In this document: one piece after another, positions 1-64,000 of the stretch
Layout: each line of letters begins with the position of its first letter
Position numbering within the stretch: the stretch's first letter is position 1
Program-made: the position numbers and the translations under genes
The notes under the pieces: model-generated
The model's input: only the letters and a program-made list of their open reading frames with translations
Told to the model about the DNA's origin: nothing
The model's database searches: none
NCBI GenBank assembly: GCA_021846985.1
Contig: JAJZVX010000002.1
Coordinates: 124,001-188,000, forward strand
Direction of reading: 5' to 3'
Source: Acidobacteriota bacterium
GTDB lineage: Bacteria > Acidobacteriota > Terriglobia > Terriglobales > Acidobacteriaceae
Length of the DNA stretch: 64,000 nt

Positions 1-4
1 CCCG

Positions 5-574
5 TTATTGGGAGTCGATGGTTGAATCGCGCCGCGCGGCGGCGCCGGGATTTTCCAGCGAAGCGGTGGCCATGCGTTCCTGCCTGCGCCGCGCCACTTC
101 GGTTTCTCGATGCTGGCGGCGCAGCAGCGCATCGGCATAGCGCCGTTGTTCGTCTGCGGTCTCCGCAATCAGTTGCGGCACGCGCACGCGCTGGCCGTGG
201 TCGTCGATGGCCACAAACACCAGGTAAGCGCTGGCCACGTGCAGCATCAGGCCGGTGAGCGGATGCTCCACCCACACCTTCACGCCCACTTCGATCGAGG
301 TGGTGAAGGCGCGGTTCACGCTGGATTTGAGGATCAGCAGATCGCCCACATGCACGGGGCGGATAAAGTCGATGTGATCCATGGCCGCCGTCACCACATG
401 GGTGCGGGCATGGCGAAAGGCCGCCAGCGCGCCGGTCAGGTCGATGAAGTGCATCAGCCGGCCGCCGAGAAGGTTGCCCAGAACGTTGGCGTCGTTGGGC
501 AGGATGATCTCGGTCATCTCCGACTGCGTGCTGGCCACGCTGCGGGCCTGGGGATTGATTTCCGGGGTGGACAT
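5..574 (-). CDS. acyl-CoA thioesterase (hotdog fold)
   Basis: Probable cytosolic acyl-CoA thioesterase that hydrolyses acyl-CoA to free acid and CoA, 189 residues. The N-terminal part carries the hotdog-family pattern (PNDANVLGNLLGGRLMHFID), followed by a strand with the MDHIDFIRPVHVGD motif seen in the YciA/BFIT-type thioesterases. The reading frame stays open far upstream, but that part overlaps the opposite-strand TPR gene, so the ATG at 574 (MSTPEIN) is chosen; it gives a normal single-hotdog length. The C-terminal 35 residues are Arg-rich and probably a family-variable tail. The stop codon lies at the very edge of the window, so the next gene downstream is unseen. The substrate chain length cannot be read from the sequence. 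Confidence 0.85.
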   Translation of the reverse strand: MSTPEINPQARSVASTQSEMTEIILPNDANVLGNLLGGRLMHFIDLTGALAAFRHARTHVVTAAMDHIDFIRPVHVGDLLILKSSVNRAFTTSIEVGVKVWVEHPLTGLMLHVASAYLVFVAIDDHGQRVRVPQLIAETADEQRRYADALLRRQHRETEVARRRQERMATASLENPGAAARRDSTIDSQ

Positions 575-733
575 GGGGCGGATGCTCCGTTCAAGAAGGC
601 GCGCCGGCAGACGCCAGAAACTCCCGCTAGAATGAAGCCTGGGGGCTGGCTGGCCGGAACCTCCAATTCCAGTTTCGGCAATTGCCGCCAAATAAGCAAA
701 TCGAACCAGGCGGCAAGGCCGCAGGCAGGCAGG

Positions 734-1045
734 ATGGACAAGATCGCTGCATTGAAAGAGATTTTGGCGCAGGATGCAGGCAACCCGCTGGCGCGCTACG
801 GGCTGGCGATGGAACTGGCCAGCCAGGGCCAGACCGGGGCCGCGCTGGAAGAGTTCGACCGGCTGCTGGCGGCCCATCCGCAGTATGTCGCCGGCTATTT
901 TATGTCGGCGCAAACCCTGGCCCAGGCCGGCCGCGGCGCGGAGGCCAGGGAACGGTTGAAGGCCGGCATCCGGCAGGCGGCCCAAAGCGGAAACCATCAC
1001 GCGCAGAGCGAGATGCAGGCCATGCTGGATGAGATGGAAGACTAG
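734..1045 (+). CDS. small TPR-repeat protein
   Basis: A 103-residue soluble protein made of tetratricopeptide-like helix pairs: one unit around residues 15-47 (NPLARYGLAMELASQGQ, then ALEEFDRLLAAHP) and a second around 48-85. It has no signal peptide, so it is probably cytosolic and acts through protein-protein contacts; no partner can be named. The frame is open upstream, but the ATG at 734 is preceded by a purine-rich AGGCAGG stretch and the upstream part overlaps the divergent thioesterase gene. The family call is fairly safe because the spacing of small and aromatic residues fits TPR; the function is unknown. Confidence 0.75.
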   Translation: MDKIAALKEILAQDAGNPLARYGLAMELASQGQTGAALEEFDRLLAAHPQYVAGYFMSAQTLAQAGRGAEARERLKAGIRQAAQSGNHHAQSEMQAMLDEMED

Positions 1046-1151
1046 CGCCGCGCGCTTGCGCTTGCCGTTTCAGGAATTTTTATTGCCCAAACGCGCCCGC
1101 GCCTGGCTGGCAGATAGACCCCGGGCAGGGAATCGCGTCTAAACTAGGGAT

Positions 1152-2144
1152 ATGGTTAAGTATTCCATCGTGGTTCCGTTTAATAACGAAGAGGAAAACG
1201 TTACTGTTTTATATGCTCGATTAAAACAAGTCATGGAACAGGTGGGTGAAGAGTTTGAGTTGGTGCTCGTGGACGATGGCTCCAACGACCGCACCTACCG
1301 CTTGCTGGAAGAGATTGCGGCCGTGGACAGCCGCGTGCTGGTGGTGAAGCTGCGCAGAAATTTCGGGCAGACCTCCGCGCTGGCGGCCGGATTCGACCAT
1401 GCCTCCGGCGAGTTTATCCTGGCCATGGACGGCGATCTGCAGCACGACCCGAACGACATACCGGCCTTCATTGAGAAACTGGAAGAAGGGTATGAGGTGG
1501 TCTCCGGATGGCGCAAGCGGCGCATCGACAATCTGCTGCTGCGGCGCATTCCGTCACTCTGCGCCAACTGGCTCATGGCGCGCTTCTCCGGAGTGCCCCT
1601 GCACGATTTCGGCACCACCTTCAAGGCCTACCGGCGGGAAATCATCCAGAGCATTCCGCTCTACGGGCAGATGCACCGCTTCATCCCCGCGCTGGCCAGT
1701 TGGTATGGGGCGTCGATCTGCGAAATTCCAATCCGCAATTTTAACCGCGAACGGGGCAAGAGCCACTATGGCATCGGCCGGACGGTGGGCGTCTTCTTTG
1801 ACCTGCTCACCATCCGCTTTCTGCTCCGCTATATGAGCCGGCCGCTGCATTTTTTCGGCAGCCTCGGCGTCGTAGGAATCTTTCTTGGCAGCGCCATCTC
1901 GGCATTTCTGGCCGGCTTGAAAATCCTCCATCCGCACGCCAGCGTCATGGCGCTGCACGGCCCGCTCTTGCTGGTGGGCGCGGTGCTGATTGTGGTGGGC
2001 ATTCAGTTGCTGGCCGTGGGCCTGCTCGGCGAACTGCAGGTGCGGCATTACTTCAGCAGCGCCAAGCAGCCCATGCCCTATGCCATTGAGCGCATTGTGC
2101 GGCTGCGGGCCTCGCAGGATCGAAGCCTCTTTCCCAACCACTGA
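1152..2144 (+). CDS. GT2 glycosyltransferase, polyprenyl-phosphate type
   Basis: Family 2 glycosyltransferase of the GtrB/DPM1-like type, 330 residues. The N-terminal GT-A domain shows VVPFNNEEENV, VLVDDGSNDRT and the metal-binding DGDLQHDP motif (near residue 97). The C-terminal third has two hydrophobic segments (about 235-258 and 270-295), the usual architecture of enzymes that move a sugar from a nucleotide donor to undecaprenyl phosphate at the inner membrane face. The product is used for glycan or O-antigen modification, but the sugar cannot be predicted. ATG start with AGGGAT just upstream. No other cell-wall genes adjoin it; the neighbour downstream is convergent. Confidence 0.88.
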   Translation: MVKYSIVVPFNNEEENVTVLYARLKQVMEQVGEEFELVLVDDGSNDRTYRLLEEIAAVDSRVLVVKLRRNFGQTSALAAGFDHASGEFILAMDGDLQHDPNDIPAFIEKLEEGYEVVSGWRKRRIDNLLLRRIPSLCANWLMARFSGVPLHDFGTTFKAYRREIIQSIPLYGQMHRFIPALASWYGASICEIPIRNFNRERGKSHYGIGRTVGVFFDLLTIRFLLRYMSRPLHFFGSLGVVGIFLGSAISAFLAGLKILHPHASVMALHGPLLLVGAVLIVVGIQLLAVGLLGELQVRHYFSSAKQPMPYAIERIVRLRASQDRSLFPNH

Positions 2145-2249
2145 AAATGCGCACCGCGGACACTCCATGACCAGAACAAGGGAGCACCCCCCGGGCCGGC
2201 CCCCAGACAGGCCGCCCGCGGCGCGGCCAAAATGCGCCATGGCGGCCTC

Positions 2250-3890
2250 TCAAAAGTCCACGTGCGCCCGCACCGAGCCCACCCAGGCCGGCCCGCGGTC
2301 GCGGTTGTAGCCCGGGTTGTCGATGTGCTGCACGTCCACGGCATAGTACAGCCCTCGCCACGCATGCCAGTTGTAGTAGCTCTCCACAATGGTTTCGCGC
2401 CCGTAGTTCAGGTTGCCGTCGCCCAGCAGAAAACCCAGCCCGCCATAGTGCAGATAGTTCTGATGGTCGCGCTTGATGGCGTTCGTCACCATCGCCAGCC
2501 CAACCTTGTCCACCGGCCTGTGCCAGCACGCGCCGGAGTAATCGGCGCCCGCCTCCACCGTCTGATCCACCTCCGTGTACGCAAACGACTCGTGCTGGCC
2601 TTCGTTCCATCCAAAGCGCCCAAACACGCGCAGATGGTCCGTCGCCTCCTGCTCGAAGTTGTATCCGAAACCGTACTTCAGCGCCCCGTAGTGTTCATGC
2701 AGCGTGATGGTGGGCACCGTCACTCCGTAGCGCGCATGGTCTGACCCGTCCAGAAACGCCTGCACCGCCTCCCGGTAGTCGCCCATGTGCGCGTTGTTGG
2801 CATAGAACAGCACGCGCTCGGCTCCGCCGCGCCCCTTCACAAAACTGTGCCGCAGCTCAAACTCGCCGTTCTGGCCGTGCGCGCGGCTGAAGGCCCAGTC
2901 CAGATCGATGCCGTTGGCCACCGTCGGCATGGCAAAGATTCCGTAGCGCAGGCTCCAGGCGCGTTCGTCGTACTCCACCATCCCGCCCACCGTGTAGCCG
3001 CGCGTGTCCGCCGCGTAATCCCACGCCCCGTTGTTGTCCACCGTCCAGTTCATGAACTGCAGGTGGCTGTCCGAGCCTGGACCGTTCACATCGAAGAAAT
3101 CCGGCAGCGTCATCTTGCCCCCGCGAATCTCGATCCGCCGCGCCGGCACGGCCGTGGCCACGCTGAACGGCCCCGCCTCCTGGCTTACCATTTTGTCCGT
3201 CAGACCCAACACCTGGTGAAAGCCGTAGCGCGCCAGATAGGGCACCGTGCTCAGCGTAGGATTGCGCACCACGTCCAGGTTCGTGAATCCTGCCAGTCCC
3301 AGCGCCTGACTCAGCCCGCGTCCCCCCGTGCTCTCAATGTCCAGAATCAGCTCGGTGTTGTAGCGCGCCGAGCGCGTCGCCCGCACCGCCATGTACAGCG
3401 TGCCCACCAGCGAGGTCTTGTACGACGCGGAATTGCGAAAGCTATTCGTCCCCTGGTAGAGCGAGTGGAAGGGCAGACGGCCCTGGTAGATAATGTTGGC
3501 CTGGCCGGAAACCCACCAGCCGATCCCTTCCGGGTGCGGCGCCATGGTCAGGGCGGCCGCGCCTTGCTCTTCCTCGCTTTGCCCCCGGTCTTCCGAGGAG
3601 GGGATGTCCGCGCCCCGCTGCGCATAGCCGAAAAAAGAGAGTCCAGGCGTCACCTGCGCCACGCCCAGCTCCGACTGCAGCTGGGGCTGCGGCGCGGAGG
3701 GCAGCGAATCGTCCGCGGCCGCGCGCGGCGCTTGCGCGCGCGCTCCGCCCGGCGCCAGCAGCAGGGCCGGCAGCGCGAAGAGGCAGGGAATGGAGAGAGC
3801 GGCGCCCAGCCGCCGGAAAAGAAGAAAGCCAGGCGGGGGAAATCTGCGCAGGGGCGGGTTGGGATGGAAGAACGCGTTACAATAAATCAT
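2250..3890 (-). CDS. OprB-type carbohydrate porin
   Basis: Outer-membrane porin of the carbohydrate-selective OprB family, about 546 residues. After a positively charged N-terminus comes a hydrophobic export signal (LGAALSIPCLFALPALLLA) ending at a likely ARAQA cleavage site, then a long region of alternating polar and aromatic residues with the family landmarks GGKMTLPDFFDVN, YNWHAWRGLYYAVDVQHIDNPGYN near the C-terminus, and a terminal Phe typical of beta-barrels. The frame is open to 3905, but that ATG lies inside the palindromic control region and lacks a ribosome site; the ATG at 3890 has GGGGG a few bases upstream and is preferred. It is divergent from the FrmR/RcnR-like repressor, hinting at shared control. 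Confidence 0.85.
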   Translation of the reverse strand: MIYCNAFFHPNPPLRRFPPPGFLLFRRLGAALSIPCLFALPALLLAPGGARAQAPRAAADDSLPSAPQPQLQSELGVAQVTPGLSFFGYAQRGADIPSSEDRGQSEEEQGAAALTMAPHPEGIGWWVSGQANIIYQGRLPFHSLYQGTNSFRNSASYKTSLVGTLYMAVRATRSARYNTELILDIESTGGRGLSQALGLAGFTNLDVVRNPTLSTVPYLARYGFHQVLGLTDKMVSQEAGPFSVATAVPARRIEIRGGKMTLPDFFDVNGPGSDSHLQFMNWTVDNNGAWDYAADTRGYTVGGMVEYDERAWSLRYGIFAMPTVANGIDLDWAFSRAHGQNGEFELRHSFVKGRGGAERVLFYANNAHMGDYREAVQAFLDGSDHARYGVTVPTITLHEHYGALKYGFGYNFEQEATDHLRVFGRFGWNEGQHESFAYTEVDQTVEAGADYSGACWHRPVDKVGLAMVTNAIKRDHQNYLHYGGLGFLLGDGNLNYGRETIVESYYNWHAWRGLYYAVDVQHIDNPGYNRDRGPAWVGSVRAHVDF

Positions 3891-3894
3891 TAAG

Positions 3895-3935
3895 TATACC
3901 CCCATATGGTTTATACCATACCGGGGATGGGTATA
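3895..3935. promoter_or_regulatory. palindromic control region between porin and repressor
   Basis: The 62-bp gap between the porin and the FrmR/RcnR-like gene holds a perfect inverted repeat TATGGT-TTAT-ACCATA (3905-3920). It is framed by TATACCCCC (3895-3903) and GGGGATGGGTATA (3923-3935). Alternating A/T- and G/C-tracts with TATACCC/GGGTATA ends are the kind of sequence bound by RcnR/FrmR-type tetramers (established for that family). The minus strand also reads TATAAA within the palindrome, a possible -10 element for the porin. The operator role is inferred. Confidence 0.5.
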
Positions 3936-3952
3936 GGTGGGGAGAATCGTCC

Positions 3953-4225
3953 ATGCCTGACGCGGAACGGGAGAAACTTAAACAGATCCAGCGCCTGCGC
4001 AAACTTCGCGGACAACTCGACGCCTTCGAGCGCTCTCTGCTCGCCAGCGAGGACTGCGGCGGCCAACTTATGCTGCTGGCGGCCATCCGCGGCGGCGTCA
4101 ACGCCCTCATGGGCGAGGTGCTGGAAAACCACATTCGTTTTCACCTCTCCGACGGAGAGCGCGACCAAATTCCTCCCGCCCTTGCCGAGGATCTGATCGA
4201 TCTGGTGCGCGCCTATTTGAAATAG
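3953..4225 (+). CDS. FrmR/RcnR-type (CsoR family) transcriptional repressor
   Basis: All-helical CsoR/RcnR/FrmR-family repressor of 90 residues, the usual family length. Pro2, Cys35 and His60 are present, the residues that in FrmR react with formaldehyde or bind metal. His64 is also present (NHIRFH), which is a nickel/cobalt ligand in RcnR, whereas position 3 is Asp rather than the RcnR His. The C-terminus LIDLVRAYLK closely resembles FrmR. Such proteins are DNA-binding tetramers that release the operator when their ligand binds. The divergent partner is a porin rather than frmA or rcnA, so the ligand is uncertain: formaldehyde, or a transition metal such as Co, Ni or Zn. The ATG is fixed by the conserved Pro2. 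Confidence 0.85.
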   Translation: MPDAEREKLKQIQRLRKLRGQLDAFERSLLASEDCGGQLMLLAAIRGGVNALMGEVLENHIRFHLSDGERDQIPPALAEDLIDLVRAYLK

Positions 4226-4295
4226 GCCGCTGCCTCCATCTTAGTGCGCGCCCTTGACGGCGAGGATGAATTTTTGGTTGCGCGGCGTTCCCCGC

Positions 4296-4565
4296 CCTGC
4301 TCATGCGGCCAGGGCAAACGCATTTCAAATTGCGGGATGATTCTGTTTTGAAAGGGCACAACTTCAGTGGTGCCGCAGATAGATTCAGATGCATATCTCT
4401 GGCCTTCAGGCCCCGAGGGATGGGTTTTCATTCCCAAAACTTCCCCCCGAGGCTAAGGCCCATCCGTTTTTCGGGCCATCTTGCGGCACCACTGAAGTCG
4501 CGCCCTTTCAAAGTTGCTTCTGCCCGCGAATTGAAATTCAAATGCGTTTGTCCTGCTCATGCGGC
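4296..4565. repeat. long imperfect inverted repeat with flanking direct repeats
   Basis: A ~240-bp imperfect palindrome. The left arm (GGCAAACGCATTT..., then TTTTGAAAGGGCACAACTTC, AGTGGTGCCGCA, 4312-4378) is mirrored by the right arm (TGCGGCACCACT, GAAGTCGCGCCCTTTCAAA, ending AAATGCGTTTGTC, 4482-4552). The centre (4380-4480) holds smaller hairpins, such as GGCCC...GGGCC. The whole is bracketed by identical 14-bp direct repeats CCTGCTCATGCGGC at 4296-4309 and 4552-4565. It encodes no credible protein. A related half-element occurs at 19235-19310. It resembles a MITE or a REP/BIME-like dispersed element; the family is unidentified. Confidence 0.75.
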
Positions 4566-4640
4566 GGTTGCGCCCCCGCTCTTAGGTGTAATATGCATCT
4601 ATTGAGGAAGGTTTTTCCGCGGAGGCGCCCGGCGTTTCCG

Positions 4641-4657
4641 CCGGAAGCTGCTTCCGG
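4641..4657. promoter_or_regulatory. short perfect palindrome upstream of NifX-like gene
   Basis: CCGGAAG-CTG-CTTCCGG, a 7-bp perfect inverted repeat with a 3-base centre, lies about 30 bases before the ATG of the NifX-like gene. It could be an operator or a leader hairpin. A weak -10-like TAATAT sits at 4589-4594 with no convincing -35 at normal spacing. Confidence 0.3.
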
Positions 4658-4686
4658 AACTATTTTCAGGACTAGGAGTGAGAGGA

Positions 4687-5052
4687 ATGAAGATCGCAGT
4701 CGCAACCATGGATGGCGCCAGCGTGGCGCAGCATTTTGGCCAGAGCCGCGGCTTTCTCGTTTTCGATGTCGATGACACGGTGATCAAGGGCAGCGAGCTG
4801 CGCACCGCTTCTTCCACGCCGCATGACGCCGGCCTCTGCCATGGCCAGGCGCAGGGCGGGATGGCCGGCATGCTGGCCGGCTGCGAGGTGCTGCTGTGCG
4901 GCGGCATGGGCGCCGGCGCGGCCAACGCCATCCGCCAGCTCGGCCTGGATCCGTTCATCGTTCCCGGCGTGGCCTCTCCCCAGGAAGCCGTGACGCTCTT
5001 TCTCGAAGGCAAGGTCGATCCCGGCGCCGCCACCTGCAGTTGCCACCACTGA
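4687..5052 (+). CDS. NifX/NafY-like (dinitrogenase FeMo-cofactor biosynthesis fold) protein
   Basis: Small 121-residue protein of the Nitro_FeMo-Co (NifX/NifY/NifB C-terminal) fold. Landmarks are MKIAVATMDG at the start, the conserved HFG (VAQHFGQSRGFLVFDV), and a Gly-rich LLCGGMGAGAANAIRQLGLDP loop. Family members bind metal clusters, but most occur outside nitrogen fixation and have no known role. The C-terminus ends CSCHH, a plausible extra metal-binding tail. No nif genes are in the window. The frame is open to a GTG at 4678, but the ATG at 4687 has AGGAG at ideal spacing. A single-gene transcription unit is likely, since glnD is convergent downstream. Confidence 0.8.
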   Translation: MKIAVATMDGASVAQHFGQSRGFLVFDVDDTVIKGSELRTASSTPHDAGLCHGQAQGGMAGMLAGCEVLLCGGMGAGAANAIRQLGLDPFIVPGVASPQEAVTLFLEGKVDPGAATCSCHH

Positions 5053-5085
5053 GAGCCGCGCCGTGGCCCCGTCCGGCAGAGCGGT

Positions 5086-7695
5086 TTACGCGCCTGCCGG
5101 CGTGCGCAGCGTTTCAAGCGCTGCCATCATGTCCCGGGCCAGCGACTGCTGCGTTTCCGCGCTCAGCTTGGCACCGCCGCGGGTCAGGTAGAAGACGTCA
5201 ATCGCCGTATCGCCCTCGGTGTCGATCAGCGCTACCTCGACGTTGCAGCCGTGGTTGCTTAGCGTGAGCGCGATCTGGCGCAGCAGGCCCGGCACGTCCT
5301 GCGCCACCACCTGCAGCAGCGTCGAGTGGCTCGACGACTCCCCGTCGAACTCCAGCCGCGTCTCCACCTCGACCTTCAGATTGCTGGGATGGCTCATGTG
5401 GCTGCGCGCCTCCAGCAACTGCTCCACCGGCGTGCGCTGGGCCACTACTTCGTGCATGGACTCGAGAAAACGCTCCTTCTCGGTCGGGTTCAGCTCCAGC
5501 GTGCGGAAGACATCGGAAAAGTGGAAGCTGTCCACGATGATGCCGGCCTCGTTGGAGAAGGCGCCGGCCTTCACAATGTTCATGCCCCACGCCGCCAGAG
5601 CCCCCGCCACGTCCGCAAACAGCCGCTCGCGGTCCCGCGTGATTACCGTCAAGTCGAATAACTGGCGCGTCGGCCGCAGATCCAGCTGCACCGCGTCCTC
5701 GTCCAGGCGCAGCGACATCTGGAAGTGATTGCGAATCTGCTCCGGGAGCCGTGTTTGCAGGTAGCGTTGGGGCAGCCCTTCGAGAAACTGCCGCAGAATC
5801 TCATGCTGCGCCGGCGGCAGCATGGAGCGCAGGCGGTTCAGCAGCGTGGGGTCGATCGCCGAGTGGTAGCGCACCTCGTCCACGCTGCGATCCATGAAGT
5901 TCGAGGTGGCCATGTAGAACTGCCAGATGTTCTCCGCCTTCCACGGGGTCAGGGCATCGGGATTCACCGCCTTGATGTCCGCGAAGGTCATGATGGAAAG
6001 CATCTTCAGCAGCAGCGGATTGCCGATCTTTTCCGCGAAGGCGCGCACGTTTTCGTGGTCGAAGATGTCGCGGCGTAGCGCGTTCGACATCTCCAGGTGC
6101 ATGCGGATGAGCTTCAGAATCAGCTCGCGCTCTTCGTTGTCGAAGTCCAGCCGGGCGAGGAAGGCATCGGCCAGCTCCACGCTTTGTCCGGCGTGCTCGC
6201 CGGTGCGCCGCGCCTTGCCGGTATCGTGCAGCAGCATGGCCAGCAGGAACAGATCCAGCCGGTCGATTTCCGGCATCAGTTGCGCGAGGCGTTTTTCCTG
6301 TTCGTTGGAGGGTTGCCGCAGGCCATGCACGTTGTCAATGCACAGGAAGGTGTGTTCGTCCACCGTGTAGCGGTGATAGGTGTCGCGGATCACCAGCGCG
6401 TCGATGCCGTGAAACTCCGGAATCAGCATCTCCAGCACGCCCAGCGCGTGCATGGTGCGCAGCGCGTGGGCGGCGTGCGGCCCGATCAGCACCTCGCGCA
6501 GCGCGTTCCACAGATAGGGCCCCTCGGGAATGTGAATGGCCAGCGCCGGCAGCGCGTCGGTGATGCGGTCTTCGGCGGCTTGCGACAGCGTGTAGCCGTG
6601 CGTGGCCATGAGTGAGAAGATGTGGAGGATGGCGCTGGTGTCGCTGAACTGCGCCCCGGGCACAATGTCGATGCGGCCCTGGTCGAGCACGAAGTCGGTG
6701 CCCGCGATGGGCGTGCGCCGCCGCCGGAACTGGCGATAGAAGCTTACCGGAGCCGGCAGGTGCTCCATCAGCAGCGCCGCGCGCCGGTACACCACGCGCG
6801 CGTGGCGATAGTAGGTGCGCATCCAGTAGGCCGGGTCCGCCGTCCCCCGCGTCTCCAGCCCGATGGATCGCGCGGCGGCCTCGTCCTGCGATTGCCAGTC
6901 CAGCGCGTTGTCGTCGCGGCCGTGGCGGAAGTGCAGAAAACAGCGCGCCGCGGCGAGAAAGTCGAAGGCTGCCTCGGCGTCGCCGCGCGCGCTCTGGAAG
7001 ACGCCCCCGCGCTGCCGCGGCCACTCCTTGGCTTGCTTCAGATGGAAGAGCAGCGCAAACCAGACGGCCAGGTGGTAGTCGCGCAATCCGCCGGGACAAT
7101 CCTTGAGGTTGGGCTCCAGATGGAAGATGGTGTTGCCGAACTTGGCATGGCGCGCTCGCGCGATCTCGCCCAGCTTCTGCGTGATCGCGTTCCACTCGCT
7201 CAGCACCAGGCCCGGGAGCACGCTCTGGTGAAGCTGCTGGTAGAGGGGAAACTGACCGGCCAGAAAGCGGCGGTCGAGCGTGGCCAGGGTGAACTCGAGG
7301 TTGTCGGGATCGAAGCGCCCGGCCTCTTTGACGGTTCGCGAGCAGGGGCTTGCGCGCAGACCGATGTCCCACATGCCCTGGATGATCGTCCGCACCGGCT
7401 CGCGCGACTGCTCCTCGGTTTTCTCGTCGGCGAAGGCAAAGAGCACGTCGATGTCGGAGAAGGGGAAGAGATCTTTGCGTCCGTAGCCGCCTAGCGCCAG
7501 CAGGCTCACATTCAGAGCGGCATGGCCGGCAAACGCCCGCCGCCACATCTCGATCAGAATGCGGTCCACCACCGCCGAGCGCCGCCGGATCGCGGCCGTG
7601 CCGTCCCCGGTGCGCTCGTAGGTCTGGCGCACCAGCGCCATCTCCCGCGTATATTGCTCCCGAAGATCGTCAACTGCCAAGGCGACTGGATCCAT
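5086..7695 (-). CDS. glnD: [protein-PII] uridylyltransferase / uridylyl-removing enzyme
   Basis: GlnD, the bifunctional nitrogen sensor that uridylylates PII when glutamine is low and de-uridylylates it when glutamine is high; about 869 residues, normal for the family. The nucleotidyltransferase domain shows [18 protein letters not shown] (Gly69-Gly70; catalytic Asp81 and Asp83). A central HD hydrolase domain has [14 protein letters not shown] near residue 490. Two C-terminal ACT domains start near 680 and 788 and would sense glutamine. The ATG at 7695 is taken; a TTG at 7716 is an alternative. Downstream of amtB-glnK on the same strand, so it may be co-transcribed, although a 243-bp gap separates it from glnK. 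Both PII proteins nearby keep the target Tyr51. Confidence 0.95.
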
Positions 7696-7938
7696 AAAGT
7701 TTGCGTGTGACTGCAATTAAGACAGCCCTGCTGCGGCAAGGAAAAGATTGTTATCAGCATATGCGATCTTGCGGCCAATGCGTATCTTTTGCCGTGCGCG
7801 GGTGCATGCCTCGTTCGTCCGGTTGTCTTCCCTGGCCCCGCCCTGCGCCCTTCGGGCCTGCGCCGCGTGTGTGCGCTGGGCGGAAGCGCCGTTGCCCGCC
7901 GCGCCGCCGGCTGCATCCCGCCCTTGCGCCCTGCCTTG

Positions 7939-8301
<363 letters not shown>

Positions 8302-8350
8302 CTATCAGGCGGAAGGCCGTGATGGCCCTCCCGCCCGCTTTCTCGTCATC

Positions 8351-9787
8351 CTACGTGTTCAGGTCGTAGCCTTCTTCGCCGTGCTGCGACAGATCCAGGC
8401 CCTCGGACTCCTGCTCGGGCGAAACGCGCAGCCCGATCGTCTTGTCCACCAGCAACAGCAGCGCCACCGTGCCCGCAATTGACAGGGTCCAGGCGATGCC
8501 CACGCCCGCCGCCTGGTTCAGCAGTTGGCTCCAGTGGCCGTCCATCGCGCCCGTGGGCAGGGCCCGGAGATGGGCGTCCTTGCCGAAGGCCGGATTGATG
8601 GCCGCCGTCGCAAACAGGCCCGTCAGCAGCGCCCCCAGGGTGCCGCCCGCGCCATGCACGCCAAAGGCGTCCAGCGAGTCGTCGTAGCGCAGCCAGCTCT
8701 TTACCTTGAAGACCATGAACGAGCAGAAGGCCCCGGCCAACAGGCCGATGAACAGGGCACTGAACGGCTGCACAAATCCGGAGGCCGGCGTAATTGCCAC
8801 CAGTCCGGCCACCGCGCCGGAGATGGCGCCCAGCGCCGTGGGCTTGCCGTTTTCCAGCCATTCGGCCATCGTCCAGCCCAGCGCTGCCGCCGCCGCCGCA
8901 AAGTGCGTATTGATAAACGCCGATGTGGCCAGCGGGCTCGCTGCCAGTGCGCTGCCCGCGTTGAATCCAAACCAGCCCACCCACAGCAGGCAGGCGCCGA
9001 TGAAGCTCAGCACCAGCGAGTGTGGCGCCATCTTCGTGTGCGGATACCCCATGCGCTTGCCCAGGTAGATGCAGGTCACCAGCGCCGAAACTCCCGACGT
9101 GATGTGCACCACCGTCCCGCCCGCAAAGTCCAGGCTCGGAATGTGTCCGCCGCTGGCGTTCAGCAGACCGCCCACGCCCCACACCATGTGCGCCATGGGG
9201 CTATAAACCACCAGCGACCACAGCGTGAGAAATACCGCCATCCCCGTGAACTTCATCCGCTCGGCAAACGCGCCCGTAATCAGCGCCGGCGTAATGATCG
9301 CGAACATGAGCTGGTAAATCATGTAGGTCTGTTCGGGAATCGTCGCCGCGTAGTCCGGGTTGGGCGTCAGACCCACCCCGCGCAGAAACATGTGCTCGAA
9401 TCCCCCGATGAACCAGTTGCCGTGACCGAAGGCCAGCGAGTAGCCCACCACCGCCCACACAATCGTCACCAGCCCCATCATGGCGAAGCTCTGCATCATG
9501 GTGCCCAGGATGTTTTTCTTGCGCACCAGCCCGCCATAGAAGAGCGCCAGGCCGGGACCGGTCATCAGCAGCACCAGGGCCGCCGAAACCAGCATCCACG
9601 CGTTGTCGCCCGCCGCCTGCGCCTGTGCGCTGGCCGCCTGCGCCTGCTCCACGGCATGCTGCAGCGCCGCGATCTGCGCCTGCGTTGCCGGCCCCTGCGC
9701 GCCCTGCGCCCGCATCGGCGCCGGCAGCAGAAACAGCGCCGCCAGCACGGCCCACACGATCAGTAATCTCTTTCCACCAGGACCCAT
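8351..9787 (-). CDS. amtB: ammonium transporter (copy 1)
   Basis: Amt/Rh-family ammonium channel, 478 residues from the ATG at 9787. It starts with a cleavable-type signal (LLIVWAVLAALFLLPAPMRAQG), followed by a short Ala/Gln-rich periplasmic linker before eleven predicted membrane helices. Conserved features include the DFAGGTVVHITSG segment with the structural Asp and pore His, and AFGVHGAGGTLGALLTG with the second pore His. The cytosolic tail ends LDLSQHGEEGYD, where PII contacts are known. The frame remains open to 9970, but that extension lacks membrane character and precedes the signal. Followed by glnK at 74 bp. No NtrC site could be recognised. Confidence 0.93.
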   Translation of the reverse strand: MGPGGKRLLIVWAVLAALFLLPAPMRAQGAQGPATQAQIAALQHAVEQAQAASAQAQAAGDNAWMLVSAALVLLMTGPGLALFYGGLVRKKNILGTMMQSFAMMGLVTIVWAVVGYSLAFGHGNWFIGGFEHMFLRGVGLTPNPDYAATIPEQTYMIYQLMFAIITPALITGAFAERMKFTGMAVFLTLWSLVVYSPMAHMVWGVGGLLNASGGHIPSLDFAGGTVVHITSGVSALVTCIYLGKRMGYPHTKMAPHSLVLSFIGACLLWVGWFGFNAGSALAASPLATSAFINTHFAAAAAALGWTMAEWLENGKPTALGAISGAVAGLVAITPASGFVQPFSALFIGLLAGAFCSFMVFKVKSWLRYDDSLDAFGVHGAGGTLGALLTGLFATAAINPAFGKDAHLRALPTGAMDGHWSQLLNQAAGVGIAWTLSIAGTVALLLLVDKTIGLRVSPEQESEGLDLSQHGEEGYDLNT

Positions 9788-10137
9788 TCCGTTCTCACTC
9801 CCAGGCAACTTGGATGGTCCGCCCTGCGGCGGCCGTGCGCGCACCCGGTCCACGAGAGGTCTGCCGTCAAGCCGCGGGCGCCTTCTTGCGTGGCGCGCAA
9901 TGCGGCGTTGAATCCCCGGCCAGCCGCCAGACGCACACTTGCGCCTGCCCGCAAAGGGGTGCTCTTTCATTCAAGCTTTCATTTCGCCCATAAGGAATCC
10001 ATGAGGAAATAAAAACTCATCTGGCAATTTCATCTGTTTTGTGGGAAAGGAGATGGCCGCGCCGGCAAGGAGAATGTGCCGGGGCGGGAAAGAGCAGGGA
10101 ACCGGCGCGGCCCGCGTGCGCCCCGCCGGCTCCCCGT
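9788..10137. other. intergenic region upstream of amtB copy 1
   Basis: About 350 bp between the two amtB-glnK units. It must hold the promoter of amtB copy 1 and, at its far end (10097-10135), the terminator-like hairpin of glnK copy 2. An AT-rich stretch occurs at 9985-10035. No clear sigma-70 or sigma-54 promoter and no gene were recognised. Confidence 0.5.
10097..10135 (-). terminator. terminator-like hairpin after glnK copy 2
   Basis: GGGA-A-CCGGCG pairs with CGCCGG-C-TCCC across a GC-rich loop, just past the stop codon of glnK copy 2. It lacks a long U-run (TGCTCTTTCC follows on the minus strand), so termination efficiency is uncertain, but it separates the two amtB-glnK units. Confidence 0.45.
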
Positions 10138-11960
<1,823 letters not shown>

Positions 11961-12324
11961 GATGAATCCGCTCCCTGAAGGCCGCAGCTTGGCCGCCGCA
12001 TGCCTGCGTGGCGGATCTCCGGCCGCCCTCCGGTTGAATGAGGAAAAACCACAGAAATTCAAGGCGCCGCCGGAAAGGTCCACATGCCGCCCGGCCGCCG
12101 GTTTTGCAATTTTCTCGGAGAGCCGGCACGCTGTTGACGCCGGCTCGGAGGGGGTTGCTTTCCGTCAATTCTTACATGAAACGCACGGCGCGCGGCTAGA
12201 GACCCTATGGTAACTTGAGGCCCGCCGCGCTACAATTCGCCCCTGCCTCGCCGCCCGCCGCCCGTCCCGCGCCCGCCGCCGGCCAGCCTGGGAGACAATA
12301 GCGTGGAGGCCTGGAGAAGAAAGA
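11961..12324. other. divergent intergenic region amtB copy 2 / secreted hypothetical
   Basis: A 364-bp divergent promoter region. It contains a perfect 8-bp inverted repeat GAGCCGGC...GCCGGCTC (12120-12127 and 12139-12146, 11-base loop) that could be an operator. No NtrC box (TGCACC-N5-GGTGCA), sigma-54 element or gene was recognised. Confidence 0.4.
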
Positions 12325-13089
12325 ATGGCAACAAGTCCGCGCCCGTGGCGCGTTTGCCTGTGGATGGTCTGCCTGATGCCGGGGCTGGCCGCCTGGCCGG
12401 CCGCGCCCCCTTCCTGCCGCAAGGTCACGCTCGCCGGAGAAGTCTCCGCCGGCCATGAGTGGAGGCAGCCCATCGGACAGGGATGGGTCTTTCGCCTCCT
12501 TCCCATTCAGCCGGACCCGCGTTCCGGCCATTCCTATAGCGGATGGGACTTGGTTGTGGACCGCGATCCTCCAGCCGGATTTCCCGACGCGCTTCTTGTG
12601 GCCACTCCGCCTTACAACTCCATGAATGAGCGCGAAATCGGCGCCACCTTCGGCCTCCGCGCCCAGGACGCCGTGGGCTGGAACCCGCGCAGCTTCCACT
12701 TCCTCGTCGATCCCCGGGCCTTGCGTGAAAGTCAGAAGCTCTACCGGATTCTGGGCAGCATCCGTCATCCGGTGCAGGCGCCTGCCGTCAACAGCCGCGA
12801 AGCAGCCGCCATCCAGCGCCAGTTGCAAATCAACCAGCACGCGGCCGCCGGCCAGTTCCGCATCCTCGACGCCGGCCTCGCTCCCGGCATCGCCGACGCC
12901 GCGCCCTACGCCGAAAACTGGGCCATGGCCGCCGCGCGCATGCCCCACTCCGGCGAACCGCCCGCCTCCGGCCGCCCCACGCCCCTCGGCGAACTGCACT
13001 GGATTCGCTTCTCCATCACGCTGTGGCTGCCCGGCGGATGGCGTTTGCCGCGCGCGCTGCGCGCCGTTCCCGCGCCCTGCCCGGAGTGA
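12325..13089 (+). CDS. secreted hypothetical protein
   Basis: A 254-residue protein not recognised as any named family. It has an export signal ([18 protein letters not shown], cleavage near residue 27), a Cys at 31 shortly after, and two compact blocks: [28 protein letters not shown] (about 52-80) and the conserved-looking [30 protein letters not shown] (about 93-122). The C-terminal part ends in a Trp/Arg-rich strand ([16 protein letters not shown]). It looks like an extracytoplasmic beta-rich protein. ATG at 12325 with GGAGAAG upstream. It lies 52 bp before nuoB on the same strand, so the two may share a transcript, but no functional link is evident. Confidence 0.65.
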
Positions 13090-13141
13090 GCCGGTCTCGC
13101 TGCTTTCTGGGCCGGCCGCGCCGCGGGGTATACTGTTATCC

Positions 13142-13717
13142 ATGGCGGCATCGGCAGAACGCGACCACTACCTGTTCGGAGCGCTGGAAAGCAGCGCGCG
13201 CAATCGCAGCAAGGTCCAGGAGGCCTCCTATGGCTTCGAGGAATCCGAGGGCCTCGTCCTCACCACCCTCGATTTCGCCGTCAACTGGATTCGCAAAAAC
13301 TCCATTTGGCCCATGACCTTTGGCCTCGCCTGCTGTGCCATTGAGATGATGTCCACCGGCGCGTCCCGCTACGACATCGCGCGCTTTGGCGCCGAGGTCT
13401 TTCGTCCCTCGCCGCGGCAGTCCGATCTCATGATCGTGGCCGGTCGCGTCTCCCAGAAAATGGCCCCCATCATCCGGCGTCTCTACGACCAGATGCCCGA
13501 GCCCAAATGGGTCATCTCCATGGGCGCCTGCGCCACCTCCGGCGGCGTCTTCAATAACTATGCGCTGGTGCAAGGCGTCAATCAGATCGTTCCGGTGGAC
13601 GTGTATGTTCCCGGCTGCCCGCCAAGGCCCGAACAGTTGATGTATGCGCTCACGCTCCTGCAGGAAAAAATCCAGCGCGAGCCGCGCAGCCTGATGAAGA
13701 CGCTGAATATGGCCTAG
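13142..13717 (+). CDS. nuoB: NADH-quinone oxidoreductase subunit B
   Basis: NuoB, the complex I subunit that carries Fe-S cluster N2 next to the quinone site; 191 residues. The N2 ligands are visible: the tandem Cys pair in [11 protein letters not shown], the Cys in [20 protein letters not shown], and the Cys in [15 protein letters not shown]. The ATG at 13142 gives a typical NuoB N-terminus; the much longer open frame upstream overlaps the preceding gene out of frame. Unusually, no other nuo gene flanks it: upstream is a secreted hypothetical and downstream an OmpA-like gene. The remaining complex I genes must be elsewhere, or this is a solitary or alternative copy. Confidence 0.93.
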
Positions 13718-13956
13718 AAATCCGCGCTGTTGCCGGCATTGGCATGGTGCCGATGCTGTGGCGGGTGCGTCTACTACTCAGGTAACCCGTTGTAGAATTG
13801 TGCTCTCTGACGTTCACCATATGCTACGCTTGTCCTTGTTAAACAGTTGATTGTGCGCCGTGGCCCTCAATGATCGATAAGCCCGGAGCCGGTAACCAGG
13901 CTCACGAAATATCTCTTGCGGCCGTTCGTAACGGTTGATTGCGGAGGAATTGACGA

Positions 13957-15744
13957 ATGCATGCTCGTATCTCGAAGTTAGCGCTCCCGGCCATTGCTTT
14001 GCTTTGCGTTGTTCTGGCGCCCGTTGCCCTGAAAGCACAGGACTCGGCCAAACCGGCCGCGAAAGCGGCCGTTGGTGACTCCCCGTCCCGCTGGGATATC
14101 TTCGCCGGCTACAGCTTCTTCTGGCCCAAAGGTACCGTGAATGGTCTCGACCAGAACGGTATGCCCACTTCGTCCACCTACAAGACCAATCGCGTGGGCT
14201 TGACGGAGAGCCTGAGCTACTTCTTCAACAACCATCTGGGATGGCAGATCGACTCTGGCCAGCATGACCTGTTTATCGATACAGGCGGCAACAACACCGG
14301 CTACAGCAATAGCGGCATTTTCTCGATGCAGACCGGTCCCATTTATCGCTGGCCCGGCACCAAGGTCACTCCCTTTGTGCATGCCCTGGCGGGCGCGGCT
14401 CGCGTCGAGGGCCCCGATCACCAACCCTACACCTGGGGACCCACGGTAACGGCGGGCGGCGGATTTGACTACAACATCGGCCATCGCTTTTCCATTCGCC
14501 TGATCCAGGCCGACTGGGAGTACATCCACGATGACTTCAATCCCCCAGGTTACGAAGGGGCTCCTCCGCCTCTCTTTGTTTCCGGCCCCGCCAACCCCAT
14601 GGCCCGCCCCATGACACCGGGGCCGGTAGGGATCTACCAGCCTGGCGGCCGCGCCAACATCAGCGCCGCCCGCCTCAGCGCCGGCGTCGTCTTCCACATG
14701 GGACAGATCGCGCCTCCGGCGCCCATCACCATTGCCTGCTCGGCCAGCCCCTCCTCGGTGTATCCCGGCGAGCCGGTCACGGTTACTGCGGCTCCCGGCG
14801 GTCTCGACCCCAAACTGAACTCTGTTTACTCCTGGTCCGGCGACGGCGTCACGGGCAAGGGCGCCACCGCCTCGGTCGCCACTGCCGCGCTGGCTCCCGG
14901 CACGCACACCGTGGACTGCGGCGTCAAGGAGGGCAAGCCCGGCAAGGAAGGTCTCAAGCCCTGGCAGGTGGCCAACAGCACCGCCACCTTTACCGTCAAG
15001 CAGTTTGAGCCGCCGACCATCTCCTGCTCGGCCAATCCCGCCACCATCAAGCCCGGCGAGACCAGCACCATCACGGCTACCGGCGTAAGCCCGCAGAACC
15101 GTCCGCTCACCTACAGCTACCTGGCCTCGGGAGGCACGGTCAACGGCTCTGGCTCCAGCGCCACCTACAACTCCACCGGCGCGCCCACCGGCCCCGTGCA
15201 GGTTACCTGCAACGTCTCCGACGACAAGGGCCAGACCGCATCGTCCACCACTACCGTCACCATCGAGGCGCCTTATGTGCCTCCGGCCCCGCACACCCAG
15301 GCCCTCTGCTCCATCACCTTCGACAAGGACAAGCGGCGTCCGGCCCGCGTGGACAACGAAGCCAAGGCCTGCCTCGACGAGGTTGCCCTCGACATGCAGA
15401 AGCAGTCCGATGCCAAGCTGGTGATCGTGGGCGAGTCCACGGCCAAGGAAAAGACCCCTCCGCGGCACGCCCGCAAGCATGCCAAGGTTGAAGATCTGGC
15501 CGCCCAGCGCGCCGTCAACACCAAGGCCTACTTGGTGAGCGAGAAGGGCATCGATGCCTCGCGCATCAGCGTGGCCACCAGCCCCACCGACAGCCAGAGC
15601 GCGCAGAACTACCTGGTGCCCGCAGGCGCAAACTTTGTCTCCGATGTGGCTGGAACCACTTCGGTCGACGAGAGCTTGGTGAAGGCGCAGGCCCGCAAGG
15701 ATCTGCCCCAGCGGCATCACCACGCCAAAAAGGCGGCTCAGTAA
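13957..15744 (+). CDS. OmpA-like outer-membrane protein with Ig-like repeats
   Basis: A 595-residue outer-membrane protein. Signal peptide: residues 1-28, ending LKAQD. Residues ~45-250 form an 8-strand OmpA/porin-type barrel (WDIFAGYSFFWPKG, GPIYRW, GGGFDYNIGHRFSIRL). Residues ~260-440 contain two Ig-like repeats that both start with the pattern I-x-C-S-A-x-P and contain YPGEPVTVTA / KPGETSTITA. The C-terminal ~130 residues are an OmpA/MotB-like domain (SITFDKDKRRPARVDNEAKACLDEVA, LAAQRAVNTKAYLVSEKGIDASRI), likely peptidoglycan-binding but with a His/Lys-rich insertion (PPRHARKHAK) replacing part of the usual motif. GCGGAGG upstream of the ATG. A strong terminator follows. Confidence 0.85.
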   Translation: MHARISKLALPAIALLCVVLAPVALKAQDSAKPAAKAAVGDSPSRWDIFAGYSFFWPKGTVNGLDQNGMPTSSTYKTNRVGLTESLSYFFNNHLGWQIDSGQHDLFIDTGGNNTGYSNSGIFSMQTGPIYRWPGTKVTPFVHALAGAARVEGPDHQPYTWGPTVTAGGGFDYNIGHRFSIRLIQADWEYIHDDFNPPGYEGAPPPLFVSGPANPMARPMTPGPVGIYQPGGRANISAARLSAGVVFHMGQIAPPAPITIACSASPSSVYPGEPVTVTAAPGGLDPKLNSVYSWSGDGVTGKGATASVATAALAPGTHTVDCGVKEGKPGKEGLKPWQVANSTATFTVKQFEPPTISCSANPATIKPGETSTITATGVSPQNRPLTYSYLASGGTVNGSGSSATYNSTGAPTGPVQVTCNVSDDKGQTASSTTTVTIEAPYVPPAPHTQALCSITFDKDKRRPARVDNEAKACLDEVALDMQKQSDAKLVIVGESTAKEKTPPRHARKHAKVEDLAAQRAVNTKAYLVSEKGIDASRISVATSPTDSQSAQNYLVPAGANFVSDVAGTTSVDESLVKAQARKDLPQRHHHAKKAAQ

Positions 15745-15807
15745 TTCCTGCGGGACGGCGTTCAACGCGCCGCCCCGCCAACCCCTCATTTGCCTCAGGC
15801 AGTTGTG

Positions 15808-15843
15808 CGAGGCTGACCGCCCAGCCGGTCAGCCTCGTTCGTT
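15808..15843 (+). terminator. rho-independent terminator after OmpA-like gene
   Basis: A perfect 12-bp stem CGAGGCTGACCG / CGGTCAGCCTCG (15808-15819 and 15826-15837) with a CCCAGC loop is followed by TTCGTTTT. It lies 64 bp after the OmpA-like stop codon. Confidence 0.85.
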
Positions 15844-15897
15844 TTGGGGCGTCCTCCGTCTAAAAAATATCTGGAGCTCTCTTTTTTGGTGAAGGCG

Positions 15898-17916
15898 ATG
15901 CCGATTCTCCCTCTCCGTGCGCGCAGGCTCTCCGGGCGCGCCCTTCTTTTGCTCTTTGCCGTGCTGGTTTGCGCTGCTCCCTGCGTCTTTGCCGTCCAGG
16001 AGCCCTGGAGCGCCGTGGGGCCCGACGGCGGCGACGCCCGCTCCCTCGCCGGCGTTCCCGGGCAGCCTGACCACATCTATATGGGCTCCACGGATAGCTG
16101 GATTTATGAGTCGCTCGACGGAGGCCTCTCCTGGCATCGCCTTGCCCGGCTCGACGCCTCTGGCGAGCTCATCGTGGATCACATCCTCGTCGATTCCGTT
16201 CATCCCGCGGTGCTCTATGCCGGCGCCTGGACCGTCGGCCATCCCGACGGCGGCGTCTGGATCAGCCACGATGCCGGCCACACCTGGAAGGCTGTGGCTG
16301 ACATGCGCGGCCAGTCCATCCGCGCCCTTGTCCAGGCTCCTTCCAATCCCCGCGTCCTCTACGCCGGCGCCATGGGCGGCGTCTTCCGCTCCGCCGATGC
16401 CGGCCTCTCCTGGACTCTGATCAGCCCCCCCGGCAGCCTCGAAATTCACGAGATTGAATCCCTCGCCGTCGACCCCCGCGACTCCGGCGTCGTCTATGCC
16501 GGCACCTGGCATCTGCCCTGGAAAACCTTCAACGCCGGGAAAAACTGGGCCAGCATCAAACAGGGACTTATCGACGACTCCGACGTCTTCTCCATCGTCC
16601 TCGACCCCGTCAACCCCGACACCGTCTTCCTCAGCGCCTGCAGCGGCATTTACAAATCCGAAAACGGCGCTTTCCTCTTTCGCAAAATCCAGGGCATTCC
16701 CTCCTCGGCGCGCCGCACCCGCGCCCTCCGCCAGGACCCGGTCCATCGCAACATCGTCTACGCCGGCACCACCGAGGGCCTCTACAAAACTGTCGATGGC
16801 GGCGCCACCTTTCAGCGCATGACCGGCCCCGGCGTCATCGTGAACGATGTCTATGTCGATGCGAACAACCCCGGCCGCGTTCTGCTCGCCACCGACCGCG
16901 GCGGCGTCCTGCTCAGCCGCGACGGCGGCCGCTCCTTCACCCCCTCCAACCAGGGCTTTTCCGGACGCAAGGTCGAGGCCCTCCTCGTTGACTCCACCCA
17001 TCCCGCCCGCTTCTACGCCGGCGTCGTCAACGACAAAACCTACGGCGGCGTCTTTGTCTCCAGCGACAGCGGCGCCACCTGGAGCCAGATCGCCGACGGC
17101 CTCGACGGCAGCGACGTCTTTGCCCTCGCCCAGGCCCCCGATGGCACGCTCCTCGCCGGCACCAACCGCGGCCTCTTCCTCCTCGATCCCCCCGCCGCCG
17201 GCGCGTTGCGCTGGATGCCCACCGGCGCGGTGCAGAACTTCGTCCTGCGCCAAAGCACCGTCCTCCTTCGCCGCCGCCGCATCGCCGTCCAAACCTCCGT
17301 CAAAGACACCCCCGGCCAGATCCAGGGCCACGTCTATGCCCTCAATCTCTCCGGCCAGGCCTGGCTCGCCTCCACCTCCACCGGCCTCTTCACCAGCCGC
17401 GACCACGGCGCCACCTGGCAGGGCGGCCCCGTGCTGGGCGCCGCCGGCTATCTCTCCGTCGCCGTTCAGGGCGCCACCATGGCTGCCGCGCAGCGCAGCT
17501 CTCTCGTCCTCTCCACCGATGCCGGCCGCCTCTGGATGCCCGTCCCCCTGCCCGCCGCCATCACCCGCATTGACGCCCTCGCCTTCTCCCCCGGCAGAAC
17601 CCTCTGGCTGGTCGGCCGTGAAGGCGTCCACCTCACCCGCGACCTGGGCAAAACCTGGCTCTGGATCAACCGCCTCCCCCTCCGCGACATCAACGACGTC
17701 TACTACGACCCCGCCCAGGGCCGCGTCCTGGTCAGCTCCCGCTCCAGTGACCTCGTCTTCTCCCTCGACCCGCAAAGACTCGACTGGACCTGGCTCCAGA
17801 CCGGGTGGCATCTGTCGCTCATCCGCTCCGCCGCCGGCCGCCTCGTCGCCGCCTCGTTGTACGACGGCGTGGTGGTCCAGCCGCGCGCCCAGTCCGCCCG
17901 CGCCGCCTCGCAGTGA
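15898..17916 (+). CDS. secreted BNR-repeat beta-propeller protein
   Basis: A 672-residue exported protein built from about ten BNR/Asp-box units, e.g. SLDGGLSWHRLA, SHDAGHTWKAVA, SADAGLSWTLIS, SSDSGATWSQIA, SRDHGATWQGGP, TRDLGKTWLWIN. The fold is a sortilin/sialidase-type beta-propeller. The call is structural: no catalytic Arg triad or Glu/Tyr pair of sialidases can be assigned, so an enzymatic role is doubtful. A hydrophobic export segment (ALLLLFAVLVCAAPCVFA) precedes it. The ATG at 15898 has GGTGAAGG upstream; a non-ATG frame extension reaches 15844. It ends 32 bp before mqnE on the same strand, suggesting co-transcription. Codon choice is extremely C-ending. Confidence 0.8.
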   Translation: MPILPLRARRLSGRALLLLFAVLVCAAPCVFAVQEPWSAVGPDGGDARSLAGVPGQPDHIYMGSTDSWIYESLDGGLSWHRLARLDASGELIVDHILVDSVHPAVLYAGAWTVGHPDGGVWISHDAGHTWKAVADMRGQSIRALVQAPSNPRVLYAGAMGGVFRSADAGLSWTLISPPGSLEIHEIESLAVDPRDSGVVYAGTWHLPWKTFNAGKNWASIKQGLIDDSDVFSIVLDPVNPDTVFLSACSGIYKSENGAFLFRKIQGIPSSARRTRALRQDPVHRNIVYAGTTEGLYKTVDGGATFQRMTGPGVIVNDVYVDANNPGRVLLATDRGGVLLSRDGGRSFTPSNQGFSGRKVEALLVDSTHPARFYAGVVNDKTYGGVFVSSDSGATWSQIADGLDGSDVFALAQAPDGTLLAGTNRGLFLLDPPAAGALRWMPTGAVQNFVLRQSTVLLRRRRIAVQTSVKDTPGQIQGHVYALNLSGQAWLASTSTGLFTSRDHGATWQGGPVLGAAGYLSVAVQGATMAAAQRSSLVLSTDAGRLWMPVPLPAAITRIDALAFSPGRTLWLVGREGVHLTRDLGKTWLWINRLPLRDINDVYYDPAQGRVLVSSRSSDLVFSLDPQRLDWTWLQTGWHLSLIRSAAGRLVAASLYDGVVVQPRAQSARAASQ

Positions 17917-17948
17917 TCCGCCGCGCCGGAATTCGGTATCATCTTTCT

Positions 17949-19106
17949 ATGCAGGCTCACATCACGGACCCCAACCCCGCCGGCAGCCATCCCTTCCGCA
18001 CCTTCGACCGGAACCTCGAGCCCATCGCCGCCAAGGTTCTCACCGGCCAGCGCCTCGATTTCCACGAGGGTCTCGCCCTCTACGCCTCCACCGACGTCCT
18101 CGCCGTCGGCTGGCTCGCCAACTCCGTCCGTGAAAAGCTCCATGGCGATGTCACCTATTTCAATGTCAACCGCCACATCAATCCCACCAACGTCTGCGTC
18201 GCCGCCTGCAAGCTCTGCGCCTTCGGCCGCAAAAAGGGCGATCCCGCCGGCTACACCATGGCCCTCGAACAAGCCTGGGAAACCGCCGCCTCCGGCTACT
18301 CTGAGGCGGTCACCGAGTTCCACATCGTCGGCGGCCTCCACCCCGATCTCCCGCTCGAATACTTCCTCGATCTGGTCCAAGGGCTGAAAAAACGCTTCCC
18401 CAAGGTCCACATCAAGGCCTTCACCATGGTCGAGGTCGCCTACCTCGCCCGCCGCGCCAAGCTCTCCATCGAGCAGACCCTCCTTCGCATGCGCGAGGCC
18501 GGCGTTGACTCCATGCCCGGCGGCGGCGCGGAAATCTTCGCCGCCCGCGTCCGCTCCGTCATCTGCGACCACAAAATCGACGGCGATGAGTGGCTCTCCA
18601 CCGCCCGCCTCGCCCACCAGCTCGGCTTCAAGTCCAACGCCACCATGCTCTACGGCCACATCGAAAACGACGAGGACCGCGTCGATCATCTCCTCCGCCT
18701 GCGCAGCCTCCAGGACGAGACCGGCGGCTTCCAAACCTTCATCCCCCTGGCCTTTCACCCCGAGAACACCGCCCTCGACCACCTGCCCGTCACCACCGGA
18801 CTCACCGACATTCGCCAGGTCGCCGTCAGCCGCCTCCTCCTCGACAACTTCCCCCACATCAAGGCCTACTGGCAGATGATGACCCCCAAAATCGCCCAGA
18901 TCGCCCTCCGCTTCGGCGCCGACGACCTCGACGGCACCGTGGTCGAGGAGAAGATCTACCACGACGCCGGCGCCACCACCCCCCAGGGCATGACCCGCAA
19001 GCAGCTTTGCCGCCTCATCACCGAGGCCGGCCGCGTCCCCGTCGAGCGCGACACCCTCTACCACCCCGTCACCCGCACCGAGGACAGCTTCGTCATCGCC
19101 GTCTAG
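17949..19106 (+). CDS. mqnE: aminofutalosine synthase (radical SAM)
   Basis: MqnE, a radical SAM enzyme that joins 3-((1-carboxyvinyl)oxy)benzoate to SAM-derived adenosyl radical to make aminofutalosine, an early step of the futalosine route to menaquinone. 385 residues. The 4Fe-4S motif is CVAACKLC (CX3CX2C) after HINPTNV. Other MqnE/MqnC landmarks are HIVGGLHPDLPLEYF, DSMPGGGAEIF and LGFKSNATMLYGHIEN. Features such as KIDGDEWL place it with MqnE rather than MqnC, though the two are close. ATG at 17949. Other mqn genes are not in the window. Menaquinone is the likely respiratory quinone of the host (inference). Confidence 0.9.
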   Translation: MQAHITDPNPAGSHPFRTFDRNLEPIAAKVLTGQRLDFHEGLALYASTDVLAVGWLANSVREKLHGDVTYFNVNRHINPTNVCVAACKLCAFGRKKGDPAGYTMALEQAWETAASGYSEAVTEFHIVGGLHPDLPLEYFLDLVQGLKKRFPKVHIKAFTMVEVAYLARRAKLSIEQTLLRMREAGVDSMPGGGAEIFAARVRSVICDHKIDGDEWLSTARLAHQLGFKSNATMLYGHIENDEDRVDHLLRLRSLQDETGGFQTFIPLAFHPENTALDHLPVTTGLTDIRQVAVSRLLLDNFPHIKAYWQMMTPKIAQIALRFGADDLDGTVVEEKIYHDAGATTPQGMTRKQLCRLITEAGRVPVERDTLYHPVTRTEDSFVIAV

Positions 19107-19234
19107 TTTTGGGCCGTTGGCCTGCTCACCTGTTGCGCTGCAACTCGCAGCCTTTCCAAAGAAACGAGTGCGGAGCCCATTCATCGCGGCCTCATCGCGA
19201 TCGGTGGGCGCTCACGGTCTGCGGTAGAAGTCGA

Positions 19235-19310
19235 GTTTTGAAAGGGCACGACTTGAGTCGTGCCGTCAGCGCCGCAAATTCGACGCGGCTTTAGCCCCGG
19301 AGGGATGGTT
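19235..19310 (+). repeat. second copy of dispersed palindromic repeat
   Basis: GTTTTGAAAGGGCACGACTT, then GAGTCGTGCCG, followed ~30 bp later by AGCCCCGGAGGGATGG. This matches the left arm and interior of the repeat at 4345-4422 (GTTTTGAAAGGGCACAACTT, AGTGGTGCCG, ..., GGCCCCGAGGGATGGG). It contains a perfect core palindrome GGCACGACT-T-GAGTCGTGCC. The opposite arm seen in the first copy is not obvious here, so this is a half-element. Confidence 0.65.
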
Positions 19311-19405
19311 CTTCGGGATATCGACTTTCACCACGGCCAGCTAAGCGGCAACAGGGTAAGCGGCGCAGATCCCCAGGCTGTTCACGCAGCAAAACGGACG
19401 GGCGC

Positions 19406-19431
19406 CCCAGGTGCCGCTTTTGGCGCCTGGG
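19406..19431. terminator. hairpin between convergent mqnE and methyltransferase
   Basis: CCCAGGTGCC pairs with GGCGCCTGGG (one T-G wobble) around a GCTTTT loop, 13 bp from the stop codon of the minus-strand methyltransferase gene and between the two convergent genes. No clear U-run on either strand. Confidence 0.5.
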
Positions 19432-19443
19432 ATAGTATGAACC

Positions 19444-21141
19444 TCACTCCGGCGGCAGCAGCGGCAGCGTCAAATTCTCCGCCGCCGCCCCCCGGCTGCG
19501 CGGAGCCCGCTTGAAGGTCGCGTCCCGCCGGTGCAGCGGATACTCCGGCTGCTTCCCCTCCAGAATCTGTTGCACGGTCAGAATCTGTACCCGCGGATAC
19601 CCGCTCCCGTCCACCGACTTGTAAAACCCCGCCTCCGCCGCCTCCCGCAGCATCGCCTTCGTCGGCTCCTCAAAGCACAGAAACACGCCTATCTCCGCCT
19701 TTTCCCGCTCGATCACGCCTCGCAAATCCCGCACCTGCGAAACCGTCACCCCGCCCGCCTTGACGGAAAAGATAATCTGCTTCGACCTCCCCGACTGGTC
19801 GTCGTGGAAATAGAGCCGCCCGTCGATCCCCCGGTCCGCGCCCTTCCTCTGCTCCGCTGGCCGCGCCCCCACCTGTCCCAGCGCCCACCACTGGAACTGG
19901 TACTTGTCCTCCTCGGCCAGTTGCGCCGCGCCTGCCAAATCCGTCGGCTCGCCGATCACCTCGTAGCTGCCCTTGATCTCCGGCCCAAAGGCGTCCGACA
20001 GCCGCTTCTTGATCAGCCCGATCGCCAGGTGCGTAATGTCGATCCCAATCCACCGCCGCTTCAGCCGCTCGGCCACCTGCACCGTCGTCCCGCACCCGCA
20101 AAAGGGATCGAGAACCAGATCGCCCTCGTTCGAGCTCGCCTTCAGAATCCGCTCCAGCAGAGCCTCCGGCTTTTGCGTGGGATAGCCGAGACGCTCCTGC
20201 GCTTGTGAGTTGATGGGAAAGATGTCATCCCAGATATTCTGGAGAGGGTTACCTGGCATCTCATCGAGATAACGCTTATATTGAGGCACGCCGCCCGGCT
20301 TCGTTTGGACAATTCTCCCTTCGTTGATCAGCTGCGCCATCCGTTCCTTCGAATAGCGCCAAAACCGGGTCACTCCCATGACTTCATAACTAGGATTGCC
20401 TTTCGCTGCGCCCCCAGGTCCCGTAAGGTTGTCCAACCGATACCTTCGCCCCTGCTCATCGGCATACCCGTATTTCTTCAAGTATTCAGAAGTGTAGGGT
20501 TGGTGCTGGTGAATAAAGGTGTAGCCCTCACCTTTCGAGAAAAACAAGAGTATGTCCGAAACATTGCCAAAGGCTTTCCTCCCCTGCTTGGCATCGGCAT
20601 GGGCAGTCGTCCTCTTCCAAGTGATTTCGTTGACAAAACGCTGCGGCCCAAACACCGCATCCATCAAAATCTTCAGGTAGTGGCTGGCCGTCGGATCGCA
20701 GTGCAGATAAATCGACCCCGTCTCCTTCAGCACCCGCCGCAGCTCCACCAGCCGCGGAGCCATCATCGAGAGATAGGCCAGCATGTCGCTGCCGCCCAGG
20801 AACGTCCGGAAGGCCCGCAGGGCGTCGGCTACCCGCCCGCCCCGCTCCACCATCTCCTCGTAGGCCCGCTCCGCCTCGATGTTCCACTCCCACGTGTCCT
20901 CGAAGGCATGAATCTGCGAGCTGGACTGGCTGCCGTCCTTCTCCGCAAACAGAACGTTATAGTCCTGCCGTGAGTTGAACGGCGGATCCAGATACACCAG
21001 GTCCACCGACTCGTCCTTCACATACATGCGAAGAACGTCAAGGTTGTCGCCGTAGTAGAGTTTGTTCTTTTCCTTCGCCACTGGATTGGATTGAGGGTAG
21101 CACACGCCCCGCCCGTCGTCCTGCTCCCTCGTTCCCTGCAT
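19444..21141 (-). CDS. DNA adenine methyltransferase (beta class) fused to nuclease-like domain
   Basis: Site-specific DNA methyltransferase, 565 residues. Motif IV DPPFNS is at residues 52-57 and the SAM-binding motif I DPFCGCGTT at 345-353; this order marks the beta class of N6-adenine (or N4-cytosine) enzymes. After the methylase ends near 385, a second domain (about 412-505) reads QFQWWALGQ...KGADRGIDGRLYF...IIFSVKAGGV, the layout of Mrr-type PD-(D/E)xK restriction domains, with Asp440 and Lys461 and a Ser where Glu/Gln is usual. It may thus be a one-protein restriction-modification enzyme or a solitary methylase with a DNA-binding tail. No separate restriction or specificity gene adjoins it. 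GGGAGG lies 15 bases before the ATG. Confidence 0.88.
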   Translation of the reverse strand: MQGTREQDDGRGVCYPQSNPVAKEKNKLYYGDNLDVLRMYVKDESVDLVYLDPPFNSRQDYNVLFAEKDGSQSSSQIHAFEDTWEWNIEAERAYEEMVERGGRVADALRAFRTFLGGSDMLAYLSMMAPRLVELRRVLKETGSIYLHCDPTASHYLKILMDAVFGPQRFVNEITWKRTTAHADAKQGRKAFGNVSDILLFFSKGEGYTFIHQHQPYTSEYLKKYGYADEQGRRYRLDNLTGPGGAAKGNPSYEVMGVTRFWRYSKERMAQLINEGRIVQTKPGGVPQYKRYLDEMPGNPLQNIWDDIFPINSQAQERLGYPTQKPEALLERILKASSNEGDLVLDPFCGCGTTVQVAERLKRRWIGIDITHLAIGLIKKRLSDAFGPEIKGSYEVIGEPTDLAGAAQLAEEDKYQFQWWALGQVGARPAEQRKGADRGIDGRLYFHDDQSGRSKQIIFSVKAGGVTVSQVRDLRGVIEREKAEIGVFLCFEEPTKAMLREAAEAGFYKSVDGSGYPRVQILTVQQILEGKQPEYPLHRRDATFKRAPRSRGAAAENLTLPLLPPE

Positions 21142-21220
21142 CTTTGCAGAAAATTACCTCCCTTTTGCCCACAATGAAAGAAGTGCGGCCCATCCATCGC
21201 CGCCGTTTGGAGAGATCCTC

Positions 21221-21685
21221 ATGATTACTGGCCTCGAAACACCCCCCGATCCGGCCGCTGCTGGCCTGATCCACCCCGCCACCGGCAACCCGGCCGTCGC
21301 GCTCTGCTGCAAGGCCTATGCGCGCGCGTACCGCGAGGCGGCCGCGGCCGGGAAGGACCATGTTCTGGCCAAATTCGTCGCCTGCGCCGCCTATCGCAAC
21401 GCCATGCCCCCGCTCGACGGAGTGGAACACATCCGCGGCTTCATCGCCTGCGCCGCCCACGCCATGCTCATCGGCGCGCTGGAAACCTCCGACGGCGCAA
21501 AGCTTCTCTACGCCGCCCAGGTCGCCTCGACCTTCCTTCCCAAGCCCTCGTCCCCAGATATCCAACGGCGCCGGAAACCGGCCGAAAAGCCGGGAACGGA
21601 ACCCCGCAAGCTCCTCTCTTCCACTCCAGGCTCGCCTGCGCAGAGTCCATACTGCCCGTCCCCGGCAGGGAGAGAGGCCGTCTGA
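21221..21685 (+). CDS. small helical hypothetical protein
   Basis: A 154-residue protein. GGAGAG stands at good distance from the ATG, which supports it as a real gene. Residues ~25-105 are an Ala-rich helical core with periodic Cys and aromatic residues (ALCCKAYARAYREA, FVACAAYRNAMPPLDGVEHI, FIACAAHAMLIGALE, KLLYAAQVA). The last ~45 residues are Pro/Ser/Arg-rich and probably disordered. I recall similar helical proteins as conserved hypotheticals in this phylum, but cannot verify it. It is divergent from the methyltransferase (79-bp gap) and precedes the ribbon-helix-helix gene by 154 bp. No function can be assigned. Confidence 0.65.
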   Translation: MITGLETPPDPAAAGLIHPATGNPAVALCCKAYARAYREAAAAGKDHVLAKFVACAAYRNAMPPLDGVEHIRGFIACAAHAMLIGALETSDGAKLLYAAQVASTFLPKPSSPDIQRRRKPAEKPGTEPRKLLSSTPGSPAQSPYCPSPAGREAV

Positions 21686-21694
21686 CGCAAAATG

Positions 21695-21745
21695 TACCCC
21701 CTACCCCCCCCTCTACCCCCCGGGGATATATATTCCCTTTATCTT
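21695..21745. other. C-tract / potential G-quadruplex element
   Basis: TACCCCC, then TACCCCCCCC, then TACCCCCCGGGG, followed by ATATATAT. The minus strand has G-runs of 6, 8 or more, and 5 separated by TAGA and TA, enough for a G-quadruplex. It sits between the two small genes, in a gap without a credible gene. Confidence 0.5.
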
Positions 21746-21839
21746 CGCCTCAAAGGAAAGGCCGCTCTCGCGGTTTTGCGGCCTTCGTCTGTGGGACCGT
21801 TTGTACGCATCGCACTGCACGGGCGCAAAGGAGCCGCGC

Positions 21840-22094
21840 ATGTCTGCCTCATCCACTCGCTGGACTCTCGTGGTTTCGTCCCAGACCGATCGGGCCGTCC
21901 GCGCATTCCTTGCCGCGGCGGGCGCCGGCGCCATGGGAGACATCTCCCTCTTCGTAGAAGACGCCGTCAAGGCCTTCCTGGCCGATGCCGCGCGCAAAGC
22001 CGCCATCAAGCGGAGAACGGGAATGGACGCCGATCACTTCGATCGGGCCCTCAGCCAGGTGCGGCAGTGGGCAAAACTGCGCCGGGGAAGGTGA
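21840..22094 (+). CDS. small ribbon-helix-helix-like protein
   Basis: An 84-residue protein with AAAGGAG before its ATG. The N-terminal pattern (RWTLVVSSQTDRAVRAFLAA, then DISLFVEDAVKAFLADAARKAA) fits a ribbon-helix-helix DNA-binding fold: one strand followed by two helices. The C-terminal 35 residues are basic (KRRTGMDADHFDRALSQVRQWAKLRR). Such proteins act as small repressors, antitoxins or plasmid/chromosome copy factors. No toxin gene is adjacent. The alternative reading, that this is the tail of a longer overlapping frame from 21318, is rejected because that frame has no family likeness upstream of this ATG. Role unknown. Confidence 0.65.
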   Translation: MSASSTRWTLVVSSQTDRAVRAFLAAAGAGAMGDISLFVEDAVKAFLADAARKAAIKRRTGMDADHFDRALSQVRQWAKLRRGR

Positions 22095-22207
22095 CACGCT
22101 CTGCTTCGGCCCTCTCCGGAGGCTGGGCGGCTCCCGGTCCCGGGATGCGTCTCGGCGTCCAGTTGCCAGCCCCTCATCGAGGTCCGCCTGGGCGCCGCCT
22201 GTCCTGC

Positions 22208-23842
22208 TCAGCCTTTGTCCAGGATGGTTGCCTGCCAGCGCGCGGGTGTCAGGCTGGTGTTGGTCGGATAATAGGGCGGGCAATTGCGCGAGTCCTTGTC
22301 CCACGGCGCAATGCCCGTGGTGTCCACAAAGTGGTCGAGCAGCCTCGCCTGCAGATCGCTCTGCACCGCCGCCATGCTCGAATCTCCGTACAGATTGTTC
22401 CGCTCCTGAGGATCGTCCGCATAGCCATACAGCTCGCTCTGCCCCTGTGGACGGACAATCAGCTTGTGCGTCCGGGTGCGAATCATCGCGCTCCGCGAAA
22501 CCGTTTGCGGCTGCTCGTTCTGCAGCCGGATCTTGCCTGCATACGGCCCGCCGCCGGACCCGGCCGGCTCAAAGCACTGGGGCTCGTAGACGTTATACCC
22601 TCCCTCGCTGAAGGCGGCGCGCTCCCGGTCGCCGGCCTCTCCGGTCATCTGCGGCGCCAGGCTCCTCGCAAAGTGGGTATGCTGCGCGCTCGTGCCGGCC
22701 AGGTCGAGCGCCGTCTGCATCACGTCGTAGAGTTCCACCATCTCTCCGGCCACCACCCCGGCTCTGCCGCCCGGCGCCCGCGCAATCACCGGCACATGCG
22801 TAAGGCAGTCTTCCAGCCCGCTCGGCCATTTCTCCACCAGCCCAAAGTCTCCGCTGTAGTCGCCGTGGTCCGACAGCAGAAACAGGGCCGTGTCCTTGTC
22901 GCGTCCGGTTCTCTCCAGGGCTTCCATCACCTCACCCATCAGCCAGTCGCTGTAGCTCACCTGCCCGTAATAAACGGCCTTGATCTTCCGGAAGGTTGCC
23001 TCGTCCAGCTTCTTCAAACCATACGTCTCGCGAATTCCCTCGTGAAACGAGGGCTTCCGCTTCAATCCAGCAGGAATCAGAGGAGGAATCTCCGCTGGCG
23101 AGTACATGTCGTAGAAGTCTCGGGGCGCCGTGTAAGGCGGATGCGGCTCGCTCAGCGGCAAGAAGATGCAGAAGGGCCGGTCGCTCTCCCGCCGCTCGAG
23201 AATCTCCACGGCCTGCCGCACCAGCGCGTAATCCGCCGTCTGCCGCCGGTCGCCTCCGGGGCCGTAGAGCATCGACAGCGAACCCGGCGTGAGGCTCTCT
23301 GGCGAACCGTAGGAGCGGGAAGCAAAGACGGCGTCCTGCCATTGCGTCACGCTGTCGCTAAAGCTCTGCGCCGCCAGAGCGTCGTTCTTGCCAAACCAGA
23401 AAACGTCGTAACCCGCCCGGCGCAGATAGCGGAAGAGATTGGGTTCCTCGGGACGGAGGAAGTAGTAGAGACTGCGGTGGCCGCGGACGCTGGTCGGCCA
23501 GCCCGTGAGCAGGCTGCAGCGCGACGCCCCGCAGACTGGATACTGCGCATGACAGTTGGCAAATCGCGTTCCCTCTCTGGCCAGGCCATCGAAGTTCGGC
23601 GTCCGCGTCACCGGATTGCCGTAGCAGGCAAGGCTGTCGGCCCGCATCTCGTCCGGCATGAAAAGCACGAGGTTCGACCCCTTCGCCAAGGTTGTGCGGC
23701 GCCCGGTCCCGGCGGCATCGGAGTTCGCCTCCGCTCCTGCGCCGGGCTGCATGCCCGGCTCCGGTCCCTTGCCCATCATCCCCGCGGTCACGGTGGCGCC
23801 CGACATCCCAAGAAACTCGCGCCGGTTCATCTGCGACGGCAT
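22208..23842 (-). CDS. Tat-exported sulfatase
   Basis: Arylsulfatase-family hydrolase of 544 residues. The N-terminus NRREFLGMSGA is a twin-arginine export signal. The alkaline-phosphatase fold begins at LVLFMPDEMRADSLACYGN (metal Asp64). The catalytic formylglycine site is Cys104 in CGASR, the CxAxR variant of the usual CxPxR; CxAxR is also accepted by radical-SAM maturases. LLSDHGDYSGDFGLVEK supplies the other metal ligands. It would release sulfate from a sulfated glycan or ester in the periplasm. No maturase gene is in the window. A 167-bp gap separates it from the amidohydrolase upstream on the same strand. Confidence 0.88.
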   Translation of the reverse strand: MPSQMNRREFLGMSGATVTAGMMGKGPEPGMQPGAGAEANSDAAGTGRRTTLAKGSNLVLFMPDEMRADSLACYGNPVTRTPNFDGLAREGTRFANCHAQYPVCGASRCSLLTGWPTSVRGHRSLYYFLRPEEPNLFRYLRRAGYDVFWFGKNDALAAQSFSDSVTQWQDAVFASRSYGSPESLTPGSLSMLYGPGGDRRQTADYALVRQAVEILERRESDRPFCIFLPLSEPHPPYTAPRDFYDMYSPAEIPPLIPAGLKRKPSFHEGIRETYGLKKLDEATFRKIKAVYYGQVSYSDWLMGEVMEALERTGRDKDTALFLLSDHGDYSGDFGLVEKWPSGLEDCLTHVPVIARAPGGRAGVVAGEMVELYDVMQTALDLAGTSAQHTHFARSLAPQMTGEAGDRERAAFSEGGYNVYEPQCFEPAGSGGGPYAGKIRLQNEQPQTVSRSAMIRTRTHKLIVRPQGQSELYGYADDPQERNNLYGDSSMAAVQSDLQARLLDHFVDTTGIAPWDKDSRNCPPYYPTNTSLTPARWQATILDKG

Positions 23843-24009
23843 CGTCTGCCCTCCCTGGCGAGCTATTGTAGTTGCCCGGCCCGCGCCGGGAGCAACCGGC
23901 GGGAACGAGGGGGCTCGCTCGAATCCATCCTTGCTGTGAACGCGGCCCGAGGCCGATGCCGTCCCCTCCGTGCTGGACCGGAAGGTGGCCCGACCGCCAC
24001 GGGGTGGAA

Positions 24010-25311
24010 TTACGGCCGCACCACCACCCCGCCTTTCATGACAAATTGCACATGCTCGACGGCAGTGATGTCCTGGAGGGGATTGCCGGGGACGGCGACG
24101 ATGTCGGCGTAGTAGCCGGGTTGGAGTTTTCCAATCTGACCCTCCCAGCCAAGCACGCGCGATCCTTCGATCATGTCCGCCTGCAAGACCGCCAGCGGCT
24201 TCATCCCATAATGGACCATCAGTTCCATTTCGCGCGCCTGCGTACCATGCGGGAAAGGTCCCACATCCGAGCCGACGGCGAAGGGAATGCCGGCCGCGAT
24301 CTGTTTTTTGAACTCCGCGATCTTGTAGTCCAGCAGCACGCGCTCCCGCGCCGCCATCTCCGGCGAGGTGGCGTGTTCGGCAAAGTACTCGAAGGCCACA
24401 AACGTCGGTATCGCCGGAATGTCCTTCTCCTTCATCAGCCGCATGGTCTCGTCGCTCAGTTGCGTCGCGTGGTCGATGGAGGCCACGCCGGCTTGGGCTG
24501 CATAGAGCGTTCCCGGCTCGCCCTGTGCGTGCACGCCCACAGTGGTGCCCATGCGGCGCGCCTCCTTGACAGCTGCGGCCAGTTGCGCCTCGGTGTACTG
24601 GTAGGGCGTCTGCAGCACGCCGTCAACCATCCGGTCCTTGCCGGTCTCGTAGATCTTGGCGAAGTCGGAGCCCTCCTTGTGCTGGCGGCGCATCACTTCG
24701 ATGATCTGCTCGGCATCGTTGGCATAATCGGCGTTCGACAGCACGTGCTGCGCCGGGTTGTAGTGGATGGCGTCCTCGTGCCCGCCCAGAATGTCGATGG
24801 CGTTGCCGCTCACCCGCATCCGCGGCCCGGGAATCAGCCCCTGGTTGATGGCGTCGCGCACCGCCGAATCGGCCGGCCCCGCGCCCTCCGTTCCCATGTC
24901 GCGCTCGGCCGTGAATCCGGCCATCAGGTCCGCCTTGGCTGCCTGCTCGGCCAGAATCGTCCGCCATGGCACCGACTCCTCCACCGTCTGCAAGTCCTCC
25001 GCCCCCGGATGCAGGAACAGGTGAACGTGCGCGTCAATCAGTCCCGGCAGCAGCGTCGCGTCTCCCAGGTCGATCACCTTCGCGCCCTGCGGATGGTTGA
25101 CTTCGGTGCCCACGGCCGTGATCCGCTCACCCTCCACCAGCACCTCGCCCGGCGCCAGGATCTTTCCCGTCTCCACCTGGAGAAGCCTCGCGGCATGGAG
25201 CACAACGGCCGGGTGGACGGGCGGTTGCGCCTTGGCGGCCGGGACGATTGCTGCTGCGCAACAGACGGCGGCCCACACGGAAAAGCAAGCAAAAATCCTG
25301 GGATAAGGCAT
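24010..25311 (-). CDS. secreted amidohydrolase (imidazolonepropionase-like)
   Basis: Amidohydrolase-superfamily metalloenzyme, about 433 residues from the ATG at 25311. A signal peptide (FACFSVWAAVCCAAAIVPAAKA) marks export. The TIM-barrel metal motif LPGLIDAHVHLF is at residues ~85-97. Further ligands are likely in GTTVGVHAQGEPG, GVASIDHATQLS and PFAVGSDVGPF; the C-terminus closes the composite beta-sandwich (GYYADIVAVPGNPLQDI). The closest functional type is the Xaa-Pro dipeptidase / imidazolonepropionase-related group common in Acidobacteriota; the substrate is not predictable. Same strand as the sulfatase but separated by 167 bp. The longer frame to 25401 lacks likeness. Confidence 0.85.
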   Translation of the reverse strand: MPYPRIFACFSVWAAVCCAAAIVPAAKAQPPVHPAVVLHAARLLQVETGKILAPGEVLVEGERITAVGTEVNHPQGAKVIDLGDATLLPGLIDAHVHLFLHPGAEDLQTVEESVPWRTILAEQAAKADLMAGFTAERDMGTEGAGPADSAVRDAINQGLIPGPRMRVSGNAIDILGGHEDAIHYNPAQHVLSNADYANDAEQIIEVMRRQHKEGSDFAKIYETGKDRMVDGVLQTPYQYTEAQLAAAVKEARRMGTTVGVHAQGEPGTLYAAQAGVASIDHATQLSDETMRLMKEKDIPAIPTFVAFEYFAEHATSPEMAARERVLLDYKIAEFKKQIAAGIPFAVGSDVGPFPHGTQAREMELMVHYGMKPLAVLQADMIEGSRVLGWEGQIGKLQPGYYADIVAVPGNPLQDITAVEHVQFVMKGGVVVRP

Positions 25312-25480
25312 GGCTAAAACTATGCGCCAATGGCCCCATATTGTCGACCGAGAGCCAGTGCCGGAAACCTCAAACCGTCCGGATTCTATACACCGCATCA
25401 TTGGAAACGCCTAATCTGCGAGCGCAGCCTCATGGACCATGGTTCGCATGGACTGGCAATCGACGCCAAGGAGACAGTCC

Positions 25481-28400
25481 ATGTTGATTGCGAGGCAGCG
25501 GCTGCGGCTGCACACTGTTCTTCTCTCTCTTCTTTTTGGGGGAGCCGTTCTGCCGGCTCTTGCTCTGCCGCCGGCAGGCGCTTCGGGCTCTTCCGGCGAC
25601 GACTCGCCCTCGGCCAACACCACTCCGCCTCCGGCGCGGCCGTATCTAGCCCCGCCCCTCAACGGCGTCTATTTCCCTGTTCTCCACACCGCCAACCTGG
25701 CGTCCTCAACGGGCCTTGCCGACACCCCGACCGGCGTGGTGGCCGCGCAGGCCGGCGTCACCGGAACTGGCGTCATCAATTTTCCCGCGATTGACGTGAC
25801 CAAGCCCTGGCGGGCGGCCATTCTCATCACCATGGGCGAAGCGCCGGGCAATACCAATGGACTGACCGTCTTTTTGACGAATCCCAGCAAGCCCCAGAAC
25901 GGCTACTACATCCAATTGGGAGGCAACGCCTCTCTCGGCAACACGGCCTCGGCGGCAATTACCTACAGTATGTCTCTCACCTACGGGGTTCTAAGCGCGG
26001 TTCCCACCGGCACCAGGATGTGGCTTTCCATTGCCTCCGATGGCAAGGACATTTGGCCCTGCCTCATCCCCGATACCCTTTCCACGACTCACTTCCTGTA
26101 TGGCAACTATAATCATGCCTGGGACGGCGGGCCGTATTGCGGCAGCGAGGGTGCGCAGTATGTGAGTTCCACCAACGGTGCGCAAACGCTCGGCCTCTCC
26201 CAGATAAAGATTCAATCCGGTTCCACGCTCGATGTCGTCAACGGAGTCTATCTCTCGGAGGGAAGCCTCGACGGTCCTTCCGACAGGGTCTTCTTTCCTC
26301 CTATGTTTCTGAGTCCCGATACGGGGCTAGACAACAACGGCGATACGCACGCGCCTGTCAGCTCGGCGGGTGGAACCTTGCCGTACTCCACGCAGATTTT
26401 CGTTCCGGGAGGCTACGGCCAGCCGGGAGGCACGCCGGTCGTTCTGGCTAACCACCCTTATGGCAATGTCACTCCGCCAGTTCCGGCGTTGCCCATGCTG
26501 GCGGCTCTCTATGACGATGGATATATGATCGCCATTCCCTTTGCCTGGGCCGGCGGCGGTGGCGACGGCAACTACATCAATGCCCTCACCTCCAATAACG
26601 GAGCCCCCACCGGGCTCCTGCTGCGCAAGAAAGTCGTCGACTGGATACGGCAAAACCTACCCTTCAGTTGGCAACTCTACCAGTTCGGCACATCCATGGG
26701 CTGCAACAACGCCCTTGAGTACGAGCACTGGTGGCCTGGAAACGCAGCCATTCTCTGTGTCTCCGGTTCCACCAGTCTTACCGTCGCCAGCAGTCCGCCT
26801 TATGGATACGGAACCGTTTCCTCGGCCGATGCTACTTCGTTCAGCGGCTTTTACCTGGCGCTGCAACCCAGCATAGGACAAAATCCGGCGACGGACAGCG
26901 CGGACTGGATGCAGCTCAGCGTGGCGCCCGGGTTCGTCGACGAGAGCTACCTTCAGAATCCGCCTTATTCGTTTGCGGATGCCTGGTCGGCCGCGAAATC
27001 GTACACAGCCAACCAGATCGTCTCTGTTCCCTATTCCGGAACGCTGCAGAGTCTAGCTCCCTACGACCCCTCCCTGAATCCAGAGACGTATCTTTCCGTG
27101 CCCATCTACATGACGACCTGCAAGACCGACACGACCATTGCCGCTGAAAACCAGGCTCTCTACAGCGCGGTCCAGGCCGTCGGCGGCACGATCACGCTGC
27201 AGGTAATCAACGATGGAACATGCAGCCATCAGTCAGCGGACCTCTTCTTTCCCTCCACATTCGCTAGCTTTTTCGATCAGTACCGCAAAGCCAGCCCTTC
27301 TGTTCAGGCAGGGACGCCGGCGCCGGCGGGTACGCCAACCACAACGGTTCTGACGGTGAACTCGGCGGGCGCGGCTGCGTCCACGGTGGACTCCGGCAGC
27401 ACGGTGACGCTGACGGCGGCTGTCAGTGCCGGCGGCGCGCCGGTTACGGCGGGCCAGGTCAACTTCTGCGACCCCAGCGCGCCGGCCTGCTCGGGCGCGA
27501 GTCGAGTGGGAACCGCGCAGTTGACAAACGCCGGGACCGCTTTGCTCCATCTCGTTCCCGCTATTGGCAACCATGCGTACACCGCGGTCTTTACCGGAGC
27601 CGGAGGCGCCGCGTCGAGTTCGTCGCCCGCGGTCTCTCTGAACGTGGCCGGTCTTCATTCCACCGTGACCGCGGTGGCCGCCAGCGGCAGCGCCGGCAAT
27701 TACGCGTTGACGGCGACGGTGAGTGGTGCAGCCCAGAGCAGCGTGCCCACGGGAACGGTCTCGTTTGTGGACGCAAGCGCCGGCAACCGCGTGCTGGGAA
27801 CCGCGACTTTGGGAACCGCTGCGCCCATGCTGAACTGGACCGAGGCCCCGGCGCCGGCAACCGGCGCCGGCCCGAGCGCCGTGGTTACGGCCGACTTGAA
27901 CGGCGACGGTAAGCCTGACCTTGCCGTGGCCAACTCCCAGTCGCACTCGGTGACCATTCTGCTCGGTAACGGGGACGGAACGTTCGTGCCGGCGCCAAGT
28001 CCTGACACGGGTAGCGTCCCTGTGGCTCTGGTTGCGGGCGACTTCAATGGCGACGGTAAAACTGATCTCGCCGTGGCCAACTCTCAGTCCAATTCGGTTA
28101 CGATCCTGCTCGGCAACGGCGACGGTACCTTCACTGCCGCACCGACGCTCGCCGCCGGAACGCATCCCGCCGCAATGGCCGCGGGTGACTTCAACGGTGA
28201 TGGTAATCTCGATCTCGTTGTAGCCAACAGCGGCGACAACACGCTCTCAATCTTTCTTGGCAAAGGCGACGGGAGTTTTGCTGTCGCTCCGGTTGCTCAC
28301 ACGGGTTGCGGCCCGGATTCGATTGCCGTGGGCGACTTCAATGGCGATGGCGCCCTGGATCTGGCCGTGGCCAACGGCAGCGACAACACCCTGAGCCTTT

Positions 28401-30493
28401 TGCGCGGCAATGGAGACGGCACCTTTACCGCCGCGGCCAGTCCGTCAACCGGGGGGCAGCCGGTCGCGGTGGCGGCCGCAGATATGAATGGCGACGGCAT
28501 TCTCGATCTAGCTGTCGTGAACCAGGGCGACGCCACGGTAACCATCCTGCTTGGCAACGGCGACGCCACCTTCGCGGCAGGTTCCGTTCTTCCCGCAGGA
28601 ACTGGGCCAGCTTCCCTTGCCGTTGCGGACCTGAACGGCGACGGCAACCTCGACCTGGCCGTGGCCGCGAGCGGCTCTGCCCAGGTCATCATTTTGCTTG
28701 GCAACGGCGACGGCACCTTCGTTCCTGTTGCCGCAGGCCCCGCCGCCGGCAGCAATGCGAACGCAATGGCCGCGGCGGACTTCAACTCCGGCGGCTGGCC
28801 GGACCTAGCAATCACCAGCTTCAGCGCCAACTCCGTTTCCATCGCGCTGACCCAGGTTTCGGCGCCGGTCGCGGCCACGGTCACGGACATTTCTCCGATG
28901 GGAATGGGCAGCCACCAGGTGCAGGCCAGCTATTCCGGGGACGCTGTGTTTGGCGCGAGCGCTTCCTCGCCGGTGGCGCTGACCGCGCAGCCCGTCGCTC
29001 CGGTGTTGACTTGGGAGCCGCCCGCGGCCATTGTTTATGGAACCCCACTTGGCGGCGCCGAGTTGAACGCTTCATCTGCCGTGGCCGGAAGTTTCGCCTA
29101 CACGCCGGCGGCCGGCACGGTGCTCTCCGTCGGTACGCATACGTTGTCGGTTGCTTTTACGCCCAGCGACGGCACCGACTACACCACTGTCACGGCGACG
29201 GTCACACTGGTGGTGAATGCAGCCACGCCCGCGATTACCTGGGCCACGCCCGCCGCGATCCCATACGGGACGCCGCTTTCAGCCCTGCAACTCAATGCCT
29301 CCAGCGCGACGCCGGGCAGCTTCGTGTACACGCCTGCTGCCGGCGCAGTGCTCGCCGCTGGCGCACAAACGCTTTCGGTGACTTTTATACCCACCGACAG
29401 CACAAACTTTACAACTGCTGCGGCGACCGTGCCTCTGGTCGTGGATAAAGCCGCACAATCGATCTCGCTTGCGCCGCTTGCTTCGGCTTTGACCTTTGGA
29501 GCCGCTCCTGTTGCTCTCAGCGCTAGCGCCAGTTCCGGTCTTGCGGTGAGTTTTTCGGCCGCAGGTCCGGGGAGCCTGAGCGGCGGAACTCTCACCCTCA
29601 CAGGCGCTGGCGTGGTGACGGTAACGGCAAGCCAGCCGGGCGACTCCAATTATCTTGCCGCGCCCAGCGTTTCCGCGGTGATCCAGGTTAAACAGGCGGC
29701 TTCGACGACCACGTTGACCGCCTCTGCGGCCTCGGTGGATTTCGGCTCCCCGGTTACATTTACAGCTACGGTGGGCAGCGGCGCAGGCGTGCCCAGCGGC
29801 CAAGTGAGCTTTCTCAACGGCACCACCGTGCTGGGAACCGCTCCGCTCAACAGCGGCACGGCAACACTGACGGTCGCCTCGCTGCCCGCCGGATCGAGCA
29901 GCGTGACCGCGGCTTACTCCGGCGACAGCAACTTCAGCGTTTCCACCTCGCCTGCCGTCTCGGTCACGGTTACGGCAGCGGTGGTGGACTTTTCTGTTTC
30001 CGCCTCGCCCACTTCGCGCTCTGTCTATATGGGCCAGTCGGCTTCCTACACGCTCACCATCACGCCCATGGGAGGCTTTCATCTTCCTGTTACCCTCACT
30101 TGTTCCCAGTTGCCCGCCGCGGCCAGTTGCAGCTTTACGCCCGTGAGTGCGGGCAGTAGCGGAACCTCGACGCTCGTGGTGCAGACCACGGCTTCTGGAA
30201 GTGGCTTGCTGGCTTCGCTGGCGCGCTCCGGCTCCAAAGGGATGGCGTTTGCTGTCCTGTTGCCGCTGTTCCTGCCTTTGCGCCGGCGCTGGCGCAAGCG
30301 TTGGCCGGCACTGCTGGCGCTTTTTGCTCTGCTCGGCGCTGGCGTCCTCAGCGGCTGCGGCGGCACCATGGCTCTTGCCAGCGGAACGCCCACCGGCGTG
30401 CAGACCGTGACCGTGGCGGTAACGGCCGACAACGGTGCTCAGACGATCACCCACGAGGCGGGCCTGACCCTCGACGTTCTGCCGCCACAGTAG
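25481..30493 (+). CDS. giant secreted protein: alpha/beta-hydrolase + FG-GAP propeller + Ig repeats
   Basis: A 1670-residue exported protein; the start is set by AAGGAG seven bases before the ATG at 25481. Order: signal peptide (LLSLLFGGAVLPALA); beta-rich N-domain; alpha/beta-hydrolase-like region (about 300-600) with a nucleophile elbow GTSMG near 402 and a possible His in DGTCSHQSADL; an Ig-like repeat (607-800); seven FG-GAP/VCBS units (about 800-1125), each with a calcium-type DxNGDG and GNGDGTF; two tandem MBG-type repeats (about 1168-1320) and further Ig-like repeats. Near the C-terminus: a hydrophobic stretch, basic RRRWRKRW, a second hydrophobic stretch ending SGCGG, then one last Ig-like segment. 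It is probably a surface-anchored esterase or adhesin. Confidence 0.85.
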   Translation: MLIARQRLRLHTVLLSLLFGGAVLPALALPPAGASGSSGDDSPSANTTPPPARPYLAPPLNGVYFPVLHTANLASSTGLADTPTGVVAAQAGVTGTGVINFPAIDVTKPWRAAILITMGEAPGNTNGLTVFLTNPSKPQNGYYIQLGGNASLGNTASAAITYSMSLTYGVLSAVPTGTRMWLSIASDGKDIWPCLIPDTLSTTHFLYGNYNHAWDGGPYCGSEGAQYVSSTNGAQTLGLSQIKIQSGSTLDVVNGVYLSEGSLDGPSDRVFFPPMFLSPDTGLDNNGDTHAPVSSAGGTLPYSTQIFVPGGYGQPGGTPVVLANHPYGNVTPPVPALPMLAALYDDGYMIAIPFAWAGGGGDGNYINALTSNNGAPTGLLLRKKVVDWIRQNLPFSWQLYQFGTSMGCNNALEYEHWWPGNAAILCVSGSTSLTVASSPPYGYGTVSSADATSFSGFYLALQPSIGQNPATDSADWMQLSVAPGFVDESYLQNPPYSFADAWSAAKSYTANQIVSVPYSGTLQSLAPYDPSLNPETYLSVPIYMTTCKTDTTIAAENQALYSAVQAVGGTITLQVINDGTCSHQSADLFFPSTFASFFDQYRKASPSVQAGTPAPAGTPTTTVLTVNSAGAAASTVDSGSTVTLTAAVSAGGAPVTAGQVNFCDPSAPACSGASRVGTAQLTNAGTALLHLVPAIGNHAYTAVFTGAGGAASSSSPAVSLNVAGLHSTVTAVAASGSAGNYALTATVSGAAQSSVPTGTVSFVDASAGNRVLGTATLGTAAPMLNWTEAPAPATGAGPSAVVTADLNGDGKPDLAVANSQSHSVTILLGNGDGTFVPAPSPDTGSVPVALVAGDFNGDGKTDLAVANSQSNSVTILLGNGDGTFTAAPTLAAGTHPAAMAAGDFNGDGNLDLVVANSGDNTLSIFLGKGDGSFAVAPVAHTGCGPDSIAVGDFNGDGALDLAVANGSDNTLSLLRGNGDGTFTAAASPSTGGQPVAVAAADMNGDGILDLAVVNQGDATVTILLGNGDATFAAGSVLPAGTGPASLAVADLNGDGNLDLAVAASGSAQVIILLGNGDGTFVPVAAGPAAGSNANAMAAADFNSGGWPDLAITSFSANSVSIALTQVSAPVAATVTDISPMGMGSHQVQASYSGDAVFGASASSPVALTAQPVAPVLTWEPPAAIVYGTPLGGAELNASSAVAGSFAYTPAAGTVLSVGTHTLSVAFTPSDGTDYTTVTATVTLVVNAATPAITWATPAAIPYGTPLSALQLNASSATPGSFVYTPAAGAVLAAGAQTLSVTFIPTDSTNFTTAAATVPLVVDKAAQSISLAPLASALTFGAAPVALSASASSGLAVSFSAAGPGSLSGGTLTLTGAGVVTVTASQPGDSNYLAAPSVSAVIQVKQAASTTTLTASAASVDFGSPVTFTATVGSGAGVPSGQVSFLNGTTVLGTAPLNSGTATLTVASLPAGSSSVTAAYSGDSNFSVSTSPAVSVTVTAAVVDFSVSASPTSRSVYMGQSASYTLTITPMGGFHLPVTLTCSQLPAAASCSFTPVSAGSSGTSTLVVQTTASGSGLLASLARSGSKGMAFAVLLPLFLPLRRRWRKRWPALLALFALLGAGVLSGCGGTMALASGTPTGVQTVTVAVTADNGAQTITHEAGLTLDVLPPQ

Positions 30494-30515
30494 TCTTGCA
30501 CGGCCTGTGTTCTGG

Positions 30516-30552
30516 AGAGCTTCCGCCGTCCATGTTGCGCGGCGGAGGCTCT
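30516..30552. terminator. bidirectional terminator hairpin
   Basis: AGAGCTTCCGCCG pairs with CGGCGGAGGCTCT (12 of 13 positions) with an 11-base loop, between the convergent giant-protein and acyl-CoA dehydrogenase genes. Confidence 0.65.
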
Positions 30553-30566
30553 GCAGGCTGAACTTT

Positions 30567-31745
<1,179 letters not shown>

Positions 31746-31829
31746 TCTCGCACCTGCCGTTCTTTGCTTGAACCAAAACAAGTAAGGGTAGCAGATGGAA
31801 AGCAGGGAGGGAAGAGAACTGCGAACGTC

Positions 31830-32663
31830 CTACTCCAAAAACTCCCGCACAAACCCGTTCTCGCTTCGCACCAGATTGCGCAGGCTCCCATTGAAGATCA
31901 AGCGTCCTTCCTCGATCATCAGGAATGTGGCGTGGGGATCTGTTTCGCCCTTGGGCAGGGGGATCATGCGCCCCTGTTCGGGATCGAAGCGGTGGCTGCA
32001 GAGCGTGAAGGCATCCTGCAGGCGATGGGTCACGAGCAGCGACGGCGTCTGGTATACGTCGCGCTCCTTCACGATCAGCTCGATGATGGTGGTGGATGTA
32101 ACCGGATCGAGGCCGCCGGTGGGGGAATCGTAGAGCAGAAGTTCCGGCTGGCGAATCAGCGCCCGCGCAATGGCCACGCGCCGCCGCATGCCGCCGGAGA
32201 GGCTGCTGGGCAGCATGTCGAAGGTCTGCTCGAGTTCGACGAAGCGCAGCGCTTCGCGCACGCGCCGGTCGATCTCCTCGTCGTCAACCCGTTCCTGGAT
32301 CAGTTGGTAGGCCACGTTGTCGCGCACTGTGAGCGAGTCGAACAAGGCTCCTTCCTGGAAGACCATTCCGGTGCGCGCGCGGAGGGGGAAGAGCGCCTCT
32401 TCCGGCAGGTGCGTGATCTCTTCGCCAAAGAGCTGGATGCTGCCGCGGTCCGGACGCAGCAGGCCGGTGACCATCTTGAGGAGAACGCTTTTGCCCACGC
32501 CAGCCGGTCCAAGCAGGACGCAAGTCTCGCCGGGCCGGATCGTGAAGCTGATGTCATCGAGCACGGGCGGCCCGTCAAAGCGGATCGAGACGCCGTTAAA
32601 CGCCACGACCGCGCCGTCGCAGGCGGGCGTTTGCGGGCTATCGCTGTTCCAGAGGCCGCTCAC
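31830..32663 (-). CDS. ABC transporter ATP-binding protein, MlaF-type
   Basis: Cytosolic ATPase of a Mla/Mce-type lipid ABC transporter, 277 residues from a GTG at 32663 that overlaps the mlaE stop codon (ATGTGA), indicating translational coupling. Walker A GPAGVGKS, signature LSGGMRRRVAIARAL and the D-loop are present. The Walker B segment reads LLLYDSPTGGLDP: the normally catalytic Glu after Asp is Ser. This is unusual and could mean slow ATP turnover or a different catalytic base. Mla systems move phospholipids between inner and outer membranes to keep outer-leaflet asymmetry. No mlaD (MCE), mlaB or mlaC gene is adjacent. Confidence 0.85.
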   Translation of the reverse strand: MSGLWNSDSPQTPACDGAVVAFNGVSIRFDGPPVLDDISFTIRPGETCVLLGPAGVGKSVLLKMVTGLLRPDRGSIQLFGEEITHLPEEALFPLRARTGMVFQEGALFDSLTVRDNVAYQLIQERVDDEEIDRRVREALRFVELEQTFDMLPSSLSGGMRRRVAIARALIRQPELLLYDSPTGGLDPVTSTTIIELIVKERDVYQTPSLLVTHRLQDAFTLCSHRFDPEQGRMIPLPKGETDPHATFLMIEEGRLIFNGSLRNLVRSENGFVREFLE

Positions 32664-33445
32664 ATCCGGCCCGGAAACAAGGTGAGCATCACCTTGGTGA
32701 TGAGGAAGTCCACAAAGATGATCAGCACCGAGGCGTTGACCACCGCGGAGATGGTGGAGCGGCCTACGCCCTGCGTCCCGCCCGAGGTCCGCATGCCGTA
32801 AAAACAGCCGATAGAGGACAAAATATAGCCGAAAAAGAGCGGCTTGATCAAGCCCTGGACAATATCGGAGTACATCAGGTGCTCCCATGCCTGCGCTAGA
32901 TACTGCGGGCCGTCGTGGTGGTTGATGAAGACCGTGACTCCCAGTCCGCCCACAATGCCGCATGCATCGGCCACGATGGTGAGAAAGAGCAACATCGCGA
33001 TGGAGGCGAAGATGCGCGGCGTGGCCAGCTTGCGCATGGGATCGACGCCCAGGGCGCGCATGGCGTCAATCTGCTCGGTCACCACCATGGAGCCCAACTC
33101 GCTGGCCATCGACGAAGCGTTCCGCCCCGACACCATGATCCCCGTCAGCACCGGCCCCAACTCGCGGATCATGGTCATCGACACGAACTGGCCCGTGACC
33201 GCGGTGGCGCCAAAGTGTGCCAGGGTAGCAGCCGATTGCAGCGCCAGCACGCCGCCGGTGGCAATGCCGGAGAGAATCACAATGGAGAGAGAGCCGACGC
33301 CGATGATGTCGGCCTGGAGCAAGAAGTCCTGCCAGTAGATGGGCGGGCGAAAGAGGTTGAGGAAAGCGTTCAGTGCAAACCAGAAGTACTCCTGCACGGT
33401 GAGCAAGATGTTCTTGGCGGTTCTGTCAATGGTTTCCATCGCCAT
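32660..33445 (-). CDS. ABC transporter permease, MlaE-type
   Basis: MlaE/YrbE-family inner-membrane permease, 261 residues, with five or six hydrophobic helices. Family landmarks: SLSIVILSGIATGGVLALQS, TGQFVSMTMIRELGPVLTGIMVSGRNASSMASELGSMVVTEQIDAMRALGVDP. This last block is the conserved core of the family. It forms the membrane domain for phospholipid export/import with the MlaF-like ATPase encoded immediately after it (4-base overlap ATGTGA). Two possible ATGs (33445 and 33439) exist. The substrate-binding MCE protein is not encoded nearby, so the system is incomplete in this window. Confidence 0.9.
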   Translation of the reverse strand: MAMETIDRTAKNILLTVQEYFWFALNAFLNLFRPPIYWQDFLLQADIIGVGSLSIVILSGIATGGVLALQSAATLAHFGATAVTGQFVSMTMIRELGPVLTGIMVSGRNASSMASELGSMVVTEQIDAMRALGVDPMRKLATPRIFASIAMLLFLTIVADACGIVGGLGVTVFINHHDGPQYLAQAWEHLMYSDIVQGLIKPLFFGYILSSIGCFYGMRTSGGTQGVGRSTISAVVNASVLIIFVDFLITKVMLTLFPGRM

Positions 33446-33615
33446 CCGTTTGCCTGCCCGCAGGAAAATGTAGTGCCGCTCTTAAGGCAAGCATAGCGCA
33501 TATGCGCCCTGCCGCGCCCTCCTGCTATGGTTATCCTGATTGCCCGGACGGCCGGCGTGGAGCGCTCTTTTGCCGCTGCAACTGCCTTTGTCGCGGGCGT
33601 TCACGGAGGAATGAA

Positions 33616-35883
33616 ATGCACGACAGTACGGCGGCAAGCATGCGGAGTTTTCTGCATCCCACCCGGCGCAGCTTTCTTAAACTCGGCGGTGCCGCCGCGC
33701 TGGTCTCCTCGCTCGATGCAGGCGCCAGCGCCGCCGCCGACCCCGGGCCTGCCGCGGCAGCGGAGACGGCTTCCACGGCCAATGCAACCAGTCTGGCGGC
33801 GTACGTCAATCCCCTGCAGGGAACGGACTCCACGCCGTTGTTCTCCCGCGGTAATACGCTGCCCATCGTGGCTGTTCCCTTCGCCATGGCGCACTGGGCG
33901 CTGCAATCGAGCTGCAACGATTCCTGGTTCTTCCAGCCCCACGACCGGCGGCTGCAGGGCATTCGCTGCACCCATCAGCTCAGCCCGTGGGTTGGTGACT
34001 ACGGGCAGGCCGCCTTTCTGCCTTTCACCGGCGATCCCTCGCCGGAGCCCGCGGCGCGCGCTTCTTCCTATCGTCCCGGGGAACTGGCGATCGGCCCTCA
34101 CCAGCTCAAGGTCCGGCTGCTGCGTTACGGCTGCACCCTTGAGCTGGCCCCCACCGAGCGCTGTTCGCTGATGCGCTTCAGCTTTGCGCAATCCGGTCCG
34201 GCCGGCGTGATGATGGATCTGGCCGGCGACGACGCCGAAGCCCGCCGCGATGCCTCTACCGGCGTCCTCACCGCCCTTGTCCGCGCCAACAGCGGCGGCG
34301 TTCCACCCGGTTTCGCCACCTATTACGCGCTTCGTCTCAATGCGCCGATTACGCAATTCGACGTGAAAGAGCTCAAGGGCCGCCGCGTCGCCATTCTGCG
34401 CTTCAACGCGCAGGCTTCGCGTGCGGTGGCGCTTGGCGTGGGCACATCCTTTATCTCCGCGGAACAGGCTTTGCGGAATCTCGATGCCGAGATCGCAAGC
34501 AAGTCCTTCGATCAGGTGCGCGCCGAAGCCGCCGCCGTGTGGGAGCAGGCTCTGGGCCGGGTTCAAATCGATGGCGCCACTCCGGACCAGCGCCGCGTCT
34601 TTTACTCCTGCCTTTATCGCACGCAGCTTTTTCCGCGCATCTTTCACGAACGCGACGCGCAGGGCAACACGGTTCACTACAGCGCCTTCAACGGCAAGGT
34701 TGAGCCCGGCGTGATGTATGCCGACCACGGCTACTGGGATCTTTATCGTGCCTGGTACCCCATGATGACCCTGCTCTATCCCGAGCGCCTCGGCGAGATT
34801 CTTCAGGCCTGGGTGAACGCTTACAAGGAGGGCGGCTGGTTTCCGCAGTTTCCCTGTCCAGGCTATCGCGGCGTGATGACGGGCAGCCCCATCGACTCCG
34901 TCTTTGGCGACGCGGCGGCCAAGGGCATACGCGGCTTCGACCTTCAGGCTGCCTACGAGGGCCTGAAAAAGCAGGCCACCGTGCCGGCGCCTCCGGGCAG
35001 GGGCTACGGACGGGCCGCCGTGCCCGAGTATCTGAGGCTTGGCTACGTCCCCTGCGACCGGGTCAACGACGGCTTGGTGGAGACGCTCGACTCCGCTTTC
35101 GGTGACTTCAACATTGCGCAGGTGGCGCGCGCCGCCGGCCATCCTGAAGAGGCTGCCCAGTTCCTCAAGCGCTCCCAAAATTGGCGCAACGTCTTCGATT
35201 CCCAAACGCACTTCCTGCGCGGCAAGCTGGCCAGCGGCGCGTGGCTTGAGCCCTTCGACCCGTTCACCTGGGGCAATCCGTATGTGGAAGGCAGCGCCTG
35301 GCAATACCGCTTCGCCGTGCCTCACGACCCGGAGGGCCTGATGCAGGCCTTCGGGGGCAGGGAAGCCTTTGTGGTCGCACTCGACGATCTGCTTGCCCAG
35401 CCTCCCCTCTTTCACGTAGGCAGTTACGGACGCGAGATTCACGAGATGTCGGAGATGGCCGCCGTGGATTTTGGCCAGTACGCCCACTCCAACCAGCCTT
35501 CGCACCACGTTCTCTACATGTTCACTGCCGCCGGCCGCCGCGACCGCACCCAGCATTGGGTCCATCGCGTCCTGAACGAACTGTACACTCCCGGCAATTT
35601 TTGCGGCGACGAAGATACCGGCTCCATGAGCGCTTGGTATATTCTGAGCGCTCTAGGCGTCTTTTCGCTTTCTCCCGGCAGTGCCCAATGGTCGCTCGGT
35701 GCGCCGCTGTTCGAAAGCGCCGAAGCGCATCTGTCCGGCGGCCGTACCCTGCGTATCGAGGCCCACGGCAAGCCCGGGACGTTTCTCAATCGTGTCACTC
35801 TCAACGGCGCCGGGCATCGGGCAGGCTCCGTCTCGCATGCGGCTCTGGCCCAGGGCGCGCATCTGGTGTTCCGGGCAGTTTAG
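33616..35883 (+). CDS. GH92-family glycosidase (alpha-mannosidase type)
   Basis: Glycoside hydrolase family 92 protein, 755 residues from the ATG at 33616 preceded by GGAGGA. The N-terminus (TRRSFLKLGGAAALVSS) is a Tat signal. The GH92 hallmark block is near residue 664: GDEDTGSMSAWYILSALGVF; the N-terminal domain has NTLPIVAVPFAMAHW. The YADHGYWDLYRAWYPMMTLL segment is another family landmark. GH92 enzymes are calcium-dependent exo-acting alpha-mannosidases that trim glycans. The hallmark differs slightly from the usual GNEDCGQMSAW (Thr for Cys), so substrate range may differ. It stands alone between convergent and tandem neighbours. Confidence 0.9.
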   Translation: MHDSTAASMRSFLHPTRRSFLKLGGAAALVSSLDAGASAAADPGPAAAAETASTANATSLAAYVNPLQGTDSTPLFSRGNTLPIVAVPFAMAHWALQSSCNDSWFFQPHDRRLQGIRCTHQLSPWVGDYGQAAFLPFTGDPSPEPAARASSYRPGELAIGPHQLKVRLLRYGCTLELAPTERCSLMRFSFAQSGPAGVMMDLAGDDAEARRDASTGVLTALVRANSGGVPPGFATYYALRLNAPITQFDVKELKGRRVAILRFNAQASRAVALGVGTSFISAEQALRNLDAEIASKSFDQVRAEAAAVWEQALGRVQIDGATPDQRRVFYSCLYRTQLFPRIFHERDAQGNTVHYSAFNGKVEPGVMYADHGYWDLYRAWYPMMTLLYPERLGEILQAWVNAYKEGGWFPQFPCPGYRGVMTGSPIDSVFGDAAAKGIRGFDLQAAYEGLKKQATVPAPPGRGYGRAAVPEYLRLGYVPCDRVNDGLVETLDSAFGDFNIAQVARAAGHPEEAAQFLKRSQNWRNVFDSQTHFLRGKLASGAWLEPFDPFTWGNPYVEGSAWQYRFAVPHDPEGLMQAFGGREAFVVALDDLLAQPPLFHVGSYGREIHEMSEMAAVDFGQYAHSNQPSHHVLYMFTAAGRRDRTQHWVHRVLNELYTPGNFCGDEDTGSMSAWYILSALGVFSLSPGSAQWSLGAPLFESAEAHLSGGRTLRIEAHGKPGTFLNRVTLNGAGHRAGSVSHAALAQGAHLVFRAV

Positions 35884-36134
35884 TTTCGATTCGGGTCAAA
35901 ACCATCGATGTTCGGGTGGGTAACCTTCAGCTCCGCGCCCATGGATGCCCGGAATGAAAAGAAGGAGCGGGACTTTCGGCTTGCGGATGAAGGCGGCGAT
36001 GGCGGTTCCGAGATGCCGGGTGCAAGGCGCGTTTGGCGAGAATCCGCCGGTTGCGCCGGTGAGCGTTAGAAGGCAGACAAGAAACCGGGGATGAAAAGCC
36101 GGGGCTCGGTTTGCGGCCGGGCGGGTATGAGACG

Positions 36135-36851
36135 GTGGAAACCATAACTATTGGGCGTGAAGAGCGGGTCTTTGTTCTAACTGGAGCGGGGATCAGCGCG
36201 GAGAGCGGATTGCCGACCTTTCGCGCTGCCGATGGATTGTGGGCGGGCAACCGGGTTGAAGACGTGTGCGCGCCCGAGGCGTGGCGGCGCGATCCTTGGC
36301 GGGTGTGGGAGTTCTATGCGGCGCGCCGCGCGGCAGGTGCGCGCGCAGAGCCGAACGCGGCGCACATGGCGCTGGCCGAATTGGAGGAGCAGCTCGGCAG
36401 CCGGTTCTTTTTGTGTACGCAAAACGTGGACGATCTGCACGAGCGCGCCGGCTCAAAGCGGCTGTTGCACATGCACGGCGAACTGAACAAGGCGCGATGC
36501 GAGCGCGAGTGCGGGCGCGCGCCGGTGGAAGATCGCAGCATCTACCGCAGCCTCGACGAGGTGGGACGATGTCCCTGTGGCGGACGGATGCGGCCGCACA
36601 TTGTCTTCTTCGGCGAGATGCCGCTGGAGATGGAGCGCATTGAGCGCGAGATTCGCAAGGCGTCTCTGATGGTCGTCGTCGGCACTTCGGGTTCCGTTTA
36701 TCCCGCGGCTAACTTTGTGCACTGGGCGCGCATGAACGGCGCGCGCGCGGTCTACGTGGGTCCGGAAGATCCGCTGAATGCTTCTGCGTTTACTCGCGTG
36801 GTTGAGGGCAGGGCGGGTGAGGCTCTGCCGGGCTTGTTCGTGGCGAAGTAG
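36135..36851 (+). CDS. NAD-dependent protein deacylase (sirtuin)
   Basis: Sir2/CobB-family enzyme that removes acyl groups from lysines using NAD+, about 238 residues. Seen: GAGISAESGLPTFRAADGLW (NAD site), TQNVDDLHERAGS, catalytic His in HMHGEL, zinc Cys pairs CERECG and CPCGG, RPHIVFFGE, and VVGTSGSVYPAANF. Class III members have Tyr and Arg at the acyl-lysine site; here YAARRAA fits (possible Tyr/Arg pair), suggesting desuccinylase-type activity. The start is uncertain: the GTG at 36135 is chosen; a TTG at 36111 would extend it by 8 residues. Its end overlaps the tail of the convergent broken gene by 62 bp. Confidence 0.9.
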   Translation: METITIGREERVFVLTGAGISAESGLPTFRAADGLWAGNRVEDVCAPEAWRRDPWRVWEFYAARRAAGARAEPNAAHMALAELEEQLGSRFFLCTQNVDDLHERAGSKRLLHMHGELNKARCERECGRAPVEDRSIYRSLDEVGRCPCGGRMRPHIVFFGEMPLEMERIEREIRKASLMVVVGTSGSVYPAANFVHWARMNGARAVYVGPEDPLNASAFTRVVEGRAGEALPGLFVAK

Positions 36852-37285
36852 AACGGTCTTGTACGCTGCGTACTTCAGTCCCCTCACGCGGCTTCCTGAT
36901 GTATGCATTCCGCCGGAATCGCATCGCTGTCCGGTCCTCATCGATGGAGACGATGCGGACGGTGTCGAATCCCTCTGTCCACATGGCCTCCCAGTCGGGA
37001 TCGCGGTTCAAGTCGAAGGTGAAATTCTTCGAAATTCCTCTAGGATAGGCGAACCATGCGGTGCGTCCTCTCGGCGCGGGCCGCGATCTGGGGCGCGAAA
37101 ATGTCAATCTGATCGCGGCTGGCGACGAAGGCAAGTGCAAAGCCGATGCGGGGGAGCGATTCGATGTGGCGATGGAGGGTAATCACGGGTTGGCGGGCAA
37201 GCTCGGGCGCAAAGCTGGCGGGCGCCCGAAGCACCAGAATTTTCTGGGGGTCCTTGGGGTTGAGTTTTTCCAAGACGGTTGCCAT
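36790..37285 (-). pseudogene. conserved small hypothetical gene split by a frameshift
   Basis: Two reading frames together make one protein of a small conserved family that I recall from Acidobacteriota as a hypothetical. Frame one (ATG 37285: MATVLEKLNPKDPQKILVLRA..., to about residue 73 AARAE) runs to a stop at 37040. Frame two, offset by one base, carries the expected continuation (GRTAWFAYPRGISKNFTFDLNR, TVRIVSIDEDRTAMRFRR) to a stop at 36790. The shift lies near 37066-37072; one surplus base would restore a single frame. It is either a real mutation or a sequencing error. The last ~30 residues overlap the convergent sirtuin gene. Function unknown. Confidence 0.7.
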
Positions 37286-37446
37286 GGAATGAGATGATAC
37301 CGGGATTTGGGAAATAATCGGCAAAACCGCCCCAGGAGGGCGGGAACCCGATGCGGGAAGCGGTGGGCCGCCAGGAAATGCGGGTTGCTCTCAGGTATCA
37401 TCGGAATAATCGGTGGGTTCACTCCCGTCCAGAAAAGGAATCACAG

Positions 37447-38751
37447 GTGCAAGAAGGAAAAGCAGCCGAGTCTTCGCAATCGTCTCCGGCGCAGGCCGCG
37501 CGCAGGCCGCGCGTTCATCCGCTGCGGATCGCCATCTTCGGATTTGGCACGGTGGGAAGTTCGGTAGCGCGGATACTGATCGAGTCGAAGCCGGCAGGGC
37601 TGGAGCTGACTCACGTCTTCAACCGCGGTGTTGCGCGCAAGCGTGTGGACTGGGCTCCGGCGAGCGTGGTGTGGAGCGAGGACGCGGAAGCCGTACTGGC
37701 GTCGGACGCCGATGTAATTGTGGAGTTGGCGGGCGGACTGGATCCGGCGGGCGCCTGGGTGCGGCATGCCCTCGAATCCGGCAAAAGTGTCATCACTGCC
37801 AACAAGAAGCTGATCGCGTATCACGGCATCGAACTGGAGCGCCTGGCTGCGTCGAAAGGCGGCCATTTGAAGTATGGGGCTGCCGTGGCTGGCGGTATTC
37901 CGGTGATTCCGGCCATCGAGCAGGGACTTGCGGGTGACCGCATCCAGCGCATCGAGGGAATTCTCAACGGCACTTGCAACTTCATCCTCGGCAAGATGGA
38001 AGAAGGCGCGGAGTATGCGGCGGTGCTGGCCCAGGCGCAGCAGCGCGGCTATGCGGAGGCCGATCCCACTGAAGATGTGGGCGGCTTTGACGCGCGCTCC
38101 AAGCTGGCCATCCTGATGCGGCTGGCGCTGCGCGTGGAAGTGGACCCGGATGAGATTGTGCCGCGGTCCATCACCACCATCTCGGCGGTGGACTTCAGCT
38201 ATGCCCGCGACCTGGGATGCACGATCCGCCAGATCGCGCGCGCGGAAAAGACCGGGGAGCAGGTTTCAGCCACGGTGGGCCCCATGCTCATCGATCGGCG
38301 CTCGCCGCTGGCTTGGTCGCGGGGCACGGAAAACATGGTGATTCTCTCTGGCCACTACGGAGGCGATGTGGTCTTTTCAGGTCATGGCGCGGGCGGCCAT
38401 CCCACCGCGGTGGCCGTGGTGAGCGATCTGATTGCCCTGGCGCACGGTTCGCGCCGCGTGGCCATTCCGTCCTCGCCGGGCAAGGCGAGTGGCGAGTTCG
38501 AGGTGCCGCATTACATCCGCTTCCTGGTGAACGATCGCCCCGGGATCGTGGCCGCCATTACCTCCGCTCTGGCCAAAGAGCAGATCAACATCCGCGCCAT
38601 TGTGCAAAAGCCAGGCTACCCGCAGCATGCGCTGCCATTCGTGGTCACCGTGGAGCCGTGCAGAACCTCAGACCTGCGGCGCGCGCTGGCCAGCATACAG
38701 AATATGGATTGCATGATCGAGCCGCCACTCGACCTCCAGATGCTGGAGTAG
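37447..38751 (+). CDS. hom: homoserine dehydrogenase
   Basis: NAD(P)-dependent reduction of aspartate semialdehyde to homoserine, the branch point to threonine and methionine; 434 residues. Rossmann motif FGFGTVGSSVA (near residue 35), KSVITANKKLIA, GAAVAGGIPVI, GILNGTCNFIL and AEADPTEDVGGFDARSKLAILMRLAL are the family signatures, including the catalytic region. The C-terminal ACT domain (YIRFLVNDRPGIVAAITSALAKEQINI) is the usual feedback site for threonine. The GTG at 37447 with AAGGA upstream is preferred to the frame start at 37351. Preceded by a 161-bp region divergent from the frameshifted gene; no leader or riboswitch was recognised. Confidence 0.93.
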   Translation: MQEGKAAESSQSSPAQAARRPRVHPLRIAIFGFGTVGSSVARILIESKPAGLELTHVFNRGVARKRVDWAPASVVWSEDAEAVLASDADVIVELAGGLDPAGAWVRHALESGKSVITANKKLIAYHGIELERLAASKGGHLKYGAAVAGGIPVIPAIEQGLAGDRIQRIEGILNGTCNFILGKMEEGAEYAAVLAQAQQRGYAEADPTEDVGGFDARSKLAILMRLALRVEVDPDEIVPRSITTISAVDFSYARDLGCTIRQIARAEKTGEQVSATVGPMLIDRRSPLAWSRGTENMVILSGHYGGDVVFSGHGAGGHPTAVAVVSDLIALAHGSRRVAIPSSPGKASGEFEVPHYIRFLVNDRPGIVAAITSALAKEQINIRAIVQKPGYPQHALPFVVTVEPCRTSDLRRALASIQNMDCMIEPPLDLQMLE

Positions 38752-38799
38752 CTGGCGGTAGGATTTCAGCCGGTGCTGCGTGCGAACGCGAGCCGATCC

Positions 38800-39879
38800 T
38801 CATGCCTCGCGGCCGCCGGGCGCCGGACCGGTCGACTCGCGGATCACCAGTTTGGGCGCCATCACAATCTCCGCAGGATATTCCCGCTCGCGGTTGGCGA
38901 TGCGGTCCAGCAACACCTGCGCGCCGCGCTTGCCCATCTCCTGCAAAGGCTGGCGGACAGTCGTGAGCGGCGGCGCGGTGTAGGCGGCGGACTGGATGTC
39001 GTCAAAGCCCACCACCGAAATGTCGCGAGGCACGGAGAGGCCGGCTTCTCGCAGGGCGCGCATGGCGCCAATGGCGGCGATGTCGTTGAAGCAGAAAACG
39101 GCGGTGAAGCTGTGCGTCCTCTCGATCAGCGCCTGCATGGGTTTATAGCCAATCTCGGGCGCCATGGGGTGGTAGCCGGTCTTCATGGACCAGCCGGCGG
39201 AGTCGATGCGCGTCATCAGGGCGGGATCGAGCGCCAGACCCATCTTCCGCGCCACGTGCTGAATCGCCTCCCACCGGAACTCAGAGTCGGAGATGGCTCT
39301 GGGACCGCGCATAAACACGATCTGGCGATGGCCAAGCTGGTAGAGGTGTGTGAGCGCCTGCTCCGCCGCCATGCGATGGTCAAGCACGATATTGGTCACA
39401 TTCTCCGCCGGCGTGTGCGTGGAGATGGCCACCACCGGCACCGGCACTTCCATGTGAGCGGTGGGCGTATTAATCAGCAGAAATCCATCCACGGCGCGCT
39501 CCAGCAGAAGGCGGGGATACATCTCGATAAGATCCTGCTTCCAGTCGTGACACGCGGTGAAGTAGAAGTAACGGGCGCGGGTGAACTCGTCGAGCACGCC
39601 GCTCATGACCTGGGCGAAGTAACCCTCGCTCAGGTCGGGCGCCAGCACACCAACGCTCATCGAGCGGCTCTGGCGCAACGAGCGCGCAAAATAGTTGGGA
39701 CGGTAGTGCAGGCGCTGGGCGGCATCCAGCACGCGGCGGCGGGTTTCCTCCGGAATGGACCTGGCCGAAGGTGAGTTGTTGAGAACCAGCGAGACGGTGG
39801 TCTGGGAAAGCTCCAGATGTTCCGCCAGCATGCGCAAGTTCACATGTCCGGAAGGCGCCGTATTCTTTCCCGTGGGCAT
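38800..39879 (-). CDS. LacI-family transcriptional regulator
   Basis: LacI/GalR-type repressor of 359 residues. The N-terminal helix-turn-helix and hinge: VNLRMLAEHLELSQTTVSLVLN, then EETRRRVLDAAQRLHYRPNYFARSLR. The C-terminal periplasmic-binding-like domain starts with MSVGVLAPDLSEGYF and contains FTAVFCFNDIAAIGAMRALREAGLSVPRDISVVGFDDI. It lies 83 bp downstream of the GH78 gene on the same strand, so it probably controls that glycosidase locally, with a sugar as inducer; the sugar is not readable. No palindromic operator with the usual central CG could be found with confidence in the region upstream of the GH78 gene. Confidence 0.92.
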   Translation of the reverse strand: MPTGKNTAPSGHVNLRMLAEHLELSQTTVSLVLNNSPSARSIPEETRRRVLDAAQRLHYRPNYFARSLRQSRSMSVGVLAPDLSEGYFAQVMSGVLDEFTRARYFYFTACHDWKQDLIEMYPRLLLERAVDGFLLINTPTAHMEVPVPVVAISTHTPAENVTNIVLDHRMAAEQALTHLYQLGHRQIVFMRGPRAISDSEFRWEAIQHVARKMGLALDPALMTRIDSAGWSMKTGYHPMAPEIGYKPMQALIERTHSFTAVFCFNDIAAIGAMRALREAGLSVPRDISVVGFDDIQSAAYTAPPLTTVRQPLQEMGKRGAQVLLDRIANREREYPAEIVMAPKLVIRESTGPAPGGREA

Positions 39880-39962
39880 GTCAGTGTTGTAACACTCCTA
39901 CCATCGGTGGGAACATGGCGGTGCGCCGCGCGTGCAGCGGACGAGCCCCAAGCAAGCTGCGT

Positions 39963-42368
39963 TTAGCGTGCCTGAATGTGGTTGGCTCCCGGCTGGAGCG
40001 GCCATGATTTGCCGTTATAGTCGAACCGGCCGCTAAGTTTGCCGGGCAGGGTAATGGACGCGTCCAACCCAGCGCCCTTGCGATGGTATTCCACTCGAAT
40101 GGTTCCTTCCGGGTGCGGATAGGTAGCGGTGAGAGATGGCAAATTGCCCATATGAGGCGCGATGCGCACGGTGGCGAAGCCCGGACTGGCCGGCTCAATT
40201 CCCGCCACCAGGGTGAGCAGGTCATAGATGGGGTGAGCCGTCCAGGCGTGCGAATCGGAACGCGTGTTGCCAGGTACCTCAGGCCACGTGCTGAAGTGTA
40301 GCGGCAGCAGCTTCCGCCACGCATCGATGGAGCGCAGGTAATCGTTGGCCATGCCGGCGTGTTCCAGAGCCCGCGCCAGGTAAAAGCGGAAGTAGTAGGA
40401 AGCACTCAGCGTGCCGTCGGCGGGAATATCACCGGGATTGATGGCCAGCATGCGGGTCAGCACATCCTTCTGTCGATCCTTGGGAATCACGTCGTAGAGT
40501 ACGGCCAGCACATTCGACTGCTGGCTGAAGTGCTTCTGGTCTGGATTGTCGGCGATCAGCCCGCGCGCGGCGTTCCAGCACTTGCCATAGATGCCGGCAC
40601 GAGCGTACGCGGCGCGCGTCCGGTAGTGGCCGGCCAGAACGTGATCGCCGAGCGCGCTCTCCAGATCCGCGGCGTCTCCCAGCGCCCCCAGGTACTCCAG
40701 CGTGGTGGCGCAGGACTCGTCGTGGCTGTCGTAGGTGGGGATTTCGCCCGTGGAGACCCAGTCTATAAAGCTCCACCAGGAAAGACGGCGCAGCAGGCCG
40801 TCGGGTTGCTCGAAGCGCGAGAACCAGTCGAGCACCGTGCGCGTGCCGGGCAGCAATGCGCGCACCGTTGCCGGATCGGGCCGGTACATCCAGTAGTCAC
40901 GGACCATGCCAATGTAGAGCAGGGAAAACGTGGGAATGAACTGCGACAGGGAGCTGGGATAGCGGCTGTGGGTGACGCCGTCGGGAACCCGCGAGTCGTC
41001 GAAGGCGTGAAGCGCCTGCTTGGCCAGGCGGTCGTCGCCGGCCACGGCGTAAGAGATGAGGGCCTGGATGCGCGTGTCGCCGATGTACTGGAGCTGCTCG
41101 TAGTAGGGCGTGTCCATGTAGGTCTCATGGGCGTCCAGCCGAGCCGTTCTCCAGCTAATCTCCCATATTTTGTCCAGATCGGCATCGCCGGACCGGAAGG
41201 TCGCGCGTTCCACAAATGGATACGCAGTAAACTCAGCAGTCATCGCATCCAGTTGCAGCGGCTCGCCTGCGGTCTGGATGTCGAGGTCCAGGTAGCGCCA
41301 GGTGCGCCACCAGAGCGGCTCAAAGGTGCGGCGCTGGCCGCCGTCGGGCAAAAAGAGGTCCGAGAGGCCGCGGGCCGTGCGATCATCCACGTCGTTGCGG
41401 TCGCCCTTGTGGCCTTCCTTGTCGTAGAGAGCTTCGGAGTAGGTGAGCTGGAGGCGCGCTCCCTTGCCGCCTGAGACGGTCAGCTCCGGGTACGCCGTGG
41501 TCAGCGTCTTGCGGTCCAGGAGGATGTGTACATGGCTGTTGGCGGGAATGGTGACCGGGCCGGATGGGAAGCGGCTCAGGTCAGGGGTGGTGGTGCGCAC
41601 CGGATCGCCGGCACTGGTGGGCGTGTACTCCATGTGGGGAAGACGGTCGGGAACCAGGTCCCAGGCGTTGTTGCCCATCACTTCGGCCGAGTGGGCCACG
41701 TTTTGCCCGCGGAAGATGCTGTCGCGGAGAGGGTCACCAGCCGGAACCCAGGACACACCGCCGTCGGTGGGGCTGTCCCAGTGCCAGTCGTAGTGGGCGG
41801 CATCCACTTCCTCGCCAGGGCCGGAGGCGAAGTACTCCTGCAGCGTCACGGTGGAGCGGCTGAGAATCTTCCGTCCGGGTTCTTCCTCCACCATCCAGCC
41901 GTCCGGAGTGCTGATTGATTCAGGCCCTTTGGCCTCGCTCTCCAGAAGGAACGCGGTGCGGTCGCTCATTTGTGCGATGGGGGCGTAAACGCCGAAGTTC
42001 CACACCGTGGCGGCAATCAGGTTGTCGCCGGTCTTGAGCCAGGGCGCAAGATCGTATAGCTCGTAACGCCAGTGCGTCAGGTCGCCGCGCGCCGGTCCGT
42101 CGCCCACGCGATGGCCGTTCACGTAAAGGATGAAGCGGTTATCGGCGCTCACCCGCACGAAATAGGTGGCGGGAACAACATCCAGGTGCAGTGCGCGCCG
42201 GAAGTGGAGCACCACAGGATCGCGCAAGGGCGCGGTGGGATGCGTGATCCACGAAGCCTTCCACTGCCGCGTGGGCGGGTCCAAAGAGGCATTCGGCTGT
42301 GCGTTGGGTTGGCTGAACAGCGCCTGGGGTGCAAACGCGAGAGCAAGCAGGGCAACGAGGAAGCGCAT
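39963..42368 (-). CDS. GH78-type glycosidase (alpha-L-rhamnosidase-like)
   Basis: Exported glycoside hydrolase of the GH78 (bacterial alpha-L-rhamnosidase) type, 801 residues from the ATG at 42368 with a short signal MRFLVALLALAFAPQALF. Seen in order: a beta-sandwich N-terminal region (QWKASWITHPTAPLRDPVVLHFRR, ADNRFILYVNGHRVGDGPARG); a second beta domain (PFVERATFRSGDADLDKIWEISWRT); the (alpha/alpha)6 catalytic domain (DAHETYMDTPYYEQLQYIGDTRIQALIS with probable catalytic acids, YDSHDESCATTLEYL); and a C-terminal beta cap. It would release rhamnose from plant or bacterial polysaccharide. The frame stays open to 42563 without homology. It forms an operon-like pair with the LacI gene. Confidence 0.85.
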   Translation of the reverse strand: MRFLVALLALAFAPQALFSQPNAQPNASLDPPTRQWKASWITHPTAPLRDPVVLHFRRALHLDVVPATYFVRVSADNRFILYVNGHRVGDGPARGDLTHWRYELYDLAPWLKTGDNLIAATVWNFGVYAPIAQMSDRTAFLLESEAKGPESISTPDGWMVEEEPGRKILSRSTVTLQEYFASGPGEEVDAAHYDWHWDSPTDGGVSWVPAGDPLRDSIFRGQNVAHSAEVMGNNAWDLVPDRLPHMEYTPTSAGDPVRTTTPDLSRFPSGPVTIPANSHVHILLDRKTLTTAYPELTVSGGKGARLQLTYSEALYDKEGHKGDRNDVDDRTARGLSDLFLPDGGQRRTFEPLWWRTWRYLDLDIQTAGEPLQLDAMTAEFTAYPFVERATFRSGDADLDKIWEISWRTARLDAHETYMDTPYYEQLQYIGDTRIQALISYAVAGDDRLAKQALHAFDDSRVPDGVTHSRYPSSLSQFIPTFSLLYIGMVRDYWMYRPDPATVRALLPGTRTVLDWFSRFEQPDGLLRRLSWWSFIDWVSTGEIPTYDSHDESCATTLEYLGALGDAADLESALGDHVLAGHYRTRAAYARAGIYGKCWNAARGLIADNPDQKHFSQQSNVLAVLYDVIPKDRQKDVLTRMLAINPGDIPADGTLSASYYFRFYLARALEHAGMANDYLRSIDAWRKLLPLHFSTWPEVPGNTRSDSHAWTAHPIYDLLTLVAGIEPASPGFATVRIAPHMGNLPSLTATYPHPEGTIRVEYHRKGAGLDASITLPGKLSGRFDYNGKSWPLQPGANHIQAR

Positions 42369-42683
42369 CACGCAAGACCTTTCATTTTTCAGTACCCCAG
42401 CATAAAGGAAAAGGGAAACCAATGGGGAAATTCTTTCAGTTTTTATGTGTTGAGCTTGATTGGAGGCCCGAGGCATCTCGGTGCCAAGCCGCAACCTGGT
42501 GTGAAGCGTATGGACGATGGCTGTTAGCATGGATAGACTCGGAAAAAGACCAGAGTGGAACACGCGACATCCGGATTCGTCTCGATCTGCATCTTCGACA
42601 ATCGTGCCGGATGGCGCAGATAGCTTGCGGCCAAGAGCCGGAACATGAATCCGCCGGTATTCCCGGCACCCAGGAGATATCGC
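42369..42683. other. intergenic region between GH78 and FkbM genes
   Basis: A 315-bp divergent region with somewhat lower GC than the neighbours. It must hold the GH78/lacI promoter on the minus strand. A small palindrome CCGAG-GCAT-CTCGG lies at 42468-42481. An open extension of the FkbM frame (MNPPVFPAP, 42645) has no ribosome site and is probably not translated. No other gene is seen. Confidence 0.4.
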
Positions 42684-43502
42684 ATGTGGAGAGGGATGTT
42701 GTGGAACACCTATGGAGCGCTAGGCCGTTCGCGACTCGCTGTAGCCGCCGCTTTGAAGCTCAGGAACCAGAGCGAGATGCTGCTTGCACGATTCCTTGGG
42801 GAGGATTCCAATGTTCAGGTGAATGGAGAGCACAGGGTGCTGGAGCTCATTGCGGGGTCAGTTGGCACCTTTGTGGATGTTGGCGCAAATGTTGGGAATT
42901 GGAGCCAGGTTCTGTTGGAGATTGGGGGAGCGGAGAAGAAAGGCCTCCTGATTGAGCCATCGAGGGCCGCTTTCCAGAAACTCGAAGAACGCTTCGGTGC
43001 GAATCGGAATTTCCAACTGGTTCGAGCTGCTATGTCGGACGCGGAAGGAGAGGCCCGTTTTTTTGAGGAAAAGAATGCGGGTGAGAAGTCTTTGCTTCTG
43101 GAGTCGTGGTGCGCAGAGGACGCGGAAGGTGTTGCCGTCCGGGTTACGACTGTGGACAGCGAAGTGGCGAAGACCGGCTGGGAATGCGTCGATCTCCTGA
43201 AGATTGATGCTGAAGGTTACGATTTTCATGTAATTCAGGGAGCGAGAAGGTTGCTCAGCAGGCATGGAATCGGAATTGTCCAGTTTGAGTACAACGCACC
43301 CTGGGCTCTGGCCGGAAACACATTGGCGGCTGCTATAAGACTTTTCGAAGGTTACGGATACAAGGTCTACCTGGCGCGAACCACCGGGCTGCACCCGCTC
43401 AACTACGCACGGTGGGGAGAGTTCTACCGCTGCACGAATTTCGTTGCTGTTTCTCCGCGTATGTTTTCCCTGATTAGCCCGCTTTTGCAGCCGGAGATCT
43501 AG
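42684..43502 (+). CDS. FkbM-family methyltransferase
   Basis: SAM-dependent methyltransferase of the FkbM type, 272 residues; the start is chosen at 42684 because AGGAG sits seven bases upstream. Landmarks: SAM-binding FVDVGANVGNWS (about residues 63-74), GLLIEPSRAAFQKLEERFG, and the C-terminal VDLLKIDAEGYDFHVIQGA, which is diagnostic. Members methylate hydroxyl groups of sugars or polyketides, often in glycan or O-antigen loci. It is isolated here, and its base composition is visibly lower in GC than the flanking genes, which may indicate horizontal acquisition. Substrate unknown. Confidence 0.88.
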   Translation: MWRGMLWNTYGALGRSRLAVAAALKLRNQSEMLLARFLGEDSNVQVNGEHRVLELIAGSVGTFVDVGANVGNWSQVLLEIGGAEKKGLLIEPSRAAFQKLEERFGANRNFQLVRAAMSDAEGEARFFEEKNAGEKSLLLESWCAEDAEGVAVRVTTVDSEVAKTGWECVDLLKIDAEGYDFHVIQGARRLLSRHGIGIVQFEYNAPWALAGNTLAAAIRLFEGYGYKVYLARTTGLHPLNYARWGEFYRCTNFVAVSPRMFSLISPLLQPEI

Positions 43503-43747
43503 CCTCGGAGCATTTCCGGAGCATTTCAGCACTTTATCTGTACGGTTCCGGCAAGCCGGGATCGCGGTGACGATTCATCTGGTGGGAGAATGGGGGGTCG
43601 GTTGGGCTCCAAGAAGTCTGCACCGGCAACCGGCCTGCCCAGGAATGGTTGACTTCGTGAAGATATTCGTCTGCATGCACTTGATTTATCGGCATTGTAA
43701 CCTTCTATTCATATTTGACCGCTAGCCTGAAGCTACTGGGAGCCGAC

Positions 43748-44827
43748 GTGTCTGAGATTCGCATTTCCCAAGCGCAAATCCAGTCCGATTCCGACATGGC
43801 CGGCGGAGAATCGGGGGCGCAGACGGCGGAACACGAAGTTTCCGCGGTGCGCAAGTTCCTGATGGCGCGAGGAAACTCGGCGATTGCCGATCGCGTGTTT
43901 CATGGGCTGATGGTGCTCTGCGCACTGAGCATCTTCTTGATTGTGGCCCTGATCCTGTGGCTGTTGATCGCGCGGTCGCAACTGAGCTGGCATACCTTTG
44001 GTCTGAAGTTTTTCTATCGCTCGTTTGCGAATCCCGAGACCGGACAGTCCATGTACTGGGATCCGGTGAACGATCGCTTCAGCGCGGTTCCGTTTGTCTA
44101 CGGCACGCTGGTCACGTCGTTCCTGGCGCTGTTGTTTGCCGTGCCGCTGGCGGTGGGCGTGGCGGTGTTTCTCACGGAGATGTGCCCGCGCTGGCTGCGC
44201 GGGCCGCTGGCTTTTCTGACCGAACTGCTGGCGGCGATTCCCAGCGTGATTTACGGGTTGTGGGCGATTTTTGTTCTGGTGCCGCTTTTGCGCGAGCACG
44301 TCAATCCTGTCCTGATCGGGGCTCTGGGCTGGACTGGCCTGTTTGACAACCAGAATCCCACGGGCCTGGGCTTCTTTGCCTCCGGCGTAATTCTGGCCAT
44401 CATGATTTTGCCCATCGTTTCCTCGCTCACCCGCGAGGTGATGACGGCGGTGCCGCATTCGCAGCGCGAGGCGGTGCTGGCGCTGGGGGCCACGCGCTGG
44501 GAGATGATCCGCATGGGCGTACTGCGCAACGCGCGCATCGGCATTGTGGGCGCCATCATCCTGGGATTGGGCCGCGCCTTGGGCGAAACCATGGCGGTTA
44601 CCATGGTGATCGGCAATACGGCGGAGGTTCACCGGTCGCTGCTGGCAAACGGCAGTTCGATGGCGGCGGTGATTGCCAACGAGTTCACCGAAGCCGTAAG
44701 CGATATGCACCTGAGCGCGCTGATCGAGATTGGTCTGGCGCTGTTCATTGTGACCGTTATCGTGAACGCTTTTGCGCAACTCATGGTGTGGGCAGTGACC
44801 AGGGGAACGCCGTCGCAGGTAAGGTAG
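43748..44827 (+). CDS. pstC: phosphate ABC transporter permease
   Basis: PstC, a membrane subunit of the high-affinity phosphate transporter PstSCAB; about 359 residues. A GTG at 43748 (VSEIRISQ) is preferred because GGGAGCC precedes it, over a TTG at 43715. Hydrophobic helices begin at FHGLMVLCALSIFLIVALILWLL; the insert FGLKFFYRSFANPETGQSMYWDPVNDRFSAVPFVYGTL is longer than in E. coli. Permease motif: LPIVSSLTREVMTAVPHSQREAVLALGATRWEMI (the EAA-loop). First gene of pstC-pstA-pstB-phoU; no pstS precedes it. Confidence 0.93.
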   Translation: MSEIRISQAQIQSDSDMAGGESGAQTAEHEVSAVRKFLMARGNSAIADRVFHGLMVLCALSIFLIVALILWLLIARSQLSWHTFGLKFFYRSFANPETGQSMYWDPVNDRFSAVPFVYGTLVTSFLALLFAVPLAVGVAVFLTEMCPRWLRGPLAFLTELLAAIPSVIYGLWAIFVLVPLLREHVNPVLIGALGWTGLFDNQNPTGLGFFASGVILAIMILPIVSSLTREVMTAVPHSQREAVLALGATRWEMIRMGVLRNARIGIVGAIILGLGRALGETMAVTMVIGNTAEVHRSLLANGSSMAAVIANEFTEAVSDMHLSALIEIGLALFIVTVIVNAFAQLMVWAVTRGTPSQVR

Positions 44828-44892
44828 GGGCAAGGCGGGGCTAGGAACAAGGGCTGGAAAAGAAGGGCAGGCCGGAGGCGAAAGAGGATCGA

Positions 44893-45759
44893 GTGGCGAG
44901 CGAGCACAAATGGAGAGCGTGGATGCGGGCGCTGACCGACCATGCGGTCACGGTGCTTGCCATTCTGGCCACGCTGATCGTGGTGACGCCTTTGCTGGTC
45001 ATCTTCGGTTATCTGGTGTACAAGGGCGCAAGCTCGCTGAATGTGGCTTTCTTTACGCAGACACCCAAGCCGGTGGGCGAGACGAGCGGCGGCATGGCAA
45101 ATGCCATTCTCGGCTCGGCGCTGGTGCTGGCGCTGGCCAGTTTCATCGGGGTGCCCATCGGCATTGGAGGCGGGGTTTATCTGGCGGAGTTTGGGCGTGG
45201 AACCAAGCTGGCCAACGCGGTGCGGTTCACGGCCGACGTGCTGAACGGCGTGCCGTCGATCGTGATGGGTCTGGCGGCCTACTCTCTGGTGGTGATTCCC
45301 CAGCATCACTTTTCGGCTTTTGCGGGCGGCGTGGCGCTGGGCATCATGATGATTCCCACGGTGTGCCGGACGACGGAAGAGATGTTGCTGATGGTGCCCC
45401 ACGCGGTGCGCGAAGCGGCTCTGGGCCTGGGGGTGCCAAACTGGCGTTCGGTGCTTTCCATCAGTGTCAAAACGGCTTCGCCGGGTATTATCACGGGCTG
45501 CATGCTGGCCTTTGCACGGGTGGCGGGAGAAACGGCTCCGCTGCTGTTTACGGCGCTGGGCAACCAGTTCTGGAGCATGAACCTGAATGAGCCCATAGCG
45601 GCGCTGCCGCTGCAGATTTACGTCTATGCGCTGTCGCCCTACGACGACTGGCACCGGCTGGCGTGGGGCGGAGCGCTGGTGCTGATTATCCTGATAGTGC
45701 TGGCCGTGTCGCTGGTGCGGTGGGTAACCAGCCGCGGCGTTTTGAAGGGAGCAAGCTAA
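44893..45759 (+). CDS. pstA: phosphate ABC transporter permease
   Basis: PstA, the second permease subunit, 288 residues from a GTG at 44893 with GAGG upstream. Helices: AVTVLAILATLIVVTPLLVIFGYLVY and others; the EAA-loop reads PTVCRTTEEMLLMVPHAVREAALGLGVPNWRSVL, which docks on PstB. It follows pstC after 65 bp. Its stop codon TAA is directly abutted by the pstB GTG at 45760, so expression is probably coupled. Function with PstC and PstB is inner-membrane phosphate import driven by ATP. Confidence 0.93.
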   Translation: MASEHKWRAWMRALTDHAVTVLAILATLIVVTPLLVIFGYLVYKGASSLNVAFFTQTPKPVGETSGGMANAILGSALVLALASFIGVPIGIGGGVYLAEFGRGTKLANAVRFTADVLNGVPSIVMGLAAYSLVVIPQHHFSAFAGGVALGIMMIPTVCRTTEEMLLMVPHAVREAALGLGVPNWRSVLSISVKTASPGIITGCMLAFARVAGETAPLLFTALGNQFWSMNLNEPIAALPLQIYVYALSPYDDWHRLAWGGALVLIILIVLAVSLVRWVTSRGVLKGAS

Positions 45760-46518
45760 GTGGGTGTAGGCATCGCGGTTTTGAATCTGAATGCGTGGTA
45801 TGGCGCGAATCACACGCTGCAGGATATCAACCTGAACATTCCGGCCAACCACGTCACCGCGTTGATCGGCCCGTCGGGCTGCGGCAAGAGCACCTTTGTG
45901 CGCTGCCTCAACCGCATGCATGAGACCAACCCCATCGCGCGGGTGACCGGCACGGTGCGCATCGGCGACCTGGACATTTACAGAGACTGCAAGCCGGTGC
46001 AGATTCGCCGGCGAGTGGGCATGGTATTCCAGCGCCCCAATCCCTTTCCCACCATGTCGATTTATGACAATGTGTGCGCGGGGCTGAAGCTCAACGGATA
46101 CACCAATCGCCGCGCGCTCGACGAAATTGTGGAGCGGTCGCTGAAGGCTTCTGCGCTGTGGGACGAGGTGAAGGACGATCTGAAGAAGAAATCCGGCGCC
46201 AGCCTTTCGGGCGGCCAGCAGCAGCGGCTCTGCATCGCACGCGCGCTGGCGGTGGATCCGGAAGTGCTGCTGATGGACGAGCCGGCTTCGGCTCTCGATC
46301 CGGTATCGACGGCCAAAATCGAGGATCTCATCTTCGAGTTGAAGTCGCAGTACACGATTGTGATTGTGACCCATAACATGCAGCAGGCAGCCCGCGTGGC
46401 CGAGAAGACGGGCTTCTTCCTGAACGGGCGGATGGTGGAGTTCGATTCCACCCACAAGATCTTCACCAATCCCAGCGACAAGCGGACAGAAGATTACATT
46501 ACAGGCAGGTTCGGATGA
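45760..46518 (+). CDS. pstB: phosphate ABC transporter ATP-binding protein
   Basis: PstB ATPase, 252 residues. Walker [26 protein letters not shown], signature [15 protein letters not shown], Walker [13 protein letters not shown] and switch His [14 protein letters not shown] are all intact, all typical of PstB. GTG start directly after the pstA stop codon. Its last codons overlap the phoU start (ATGA), indicating coupling. The segment [10 protein letters not shown] at the C-terminus is a PstB hallmark. Confidence 0.96.
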
Positions 46519-47207
46519 CACGCATACGCTTTCGACAGAGTCTTGAGGATCTGAAAGAACAGTTGCTGGTAATGGCGGGACTGGCCGAACAAGCCATTCA
46601 GCGCGTCATCGAGGCCTATCGCGTCCGCGACCTGTCGATCTGCGACCTGGTGATCCGGAGCGAGGTGGCCATCAACCGGCTCGAGCGCGACATCGATCAG
46701 GCGGCCCTGGACCTGCTGGCGATGGAGCAACCCATGGCCAGCGATCTGCGCTTCATCCTGAGCGTGATCAAGATCAACGCCGACCTGGAGCGCGTGGGCG
46801 ACGCGGCCAAGAGCATCAGCGAGCGCGTGCGCCGCATGGAGAAGATGGCGGCGGTGGAGCTGCCCGTGGATATTCCGCGCATGGCGTTGCTGGCGGCGGA
46901 TATGGTGCGCAAGTGCATCCAGTCTTTCATCGAGGCGGACGCGGAGATGGCGCGCTCGGTGCTGGTGATGGACGACGCCGTGGACGCGATGAATCGCGAG
47001 GCTTACAAGTCGCTGACCCAAGTCATGGAGGAGCAGGGCCATGCCGCGCCGCAGGCTCTCAACGCGCTGATGATCTGCCGCAGCCTGGAGCGCGTGGCCG
47101 ACCATGCCACCAACATCGCCGAAGATGTGGTCTTCTGGGTGCAGGGCGCAGACGTGCGGCACCACAAGAGCGTCAACCTCGGCAGGGACCAGCAAGAGCC
47201 GGCGTAA
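46515..47207 (+). CDS. phoU: phosphate signalling protein
   Basis: PhoU, 230 residues, two three-helix bundles each with a conserved metal-binding motif; here the two copies are seen in [26 protein letters not shown] and [15 protein letters not shown]. It links the Pst transporter to the PhoR-PhoB two-component system and restrains phosphate uptake when phosphate is plentiful. ATG overlaps the pstB stop codon. Its end is separated by only 10 bp from the convergent helicase gene. No phoR or phoB gene is in the window. Confidence 0.95.
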
Positions 47208-47217
47208 ACGCCTGGAG

Positions 47218-50200
47218 CTACACTTCCCACCAGTCGAACTGCAGCATGCGCGGATAGTAGAGCCCCGCGCGGATAGGCGTGTCCGCTCCGCGCAGGTTGC
47301 GCAGAACGCGGGCGTATAACTCGAGCTGCGGCGCGAAGAGACGGCGCAGCTCCGGCAAGGCCGCTGCGGGATCGACATTCTCCGCGTGCGCCGTTTTGTA
47401 GTCCACAATCCACCAGGAGCTGTCGCCCCCCGCTCTCGGCGCATCACCGGCGCGGAAGACGCGGTCAACGCGCACCGTGCGCGGCGCGCCCGCCACAACT
47501 CCGGCCCAGCCAGCTTCGCTGGCTGCTTCCGGATGCGGCGAAAGAATCCATTGGCCAGATGGATCCTGAGAGGCGGCGAGGGCCTGGCGCTCGGCTTGCG
47601 CGGCAAGAGCGGCTGCCTGGGCCGGATCGGCTCCCATGGAGCGGATCTGGGCGATGAGCCTTGGCTGTAGTTTCAGGATGGACGCCCGCGCTTCGTCCCA
47701 ATCGAGGGTGGCGCGGAGGCGGGCAAGCTCCTGCAGCAGCAGGTGGACCGCTGTGCCCAATGCGCGCGAGAGCAGACCGCCCTGGTGACGTGTGTAGAGG
47801 GTCGCTGGTTCAGTGTTCGCGGCCGCCGGGGTTTTCGTTTCAAAAGCGAACGTCCCCGCCGGTTGAAACTCCGCCGGCAGCCTTCGCAAGCGGGCCGGCC
47901 GCGGCAGCAGCACTAGATTGTCCTGCCCCCCGGCGGCAATGTCCACCGCTGTTTCCTTTGCGGTCTGCGTTGGGCTGGCCTTCTCTGTCTTCCAGTCTTC
48001 AAACCGCAGCTGCACCAGTTTGCCGAGCGCGGGCCATGCCGAGGCCAGCAGGCAATTGGCGGGCGTGGCCAGCGTCAGCGCGCCGGTTTTGTCCGTCGTG
48101 TACGCGGGCCGGGCGAAAAAGTGCAGACTCTCCCGGGCGCGCGTTGCCGCCACGTAAAGAATGCGGCGCATCTCCTGCATCTCGCGGTCGCGGTACGCGC
48201 GATCGACCCAGGCCTTCGACCTTCCGCGATCGGCGCCCTTGGGCTGGAAGGGCGCGACGAGAAACTCCGTAATCTCCCCGGAGTCATCCGGCGTTGCCAG
48301 CCCGCGCTCCAGCCAGGAGAGCATTTTATGCGCGGTCTTTCCGTTGCGGGCCTGCAACTCGGGCACAATCACCACCTCGAATTCGAGTCCCTTGGACTTG
48401 TGGATGGTCATCAATTGCACGCCACACTCGCTGCTGGCTTCGGGGTCGGGCTGCGCGGTCAGGTTCTTGAGCGCCGCATCCAGCGCAGGGCCAAGCATGT
48501 CCTGCTCGCCGCCGGGCAACCGGTCCAGGCACTTCCACAGCAGGTCGAGATTGGCGTGGGCCGCGGCGTCAACGCAGGCCGCGCCGCCTAGGCCAAGCCA
48601 CACCTGCTCCAGCCACGTGCCCAGCGCGGCCGCCGGCTGCGCAGCGCGGAGCCACCGCGCGTTTTCCACCGCGTCCAGAAGACGCTTCACGGCCACCTGT
48701 TCCGCCTTATCGATCAGGGCCAGCCGCTCTGCCAGCAAACCGGGAACGGGGCGGGCCAGCAGCGCGGGATCGTCGGCGCTCGTCAGCCGGTGGAGGCTTT
48801 CGAGCGGCAAGCCGCACCAGGGGGCGCGCAGCACGCCCAGCCAGGCGACGCGGTCCATGGGGTTGAGCAGCGCGTGGGCCAGCGCCAGAGCATCCAGCAC
48901 CTCCGGCCGGCCAGCCAGTTGTTCCAGATCGACGGCGCGGAAAGGAATTGCCGCCTCGCGCAAGGCAGCGGCAATAGGCGTTAGAGCGCTGCGCGTACGG
49001 CCCAGCACGGCCACGCGGTATTTCTCTCCGTGTTCCCGCGCGCTCCGGATGTGTTCCTGGTGGCCCTGGATGAGCGCAACGATTTCATCGACCTGCGCTG
49101 CGTGTGCGGCCGCGCGCTCGCCGGCTGGAGGGTCGGCCGCGTTTTGACTGCGGGCAGTTTGAGGCACAAAGCCGAGATGCAGATGGTAGCGCAATTCCGT
49201 GCCGGCCGCGCCGCGCGCGGGTTGTGCGGGCGCAAAGCCGATGCCGCTGCCGTCGTCGTCGGCGAAGACGAGGGTGAAGATATCATTGAGGGTGATCACC
49301 AGCGGCTCCGCGGTGCGAAAGTTCGCGGTGAGCGCTGCGGAATCGAAACGGAACGGCTGCTCCTGCGCGATCTCCAGCCCGCTGTTCTTCACGCGGCCGA
49401 ATAGCTCCGCGTCGGCGTCGCGAAAGGAGTAGATCGACTGCATGGGGTCGCCGACCACAAAGCAGGTGCGGCCGGCGGGGTCGGGCCAAGCGGCGGCCAG
49501 CGAGGCCAAAAGCTGGTGCTGTCGGCGGCTGGTGTCCTGAAACTCATCCACCAGCAGGTGATGAATTCCGTCGGCGAGCGCCAGAGCGGCGTCGGTGGGC
49601 AGGCCGTCCGGGCCGCGCAGGGCGCGCTGAGCAATCTGCGCCACTTCAATAAAATCGACCGCGCCCGCTTCGGCAAACACCACCTGTAGTTCGCCGGCCG
49701 CGTGGCGCAGCACCGTGAAGCAGGCGCAGACGATGTGCCAGTCTTCCTCCGTGTAGCGCGGAGGGGGCAGCGATTGTGCGTCAGCCAGGCAGGATTCGAA
49801 TCCTGGGATTGTACCCAGCCTATCGACGAGTTGGCTGATCTCTTCTTTTTCATCTCTGGCTTCCGGCGCCGGAGGTCGGCCAATCTGGTCTTTGAGCTTC
49901 TTCGTGTTGGTCTTTGCAAGACGGTGAGTTAGGTGTGACGGGAAGCCCTCCTTGGCCGTCCAGCGAGTTCGCAGTTTCGCTTTGGTCGTCAGGAGGAAAT
50001 CCGCCAGCGCAATGCCAAAATCAGCTAAATCTAGCAGGTCGGATCTATCGCTCGAGCTTGGCTCCAATGCCTTGGGAATGGAGGCCCGTTCGGCGAGATC
50101 CTTCCAGCGCTGCCCCTGCGTATTTCGGTTTGCGAACCGCGCCAGCTCAAGAAGCCTCTCGGAATCGGAATGGATCTGCTCTTGGCACGAACAAATTCTC

Positions 50201-50895
50201 GCGAAAGTTCTTGCCCAATCGAGATTCGCCTGCGTAAAGGGCCGCTCCAGCCGCGCGCGCAGGGCCTCCATTTCCTGCTTGCCCGGCTCGCGATTCAGGA
50301 CGAACTCGTGCATCCACTGGTCGCGCTTGCCCAGCATCGTGGCCAGCAGGTTCTCCAGTTCCCGCCAGCTATTGTCGCGCCACAACAGCAGCGCCTCGAT
50401 GGCCGCGTTCAGCGCCGCATCGGGGGCGTCGATTTTTTCCAGCGTGCGCCGGGCGGCGCGGCGGTAAAGATCCTCGGGGCGGTCGTGAATGTCGAGCCCT
50501 CCGCCCAGCGTGGAAAGCAGCGGCTGTTGCAGGGCCAGATCGCGGCAGAAAGAGTCGATCGTCGAGATGCGCAGTTGCGTGGGCAGGTCCAGCAGCTTCC
50601 AGCCCAGCGCCTGCGACCGGCTGAGAACGCGGCGCGCCAGCGGACTAGGCTGCGGATTACGCAGCTCGTCGAGAATCCGATGACGCATCTCCGCCGCAGC
50701 GGCGTTGGTAAAGGTGATGGCCACAATTTGGCCGGGTTCCTCGACTTCGCCCAGCAGGCGAAGGAATCGCCCGGCGAGCAGAGTCGTTTTGCCGGAGCCG
50801 GCCGGAGCCTGCACCAGAACCGAGCGTGCCGGATCGAGAGCCAGATCGCGCTGTGCCTGGTCGGGCGGAACAACGCGGAGTTCGGGGCTACTCAT
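47218..50895 (-). CDS. UvrD-type helicase/nuclease, AddA-like
   Basis: Superfamily 1A helicase with a C-terminal nuclease, 1225 residues from the ATG at 50895. Helicase motif I is VLVQAPAGSGKTTLLAGRF, motif Ia ITFTNAAAAEMRHRI, motif II VDEFQDTSRRQHQLL, motif V/VI IHKSKGLEFEVVIVPE and YVAATRARESLHFF. The C-terminal nuclease core has Asp in VDRVFRAGD and the DYKT motif in WWIVDYKTAH, as in AddA. It resects double-strand breaks and loads RecA for recombination, paired with the AddB-like protein whose stop codon overlaps this start by 8 bp. Length and architecture resemble AddA rather than RecB. Confidence 0.88.
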   Translation of the reverse strand: MSSPELRVVPPDQAQRDLALDPARSVLVQAPAGSGKTTLLAGRFLRLLGEVEEPGQIVAITFTNAAAAEMRHRILDELRNPQPSPLARRVLSRSQALGWKLLDLPTQLRISTIDSFCRDLALQQPLLSTLGGGLDIHDRPEDLYRRAARRTLEKIDAPDAALNAAIEALLLWRDNSWRELENLLATMLGKRDQWMHEFVLNREPGKQEMEALRARLERPFTQANLDWARTFARICSCQEQIHSDSERLLELARFANRNTQGQRWKDLAERASIPKALEPSSSDRSDLLDLADFGIALADFLLTTKAKLRTRWTAKEGFPSHLTHRLAKTNTKKLKDQIGRPPAPEARDEKEEISQLVDRLGTIPGFESCLADAQSLPPPRYTEEDWHIVCACFTVLRHAAGELQVVFAEAGAVDFIEVAQIAQRALRGPDGLPTDAALALADGIHHLLVDEFQDTSRRQHQLLASLAAAWPDPAGRTCFVVGDPMQSIYSFRDADAELFGRVKNSGLEIAQEQPFRFDSAALTANFRTAEPLVITLNDIFTLVFADDDGSGIGFAPAQPARGAAGTELRYHLHLGFVPQTARSQNAADPPAGERAAAHAAQVDEIVALIQGHQEHIRSAREHGEKYRVAVLGRTRSALTPIAAALREAAIPFRAVDLEQLAGRPEVLDALALAHALLNPMDRVAWLGVLRAPWCGLPLESLHRLTSADDPALLARPVPGLLAERLALIDKAEQVAVKRLLDAVENARWLRAAQPAAALGTWLEQVWLGLGGAACVDAAAHANLDLLWKCLDRLPGGEQDMLGPALDAALKNLTAQPDPEASSECGVQLMTIHKSKGLEFEVVIVPELQARNGKTAHKMLSWLERGLATPDDSGEITEFLVAPFQPKGADRGRSKAWVDRAYRDREMQEMRRILYVAATRARESLHFFARPAYTTDKTGALTLATPANCLLASAWPALGKLVQLRFEDWKTEKASPTQTAKETAVDIAAGGQDNLVLLPRPARLRRLPAEFQPAGTFAFETKTPAAANTEPATLYTRHQGGLLSRALGTAVHLLLQELARLRATLDWDEARASILKLQPRLIAQIRSMGADPAQAAALAAQAERQALAASQDPSGQWILSPHPEAASEAGWAGVVAGAPRTVRVDRVFRAGDAPRAGGDSSWWIVDYKTAHAENVDPAAALPELRRLFAPQLELYARVLRNLRGADTPIRAGLYYPRMLQFDWWEV

Positions 50896-53569
50896 CGGCC
50901 GCCTCCTCAAGTTCGGCTCCGGAGACGGATTCGGCCTCGTCGTCGCATGCAGGAGGATGCTCCTGAATGCGGCAGAGCGTTTGCAGCCCGCAGCGTTCGC
51001 AGGTTCTGGGGAAGTCGCGCGGGTCCGCCTCGGCCTTGCCGGCAAGAAACGCCAAGGCAAGATCCTCAATGGCGCTGCGCCAGTCCAGCAGTTGCTCCGC
51101 AGTCAGCGGATCCTTCACCAGATTTGTCCTCGCGCCCAGATCGGCGCGGATGGTTCCTTTGGCATTGCCCACGCGGCCCGCGAACCCGCTTTCTCCGGTG
51201 CGGATAGCGGCGAAAACCAGGCCGCCCAGCTCGGCGCCATCGTCGAGGGCGAAGCCTGCATAGAGCGGAAGTTGCACATCGGCGGGGCGGGGCAAATCCC
51301 AATCGCGCGGAGTCACCATGCCCGTCTTGTAATCGATCACCAGCAGCGAGCCATCCCTGAGCCGGTCGATTCTGTCCAGCCTCAAGTCCAGCGTCAGCCC
51401 CTTGATTGGCACGTCCTTCTTTTGCTCAGTTTCCCACACCTCGAAGGACAACCGGCCACGCTCGTATTCCAGCCACTCGGTGACCAGCCGCGTGAGCCGC
51501 AGCTCTTCCAGCGCCAGGTAGCGGCGGGGCATGCGCTCGCGTGCGCCTGACGGCATCTTGCTGTTCAGCACGCGGCGCACATGGCCGGCGGCAAATTCCT
51601 GCAGGTCCCCTTTGTTTTGCAAAGCTTCGAGTGTTTGTATGCCTTCCGGCGGACCGGCCCAAATGCGGTGCAGCACCTCATGCAGGAGGAGCCCGCGCTG
51701 CGATGCGGTGAGTCCCGCCTCGGCCGGCTCCCAGCCTTGTGCGCCGAGCCGCCATGTGGCGAAGGCTTTAAAAGGGCACTGCGACTGATAGGAGAGGACG
51801 CTGGCGCCGCCGCTGGCCTTTCCTGGCAGGAAAGGCATCGCGCTCGCATCCTCGACCTCGATGGTCAGCGGTCCTGGCTGGCTCAGCAGAGCGGCAAGCG
51901 GCTCCGGTTCTCCGGCCATCGCAATAGCCAGCCGCGACGGCCGGTTCTCAGCGCTTTCCTGCTGGAGCGGGTAGCTGAAGTGCACCTCCGCGGCGGAAGT
52001 CATCAGGCGTTCGGTTACAGTGTTTGCCAGCTCCCAATCAATTTGTGGAGTGGCGTGCGGCATGCCGGCCTTCCGTTGCACTTCAGGCGGCAGCAGGGGA
52101 TGGGCGCCGGCGCGCGCCGGCCAGGCGTCCTCGCTGGCGCCCAGAAACCAGAGGGCGTCGGCAGACAGGCCGGCGCTCTCCGCCGGTCCGGCAATCTGGA
52201 TGGGGGCATCGTGGGAGTCGGGCGCAAACAGCATTTCGTCCAGTGCGCGCGCCAGCGCCGCCATGAACTGAGGCCAGGCCATGCGCCTGCCGTCGAAACC
52301 CAGCGAAGCGCAGGTGTCCAGGGCCTGCTCCCAGCGGCGCAGCGCCTGGAACTCCGCGCTGGCCAAGGGGCGGAAGCCGGGCCACCCGGCGGTCTGGAGC
52401 AGATTGGGCACAAGAGCGGCCCACTCCAGCGGACTGACCGTGCGGCGCAACTCGGCGTTGAGCCGGTCGCGCGCCTGCTTCATGCGCGTAACCCAGGCCG
52501 CAGGGAGCGGGTCCGGCTGGCCAGAGTGCGCCACAAAGGCTTCCAGCGGCCAGCGGGTACGTTCGAGGCCGCGTCGGCGCAGCGCGCGCATGGAAGCTTG
52601 CAGGGCCAGGGCTTCCTGCGGTGTGGCCGCAGTTTGTTCGGTCGAAAGCAGCCAGTCCAGCTCCGCTTCCTCAATTGGCTCGGAGAGCCAGCGCAGCGCC
52701 AGGAATGCTGCACGGGGCAGCGTCACCCGGCTGAGGGGAACGCCGAGGGAAAACTCAAATGCCAGTGGATCGCCGGCTCCAACGTGCCTCAGAAACGCGC
52801 GTTCGATCAGGCCGCGCCGCGCTGCGATTTCCTGCGTCACCACAAGCAACCGGCGGCCGCTTTGCCCGGCCAGTTGGCTTGCGCACCATGCGGAGCAGGC
52901 GGCCAATTCGCTCTCGGGATCGGTGGCAGAATGGAATTGCGCGGCGGTGGCGCGCGCGCCCGCAGCCGCCTGCCGCCAGTCTCCCCACGCTTCCAGTACG
53001 GACTGTTGCGCCGGTTGCAGGCGATCGAAGCCCAGCAGCAGCAGCGGCGGGCGCGGCGTCTTTTCCGCTTTGAGCAGCGGCAGCAACTCCTGCAGCAGCC
53101 GGCTGGAGCTGATGAGATTTTTCTCCTCGCAGGTCCGGTCGAATGCCGCGAGCCATGCGCTGAAAGCCGCGGCATCGTGCTGCCAGCCGCTCCGCGCACC
53201 GTTGTACAACAGGTGAGGAGCGAAGGCGCAAATCTGCTCGTGCGCCTGGCGAGCCAGCACCGCCAGACGATGCCGAGGCCCTTCCAGAACCGCCGTCAGC
53301 GCTCCGCTCTGCTGGATCAGATCGGCCCAGAGCGCCTCTTCCTGAAACGAGTTGAGCAGCAGGCGCGGCGCGGTGGCGCGGGTTTCCCATGCGGAGCGCA
53401 GAAAGGCGTGCCAGTCCAGAATGGCGGGGGCGAGCCAGGCCGCAAGCCCTTCGGCCTGCCGCGCACGATGGTAGGCGGCAGCGGCGGCGCGGGCGGCGCG
53501 CTCGCTTGCCGTCACCGCCAGTCCGCCCTGCCGCAGCCATGCGTCGAGCTCTGCCCCTCCGGAACCCAT
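50888..53569 (-). CDS. AddB-like nuclease, PD-(D/E)xK family with Fe-S cysteines
   Basis: Second subunit of the helicase-nuclease pair, about 893 residues from the ATG at 53569 (GTG at 53587 also possible). The N-terminal half is an inactive helicase-like region lacking a Walker A (starts with LAVTASERAARAAAAAYHRAR), similar to the AddB-type 'probable DNA repair protein' family. The C-terminal nuclease holds a DYKTGM core (LLVIDYKTGM). A lone Cys in QSQCPFKAF plus CERCGLQTLC are placed like the four-Cys iron-sulfur staple of AddB; only the pattern is visible. The order addB-addA and 8-bp overlap support joint function. Confidence 0.85.
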   Translation of the reverse strand: MGSGGAELDAWLRQGGLAVTASERAARAAAAAYHRARQAEGLAAWLAPAILDWHAFLRSAWETRATAPRLLLNSFQEEALWADLIQQSGALTAVLEGPRHRLAVLARQAHEQICAFAPHLLYNGARSGWQHDAAAFSAWLAAFDRTCEEKNLISSSRLLQELLPLLKAEKTPRPPLLLLGFDRLQPAQQSVLEAWGDWRQAAAGARATAAQFHSATDPESELAACSAWCASQLAGQSGRRLLVVTQEIAARRGLIERAFLRHVGAGDPLAFEFSLGVPLSRVTLPRAAFLALRWLSEPIEEAELDWLLSTEQTAATPQEALALQASMRALRRRGLERTRWPLEAFVAHSGQPDPLPAAWVTRMKQARDRLNAELRRTVSPLEWAALVPNLLQTAGWPGFRPLASAEFQALRRWEQALDTCASLGFDGRRMAWPQFMAALARALDEMLFAPDSHDAPIQIAGPAESAGLSADALWFLGASEDAWPARAGAHPLLPPEVQRKAGMPHATPQIDWELANTVTERLMTSAAEVHFSYPLQQESAENRPSRLAIAMAGEPEPLAALLSQPGPLTIEVEDASAMPFLPGKASGGASVLSYQSQCPFKAFATWRLGAQGWEPAEAGLTASQRGLLLHEVLHRIWAGPPEGIQTLEALQNKGDLQEFAAGHVRRVLNSKMPSGARERMPRRYLALEELRLTRLVTEWLEYERGRLSFEVWETEQKKDVPIKGLTLDLRLDRIDRLRDGSLLVIDYKTGMVTPRDWDLPRPADVQLPLYAGFALDDGAELGGLVFAAIRTGESGFAGRVGNAKGTIRADLGARTNLVKDPLTAEQLLDWRSAIEDLALAFLAGKAEADPRDFPRTCERCGLQTLCRIQEHPPACDDEAESVSGAELEEAADE

Positions 53570-53648
53570 GCCTGATTTATACGCCACGCCGTGATCCCCC
53601 CGTATTTTCTCTCCAGTTGATCTTCCCGGGCGGTTGTACACTGGGCGC

Positions 53649-54548
53649 ATGATACGCACATTCTTTTTGTGCTCTTTGCTTGCATCGTTCGTTCTGGCCG
53701 GGTGTCACTCCAGCCAGAAAGCCTCAACGCAATCGCAGAGTGACCAGCATGTGAAGATCTACAAGCTGCGCGGCAAGGTGGTGTCAACCGATGCCGCGAA
53801 GGGCGCAGTCATTGTCGATCATGAGGCCATTCCCGGCTTCATGGACGCCATGACCATGCCTTACAAGCTGAAAGACCCGAGCATCCTGAGCGAACTGCAT
53901 CCGGGCGACCTAATCACCGCCGACGTTGTGGTCTCCGACGATCCCAACGTAGACATGGTTCTGGATCATATCGTTGTTGTGGCCCAGGCCAAGGCCGATT
54001 ACAAGCCTGCTGTTTCCTACCATGTTCCGGCGCCGGGAGATCTGGCGCCGGACTTTAAGATGCGCAACCAGGATGGCCGCGCGGTCCACCTGGAGCAGTT
54101 TCGAGGCAAAGCCCTGCTGGTTACTTTTATCTATACCCGCTGCCCGCAGCCCAACTTTTGCCCCTGGGTAACGCGCAATTTCGCCCGGGTGAATCAGGAA
54201 CTGGCCGTCATGCCCCAGATCTATGCCCGGACGCACCTGCTCTCGGTCAGCTTCGACCCCGGCCACGACACACCGGAGCGGCTGCGCGCCTATGGTGCAG
54301 CCTACCTCGGAAGCAGCGCGAAGCATGCCTTTGACCACTGGGAGTTTGCCGTGCCGGACAAGGCGGTGCTTGCCCCAATGGCGCAGTTTTTCGATCTCGG
54401 TTTCAGCGTGCAGTCCGACACCACCATCACCCACACGCTTTCCACCACGCTGATTGGGCCCGACGGCAAAGTGGTGCGCTTCTATCCCGACAACAGTTGG
54501 ACGCCGGATGAACTGGTGGCCGACGTGCGGCATGCGCTTGGCGCCTGA
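53649..54548 (+). CDS. SCO1/SenC-type lipoprotein with N-terminal CusF-like domain
   Basis: Exported copper protein of 299 residues with a lipobox (LLASFVLAGC). Residues ~35-115 resemble the CusF-type copper-binding domain fused in front (HVKIYKLRGKVVSTDAAKGAVIVDHEAIPGFMDAMTMPYKL, with MDAMTMPY as the Met-rich metal site). Residues ~130-290 are the SCO thioredoxin fold (LAPDFKMRNQDGRAVHLEQF). The copper motif is CPQPNFCP, a CX5C variant, with the conserved His in THTLSTTLIGPDG. SCO proteins deliver copper to the CuA site of cytochrome oxidase. Starts at 53649; divergent from the AddB-like gene by 79 bp. Confidence 0.88.
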   Translation: MIRTFFLCSLLASFVLAGCHSSQKASTQSQSDQHVKIYKLRGKVVSTDAAKGAVIVDHEAIPGFMDAMTMPYKLKDPSILSELHPGDLITADVVVSDDPNVDMVLDHIVVVAQAKADYKPAVSYHVPAPGDLAPDFKMRNQDGRAVHLEQFRGKALLVTFIYTRCPQPNFCPWVTRNFARVNQELAVMPQIYARTHLLSVSFDPGHDTPERLRAYGAAYLGSSAKHAFDHWEFAVPDKAVLAPMAQFFDLGFSVQSDTTITHTLSTTLIGPDGKVVRFYPDNSWTPDELVADVRHALGA

Positions 54549-55059
54549 GCCTGCGCTCTGCAGACGCTTGACAGTGGCCGAGCCGTTGTTGAGAATGATC
54601 GGCAAGTACAAGGCACAGGGCGATTTTTCCTAAGAACCTACGGTAGAGGCTAAGCTCCAAAGAATCCGTTCACGGGAGCTCATCCTTTGCTCATTGGGTA
54701 TTGGCGGCACGCGGTGCTGCGGGCGCCACAGTTTTGCATTTTTTTGAAACGGGCTGTGACCACGGCGCCGAAGTTAAGCGCCTTTTTGCGAACATGTTGA
54801 AGCCGGTAACGGGCGAGAAGCGCCAGCGGAGAGTTGGCGTGCCACGAGTCGAATCCGTTTTTGGCACGCACGTTTTTTGTTTGAGCGCTCCGGTGTATGA
54901 GGACAGCTCTTTGCGGATTGACGAGGCGGGGAGTCTTTCGCGACGGCCACACCGGGGCGGGTTGCTGGACCGGCAGTGCGGCTGGGGGCGTGTTAGAACA
55001 GCCGGCCGGTTGATGCCGGCGTGGATCGTGCAGGTTTAGCGGCTCACTGAGGGAGGCGC
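54549..55059. other. intergenic region with hairpin, no recognised gene
   Basis: 511 bp between the SCO gene and the GT2 gene. No open frame in it has family likeness or a good ribosome site. A terminator-like hairpin (54837-54882) lies in the middle, which suggests either a long 3' region of the SCO transcript or an unidentified small RNA ending there. RNase P, tmRNA and SRP signatures were looked for and not seen. Confidence 0.4.
54837..54882 (+). terminator. terminator-like hairpin in intergenic region
   Basis: GCGTGCCA (54837-54844) pairs perfectly with TGGCACGC (54862-54869), 17-base loop, followed by ACGTTTTTTGTTT. The T-run makes it a good rho-independent terminator on the plus strand, 290 bp past the SCO stop codon. 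Confidence 0.5.
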
Positions 55060-55962
55060 ATGGCGGCTGGACATTTACCATTCGTGCTCGTAACCGCGGC
55101 TCGGGACGAGGCTGCGTTTATCGAAGCGACGATCCAGTCGGTGGTGGCTCAGACGGCGCTGCCCATGCGATGGGTGATCGTAAGCGACGGATCGACGGAC
55201 GGCACGGATGAGATCGTGAAGCGTTATTGCGCGCGGTATAGCTGGATGGAATTGCAGCGCATCAACCGGCGCGGGGGCCGCAACTTTGCTGGAAAGGCGA
55301 AGGCCTTCAATATGGGGTTGGCCTCTCTGGCGGCGCTTCCTTACGAAGTTGTGATATGTCTGGATGCCGATGTGGTCTGTGAGCCGAGGCATTTTGCTTA
55401 CCTACTGGGGGAACTCTCGGCAGACCCGCGTCTCGGCTTGATCGGGACGCCGAGCATCGATCCAGCGCAGGAGATGTACGACTACCGGTACACCTCGATC
55501 GAGGAGGTATCGGGAACCTGCCAGATGTTCCGCAGGGCATGCGTAGAGGCCATCGGGGGCTATGTGGCTTCACCCGGCGGAAATATCGATACCATTGCCT
55601 GCGTGACGGCGCGGCTGAAGGGGTGGAAGACGCGGACATTTACGGGGATGATTCTCCGGCACCAGCGCAGCATGGGAACGGCGGAGCGCTCGCCGCTGCG
55701 GGAACAGTTCAACCGGGGAAGCCGGGACTATATTGTGGGTAATTCAGCGCTGTGGGAGCTTTTTCGCGCGGGCTACCAGATGACCAAAAAGCCGCGGCTG
55801 ATACGGGGAATGGCTCTGGCGGTGGGCTTTCTGTGGGCGGCATTACGGCGGACGCCGCGGCCGGTGTCGAACGAATTCATCACCTTCCGGCGCCGTGAGC
55901 AGATGGAGCGGCTCAAGCGGACGCTGCTGCGCAAAAAGTCCCCTCAGCCGGCCGTGCGCTGA
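55060..55962 (+). CDS. GT2 glycosyltransferase
   Basis: Family 2 glycosyltransferase of 300 residues, GGGAGGCGC before the ATG. GT-A motifs: FVLVTAARDEAAFIEATIQSVVAQT, VIVSDGSTDGTDEI, and the metal motif VICLDADVVCEP (DAD). A putative acceptor region GGYVASPGGNIDTIACVTARLKGWKT follows. The tail (ALAVGFLWAAL) has one weak hydrophobic segment, otherwise it looks soluble or peripheral. The sugar and acceptor are unknown; it is a stand-alone gene near the FmdB-type zinc ribbon and dnaX and has no polysaccharide cluster around it. Confidence 0.88.
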   Translation: MAAGHLPFVLVTAARDEAAFIEATIQSVVAQTALPMRWVIVSDGSTDGTDEIVKRYCARYSWMELQRINRRGGRNFAGKAKAFNMGLASLAALPYEVVICLDADVVCEPRHFAYLLGELSADPRLGLIGTPSIDPAQEMYDYRYTSIEEVSGTCQMFRRACVEAIGGYVASPGGNIDTIACVTARLKGWKTRTFTGMILRHQRSMGTAERSPLREQFNRGSRDYIVGNSALWELFRAGYQMTKKPRLIRGMALAVGFLWAALRRTPRPVSNEFITFRRREQMERLKRTLLRKKSPQPAVR

Positions 55963-56004
55963 CAGACTGCGGTTACGGCGCGTACTGCGGCCACTGCCTC
56001 CGCG

Positions 56005-56172
56005 TCATCCGCTCTTTTTGGAAGTGACGGCCGAAAAGGCAGCGAGGGCCTGAATGACCCGCTTGCCGCCACAGTGCGGACAGGCGGGCGCGGAGTCTTT
56101 GAGCTGCGACATGTGGAGACTCACGGTGAATTCCTTGTGGCAGTCTTCGCAGAGGAACACATAGCTTGACAT
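56005..56172 (-). CDS. FmdB-type small zinc-ribbon protein
   Basis: A 55-residue protein with a single zinc ribbon: CEDCHKEF near the start and CPHCGGKRVIQ later, preceded by MSSYVFLC. This is the FmdB/CxxC_CxxC-SSSS family pattern (N-terminal Tyr, two CxxC pairs). Function unknown; such proteins are common small regulatory-like proteins in bacteria. The ATG at 56172 is the only good start; the longer frame through 57174 is an artefact of the opposite-strand dnaX gene. It is divergent from dnaX with 141 bp between them. Confidence 0.75.
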   Translation of the reverse strand: MSSYVFLCEDCHKEFTVSLHMSQLKDSAPACPHCGGKRVIQALAAFSAVTSKKSG

Positions 56173-56313
56173 GGTGACCCTCCGGCACGATGATAGCGCG
56201 GGTTGAATCCGGTGGGAATAGGGCGCGGGAGCTTCGGCGCGGCACGGCCTGACCGGATACAATCCAGTTGATGCCGCTGTTGAAGGCGGCGTTTTGAGGG
56301 AGCTTGATTCGGC

Positions 56314-58113
56314 ATGGGTTACCAGGTTCTGGCCCGGAAATATCGTCCGCAGCGCTTTGCCGACGTGGCTGGCCAGGACCACGTGACGCGGACCCTGCTC
56401 AACGCGCTGGCGCAGAACCGGATTGCCCACGGCTACATTTTTTCGGGACATCGCGGGATCGGCAAAACCACCATTGCGCGGATTCTGGCGCAGGCGCTGA
56501 ACTGTCCGCGGGAGATCGGAACCGAGAGCCGGCCCACGCCGGAGCCTTGCGGACAGTGCGACTCCTGCACGGAGATTCGCCAGGGCAACGCGGTGGACGT
56601 GATCGAGATCGACGCGGCGACCAACCGCGGCATCGACGAGATCCGGGAGTTGCGCGATGCGGCTCGGTACGCCCCGGCGCGCGACCGCTACAAGATCTAC
56701 ATCCTGGACGAGGCGCACCAGATTACGGAGGCGGCTTTCAACGCGCTGCTCAAGACGCTGGAAGAGCCGCCCGCGCACGTGATTTTCATGATGGCCACTA
56801 CGCAGCCCGAGGATATTCCGCAGACCATCCGCTCGCGCTGCCAGCACTTCAGTTTTCACGCGGTGAAGTTCGACGACATTCTGGCGCAGTTGAAGACGAT
56901 AGCAGTGGCTGAGGCCGTGGGGGCCGAAGAGGCGGCGCTGGCGTTGCTGGCCGAAGCAGGCGACGGGTCGATGCGCGATGCGCTTTCGATCATGGACCAG
57001 GCCATTGCCTCGGCGCCGTTGGTGAACGGCCAGCCGGCGCTTTCGGCCGGGCAGATACGCGACCTGATGGGGTCGGTGCCGAACGCCGTCTTCGAGCGGC
57101 TGCTGGAGGCGGTGGCCGAGGGCCAAAGCGCGGCCGCGCTGGAACAACTGAACGAACTGATCAACGCCGGACATAACCCATCCTCGCTGGCCCGCCAGAT
57201 GGTGCGCTACCTGCGTAACACGCTGATGGCGAAGCTGGGCGGGGAACAGACGGAGCTGCTGCAGGTTTCAGCCGACGAGCGTGCCCGGGCAGCGCGGACG
57301 GCGGCGCTCTTCGGCGAGGAGGAACTGACGCGGCATCTGCAGACGATGCTGCGGGTGTTTGACGATTTGAATTACCGCCAGGAGCAGAGATTCCATCTGG
57401 AACTGGGGCTGATGAAGCTGATCCATGCGCAGAAGCTGCTGCCGGTGGAAGAGCTGCTGAGCGGGCTGGTTGCCGGTCAGCCGGCAGCAGGCACGGCGGC
57501 TCCGCCCCGGACCGCGGCGGCGAGCGTGTCCGCCTCGCCGCTTGGTCCGGGCGGCGCGGGGCGGAGTGCGAGCGGGGCCGGCGGCCGCGCCAACGCGCCG
57601 GTGGCCGAGATGCAGAGCCGTGCGCCCGCGGTATTTTCCGCCCCCGCCGCTCCGGAGCCGGCGTTGGGCTCGACCCAGGCGCTGACGGAGGGATCGCTGG
57701 CGCGGTCGCCCGAGACGGCGCCCGCTGAGCTGGATATGGACTCGGTCCGGAACGCGGTCCAAGCGGCGCTGGCGGAGGGTGGACATAGCTCAGCGTCGCA
57801 ACTGCTGGGCGCGGCCGCGTGGACGCTGGAAGGAACGGGCCTGCGCATCGAAGTGGCGGGCATGGGCAAGAAGATGCTGAGCCTGACGGTGAATGCAGCG
57901 GCCGAGAAGATCATCCGCCAGCAACTGCAGCGGCAGGGAGCGCCGAGCCGGTTTCTGATCGTGTCTGGCGGCAGCCAGGCTCCGGCGGCGGCGCCGGTGG
58001 CCGTGATGGCGGGGAGCGTGCAGCAAGCCGCTTTGGTCCATCCCGCAGTCCAACAGGCGAAGAAGATCTTCAAGGCGGAAATTCGCAGCGTGGTGGACCT
58101 TCGCAGCAAGTAA
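56314..58113 (+). CDS. dnaX: DNA polymerase III subunits gamma and tau
   Basis: Clamp-loader ATPase subunit, 599 residues. MGYQVLARKYRPQRFADVAGQDHV at the start, Walker A GHRGIGKTT (about 45-53), a four-Cys zinc module with CGQCDSC, Walker B LDEAHQI, sensor FMMATTQPEDIPQTIRSRCQ. The middle segment contains an Ala/Pro/Gly-rich linker (about 385-470), and the C-terminus ends in a small domain (TVNAAAEKIIRQQLQRQ). No slippery A-run for programmed frameshifting to gamma was recognised. Followed by ybaB and recR, the standard dnaX-ybaB-recR cluster. Confidence 0.95.
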   Translation: MGYQVLARKYRPQRFADVAGQDHVTRTLLNALAQNRIAHGYIFSGHRGIGKTTIARILAQALNCPREIGTESRPTPEPCGQCDSCTEIRQGNAVDVIEIDAATNRGIDEIRELRDAARYAPARDRYKIYILDEAHQITEAAFNALLKTLEEPPAHVIFMMATTQPEDIPQTIRSRCQHFSFHAVKFDDILAQLKTIAVAEAVGAEEAALALLAEAGDGSMRDALSIMDQAIASAPLVNGQPALSAGQIRDLMGSVPNAVFERLLEAVAEGQSAAALEQLNELINAGHNPSSLARQMVRYLRNTLMAKLGGEQTELLQVSADERARAARTAALFGEEELTRHLQTMLRVFDDLNYRQEQRFHLELGLMKLIHAQKLLPVEELLSGLVAGQPAAGTAAPPRTAAASVSASPLGPGGAGRSASGAGGRANAPVAEMQSRAPAVFSAPAAPEPALGSTQALTEGSLARSPETAPAELDMDSVRNAVQAALAEGGHSSASQLLGAAAWTLEGTGLRIEVAGMGKKMLSLTVNAAAEKIIRQQLQRQGAPSRFLIVSGGSQAPAAAPVAVMAGSVQQAALVHPAVQQAKKIFKAEIRSVVDLRSK

Positions 58114-58140
58114 AGACCGGCCCGATCGAGGAGAATTGGC

Positions 58141-58467
58141 ATGGTGAATCCACTGAAGATTTCGGAGATGCTCTCCCAGGCGAACCAACTGCAGGAAGAG
58201 GTGCAGCGCAAGCTGGTGCAGACGGTGGTGGAAGCCACGAGCGGAGGCGGCGCTGTGACGGCGACGATGAACGGCAAAAAGCAGTTGCTGAAGTTGCGCA
58301 TCGATCCGGCGGCGGTGCTGGGGCTGAGTGGAGATAACCCGGACGTGGAGATGCTCGAGGATCTGGTGGTGGCGGCGGTGAACGAAGCGGGGCGCAAGGC
58401 CGACGAGGCGCTGCAGAGCAGCGTGCAGGGGATGCTGGGCGGGTTGAAGCTGCCGGGGTTGGACTGA
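58141..58467 (+). CDS. YbaB/EbfC nucleoid-associated protein
   Basis: 108-residue DNA-binding protein of the YbaB/EbfC family; the N-terminal helix (MLSQANQLQEEVQRKLVQTVVEAT), the strand TSGGGAVTATMNGKKQLLKLRIDP and LEDLVVAAVNEAGRKADE are characteristic. It forms homodimers that coat or bend the chromosome and is thought to influence recombination. ATG with GAGGAGAA upstream; 27 bp after dnaX and 36 bp before recR on the same strand, so one transcription unit. Confidence 0.93.
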   Translation: MVNPLKISEMLSQANQLQEEVQRKLVQTVVEATSGGGAVTATMNGKKQLLKLRIDPAAVLGLSGDNPDVEMLEDLVVAAVNEAGRKADEALQSSVQGMLGGLKLPGLD

Positions 58468-58503
58468 GCGCCGGCGGGAACGAGTTTCAGGGAGGCAGAA
58501 TCC

Positions 58504-59121
58504 GTGTCACGCTATGCCGAGCCAATGGCGCGGCTGATTGAAGAACTGAAAAAACTGCCGGGCGTGGGAACGAAGAGCGCACAGCGATTCGCGTTTCACA
58601 TTCTGCGCTCCACAGACGAGGACGCGGCCGCGCTGGCCGAGGCGGTGCGGCGGCTGAAGGCGAGCCTGCGACTCTGTTCCATCTGCAATAACATCACGGA
58701 CGTGGACCCCTGCGCGTATTGTGCCAGCCCGGCGCGGAACCGGCGGCTGGTGTGCGTGGTGGAGGAGCCCACCAGTATTGCTGCCGTCGAGCGGGCGCGC
58801 GGAGCGCAGGGCGGCTACCAGGGCGTCTACCATGTGCTGCACGGCACGCTGTCGCCGCTGCACGGGGTGGGTCCGGACCAACTGCGCACAGAGACGCTGG
58901 TGGCGCGGGTGGAGCGGGGCGAGGTGGATGAGGTGATCCTGGCCACCAGCCCAACACTGGAGGGCGAGGCAACGGCCAACTGGTTGGCGCAGGCGCTGCG
59001 GCGGTTCCAGGTGAAAATCACGCGCATCGCCACCGGCGTGCCGGCGGGCAGCGACATCGAGTATGCCGACGAGGTCACAATGGCGCGCGCCATCGAGGGG
59101 CGCCACGAACTCCAGGGGTGA
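58504..59121 (+). CDS. recR: recombination protein
   Basis: RecR, a zinc-binding ring protein that with RecO loads RecA at gaps; 205 residues from a GTG at 58504 (MSRYAEPMARLIEELKKLPGVGTKSAQRFAFH, a helix-hairpin-helix). The zinc finger CSICNNITDVDPCAYC is intact. The Toprim region starts at LVCVVEEPTSIAAVERA. The C-terminal TLEGEATANWLAQAL and GSDIEYADEVTMARAIEGR are family landmarks. The preceding genes dnaX and ybaB complete the classic cluster. Confidence 0.95.
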   Translation: MSRYAEPMARLIEELKKLPGVGTKSAQRFAFHILRSTDEDAAALAEAVRRLKASLRLCSICNNITDVDPCAYCASPARNRRLVCVVEEPTSIAAVERARGAQGGYQGVYHVLHGTLSPLHGVGPDQLRTETLVARVERGEVDEVILATSPTLEGEATANWLAQALRRFQVKITRIATGVPAGSDIEYADEVTMARAIEGRHELQG

Positions 59122-59131
59122 GGCGTGCAGC

Positions 59132-59506
59132 TTAGCCGCGCAGGCGGGCGAGAAGATCCTGAGGATGGACGGGCTTGGCGAGGATTTCGAATTCGTATCC
59201 CTCCTCGCGGGCTTTTTCGAGCAGATCGGCGGTGGCGGCCTGGCCGGAGAAGAGCAGAATCTTGATGTTGGGAAGCAGCGCGCGGACCTTGATGGCGGCA
59301 TCGATGCCGTTGAGCCCGGGCATGATGACATCGCAGATGAGCATGTCGGGGCCGAAGGTCGAGGCCAGTTCCAGCGCTTTGTCGCCGGAGTAGACGGCGC
59401 GGGCATCAAAGCCGCTTTGATTGAGGATCATGGCCAGCGTGTCGGCGATGACGCGCTCATCGTCGGCCACCAGAACCCGCGGTTTGGCATGATTGCCGGC
59501 CATCAT
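59132..59506 (-). CDS. stand-alone response-regulator receiver domain
   Basis: A 124-residue CheY-like receiver without an output domain. Acidic residues DDE (15-17), the phosphoryl-accepting Asp59 in MLICDVIMPG, a Ser in LLFSGQ and the Lys in LAKPV form the standard phospho-site. It would be phosphorylated by a histidine kinase encoded elsewhere and act through protein contacts. A GAGGAG directly abuts the ATG, so translation may start at either of the two tandem ATGs (59506 or 59503). It is convergent with recR (10-bp gap). Confidence 0.88.
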   Translation of the reverse strand: MMAGNHAKPRVLVADDERVIADTLAMILNQSGFDARAVYSGDKALELASTFGPDMLICDVIMPGLNGIDAAIKVRALLPNIKILLFSGQAATADLLEKAREEGYEFEILAKPVHPQDLLARLRG

Positions 59507-59813
59507 CTCCTCAATTCTCCTCTTCTACCCTACCATTTCGTGAGCAACTGACAGAGCAAAACCTGGGATTCGCATCTTCGCTGAGAGCGTGAGATTGAAA
59601 ATTTGCTTTGATCCAATGATACGCCTCGTTCACGGCAGGACGCGAGGTTTTCTGCCGGGAAGCCGGAGGAGCGAGACTCTCAAGCTGGGCAAAAATTGCG
59701 GCTGCTGGCGTGGATTGCGCCAGCGGCGGCGTGGAGGAATGTGCCGGCGGGTAGAAGCCTCCTGGCGCGCGCATTTTCTCTTTGACTGTTTTCCCCGGTG
59801 GTAGCATGAAGGT
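59507..59813. other. intergenic region upstream of metal-efflux genes
   Basis: 307 bp between a divergent receiver gene and the efflux operon. It should hold the efflux operon promoter; TTGACT with TAGCAT at 14-bp spacing near 59791-59808 is not a good match. No gene or metal-regulator box was recognised. Confidence 0.35.
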
Positions 59814-60149
59814 GTGTACCGGCGTCTCCTGCTCATTTTCGCGGCAATCACCATTCTGCTGATGGTATTGCCTCCTGTATTCGACACCTTCGATACATGG
59901 GACAGGAAGCCGGAGTTGCCGGTGGTTGGTCATAATACTGAGACAACTATTGTTGTTGTGAGCGTGGGCCTGGGATTCTGCCTCGCCGTAGCCTGGGTTT
60001 CTGTTCTGCTGCTGAACGGCCTCTTCTCGCTTTTCCCGCGGTTTGTGCGGAGACTGGCCCTGATTCCGGCCCGCATGCACGCTTACGGCATGGATTACCA
60101 ACTCCTGCTCTTCTCGCCGCCCCGGCGTCTTTCTGCTCTTCGCATCTAA
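59814..60149 (+). CDS. small membrane protein of efflux operon
   Basis: A 111-residue protein with two hydrophobic helices: LLLIFAAITILLMVLPP (about 5-22) and VVVSVGLGFCLAVAWVSVLLLNGLF (about 47-71), linked by a 25-residue polar loop, and a His/Arg-containing tail. Not recognised as a named family; small membrane proteins sit at the head of many CusCBA/CzcCBA operons. The start is uncertain: GTG at 59814, or an ATG in another frame at 59806 giving no long product. It precedes the TolC-like gene by 85 bp. Expressed with the efflux genes (inference). Confidence 0.5.
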   Translation: MYRRLLLIFAAITILLMVLPPVFDTFDTWDRKPELPVVGHNTETTIVVVSVGLGFCLAVAWVSVLLLNGLFSLFPRFVRRLALIPARMHAYGMDYQLLLFSPPRRLSALRI

Positions 60150-60234
60150 ACGTCTCTGCTTCTCGCTGCGCGTGTTCGTGTGCGTGTGCGTTGTCGCGCG
60201 CATCTTCATCGAACCATGATTCGCGGGAGATGGC

Positions 60235-61629
60235 ATGAGATTTCATACGGTACTCGTTCTGCCGCTTGTGGCGGCCATCAGCGGCTGCGCACCATATCAC
60301 TATCATCCCGCGCCCATATCGCCGCCCGCGCTTGCCGCAAGCCTTCAGCGCCGCAGTCTCGACGACCCGGAGCTGCGCGCCTGGATGGAGCAGAGCGCGG
60401 GCCTGGCATCGTCTTCCTGGCCGCTCCCGGACTGGGATCTGCACTCGCTGACGCTGGCCGCCTATTACTTTAATCCGGCGATGGATGTGGCCCGCTCGAA
60501 CGCAGTTGTTGCAGGCGCGGCGATTGCAACCGCCGCGATGAAGCCGAACCCCTCCGCGGGCATGGATGGTGGATATGAGACGGCAGTCGAGAGTCCCTAT
60601 CTGCTGGGGTTCAATTTTTCTCTGCCCATTGAGACAGCAGGGAAGCGCGGCTATCGCATGGCCCAAGCTGCGCACTTGAGCGAGGCGAGCCGGATGCAGG
60701 TAGCGGAGACGGCGTGGGCCGTGCGCAGCCAGGTTCGCGCGGCGCTGACGGACCTGATTTTTGCGCGGCAGACGACGGGCGCGCTGCGCAAGCAGGAGGC
60801 GCTCCAGAGCGAGTATGCCGAACGGATGGAAGCGCGCTACCGCGCCGGAGAGGCTCCCCTTCCGGATGTGACCGCGGCGCGCATCGATTTGGCCCGTCTG
60901 CGTCAGGCGCTGCGCGCTTCAGAGGGCCAGGCGGAAACCGCCCGCGCCGCGCTTGCCGCGGCGGTCGGCGTTCCGCTCAGCGGGCTGGCAGGCAAGGTGG
61001 TTCAATGGCCGGACGCGGACGAGCCGCCGGCGCCGAATGCGCTGCCGGCGTGGAAGGTGCGAGCCGAGGCTGTCGCCAACCGGCTTGATGTGCAGAGCGC
61101 GCTCGCGCGGTACGAGGCGGCGCAATCCCGGTTAGAGCTCGAGGTGGCGCGCCAGTATCCCGACATCAACCTTGGCCCCGGTTATGCCTACGAAGAGGGC
61201 GTGCACCTTATCTCGCTCCAGTTAGGAGCACTGCTGCCGCTGCGCAACCACAACGAGGGGCCGATTGCCGAAGCGGAGGCAGGGCGCAAGGCGGCGGGCG
61301 CGCGCCTGCTTGCCACGCAAGCCGCGGTGATTGCGCAGATCGACAAGGCGCTGGCCCAATACGATGCCGCCTATTTCGTGCTGCATGCGGCGCGCTGCGC
61401 GGAGGCGCAGACAGAGGCCCAGCGCAAAACGGCCGAGGCGTGGTTCAAGTTGGGCGAAACGGACCGGTTGGCCGCAATTGCGGCCGGCATACAAGCTGAC
61501 CTTGCTGAACGCGCGCGCCTTGATGCGCTGCGCCAGGCGCAACTCGCTCTGGGGCTGCTGGAGGACGCATTGCAGCGGCCGATCGATCCAGCAACCGCCC
61601 CCGCATTGCCGAAAACCGCCCCGCGATAG
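60235..61629 (+). CDS. TolC-family outer-membrane efflux lipoprotein
   Basis: Outer-membrane channel of the CzcC/CusC/TolC type, 464 residues, lipobox LVAAISGC. It contains the two long helical-hairpin repeats of this fold (AAYYFNPAMDVARSNAVVAGAAI and later LAALRQALRASEGQAETARAALAAAVG-like segments). GGGAGATGGC precedes the ATG. It would form a trimeric exit duct for a metal-efflux pump. It is followed after 12 bp by the adaptor gene and then by the RND pump. Confidence 0.88.
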   Translation: MRFHTVLVLPLVAAISGCAPYHYHPAPISPPALAASLQRRSLDDPELRAWMEQSAGLASSSWPLPDWDLHSLTLAAYYFNPAMDVARSNAVVAGAAIATAAMKPNPSAGMDGGYETAVESPYLLGFNFSLPIETAGKRGYRMAQAAHLSEASRMQVAETAWAVRSQVRAALTDLIFARQTTGALRKQEALQSEYAERMEARYRAGEAPLPDVTAARIDLARLRQALRASEGQAETARAALAAAVGVPLSGLAGKVVQWPDADEPPAPNALPAWKVRAEAVANRLDVQSALARYEAAQSRLELEVARQYPDINLGPGYAYEEGVHLISLQLGALLPLRNHNEGPIAEAEAGRKAAGARLLATQAAVIAQIDKALAQYDAAYFVLHAARCAEAQTEAQRKTAEAWFKLGETDRLAAIAAGIQADLAERARLDALRQAQLALGLLEDALQRPIDPATAPALPKTAPR

Positions 61630-61641
61630 GAGAATTCTGCG

Positions 61642-62688
61642 ATGAAATCCGTTTTACGCATCACCATGGCTGTGTTGATTCTTGCCGCCCTTGCCGCTGG
61701 ATTGGTATGGGGCTACTTGGCTGGCCGCTCGGAACAGGCCGCGGAGGCAGAGAGCGATGCGCCTATTGAATCCGCCTCGCGCATGACCCACGTCAACGGG
61801 AAGACGGTGCTTGTTTTTGATCGGGAGGCGCAACGCGCCAACGGCATCGCGGTTGCCGTTCTCGCCGCGGACAGAAGAGCCGCCGCGAGCCAGGCCAACG
61901 GAGTTGTTGTTGAGTTGCAGCCGCTTCTCGATCTTCAGGTGCGCTGGAGCGCCGCTCTTATGGATAGGGCCCGGGCGCGCGCCGTGTCCCAGGCATCGCA
62001 AGCGGAATACAGGCGTCTTCTTGACTTGAATCGCGGCGAAGAAAACGTCTCGGAAAAGGCCGTGGAGGCAGCGCGGGCCGCGGCCCAGAGCGATACGGCC
62101 GTGTTGCAGAACGCGCAGCAAGCCCTGGTTGTCCTTAGGAATTCCATGCAACTTCATTGGGGTGCTGTTGTTGCCGGATGGCTGCAGCAGGGCTCAGCGC
62201 AACTCGATGCGCTGCTCGCGCAGCGCGCCTTCCTGCTGCAAGTCACAGCCACGGATGGCGACGGCCAGCCGCCGCCGGCGCAGGCCACGGCGCAATTGCC
62301 GGGCGGCGGGCATGTCTCCGCGCGCCTGATTGCGGCCCTTCCGCAACTGGATCCGCGCCTGCAGATGCCTAGCTATCTTTATGTTGTCTCCGCGCATCCG
62401 GGCCTGGTTCCCGGACTCAATCTTTCCGTTTCGCTGCCGTCCGGTCCGCTACGTAATGGCGTCGTGATCCCATACAGCGCCATCGTCTGGTGGCAGGGGA
62501 GCGCCTGGTGCTACGTCGAGCGGCCTCCCGGCATGTTCACGCGAGAGCAAGTCCCTACTACAAATCCCGCGCCGGCAGGATGGTTTGTCAGCGAGGGCAT
62601 TGCGCCCGCGGCGCGCGTGGTTACAGAGGGCGCGCAGACCCTGCTCTCCGAAGAGTTCCGCGCGCAGATTCAGTCCGACGAAGACTAA
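61642..62688 (+). CDS. RND efflux periplasmic adaptor-like protein
   Basis: Membrane-fusion-protein-like, 348 residues, with an N-terminal anchor (VLRITMAVLILAALAAGLVWGYLAG). It aligns in order with HlyD/CusB adaptors (barrel-like strands NGKTVLVFDREAQRANGIAVAVL, helical hairpin ~110-165, later beta strands VVIPYSAIVWWQGSAWCYVE). The lipoyl-like half motifs around the helical hairpin are weak, so it may be a divergent adaptor. No metal-site cysteines or Met clusters are evident apart from single Cys. It follows the TolC gene by 12 bp and precedes the pump gene by 21 bp. Confidence 0.75.
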   Translation: MKSVLRITMAVLILAALAAGLVWGYLAGRSEQAAEAESDAPIESASRMTHVNGKTVLVFDREAQRANGIAVAVLAADRRAAASQANGVVVELQPLLDLQVRWSAALMDRARARAVSQASQAEYRRLLDLNRGEENVSEKAVEAARAAAQSDTAVLQNAQQALVVLRNSMQLHWGAVVAGWLQQGSAQLDALLAQRAFLLQVTATDGDGQPPPAQATAQLPGGGHVSARLIAALPQLDPRLQMPSYLYVVSAHPGLVPGLNLSVSLPSGPLRNGVVIPYSAIVWWQGSAWCYVERPPGMFTREQVPTTNPAPAGWFVSEGIAPAARVVTEGAQTLLSEEFRAQIQSDED

Positions 62689-62709
62689 CCAGGCCCAGGA
62701 AAATACCTC

Positions 62710-64000
62710 ATGCTGCATGCTATTGTGCGTTTCTCATTGCGTTTTCGAGGCGCCATCCTTGCCCTCGCGCTGGCCTTCCTCGGCTATGGAATCTACTCGC
62801 TCACCATGGCGCCCTTCAGTGTTTTTCCCGAGTTCGCGCCGCCTTTTGTAAGCATCCAGACGGAGTCGCCGGGTCTCTCTCCCGAACAAGTGGAGCTGTT
62901 GGTCACGCAGCCTGTGGAGAACGCCGTGAACGGCGTGACAGGCATACAGTCCCTGCGCTCGACCTCGATTCAGGGTCTATCGGTAATCAACGTGGTCTTT
63001 CGCAATGACAGCGACATCTATCGCGACCGCCAACTGGTTGCCGAACGGCTTTCCACCGTGGCCGGCCAGTTGCCCCAGAGTGTGCATGCGCCCACGATGA
63101 TACCTCTCCAGTCCACCACTGGAACCGTGCTGGTGATGGGGATGACCTCCGGCCGCCAATCGCTGATGCACGTGCGAACGATCGCCGACTGGACGGTAAA
63201 GCCGCGTTTGCTGGCCGTTCCCGGCGTCGCACAGGTAACCGTCTTTGGCGGGGACGTGAAGCAACTGCAAGTGCAGTTTCTGCCCGAAAAACTTCTTCAG
63301 TACGACCTCTCGCTGGATGACGTGATTGCCGCGGCACGGAAGGCCACCGCCGTGTCCGGAGCAGGCTTTATCGAAAACGGCAATCAGAGGCTGATCCTTC
63401 TGCCCCAGGGTCAGCCCGTGACGGCGGAACAGATTGCCTCCACCGTGCTGCTGCGCCGGAACGGCGCCAACGTGACCCTGGGCCAGGTTGCTCATGTGCG
63501 TGATGCAGCGGCGCCTCCGTTTGGCGCGGCCCTGGTGAATGGCAGCGTGGGTGTGATTCTGAATGTGAATGCGCAGTATGGCGCGAATATTCTCGAAGTC
63601 ACCCGCAATGTGGAGCAGGCGCTGCATGAGCTCGCTCCAGCTCTCGATCGCGAAGGCATCGCGATGCAGCCGGACCTTTTCCGTCCGGTGAATTTTATCC
63701 ATACCGCGATCCGCAACATCGGGAACTCGCTTTTTCTTGGCGCCGCGCTGGTAATCGTTGTGCTCTTTCTCTTTCTCTTTGACCTGCGCACGGCGGCCAT
63801 TTCTTGCGCCGCCATTCCGCTTTCGCTCCTTGCCGCCCTTACCGTCATGGACAAGATGGGTTTTGCCTTGAATATCATGACGCTCGGCGGCTTGGCCATT
63901 GCCATTGGCGAAGTGGTCGATGACGCGGTCATCGACGTGGAAAACATCCTGCGCCGGCTCCGCGGGAACATGACGAGCGAGGCGCCGCGCCCCATCTTCA
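62710..64000 (+). CDS. RND heavy-metal efflux pump (CusA/CzcA type), truncated by window end
   Basis: Inner-membrane RND pump; the window ends after about 430 codons, roughly 40% of a usual ~1040-residue protein, and it has no stop codon here. ATG at 62710. It begins LHAIVRFSLRFRGAILALALAFLGYGIYSL, then PFSVFPEFAPPFVSIQTESPGLSPEQVELLVTQPVENAVNGVTG. A TM4 motif reads GEVVDDAVIDVEN, the proton-relay Asp pair of the CusA/CzcA-related group. The adaptor and TolC genes directly precede it, so the operon encodes a complete tripartite pump. Substrate metal (Cu, Ag, Zn, Co or Cd) not determinable. Confidence 0.9.
   Translation, partial: MLHAIVRFSLRFRGAILALALAFLGYGIYSLTMAPFSVFPEFAPPFVSIQTESPGLSPEQVELLVTQPVENAVNGVTGIQSLRSTSIQGLSVINVVFRNDSDIYRDRQLVAERLSTVAGQLPQSVHAPTMIPLQSTTGTVLVMGMTSGRQSLMHVRTIADWTVKPRLLAVPGVAQVTVFGGDVKQLQVQFLPEKLLQYDLSLDDVIAAARKATAVSGAGFIENGNQRLILLPQGQPVTAEQIASTVLLRRNGANVTLGQVAHVRDAAAPPFGAALVNGSVGVILNVNAQYGANILEVTRNVEQALHELAPALDREGIAMQPDLFRPVNFIHTAIRNIGNSLFLGAALVIVVLFLFLFDLRTAAISCAAIPLSLLAALTVMDKMGFALNIMTLGGLAIAIGEVVDDAVIDVENILRRLRGNMTSEAPRPIF

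Follow-up and report, generated by a model that had tools for sequence, protein, structure and literature searches.

The 246-bp segment at positions 4310–4555 of the window (the whole 64,000-nucleotide stretch of acidobacterial DNA analysed here) is very probably a non-autonomous MITE which has ISAs1-type ends and carries a RAYT-type repeat as cargo, that is, a chimera of two transposition systems. Its limits were set from the inverted ends and the position of the flanking duplication. The features discussed below are the following.

3953–4225, plus strand: upstream neighbour, a CsoR-like, metal-sensitive transcriptional repressor (Pfam match, PF02583)
4300–4309, no strand: left copy of the 10-bp target-site duplication, CTCATGCGGC, identical to 4556–4565 (10-bp rule)
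4310–4555, no strand: MITE with ISAs1-type ends (inverted ends; further copies in its own genome and in relatives)
4310–4325, plus strand: left terminal inverted repeat of 16 bp, present unchanged at either end of a 1218-bp ISAs1-type IS in genome G024
4346–4374, plus strand: RAYT-type palindromic repeat, left copy, M1 (2 mismatches to the genus motif, which brackets RAYT genes)
4401–4420, plus strand: RAYT-type repeat, left copy, M2 (read from the sequence; M2 flanks RAYT genes)
4441–4461, minus strand: RAYT-type repeat, right copy, M2, degenerate (read from the sequence)
4485–4513, minus strand: RAYT-type repeat, right copy, M1 (3 mismatches)
4540–4555, minus strand: right terminal inverted repeat of 16 bp, with one mismatch
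4556–4565, no strand: right copy of the 10-bp target-site duplication, CTCATGCGGC, identical to 4300–4309 (10-bp rule)
4678–5052, plus strand: gene downstream, of the dinitrogenase iron-molybdenum cofactor family (Pfam match, PF02579), its ATG likely being that at 4687 (by inspection)

The inverted ends read CAGGGCAAACGCATTT from position 4310 and, on the reverse strand, CAGGACAAACGCATTT, finishing at 4555. The inverted repeat reported in the preliminary description is real, and its direct flanks lie where they had been placed, the 14-bp CCTGCTCATGCGGC occurring exactly at 4296–4309 and 4552–4565. The arms had been called near-perfect, which overstates them: complementarity is 86% over the 22 nt of the outer arms (4310–4331/4534–4555) and 80% over the 56 nt of the inner ones (4322–4377/4482–4537), good but short of that. 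Folding of both strands, proposed there as a check, gave an RNA fold of the inverted-repeat region with z of −9.6 on each, far beyond chance (none of 200 shuffles was equally stable); the DNA fold of 4310–4551 also has a z of −9.6.

The element is best read, from its sequence, as an ISAs1-family MITE because a relative (G024, contig C132) possesses an IS of 1218 bp which carries perfect copies of the MITE's 16-bp left end on both sides, together with an ISAs1-type DDE transposase. The latter is an open frame of 374 amino acids with DDE_Tnp_1_assoc [1.3e-23, PF13808] and DDE_Tnp_1 [6e-22, PF01609] motifs. This IS stops at the contig edge and its own duplication is unreadable. A second IS of 1218 bp, in G019 (L070), specifies a transposase which is 81% identical over 367 residues and has one internal stop; it is bounded by a 10-bp duplication with 1 mismatch. 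The 16-bp end sequence (at most 1 mismatch) was found in 15 of 60 genomes, all of the same genus, and a reversed-pattern control gave none. The ends are therefore common to the MITE and to an element of autonomous type, which is the 1218-bp IS of G024 and is not in the MITE's own genome. PF13808 matches occur in six of the 37 genomes searched (G024 lies outside that set), including four in the own genome. Compared with the G024 protein these four are fragments or are spread over several frames, the nearest (C15, L056) sharing 73% identity over 195 residues, and no intact ISAs1 transposase was seen in this draft genome.

Many contigs of G019 and G031 begin or end near CAGGGCAAACGCATCT, several of those in G019 with PF13808 fragments, which suggests that multi-copy ISs break both assemblies. 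Elements of 241–246 bp which have the MITE's 16-bp ends around an unrelated interior were also encountered in other phyla, namely in two Akkermansia MAGs (L144 and L146) and a Flavobacteriales MAG (L145); L144 has a perfect 10-bp duplication and L146 none.

The direct flanks had been taken for a possible target-site duplication of 14 bp. A target duplication is present, and its length is 10 bp, not 14, because the right-hand CCTG (4552–4555) constitutes the last four bases of the element; the CCTG of the 14-mer is thus flank on the left side and the element's own end on the right. We also considered whether the target might measure 14 bp and include the extra CCTG, and take the repeat of these four bases as a coincidence: by inspection, a four-base extra repeat (CCCG) also stands at the copy on contig C41 of the own genome, and the copies on C9, C16, G016 and JAJYFB have no equivalent. 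ISAs1-family elements generate target duplications of 8–10 bp, a range which includes the 10 bp seen here.

For a survey of duplications every left end in the fetched loci was matched to the right end closest to it, with up to 3 mismatches allowed in an end and a spacing of 41–1399 bp; identical sequences entered once, and pairs were not selected for a duplication. This gave 31 pairs, MITEs and ISs pooled, from loci gathered via these ends and the transposases, that is, from a sample which is not random. In eighteen of the 31 the flanks agree over exactly 10 bp with no more than 2 mismatches; in two they do so over 8 bp, in two over 9 bp and in none over 11–13 bp. When flanks were paired across different elements as a control, one of 930 combinations had a 10-bp duplication. 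The 13 pairs without one include a 1176-bp IS of the own genome (L055) and the copy on G024:C32; neither L055 nor the G019 IS L074, also one of the 13, showed a duplication match at its flanks. Also among the 13 is a spurious pairing in L144, the proper pair of which is counted with the 18 (10/10). The 13 further include a perfect 8-bp duplication at L128 (G021:C101) and the 9-bp cases L129 (G018:C151), with 2 mismatches, and L145, within an A-run. The ends of L128 and L129 read CAGGGCAAACGCATCTTAATT and fit 8 or 9 bp rather than 10; elements of this type possibly represent a second subtype.

Four copies reside in the own genome (G000): those of the window (246 bp), C41 (247 bp, 92% identical to the window copy), C9 (116 bp) and C16 (63 bp), with 0, 1, 0 and 2 mismatches, respectively, between their 10-bp flanks. 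The C9 and C16 copies are internal deletions, with junctions at a shared AGTCG (by inspection) and at TTTCAA (by script). Full-length copies in relatives comprise G024:C32 (82%), G016 (77%; the JASHRF01 contig) and two in JAJYFB01, the G016 and both JAJYFB01 copies being flanked by 10-bp duplications with 1 mismatch each. The search for copies which the preliminary description had advised thus yielded three more in the same genome and full-length ones in relatives, and its idea of a MITE with a target-site duplication has held up, most copies having a 10-bp duplication of their own and a relative the matching IS of autonomous type.

The flanks of the G024:C32 copy mismatch at 9 positions. A run of N comes after this copy, then a second half copy, and only beyond the half copy does the sequence agree 10/10 with the left flank of the C32 copy. 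Because the right flank of the latter (GGGGAAGACCC) is similar to the sequence (GTGGGAAGACCC) left of another G024 copy, C141, which is cut by a contig end, the sequence suggests a misjoin of two insertions in a suspect assembly. The stretch concerned (L026/L059, G024:C32:7538–7980) reads as MITE, start of a RAYT-like frame (by eye), N run and second MITE half.

One might see in the segment an ISAs1 insertion sequence which degraded in place rather than a transposed miniature element, remnants of ISAs1 elements being present in this genome. This is hardly credible: several genomes carry, at further loci, units of 246–251 bp that share this interior, and the three mechanical ORFs overlapping the window element matched no Pfam family at E 0.1. 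The longest stop-free stretch within its 246 bp is 81 codons.

The protein encoded downstream had no match in the 36 other genomes searched, so that no empty-site locus could be obtained by this route. When the joined flanks were compared with 79 other genomes of the genus, no match crossed the joint among the matches listed (at most six candidates per genome); joined-flank DNA matched 64 of 80 genus genomes, the own one included, mainly via the CsoR-like gene. At the C41 locus the alignment with relatives starts near the insertion point and covers the side of the next gene; two matches to its joined flanks cross the joint, by only 7 and 4 bases, too few to be proof of an empty site. That gene looks, by eye, like isocitrate dehydrogenase (icd); the C41 copy lies upstream of it and adjoins a block conserved in relatives.

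In the window the insertion follows the CsoR-like gene and finishes 131 bp before the likely ATG of the FeMo-co-type gene; a possible consequence is altered expression of its neighbours. No sigma-70-type promoter was found in 3900–4760, where 0.3 would be expected. Its place between two same-strand genes and its very stable fold on both strands would also suit a structured non-coding RNA, as the preliminary description had suggested, or a long hairpin serving as terminator, attenuator or mRNA stabiliser, and three terminator-like sites, one of them inside the element, were found in 3900–4760 against 1.0 expected. Double changes at 7 of 84 consensus pairs among six copies point the same way. 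However, the window holds no Rfam match at gathering score, the covariation term of the six-copy consensus fold is +0.65, which is no gain, and the copies occupy different loci, most of them flanked by a duplication of their own, so that we regard an RNA as improbable. In a separate count the double changes fell on one pair in each local M1 hairpin, on three long-range M1–M1 pairs and on none of the 24 outer-arm pairs, a pattern which, in only six sequences, would fit DNA ends and hairpins better than RNA.

The interior of the MITE (4346–4513) is composed of two inverted copies of a two-hairpin repeat, the first hairpin (M1) being TTTTGAAAGGGCACGRCTTYAGYCGTGCC and the second (M2) GGGCTTTAGCCCCTGAGGGA. 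The number of M1 matches expected by chance across the window is zero. At 19236–19305 the repeat also stands alone, its M1 differing from the motif at 1 position and having an M2-like part after it. With up to 2 mismatches allowed, 35 of the 36 genomes of this genus contain the 25-base M1 core, in as many as 157 places, as do two of 24 genomes outside it; the reversed control gave 0 of 60.

One of the three Y1_Tnp (PF01797) matches in the own genome is located between inverted copies of the repeat. With this RAYT as query we compared the ten closest loci and 20 more distant ones, with no separate control set and with G035:C381 (60% identity) left out. In each of the ten closest fetched loci (the own and nine others, 72–100% identity) the gene is bracketed by M2. 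M1 likewise stands to its left and right, equally spaced from locus to locus, apart from one locus in which a contig start cuts the left M1. Among the 20 more distant loci (33–53% identity) 11 are without the motif; L201, L206 and L209 carry diverged M1 copies (4–6 mismatches) on both sides and L210 ones with 6–7 mismatches, L200 is flanked by M2 left and right, motifs occur on a single side in L202, L207 and L218, and in L211 only away from the gene. A first scan covered 33 RAYT loci (3 own, 30 chosen by Pfam score) and found the repeat at one, the own one, and at three of 33 control loci, among them two that hold copies of the MITE. An association with RAYTs in general was accordingly rejected, 1 of 33 being no better than 3 of 33. 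Because 11 of the 20 distant loci lack the motif and the Pfam-chosen scan found only the own locus, we assign the repeat, on the sequences compared, to one RAYT subfamily only. The MITE interior can accordingly be described as a RAYT unit without its gene, that is, as REPIN-like.

By inspection, the foot of the hairpin is GAAAGGGCACG in most of the genus copies listed, and GTCA/GTAAGGGCACG in G055. No GTAG (or CGTC) tag was present at the foot in the copies inspected, and the repeat was therefore not filed in the GTAG superfamily. G055, which belongs to another family of the same class, has 103 M1-core matches; those listed have a GTCAGGGCACG or GTAAGGGCACG foot, and one GCCA. On contig C41 of the own genome (L139:1501–1791) a repeat-flanked RAYT remnant lies inside a 1289-aa stop-free frame which runs into the apparent start of carB (by eye).

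With an interior consisting of a RAYT-flanking repeat, which is also found outside such ends in many genomes of the genus, the element might be thought a REPIN only, the outer ends being the flank of the doublet and the RAYT having done the moving. We think this very improbable, since the shared unit extends to the CAGGGC ends, the 10-bp duplications abut those ends, and transposition of the IS200/RAYT type is not known to leave a target duplication. Moreover, the 63-bp copy is without the doublet and keeps the ends and 8 of 10 duplicated bases.

ISAs1-type ends enclose the doublet in other elements too. Our listing of these was drawn from near-duplication pairs and three others added by name. 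Elements in G018 (L028, L064) and G030 (L088, L113) have ends CAGGGCAATCGC or close variants, a 57-bp left arm and 10-bp duplications with 0–1 mismatch. One in G003 (L101) encloses a single repeat, and in G024:C72 (L061) a doublet lies between CAGGGC-type ends of looser match (by inspection). Since the same ends enclose other interiors elsewhere (G024, L092 and L120; Akkermansia MAG, L144), ISAs1 ends appear to carry various cargo, of which the doublet is one that recurs. The architectures comprise short arms (the window family), the 57-bp left arm (G018, G030) and others (G003, G024:C72). The G018 and G030 families have related left arms, a score as high being reached in none of 2000 shuffles; in the same test the shuffle frequencies were 0.2% for G018 against G003, 15% for G030 against G003, and 1.05% and 0.4% for the window family against G018 and G030, respectively. 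We would propose only tentatively, as a rather doubtful extension, that ISAs1 ends captured RAYT doublets repeatedly in this genus, that two transposases of unrelated kinds, DDE and HUH-tyrosine, serve the composites, and that the repeat thereby spreads without its own transposase.

Under the reading as an ISAs1-family MITE, a DDE transposase of that family, supplied in trans, would most likely recognise both CAGGGCAAACGCATTT ends and move the element. Cutting and insertion with a 10-bp stagger would produce the 10-bp target duplication, and the RAYT-repeat doublet, once it had presumably arrived between ISAs1 ends, would travel as a passenger. Since every ISAs1 transposase match seen in the own genome is either broken or a fragment, and internal deletions have shortened two of the four copies, the MITE is probably an old resident there, presumably inactive at present.

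Among the papers listed in searches of the open-licence literature none dealt with ISAs1 MITEs in Acidobacteria and none with MITEs enclosing REPINs, which is weak evidence of absence. The ends, the duplication length and the likely transposase are given here for a MITE family in the little-studied Acidobacteriota, a genus-wide palindromic repeat is identified as that which flanks genes of one RAYT subfamily, and ISAs1 ends and a RAYT repeat are found joined in one element. Such chimeras would offer a testable route by which REPIN-like repeats might move without a transposase of their own.

Compared with known systems, the element shares its 16-bp ends (IS of G024) and its 10-bp duplication (IS of G019) with ISs of the ISAs1 family (DDE; PF13808 and PF01609), but lacks a transposase, and its interior has a different origin. 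MITEs of bacteria, among them RUP, NEMIS and ERIC, are described in PMC3733652, and IS630-related ones in PMC2817692. Like RUP, NEMIS and ERIC as characterised there (PMC3733652), it is short and non-coding, with inverted ends, duplications and several copies; unlike them it has ISAs1-type ends, and only four copies were found in its own genome. A REPIN, in the account excerpted from PMC3116915, is made up of two inverted palindromic repeats forming a hairpin, with matching repeats beside a RAYT gene. The interior of the window element shares this anatomy of an inverted palindromic pair and of matching repeats beside a RAYT gene, whereas its doublet is enclosed in the ends of a DDE transposon and has no GTAG tag at the hairpin foot. 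TIRtrons, in which a tyrosine transposase (TIRYT) gene lies between long inverted repeats and for which a passage of PMC3733652 names an acidobacterial group, resemble the interior also, as if it were a TIRtron without its gene, a likeness drawn from that description and not from the repeat sequence. The window element is thus an ordinary mobile element of hybrid build, in which known kinds, an ISAs1-family MITE and a RAYT-derived interior, are joined in an unusual manner.
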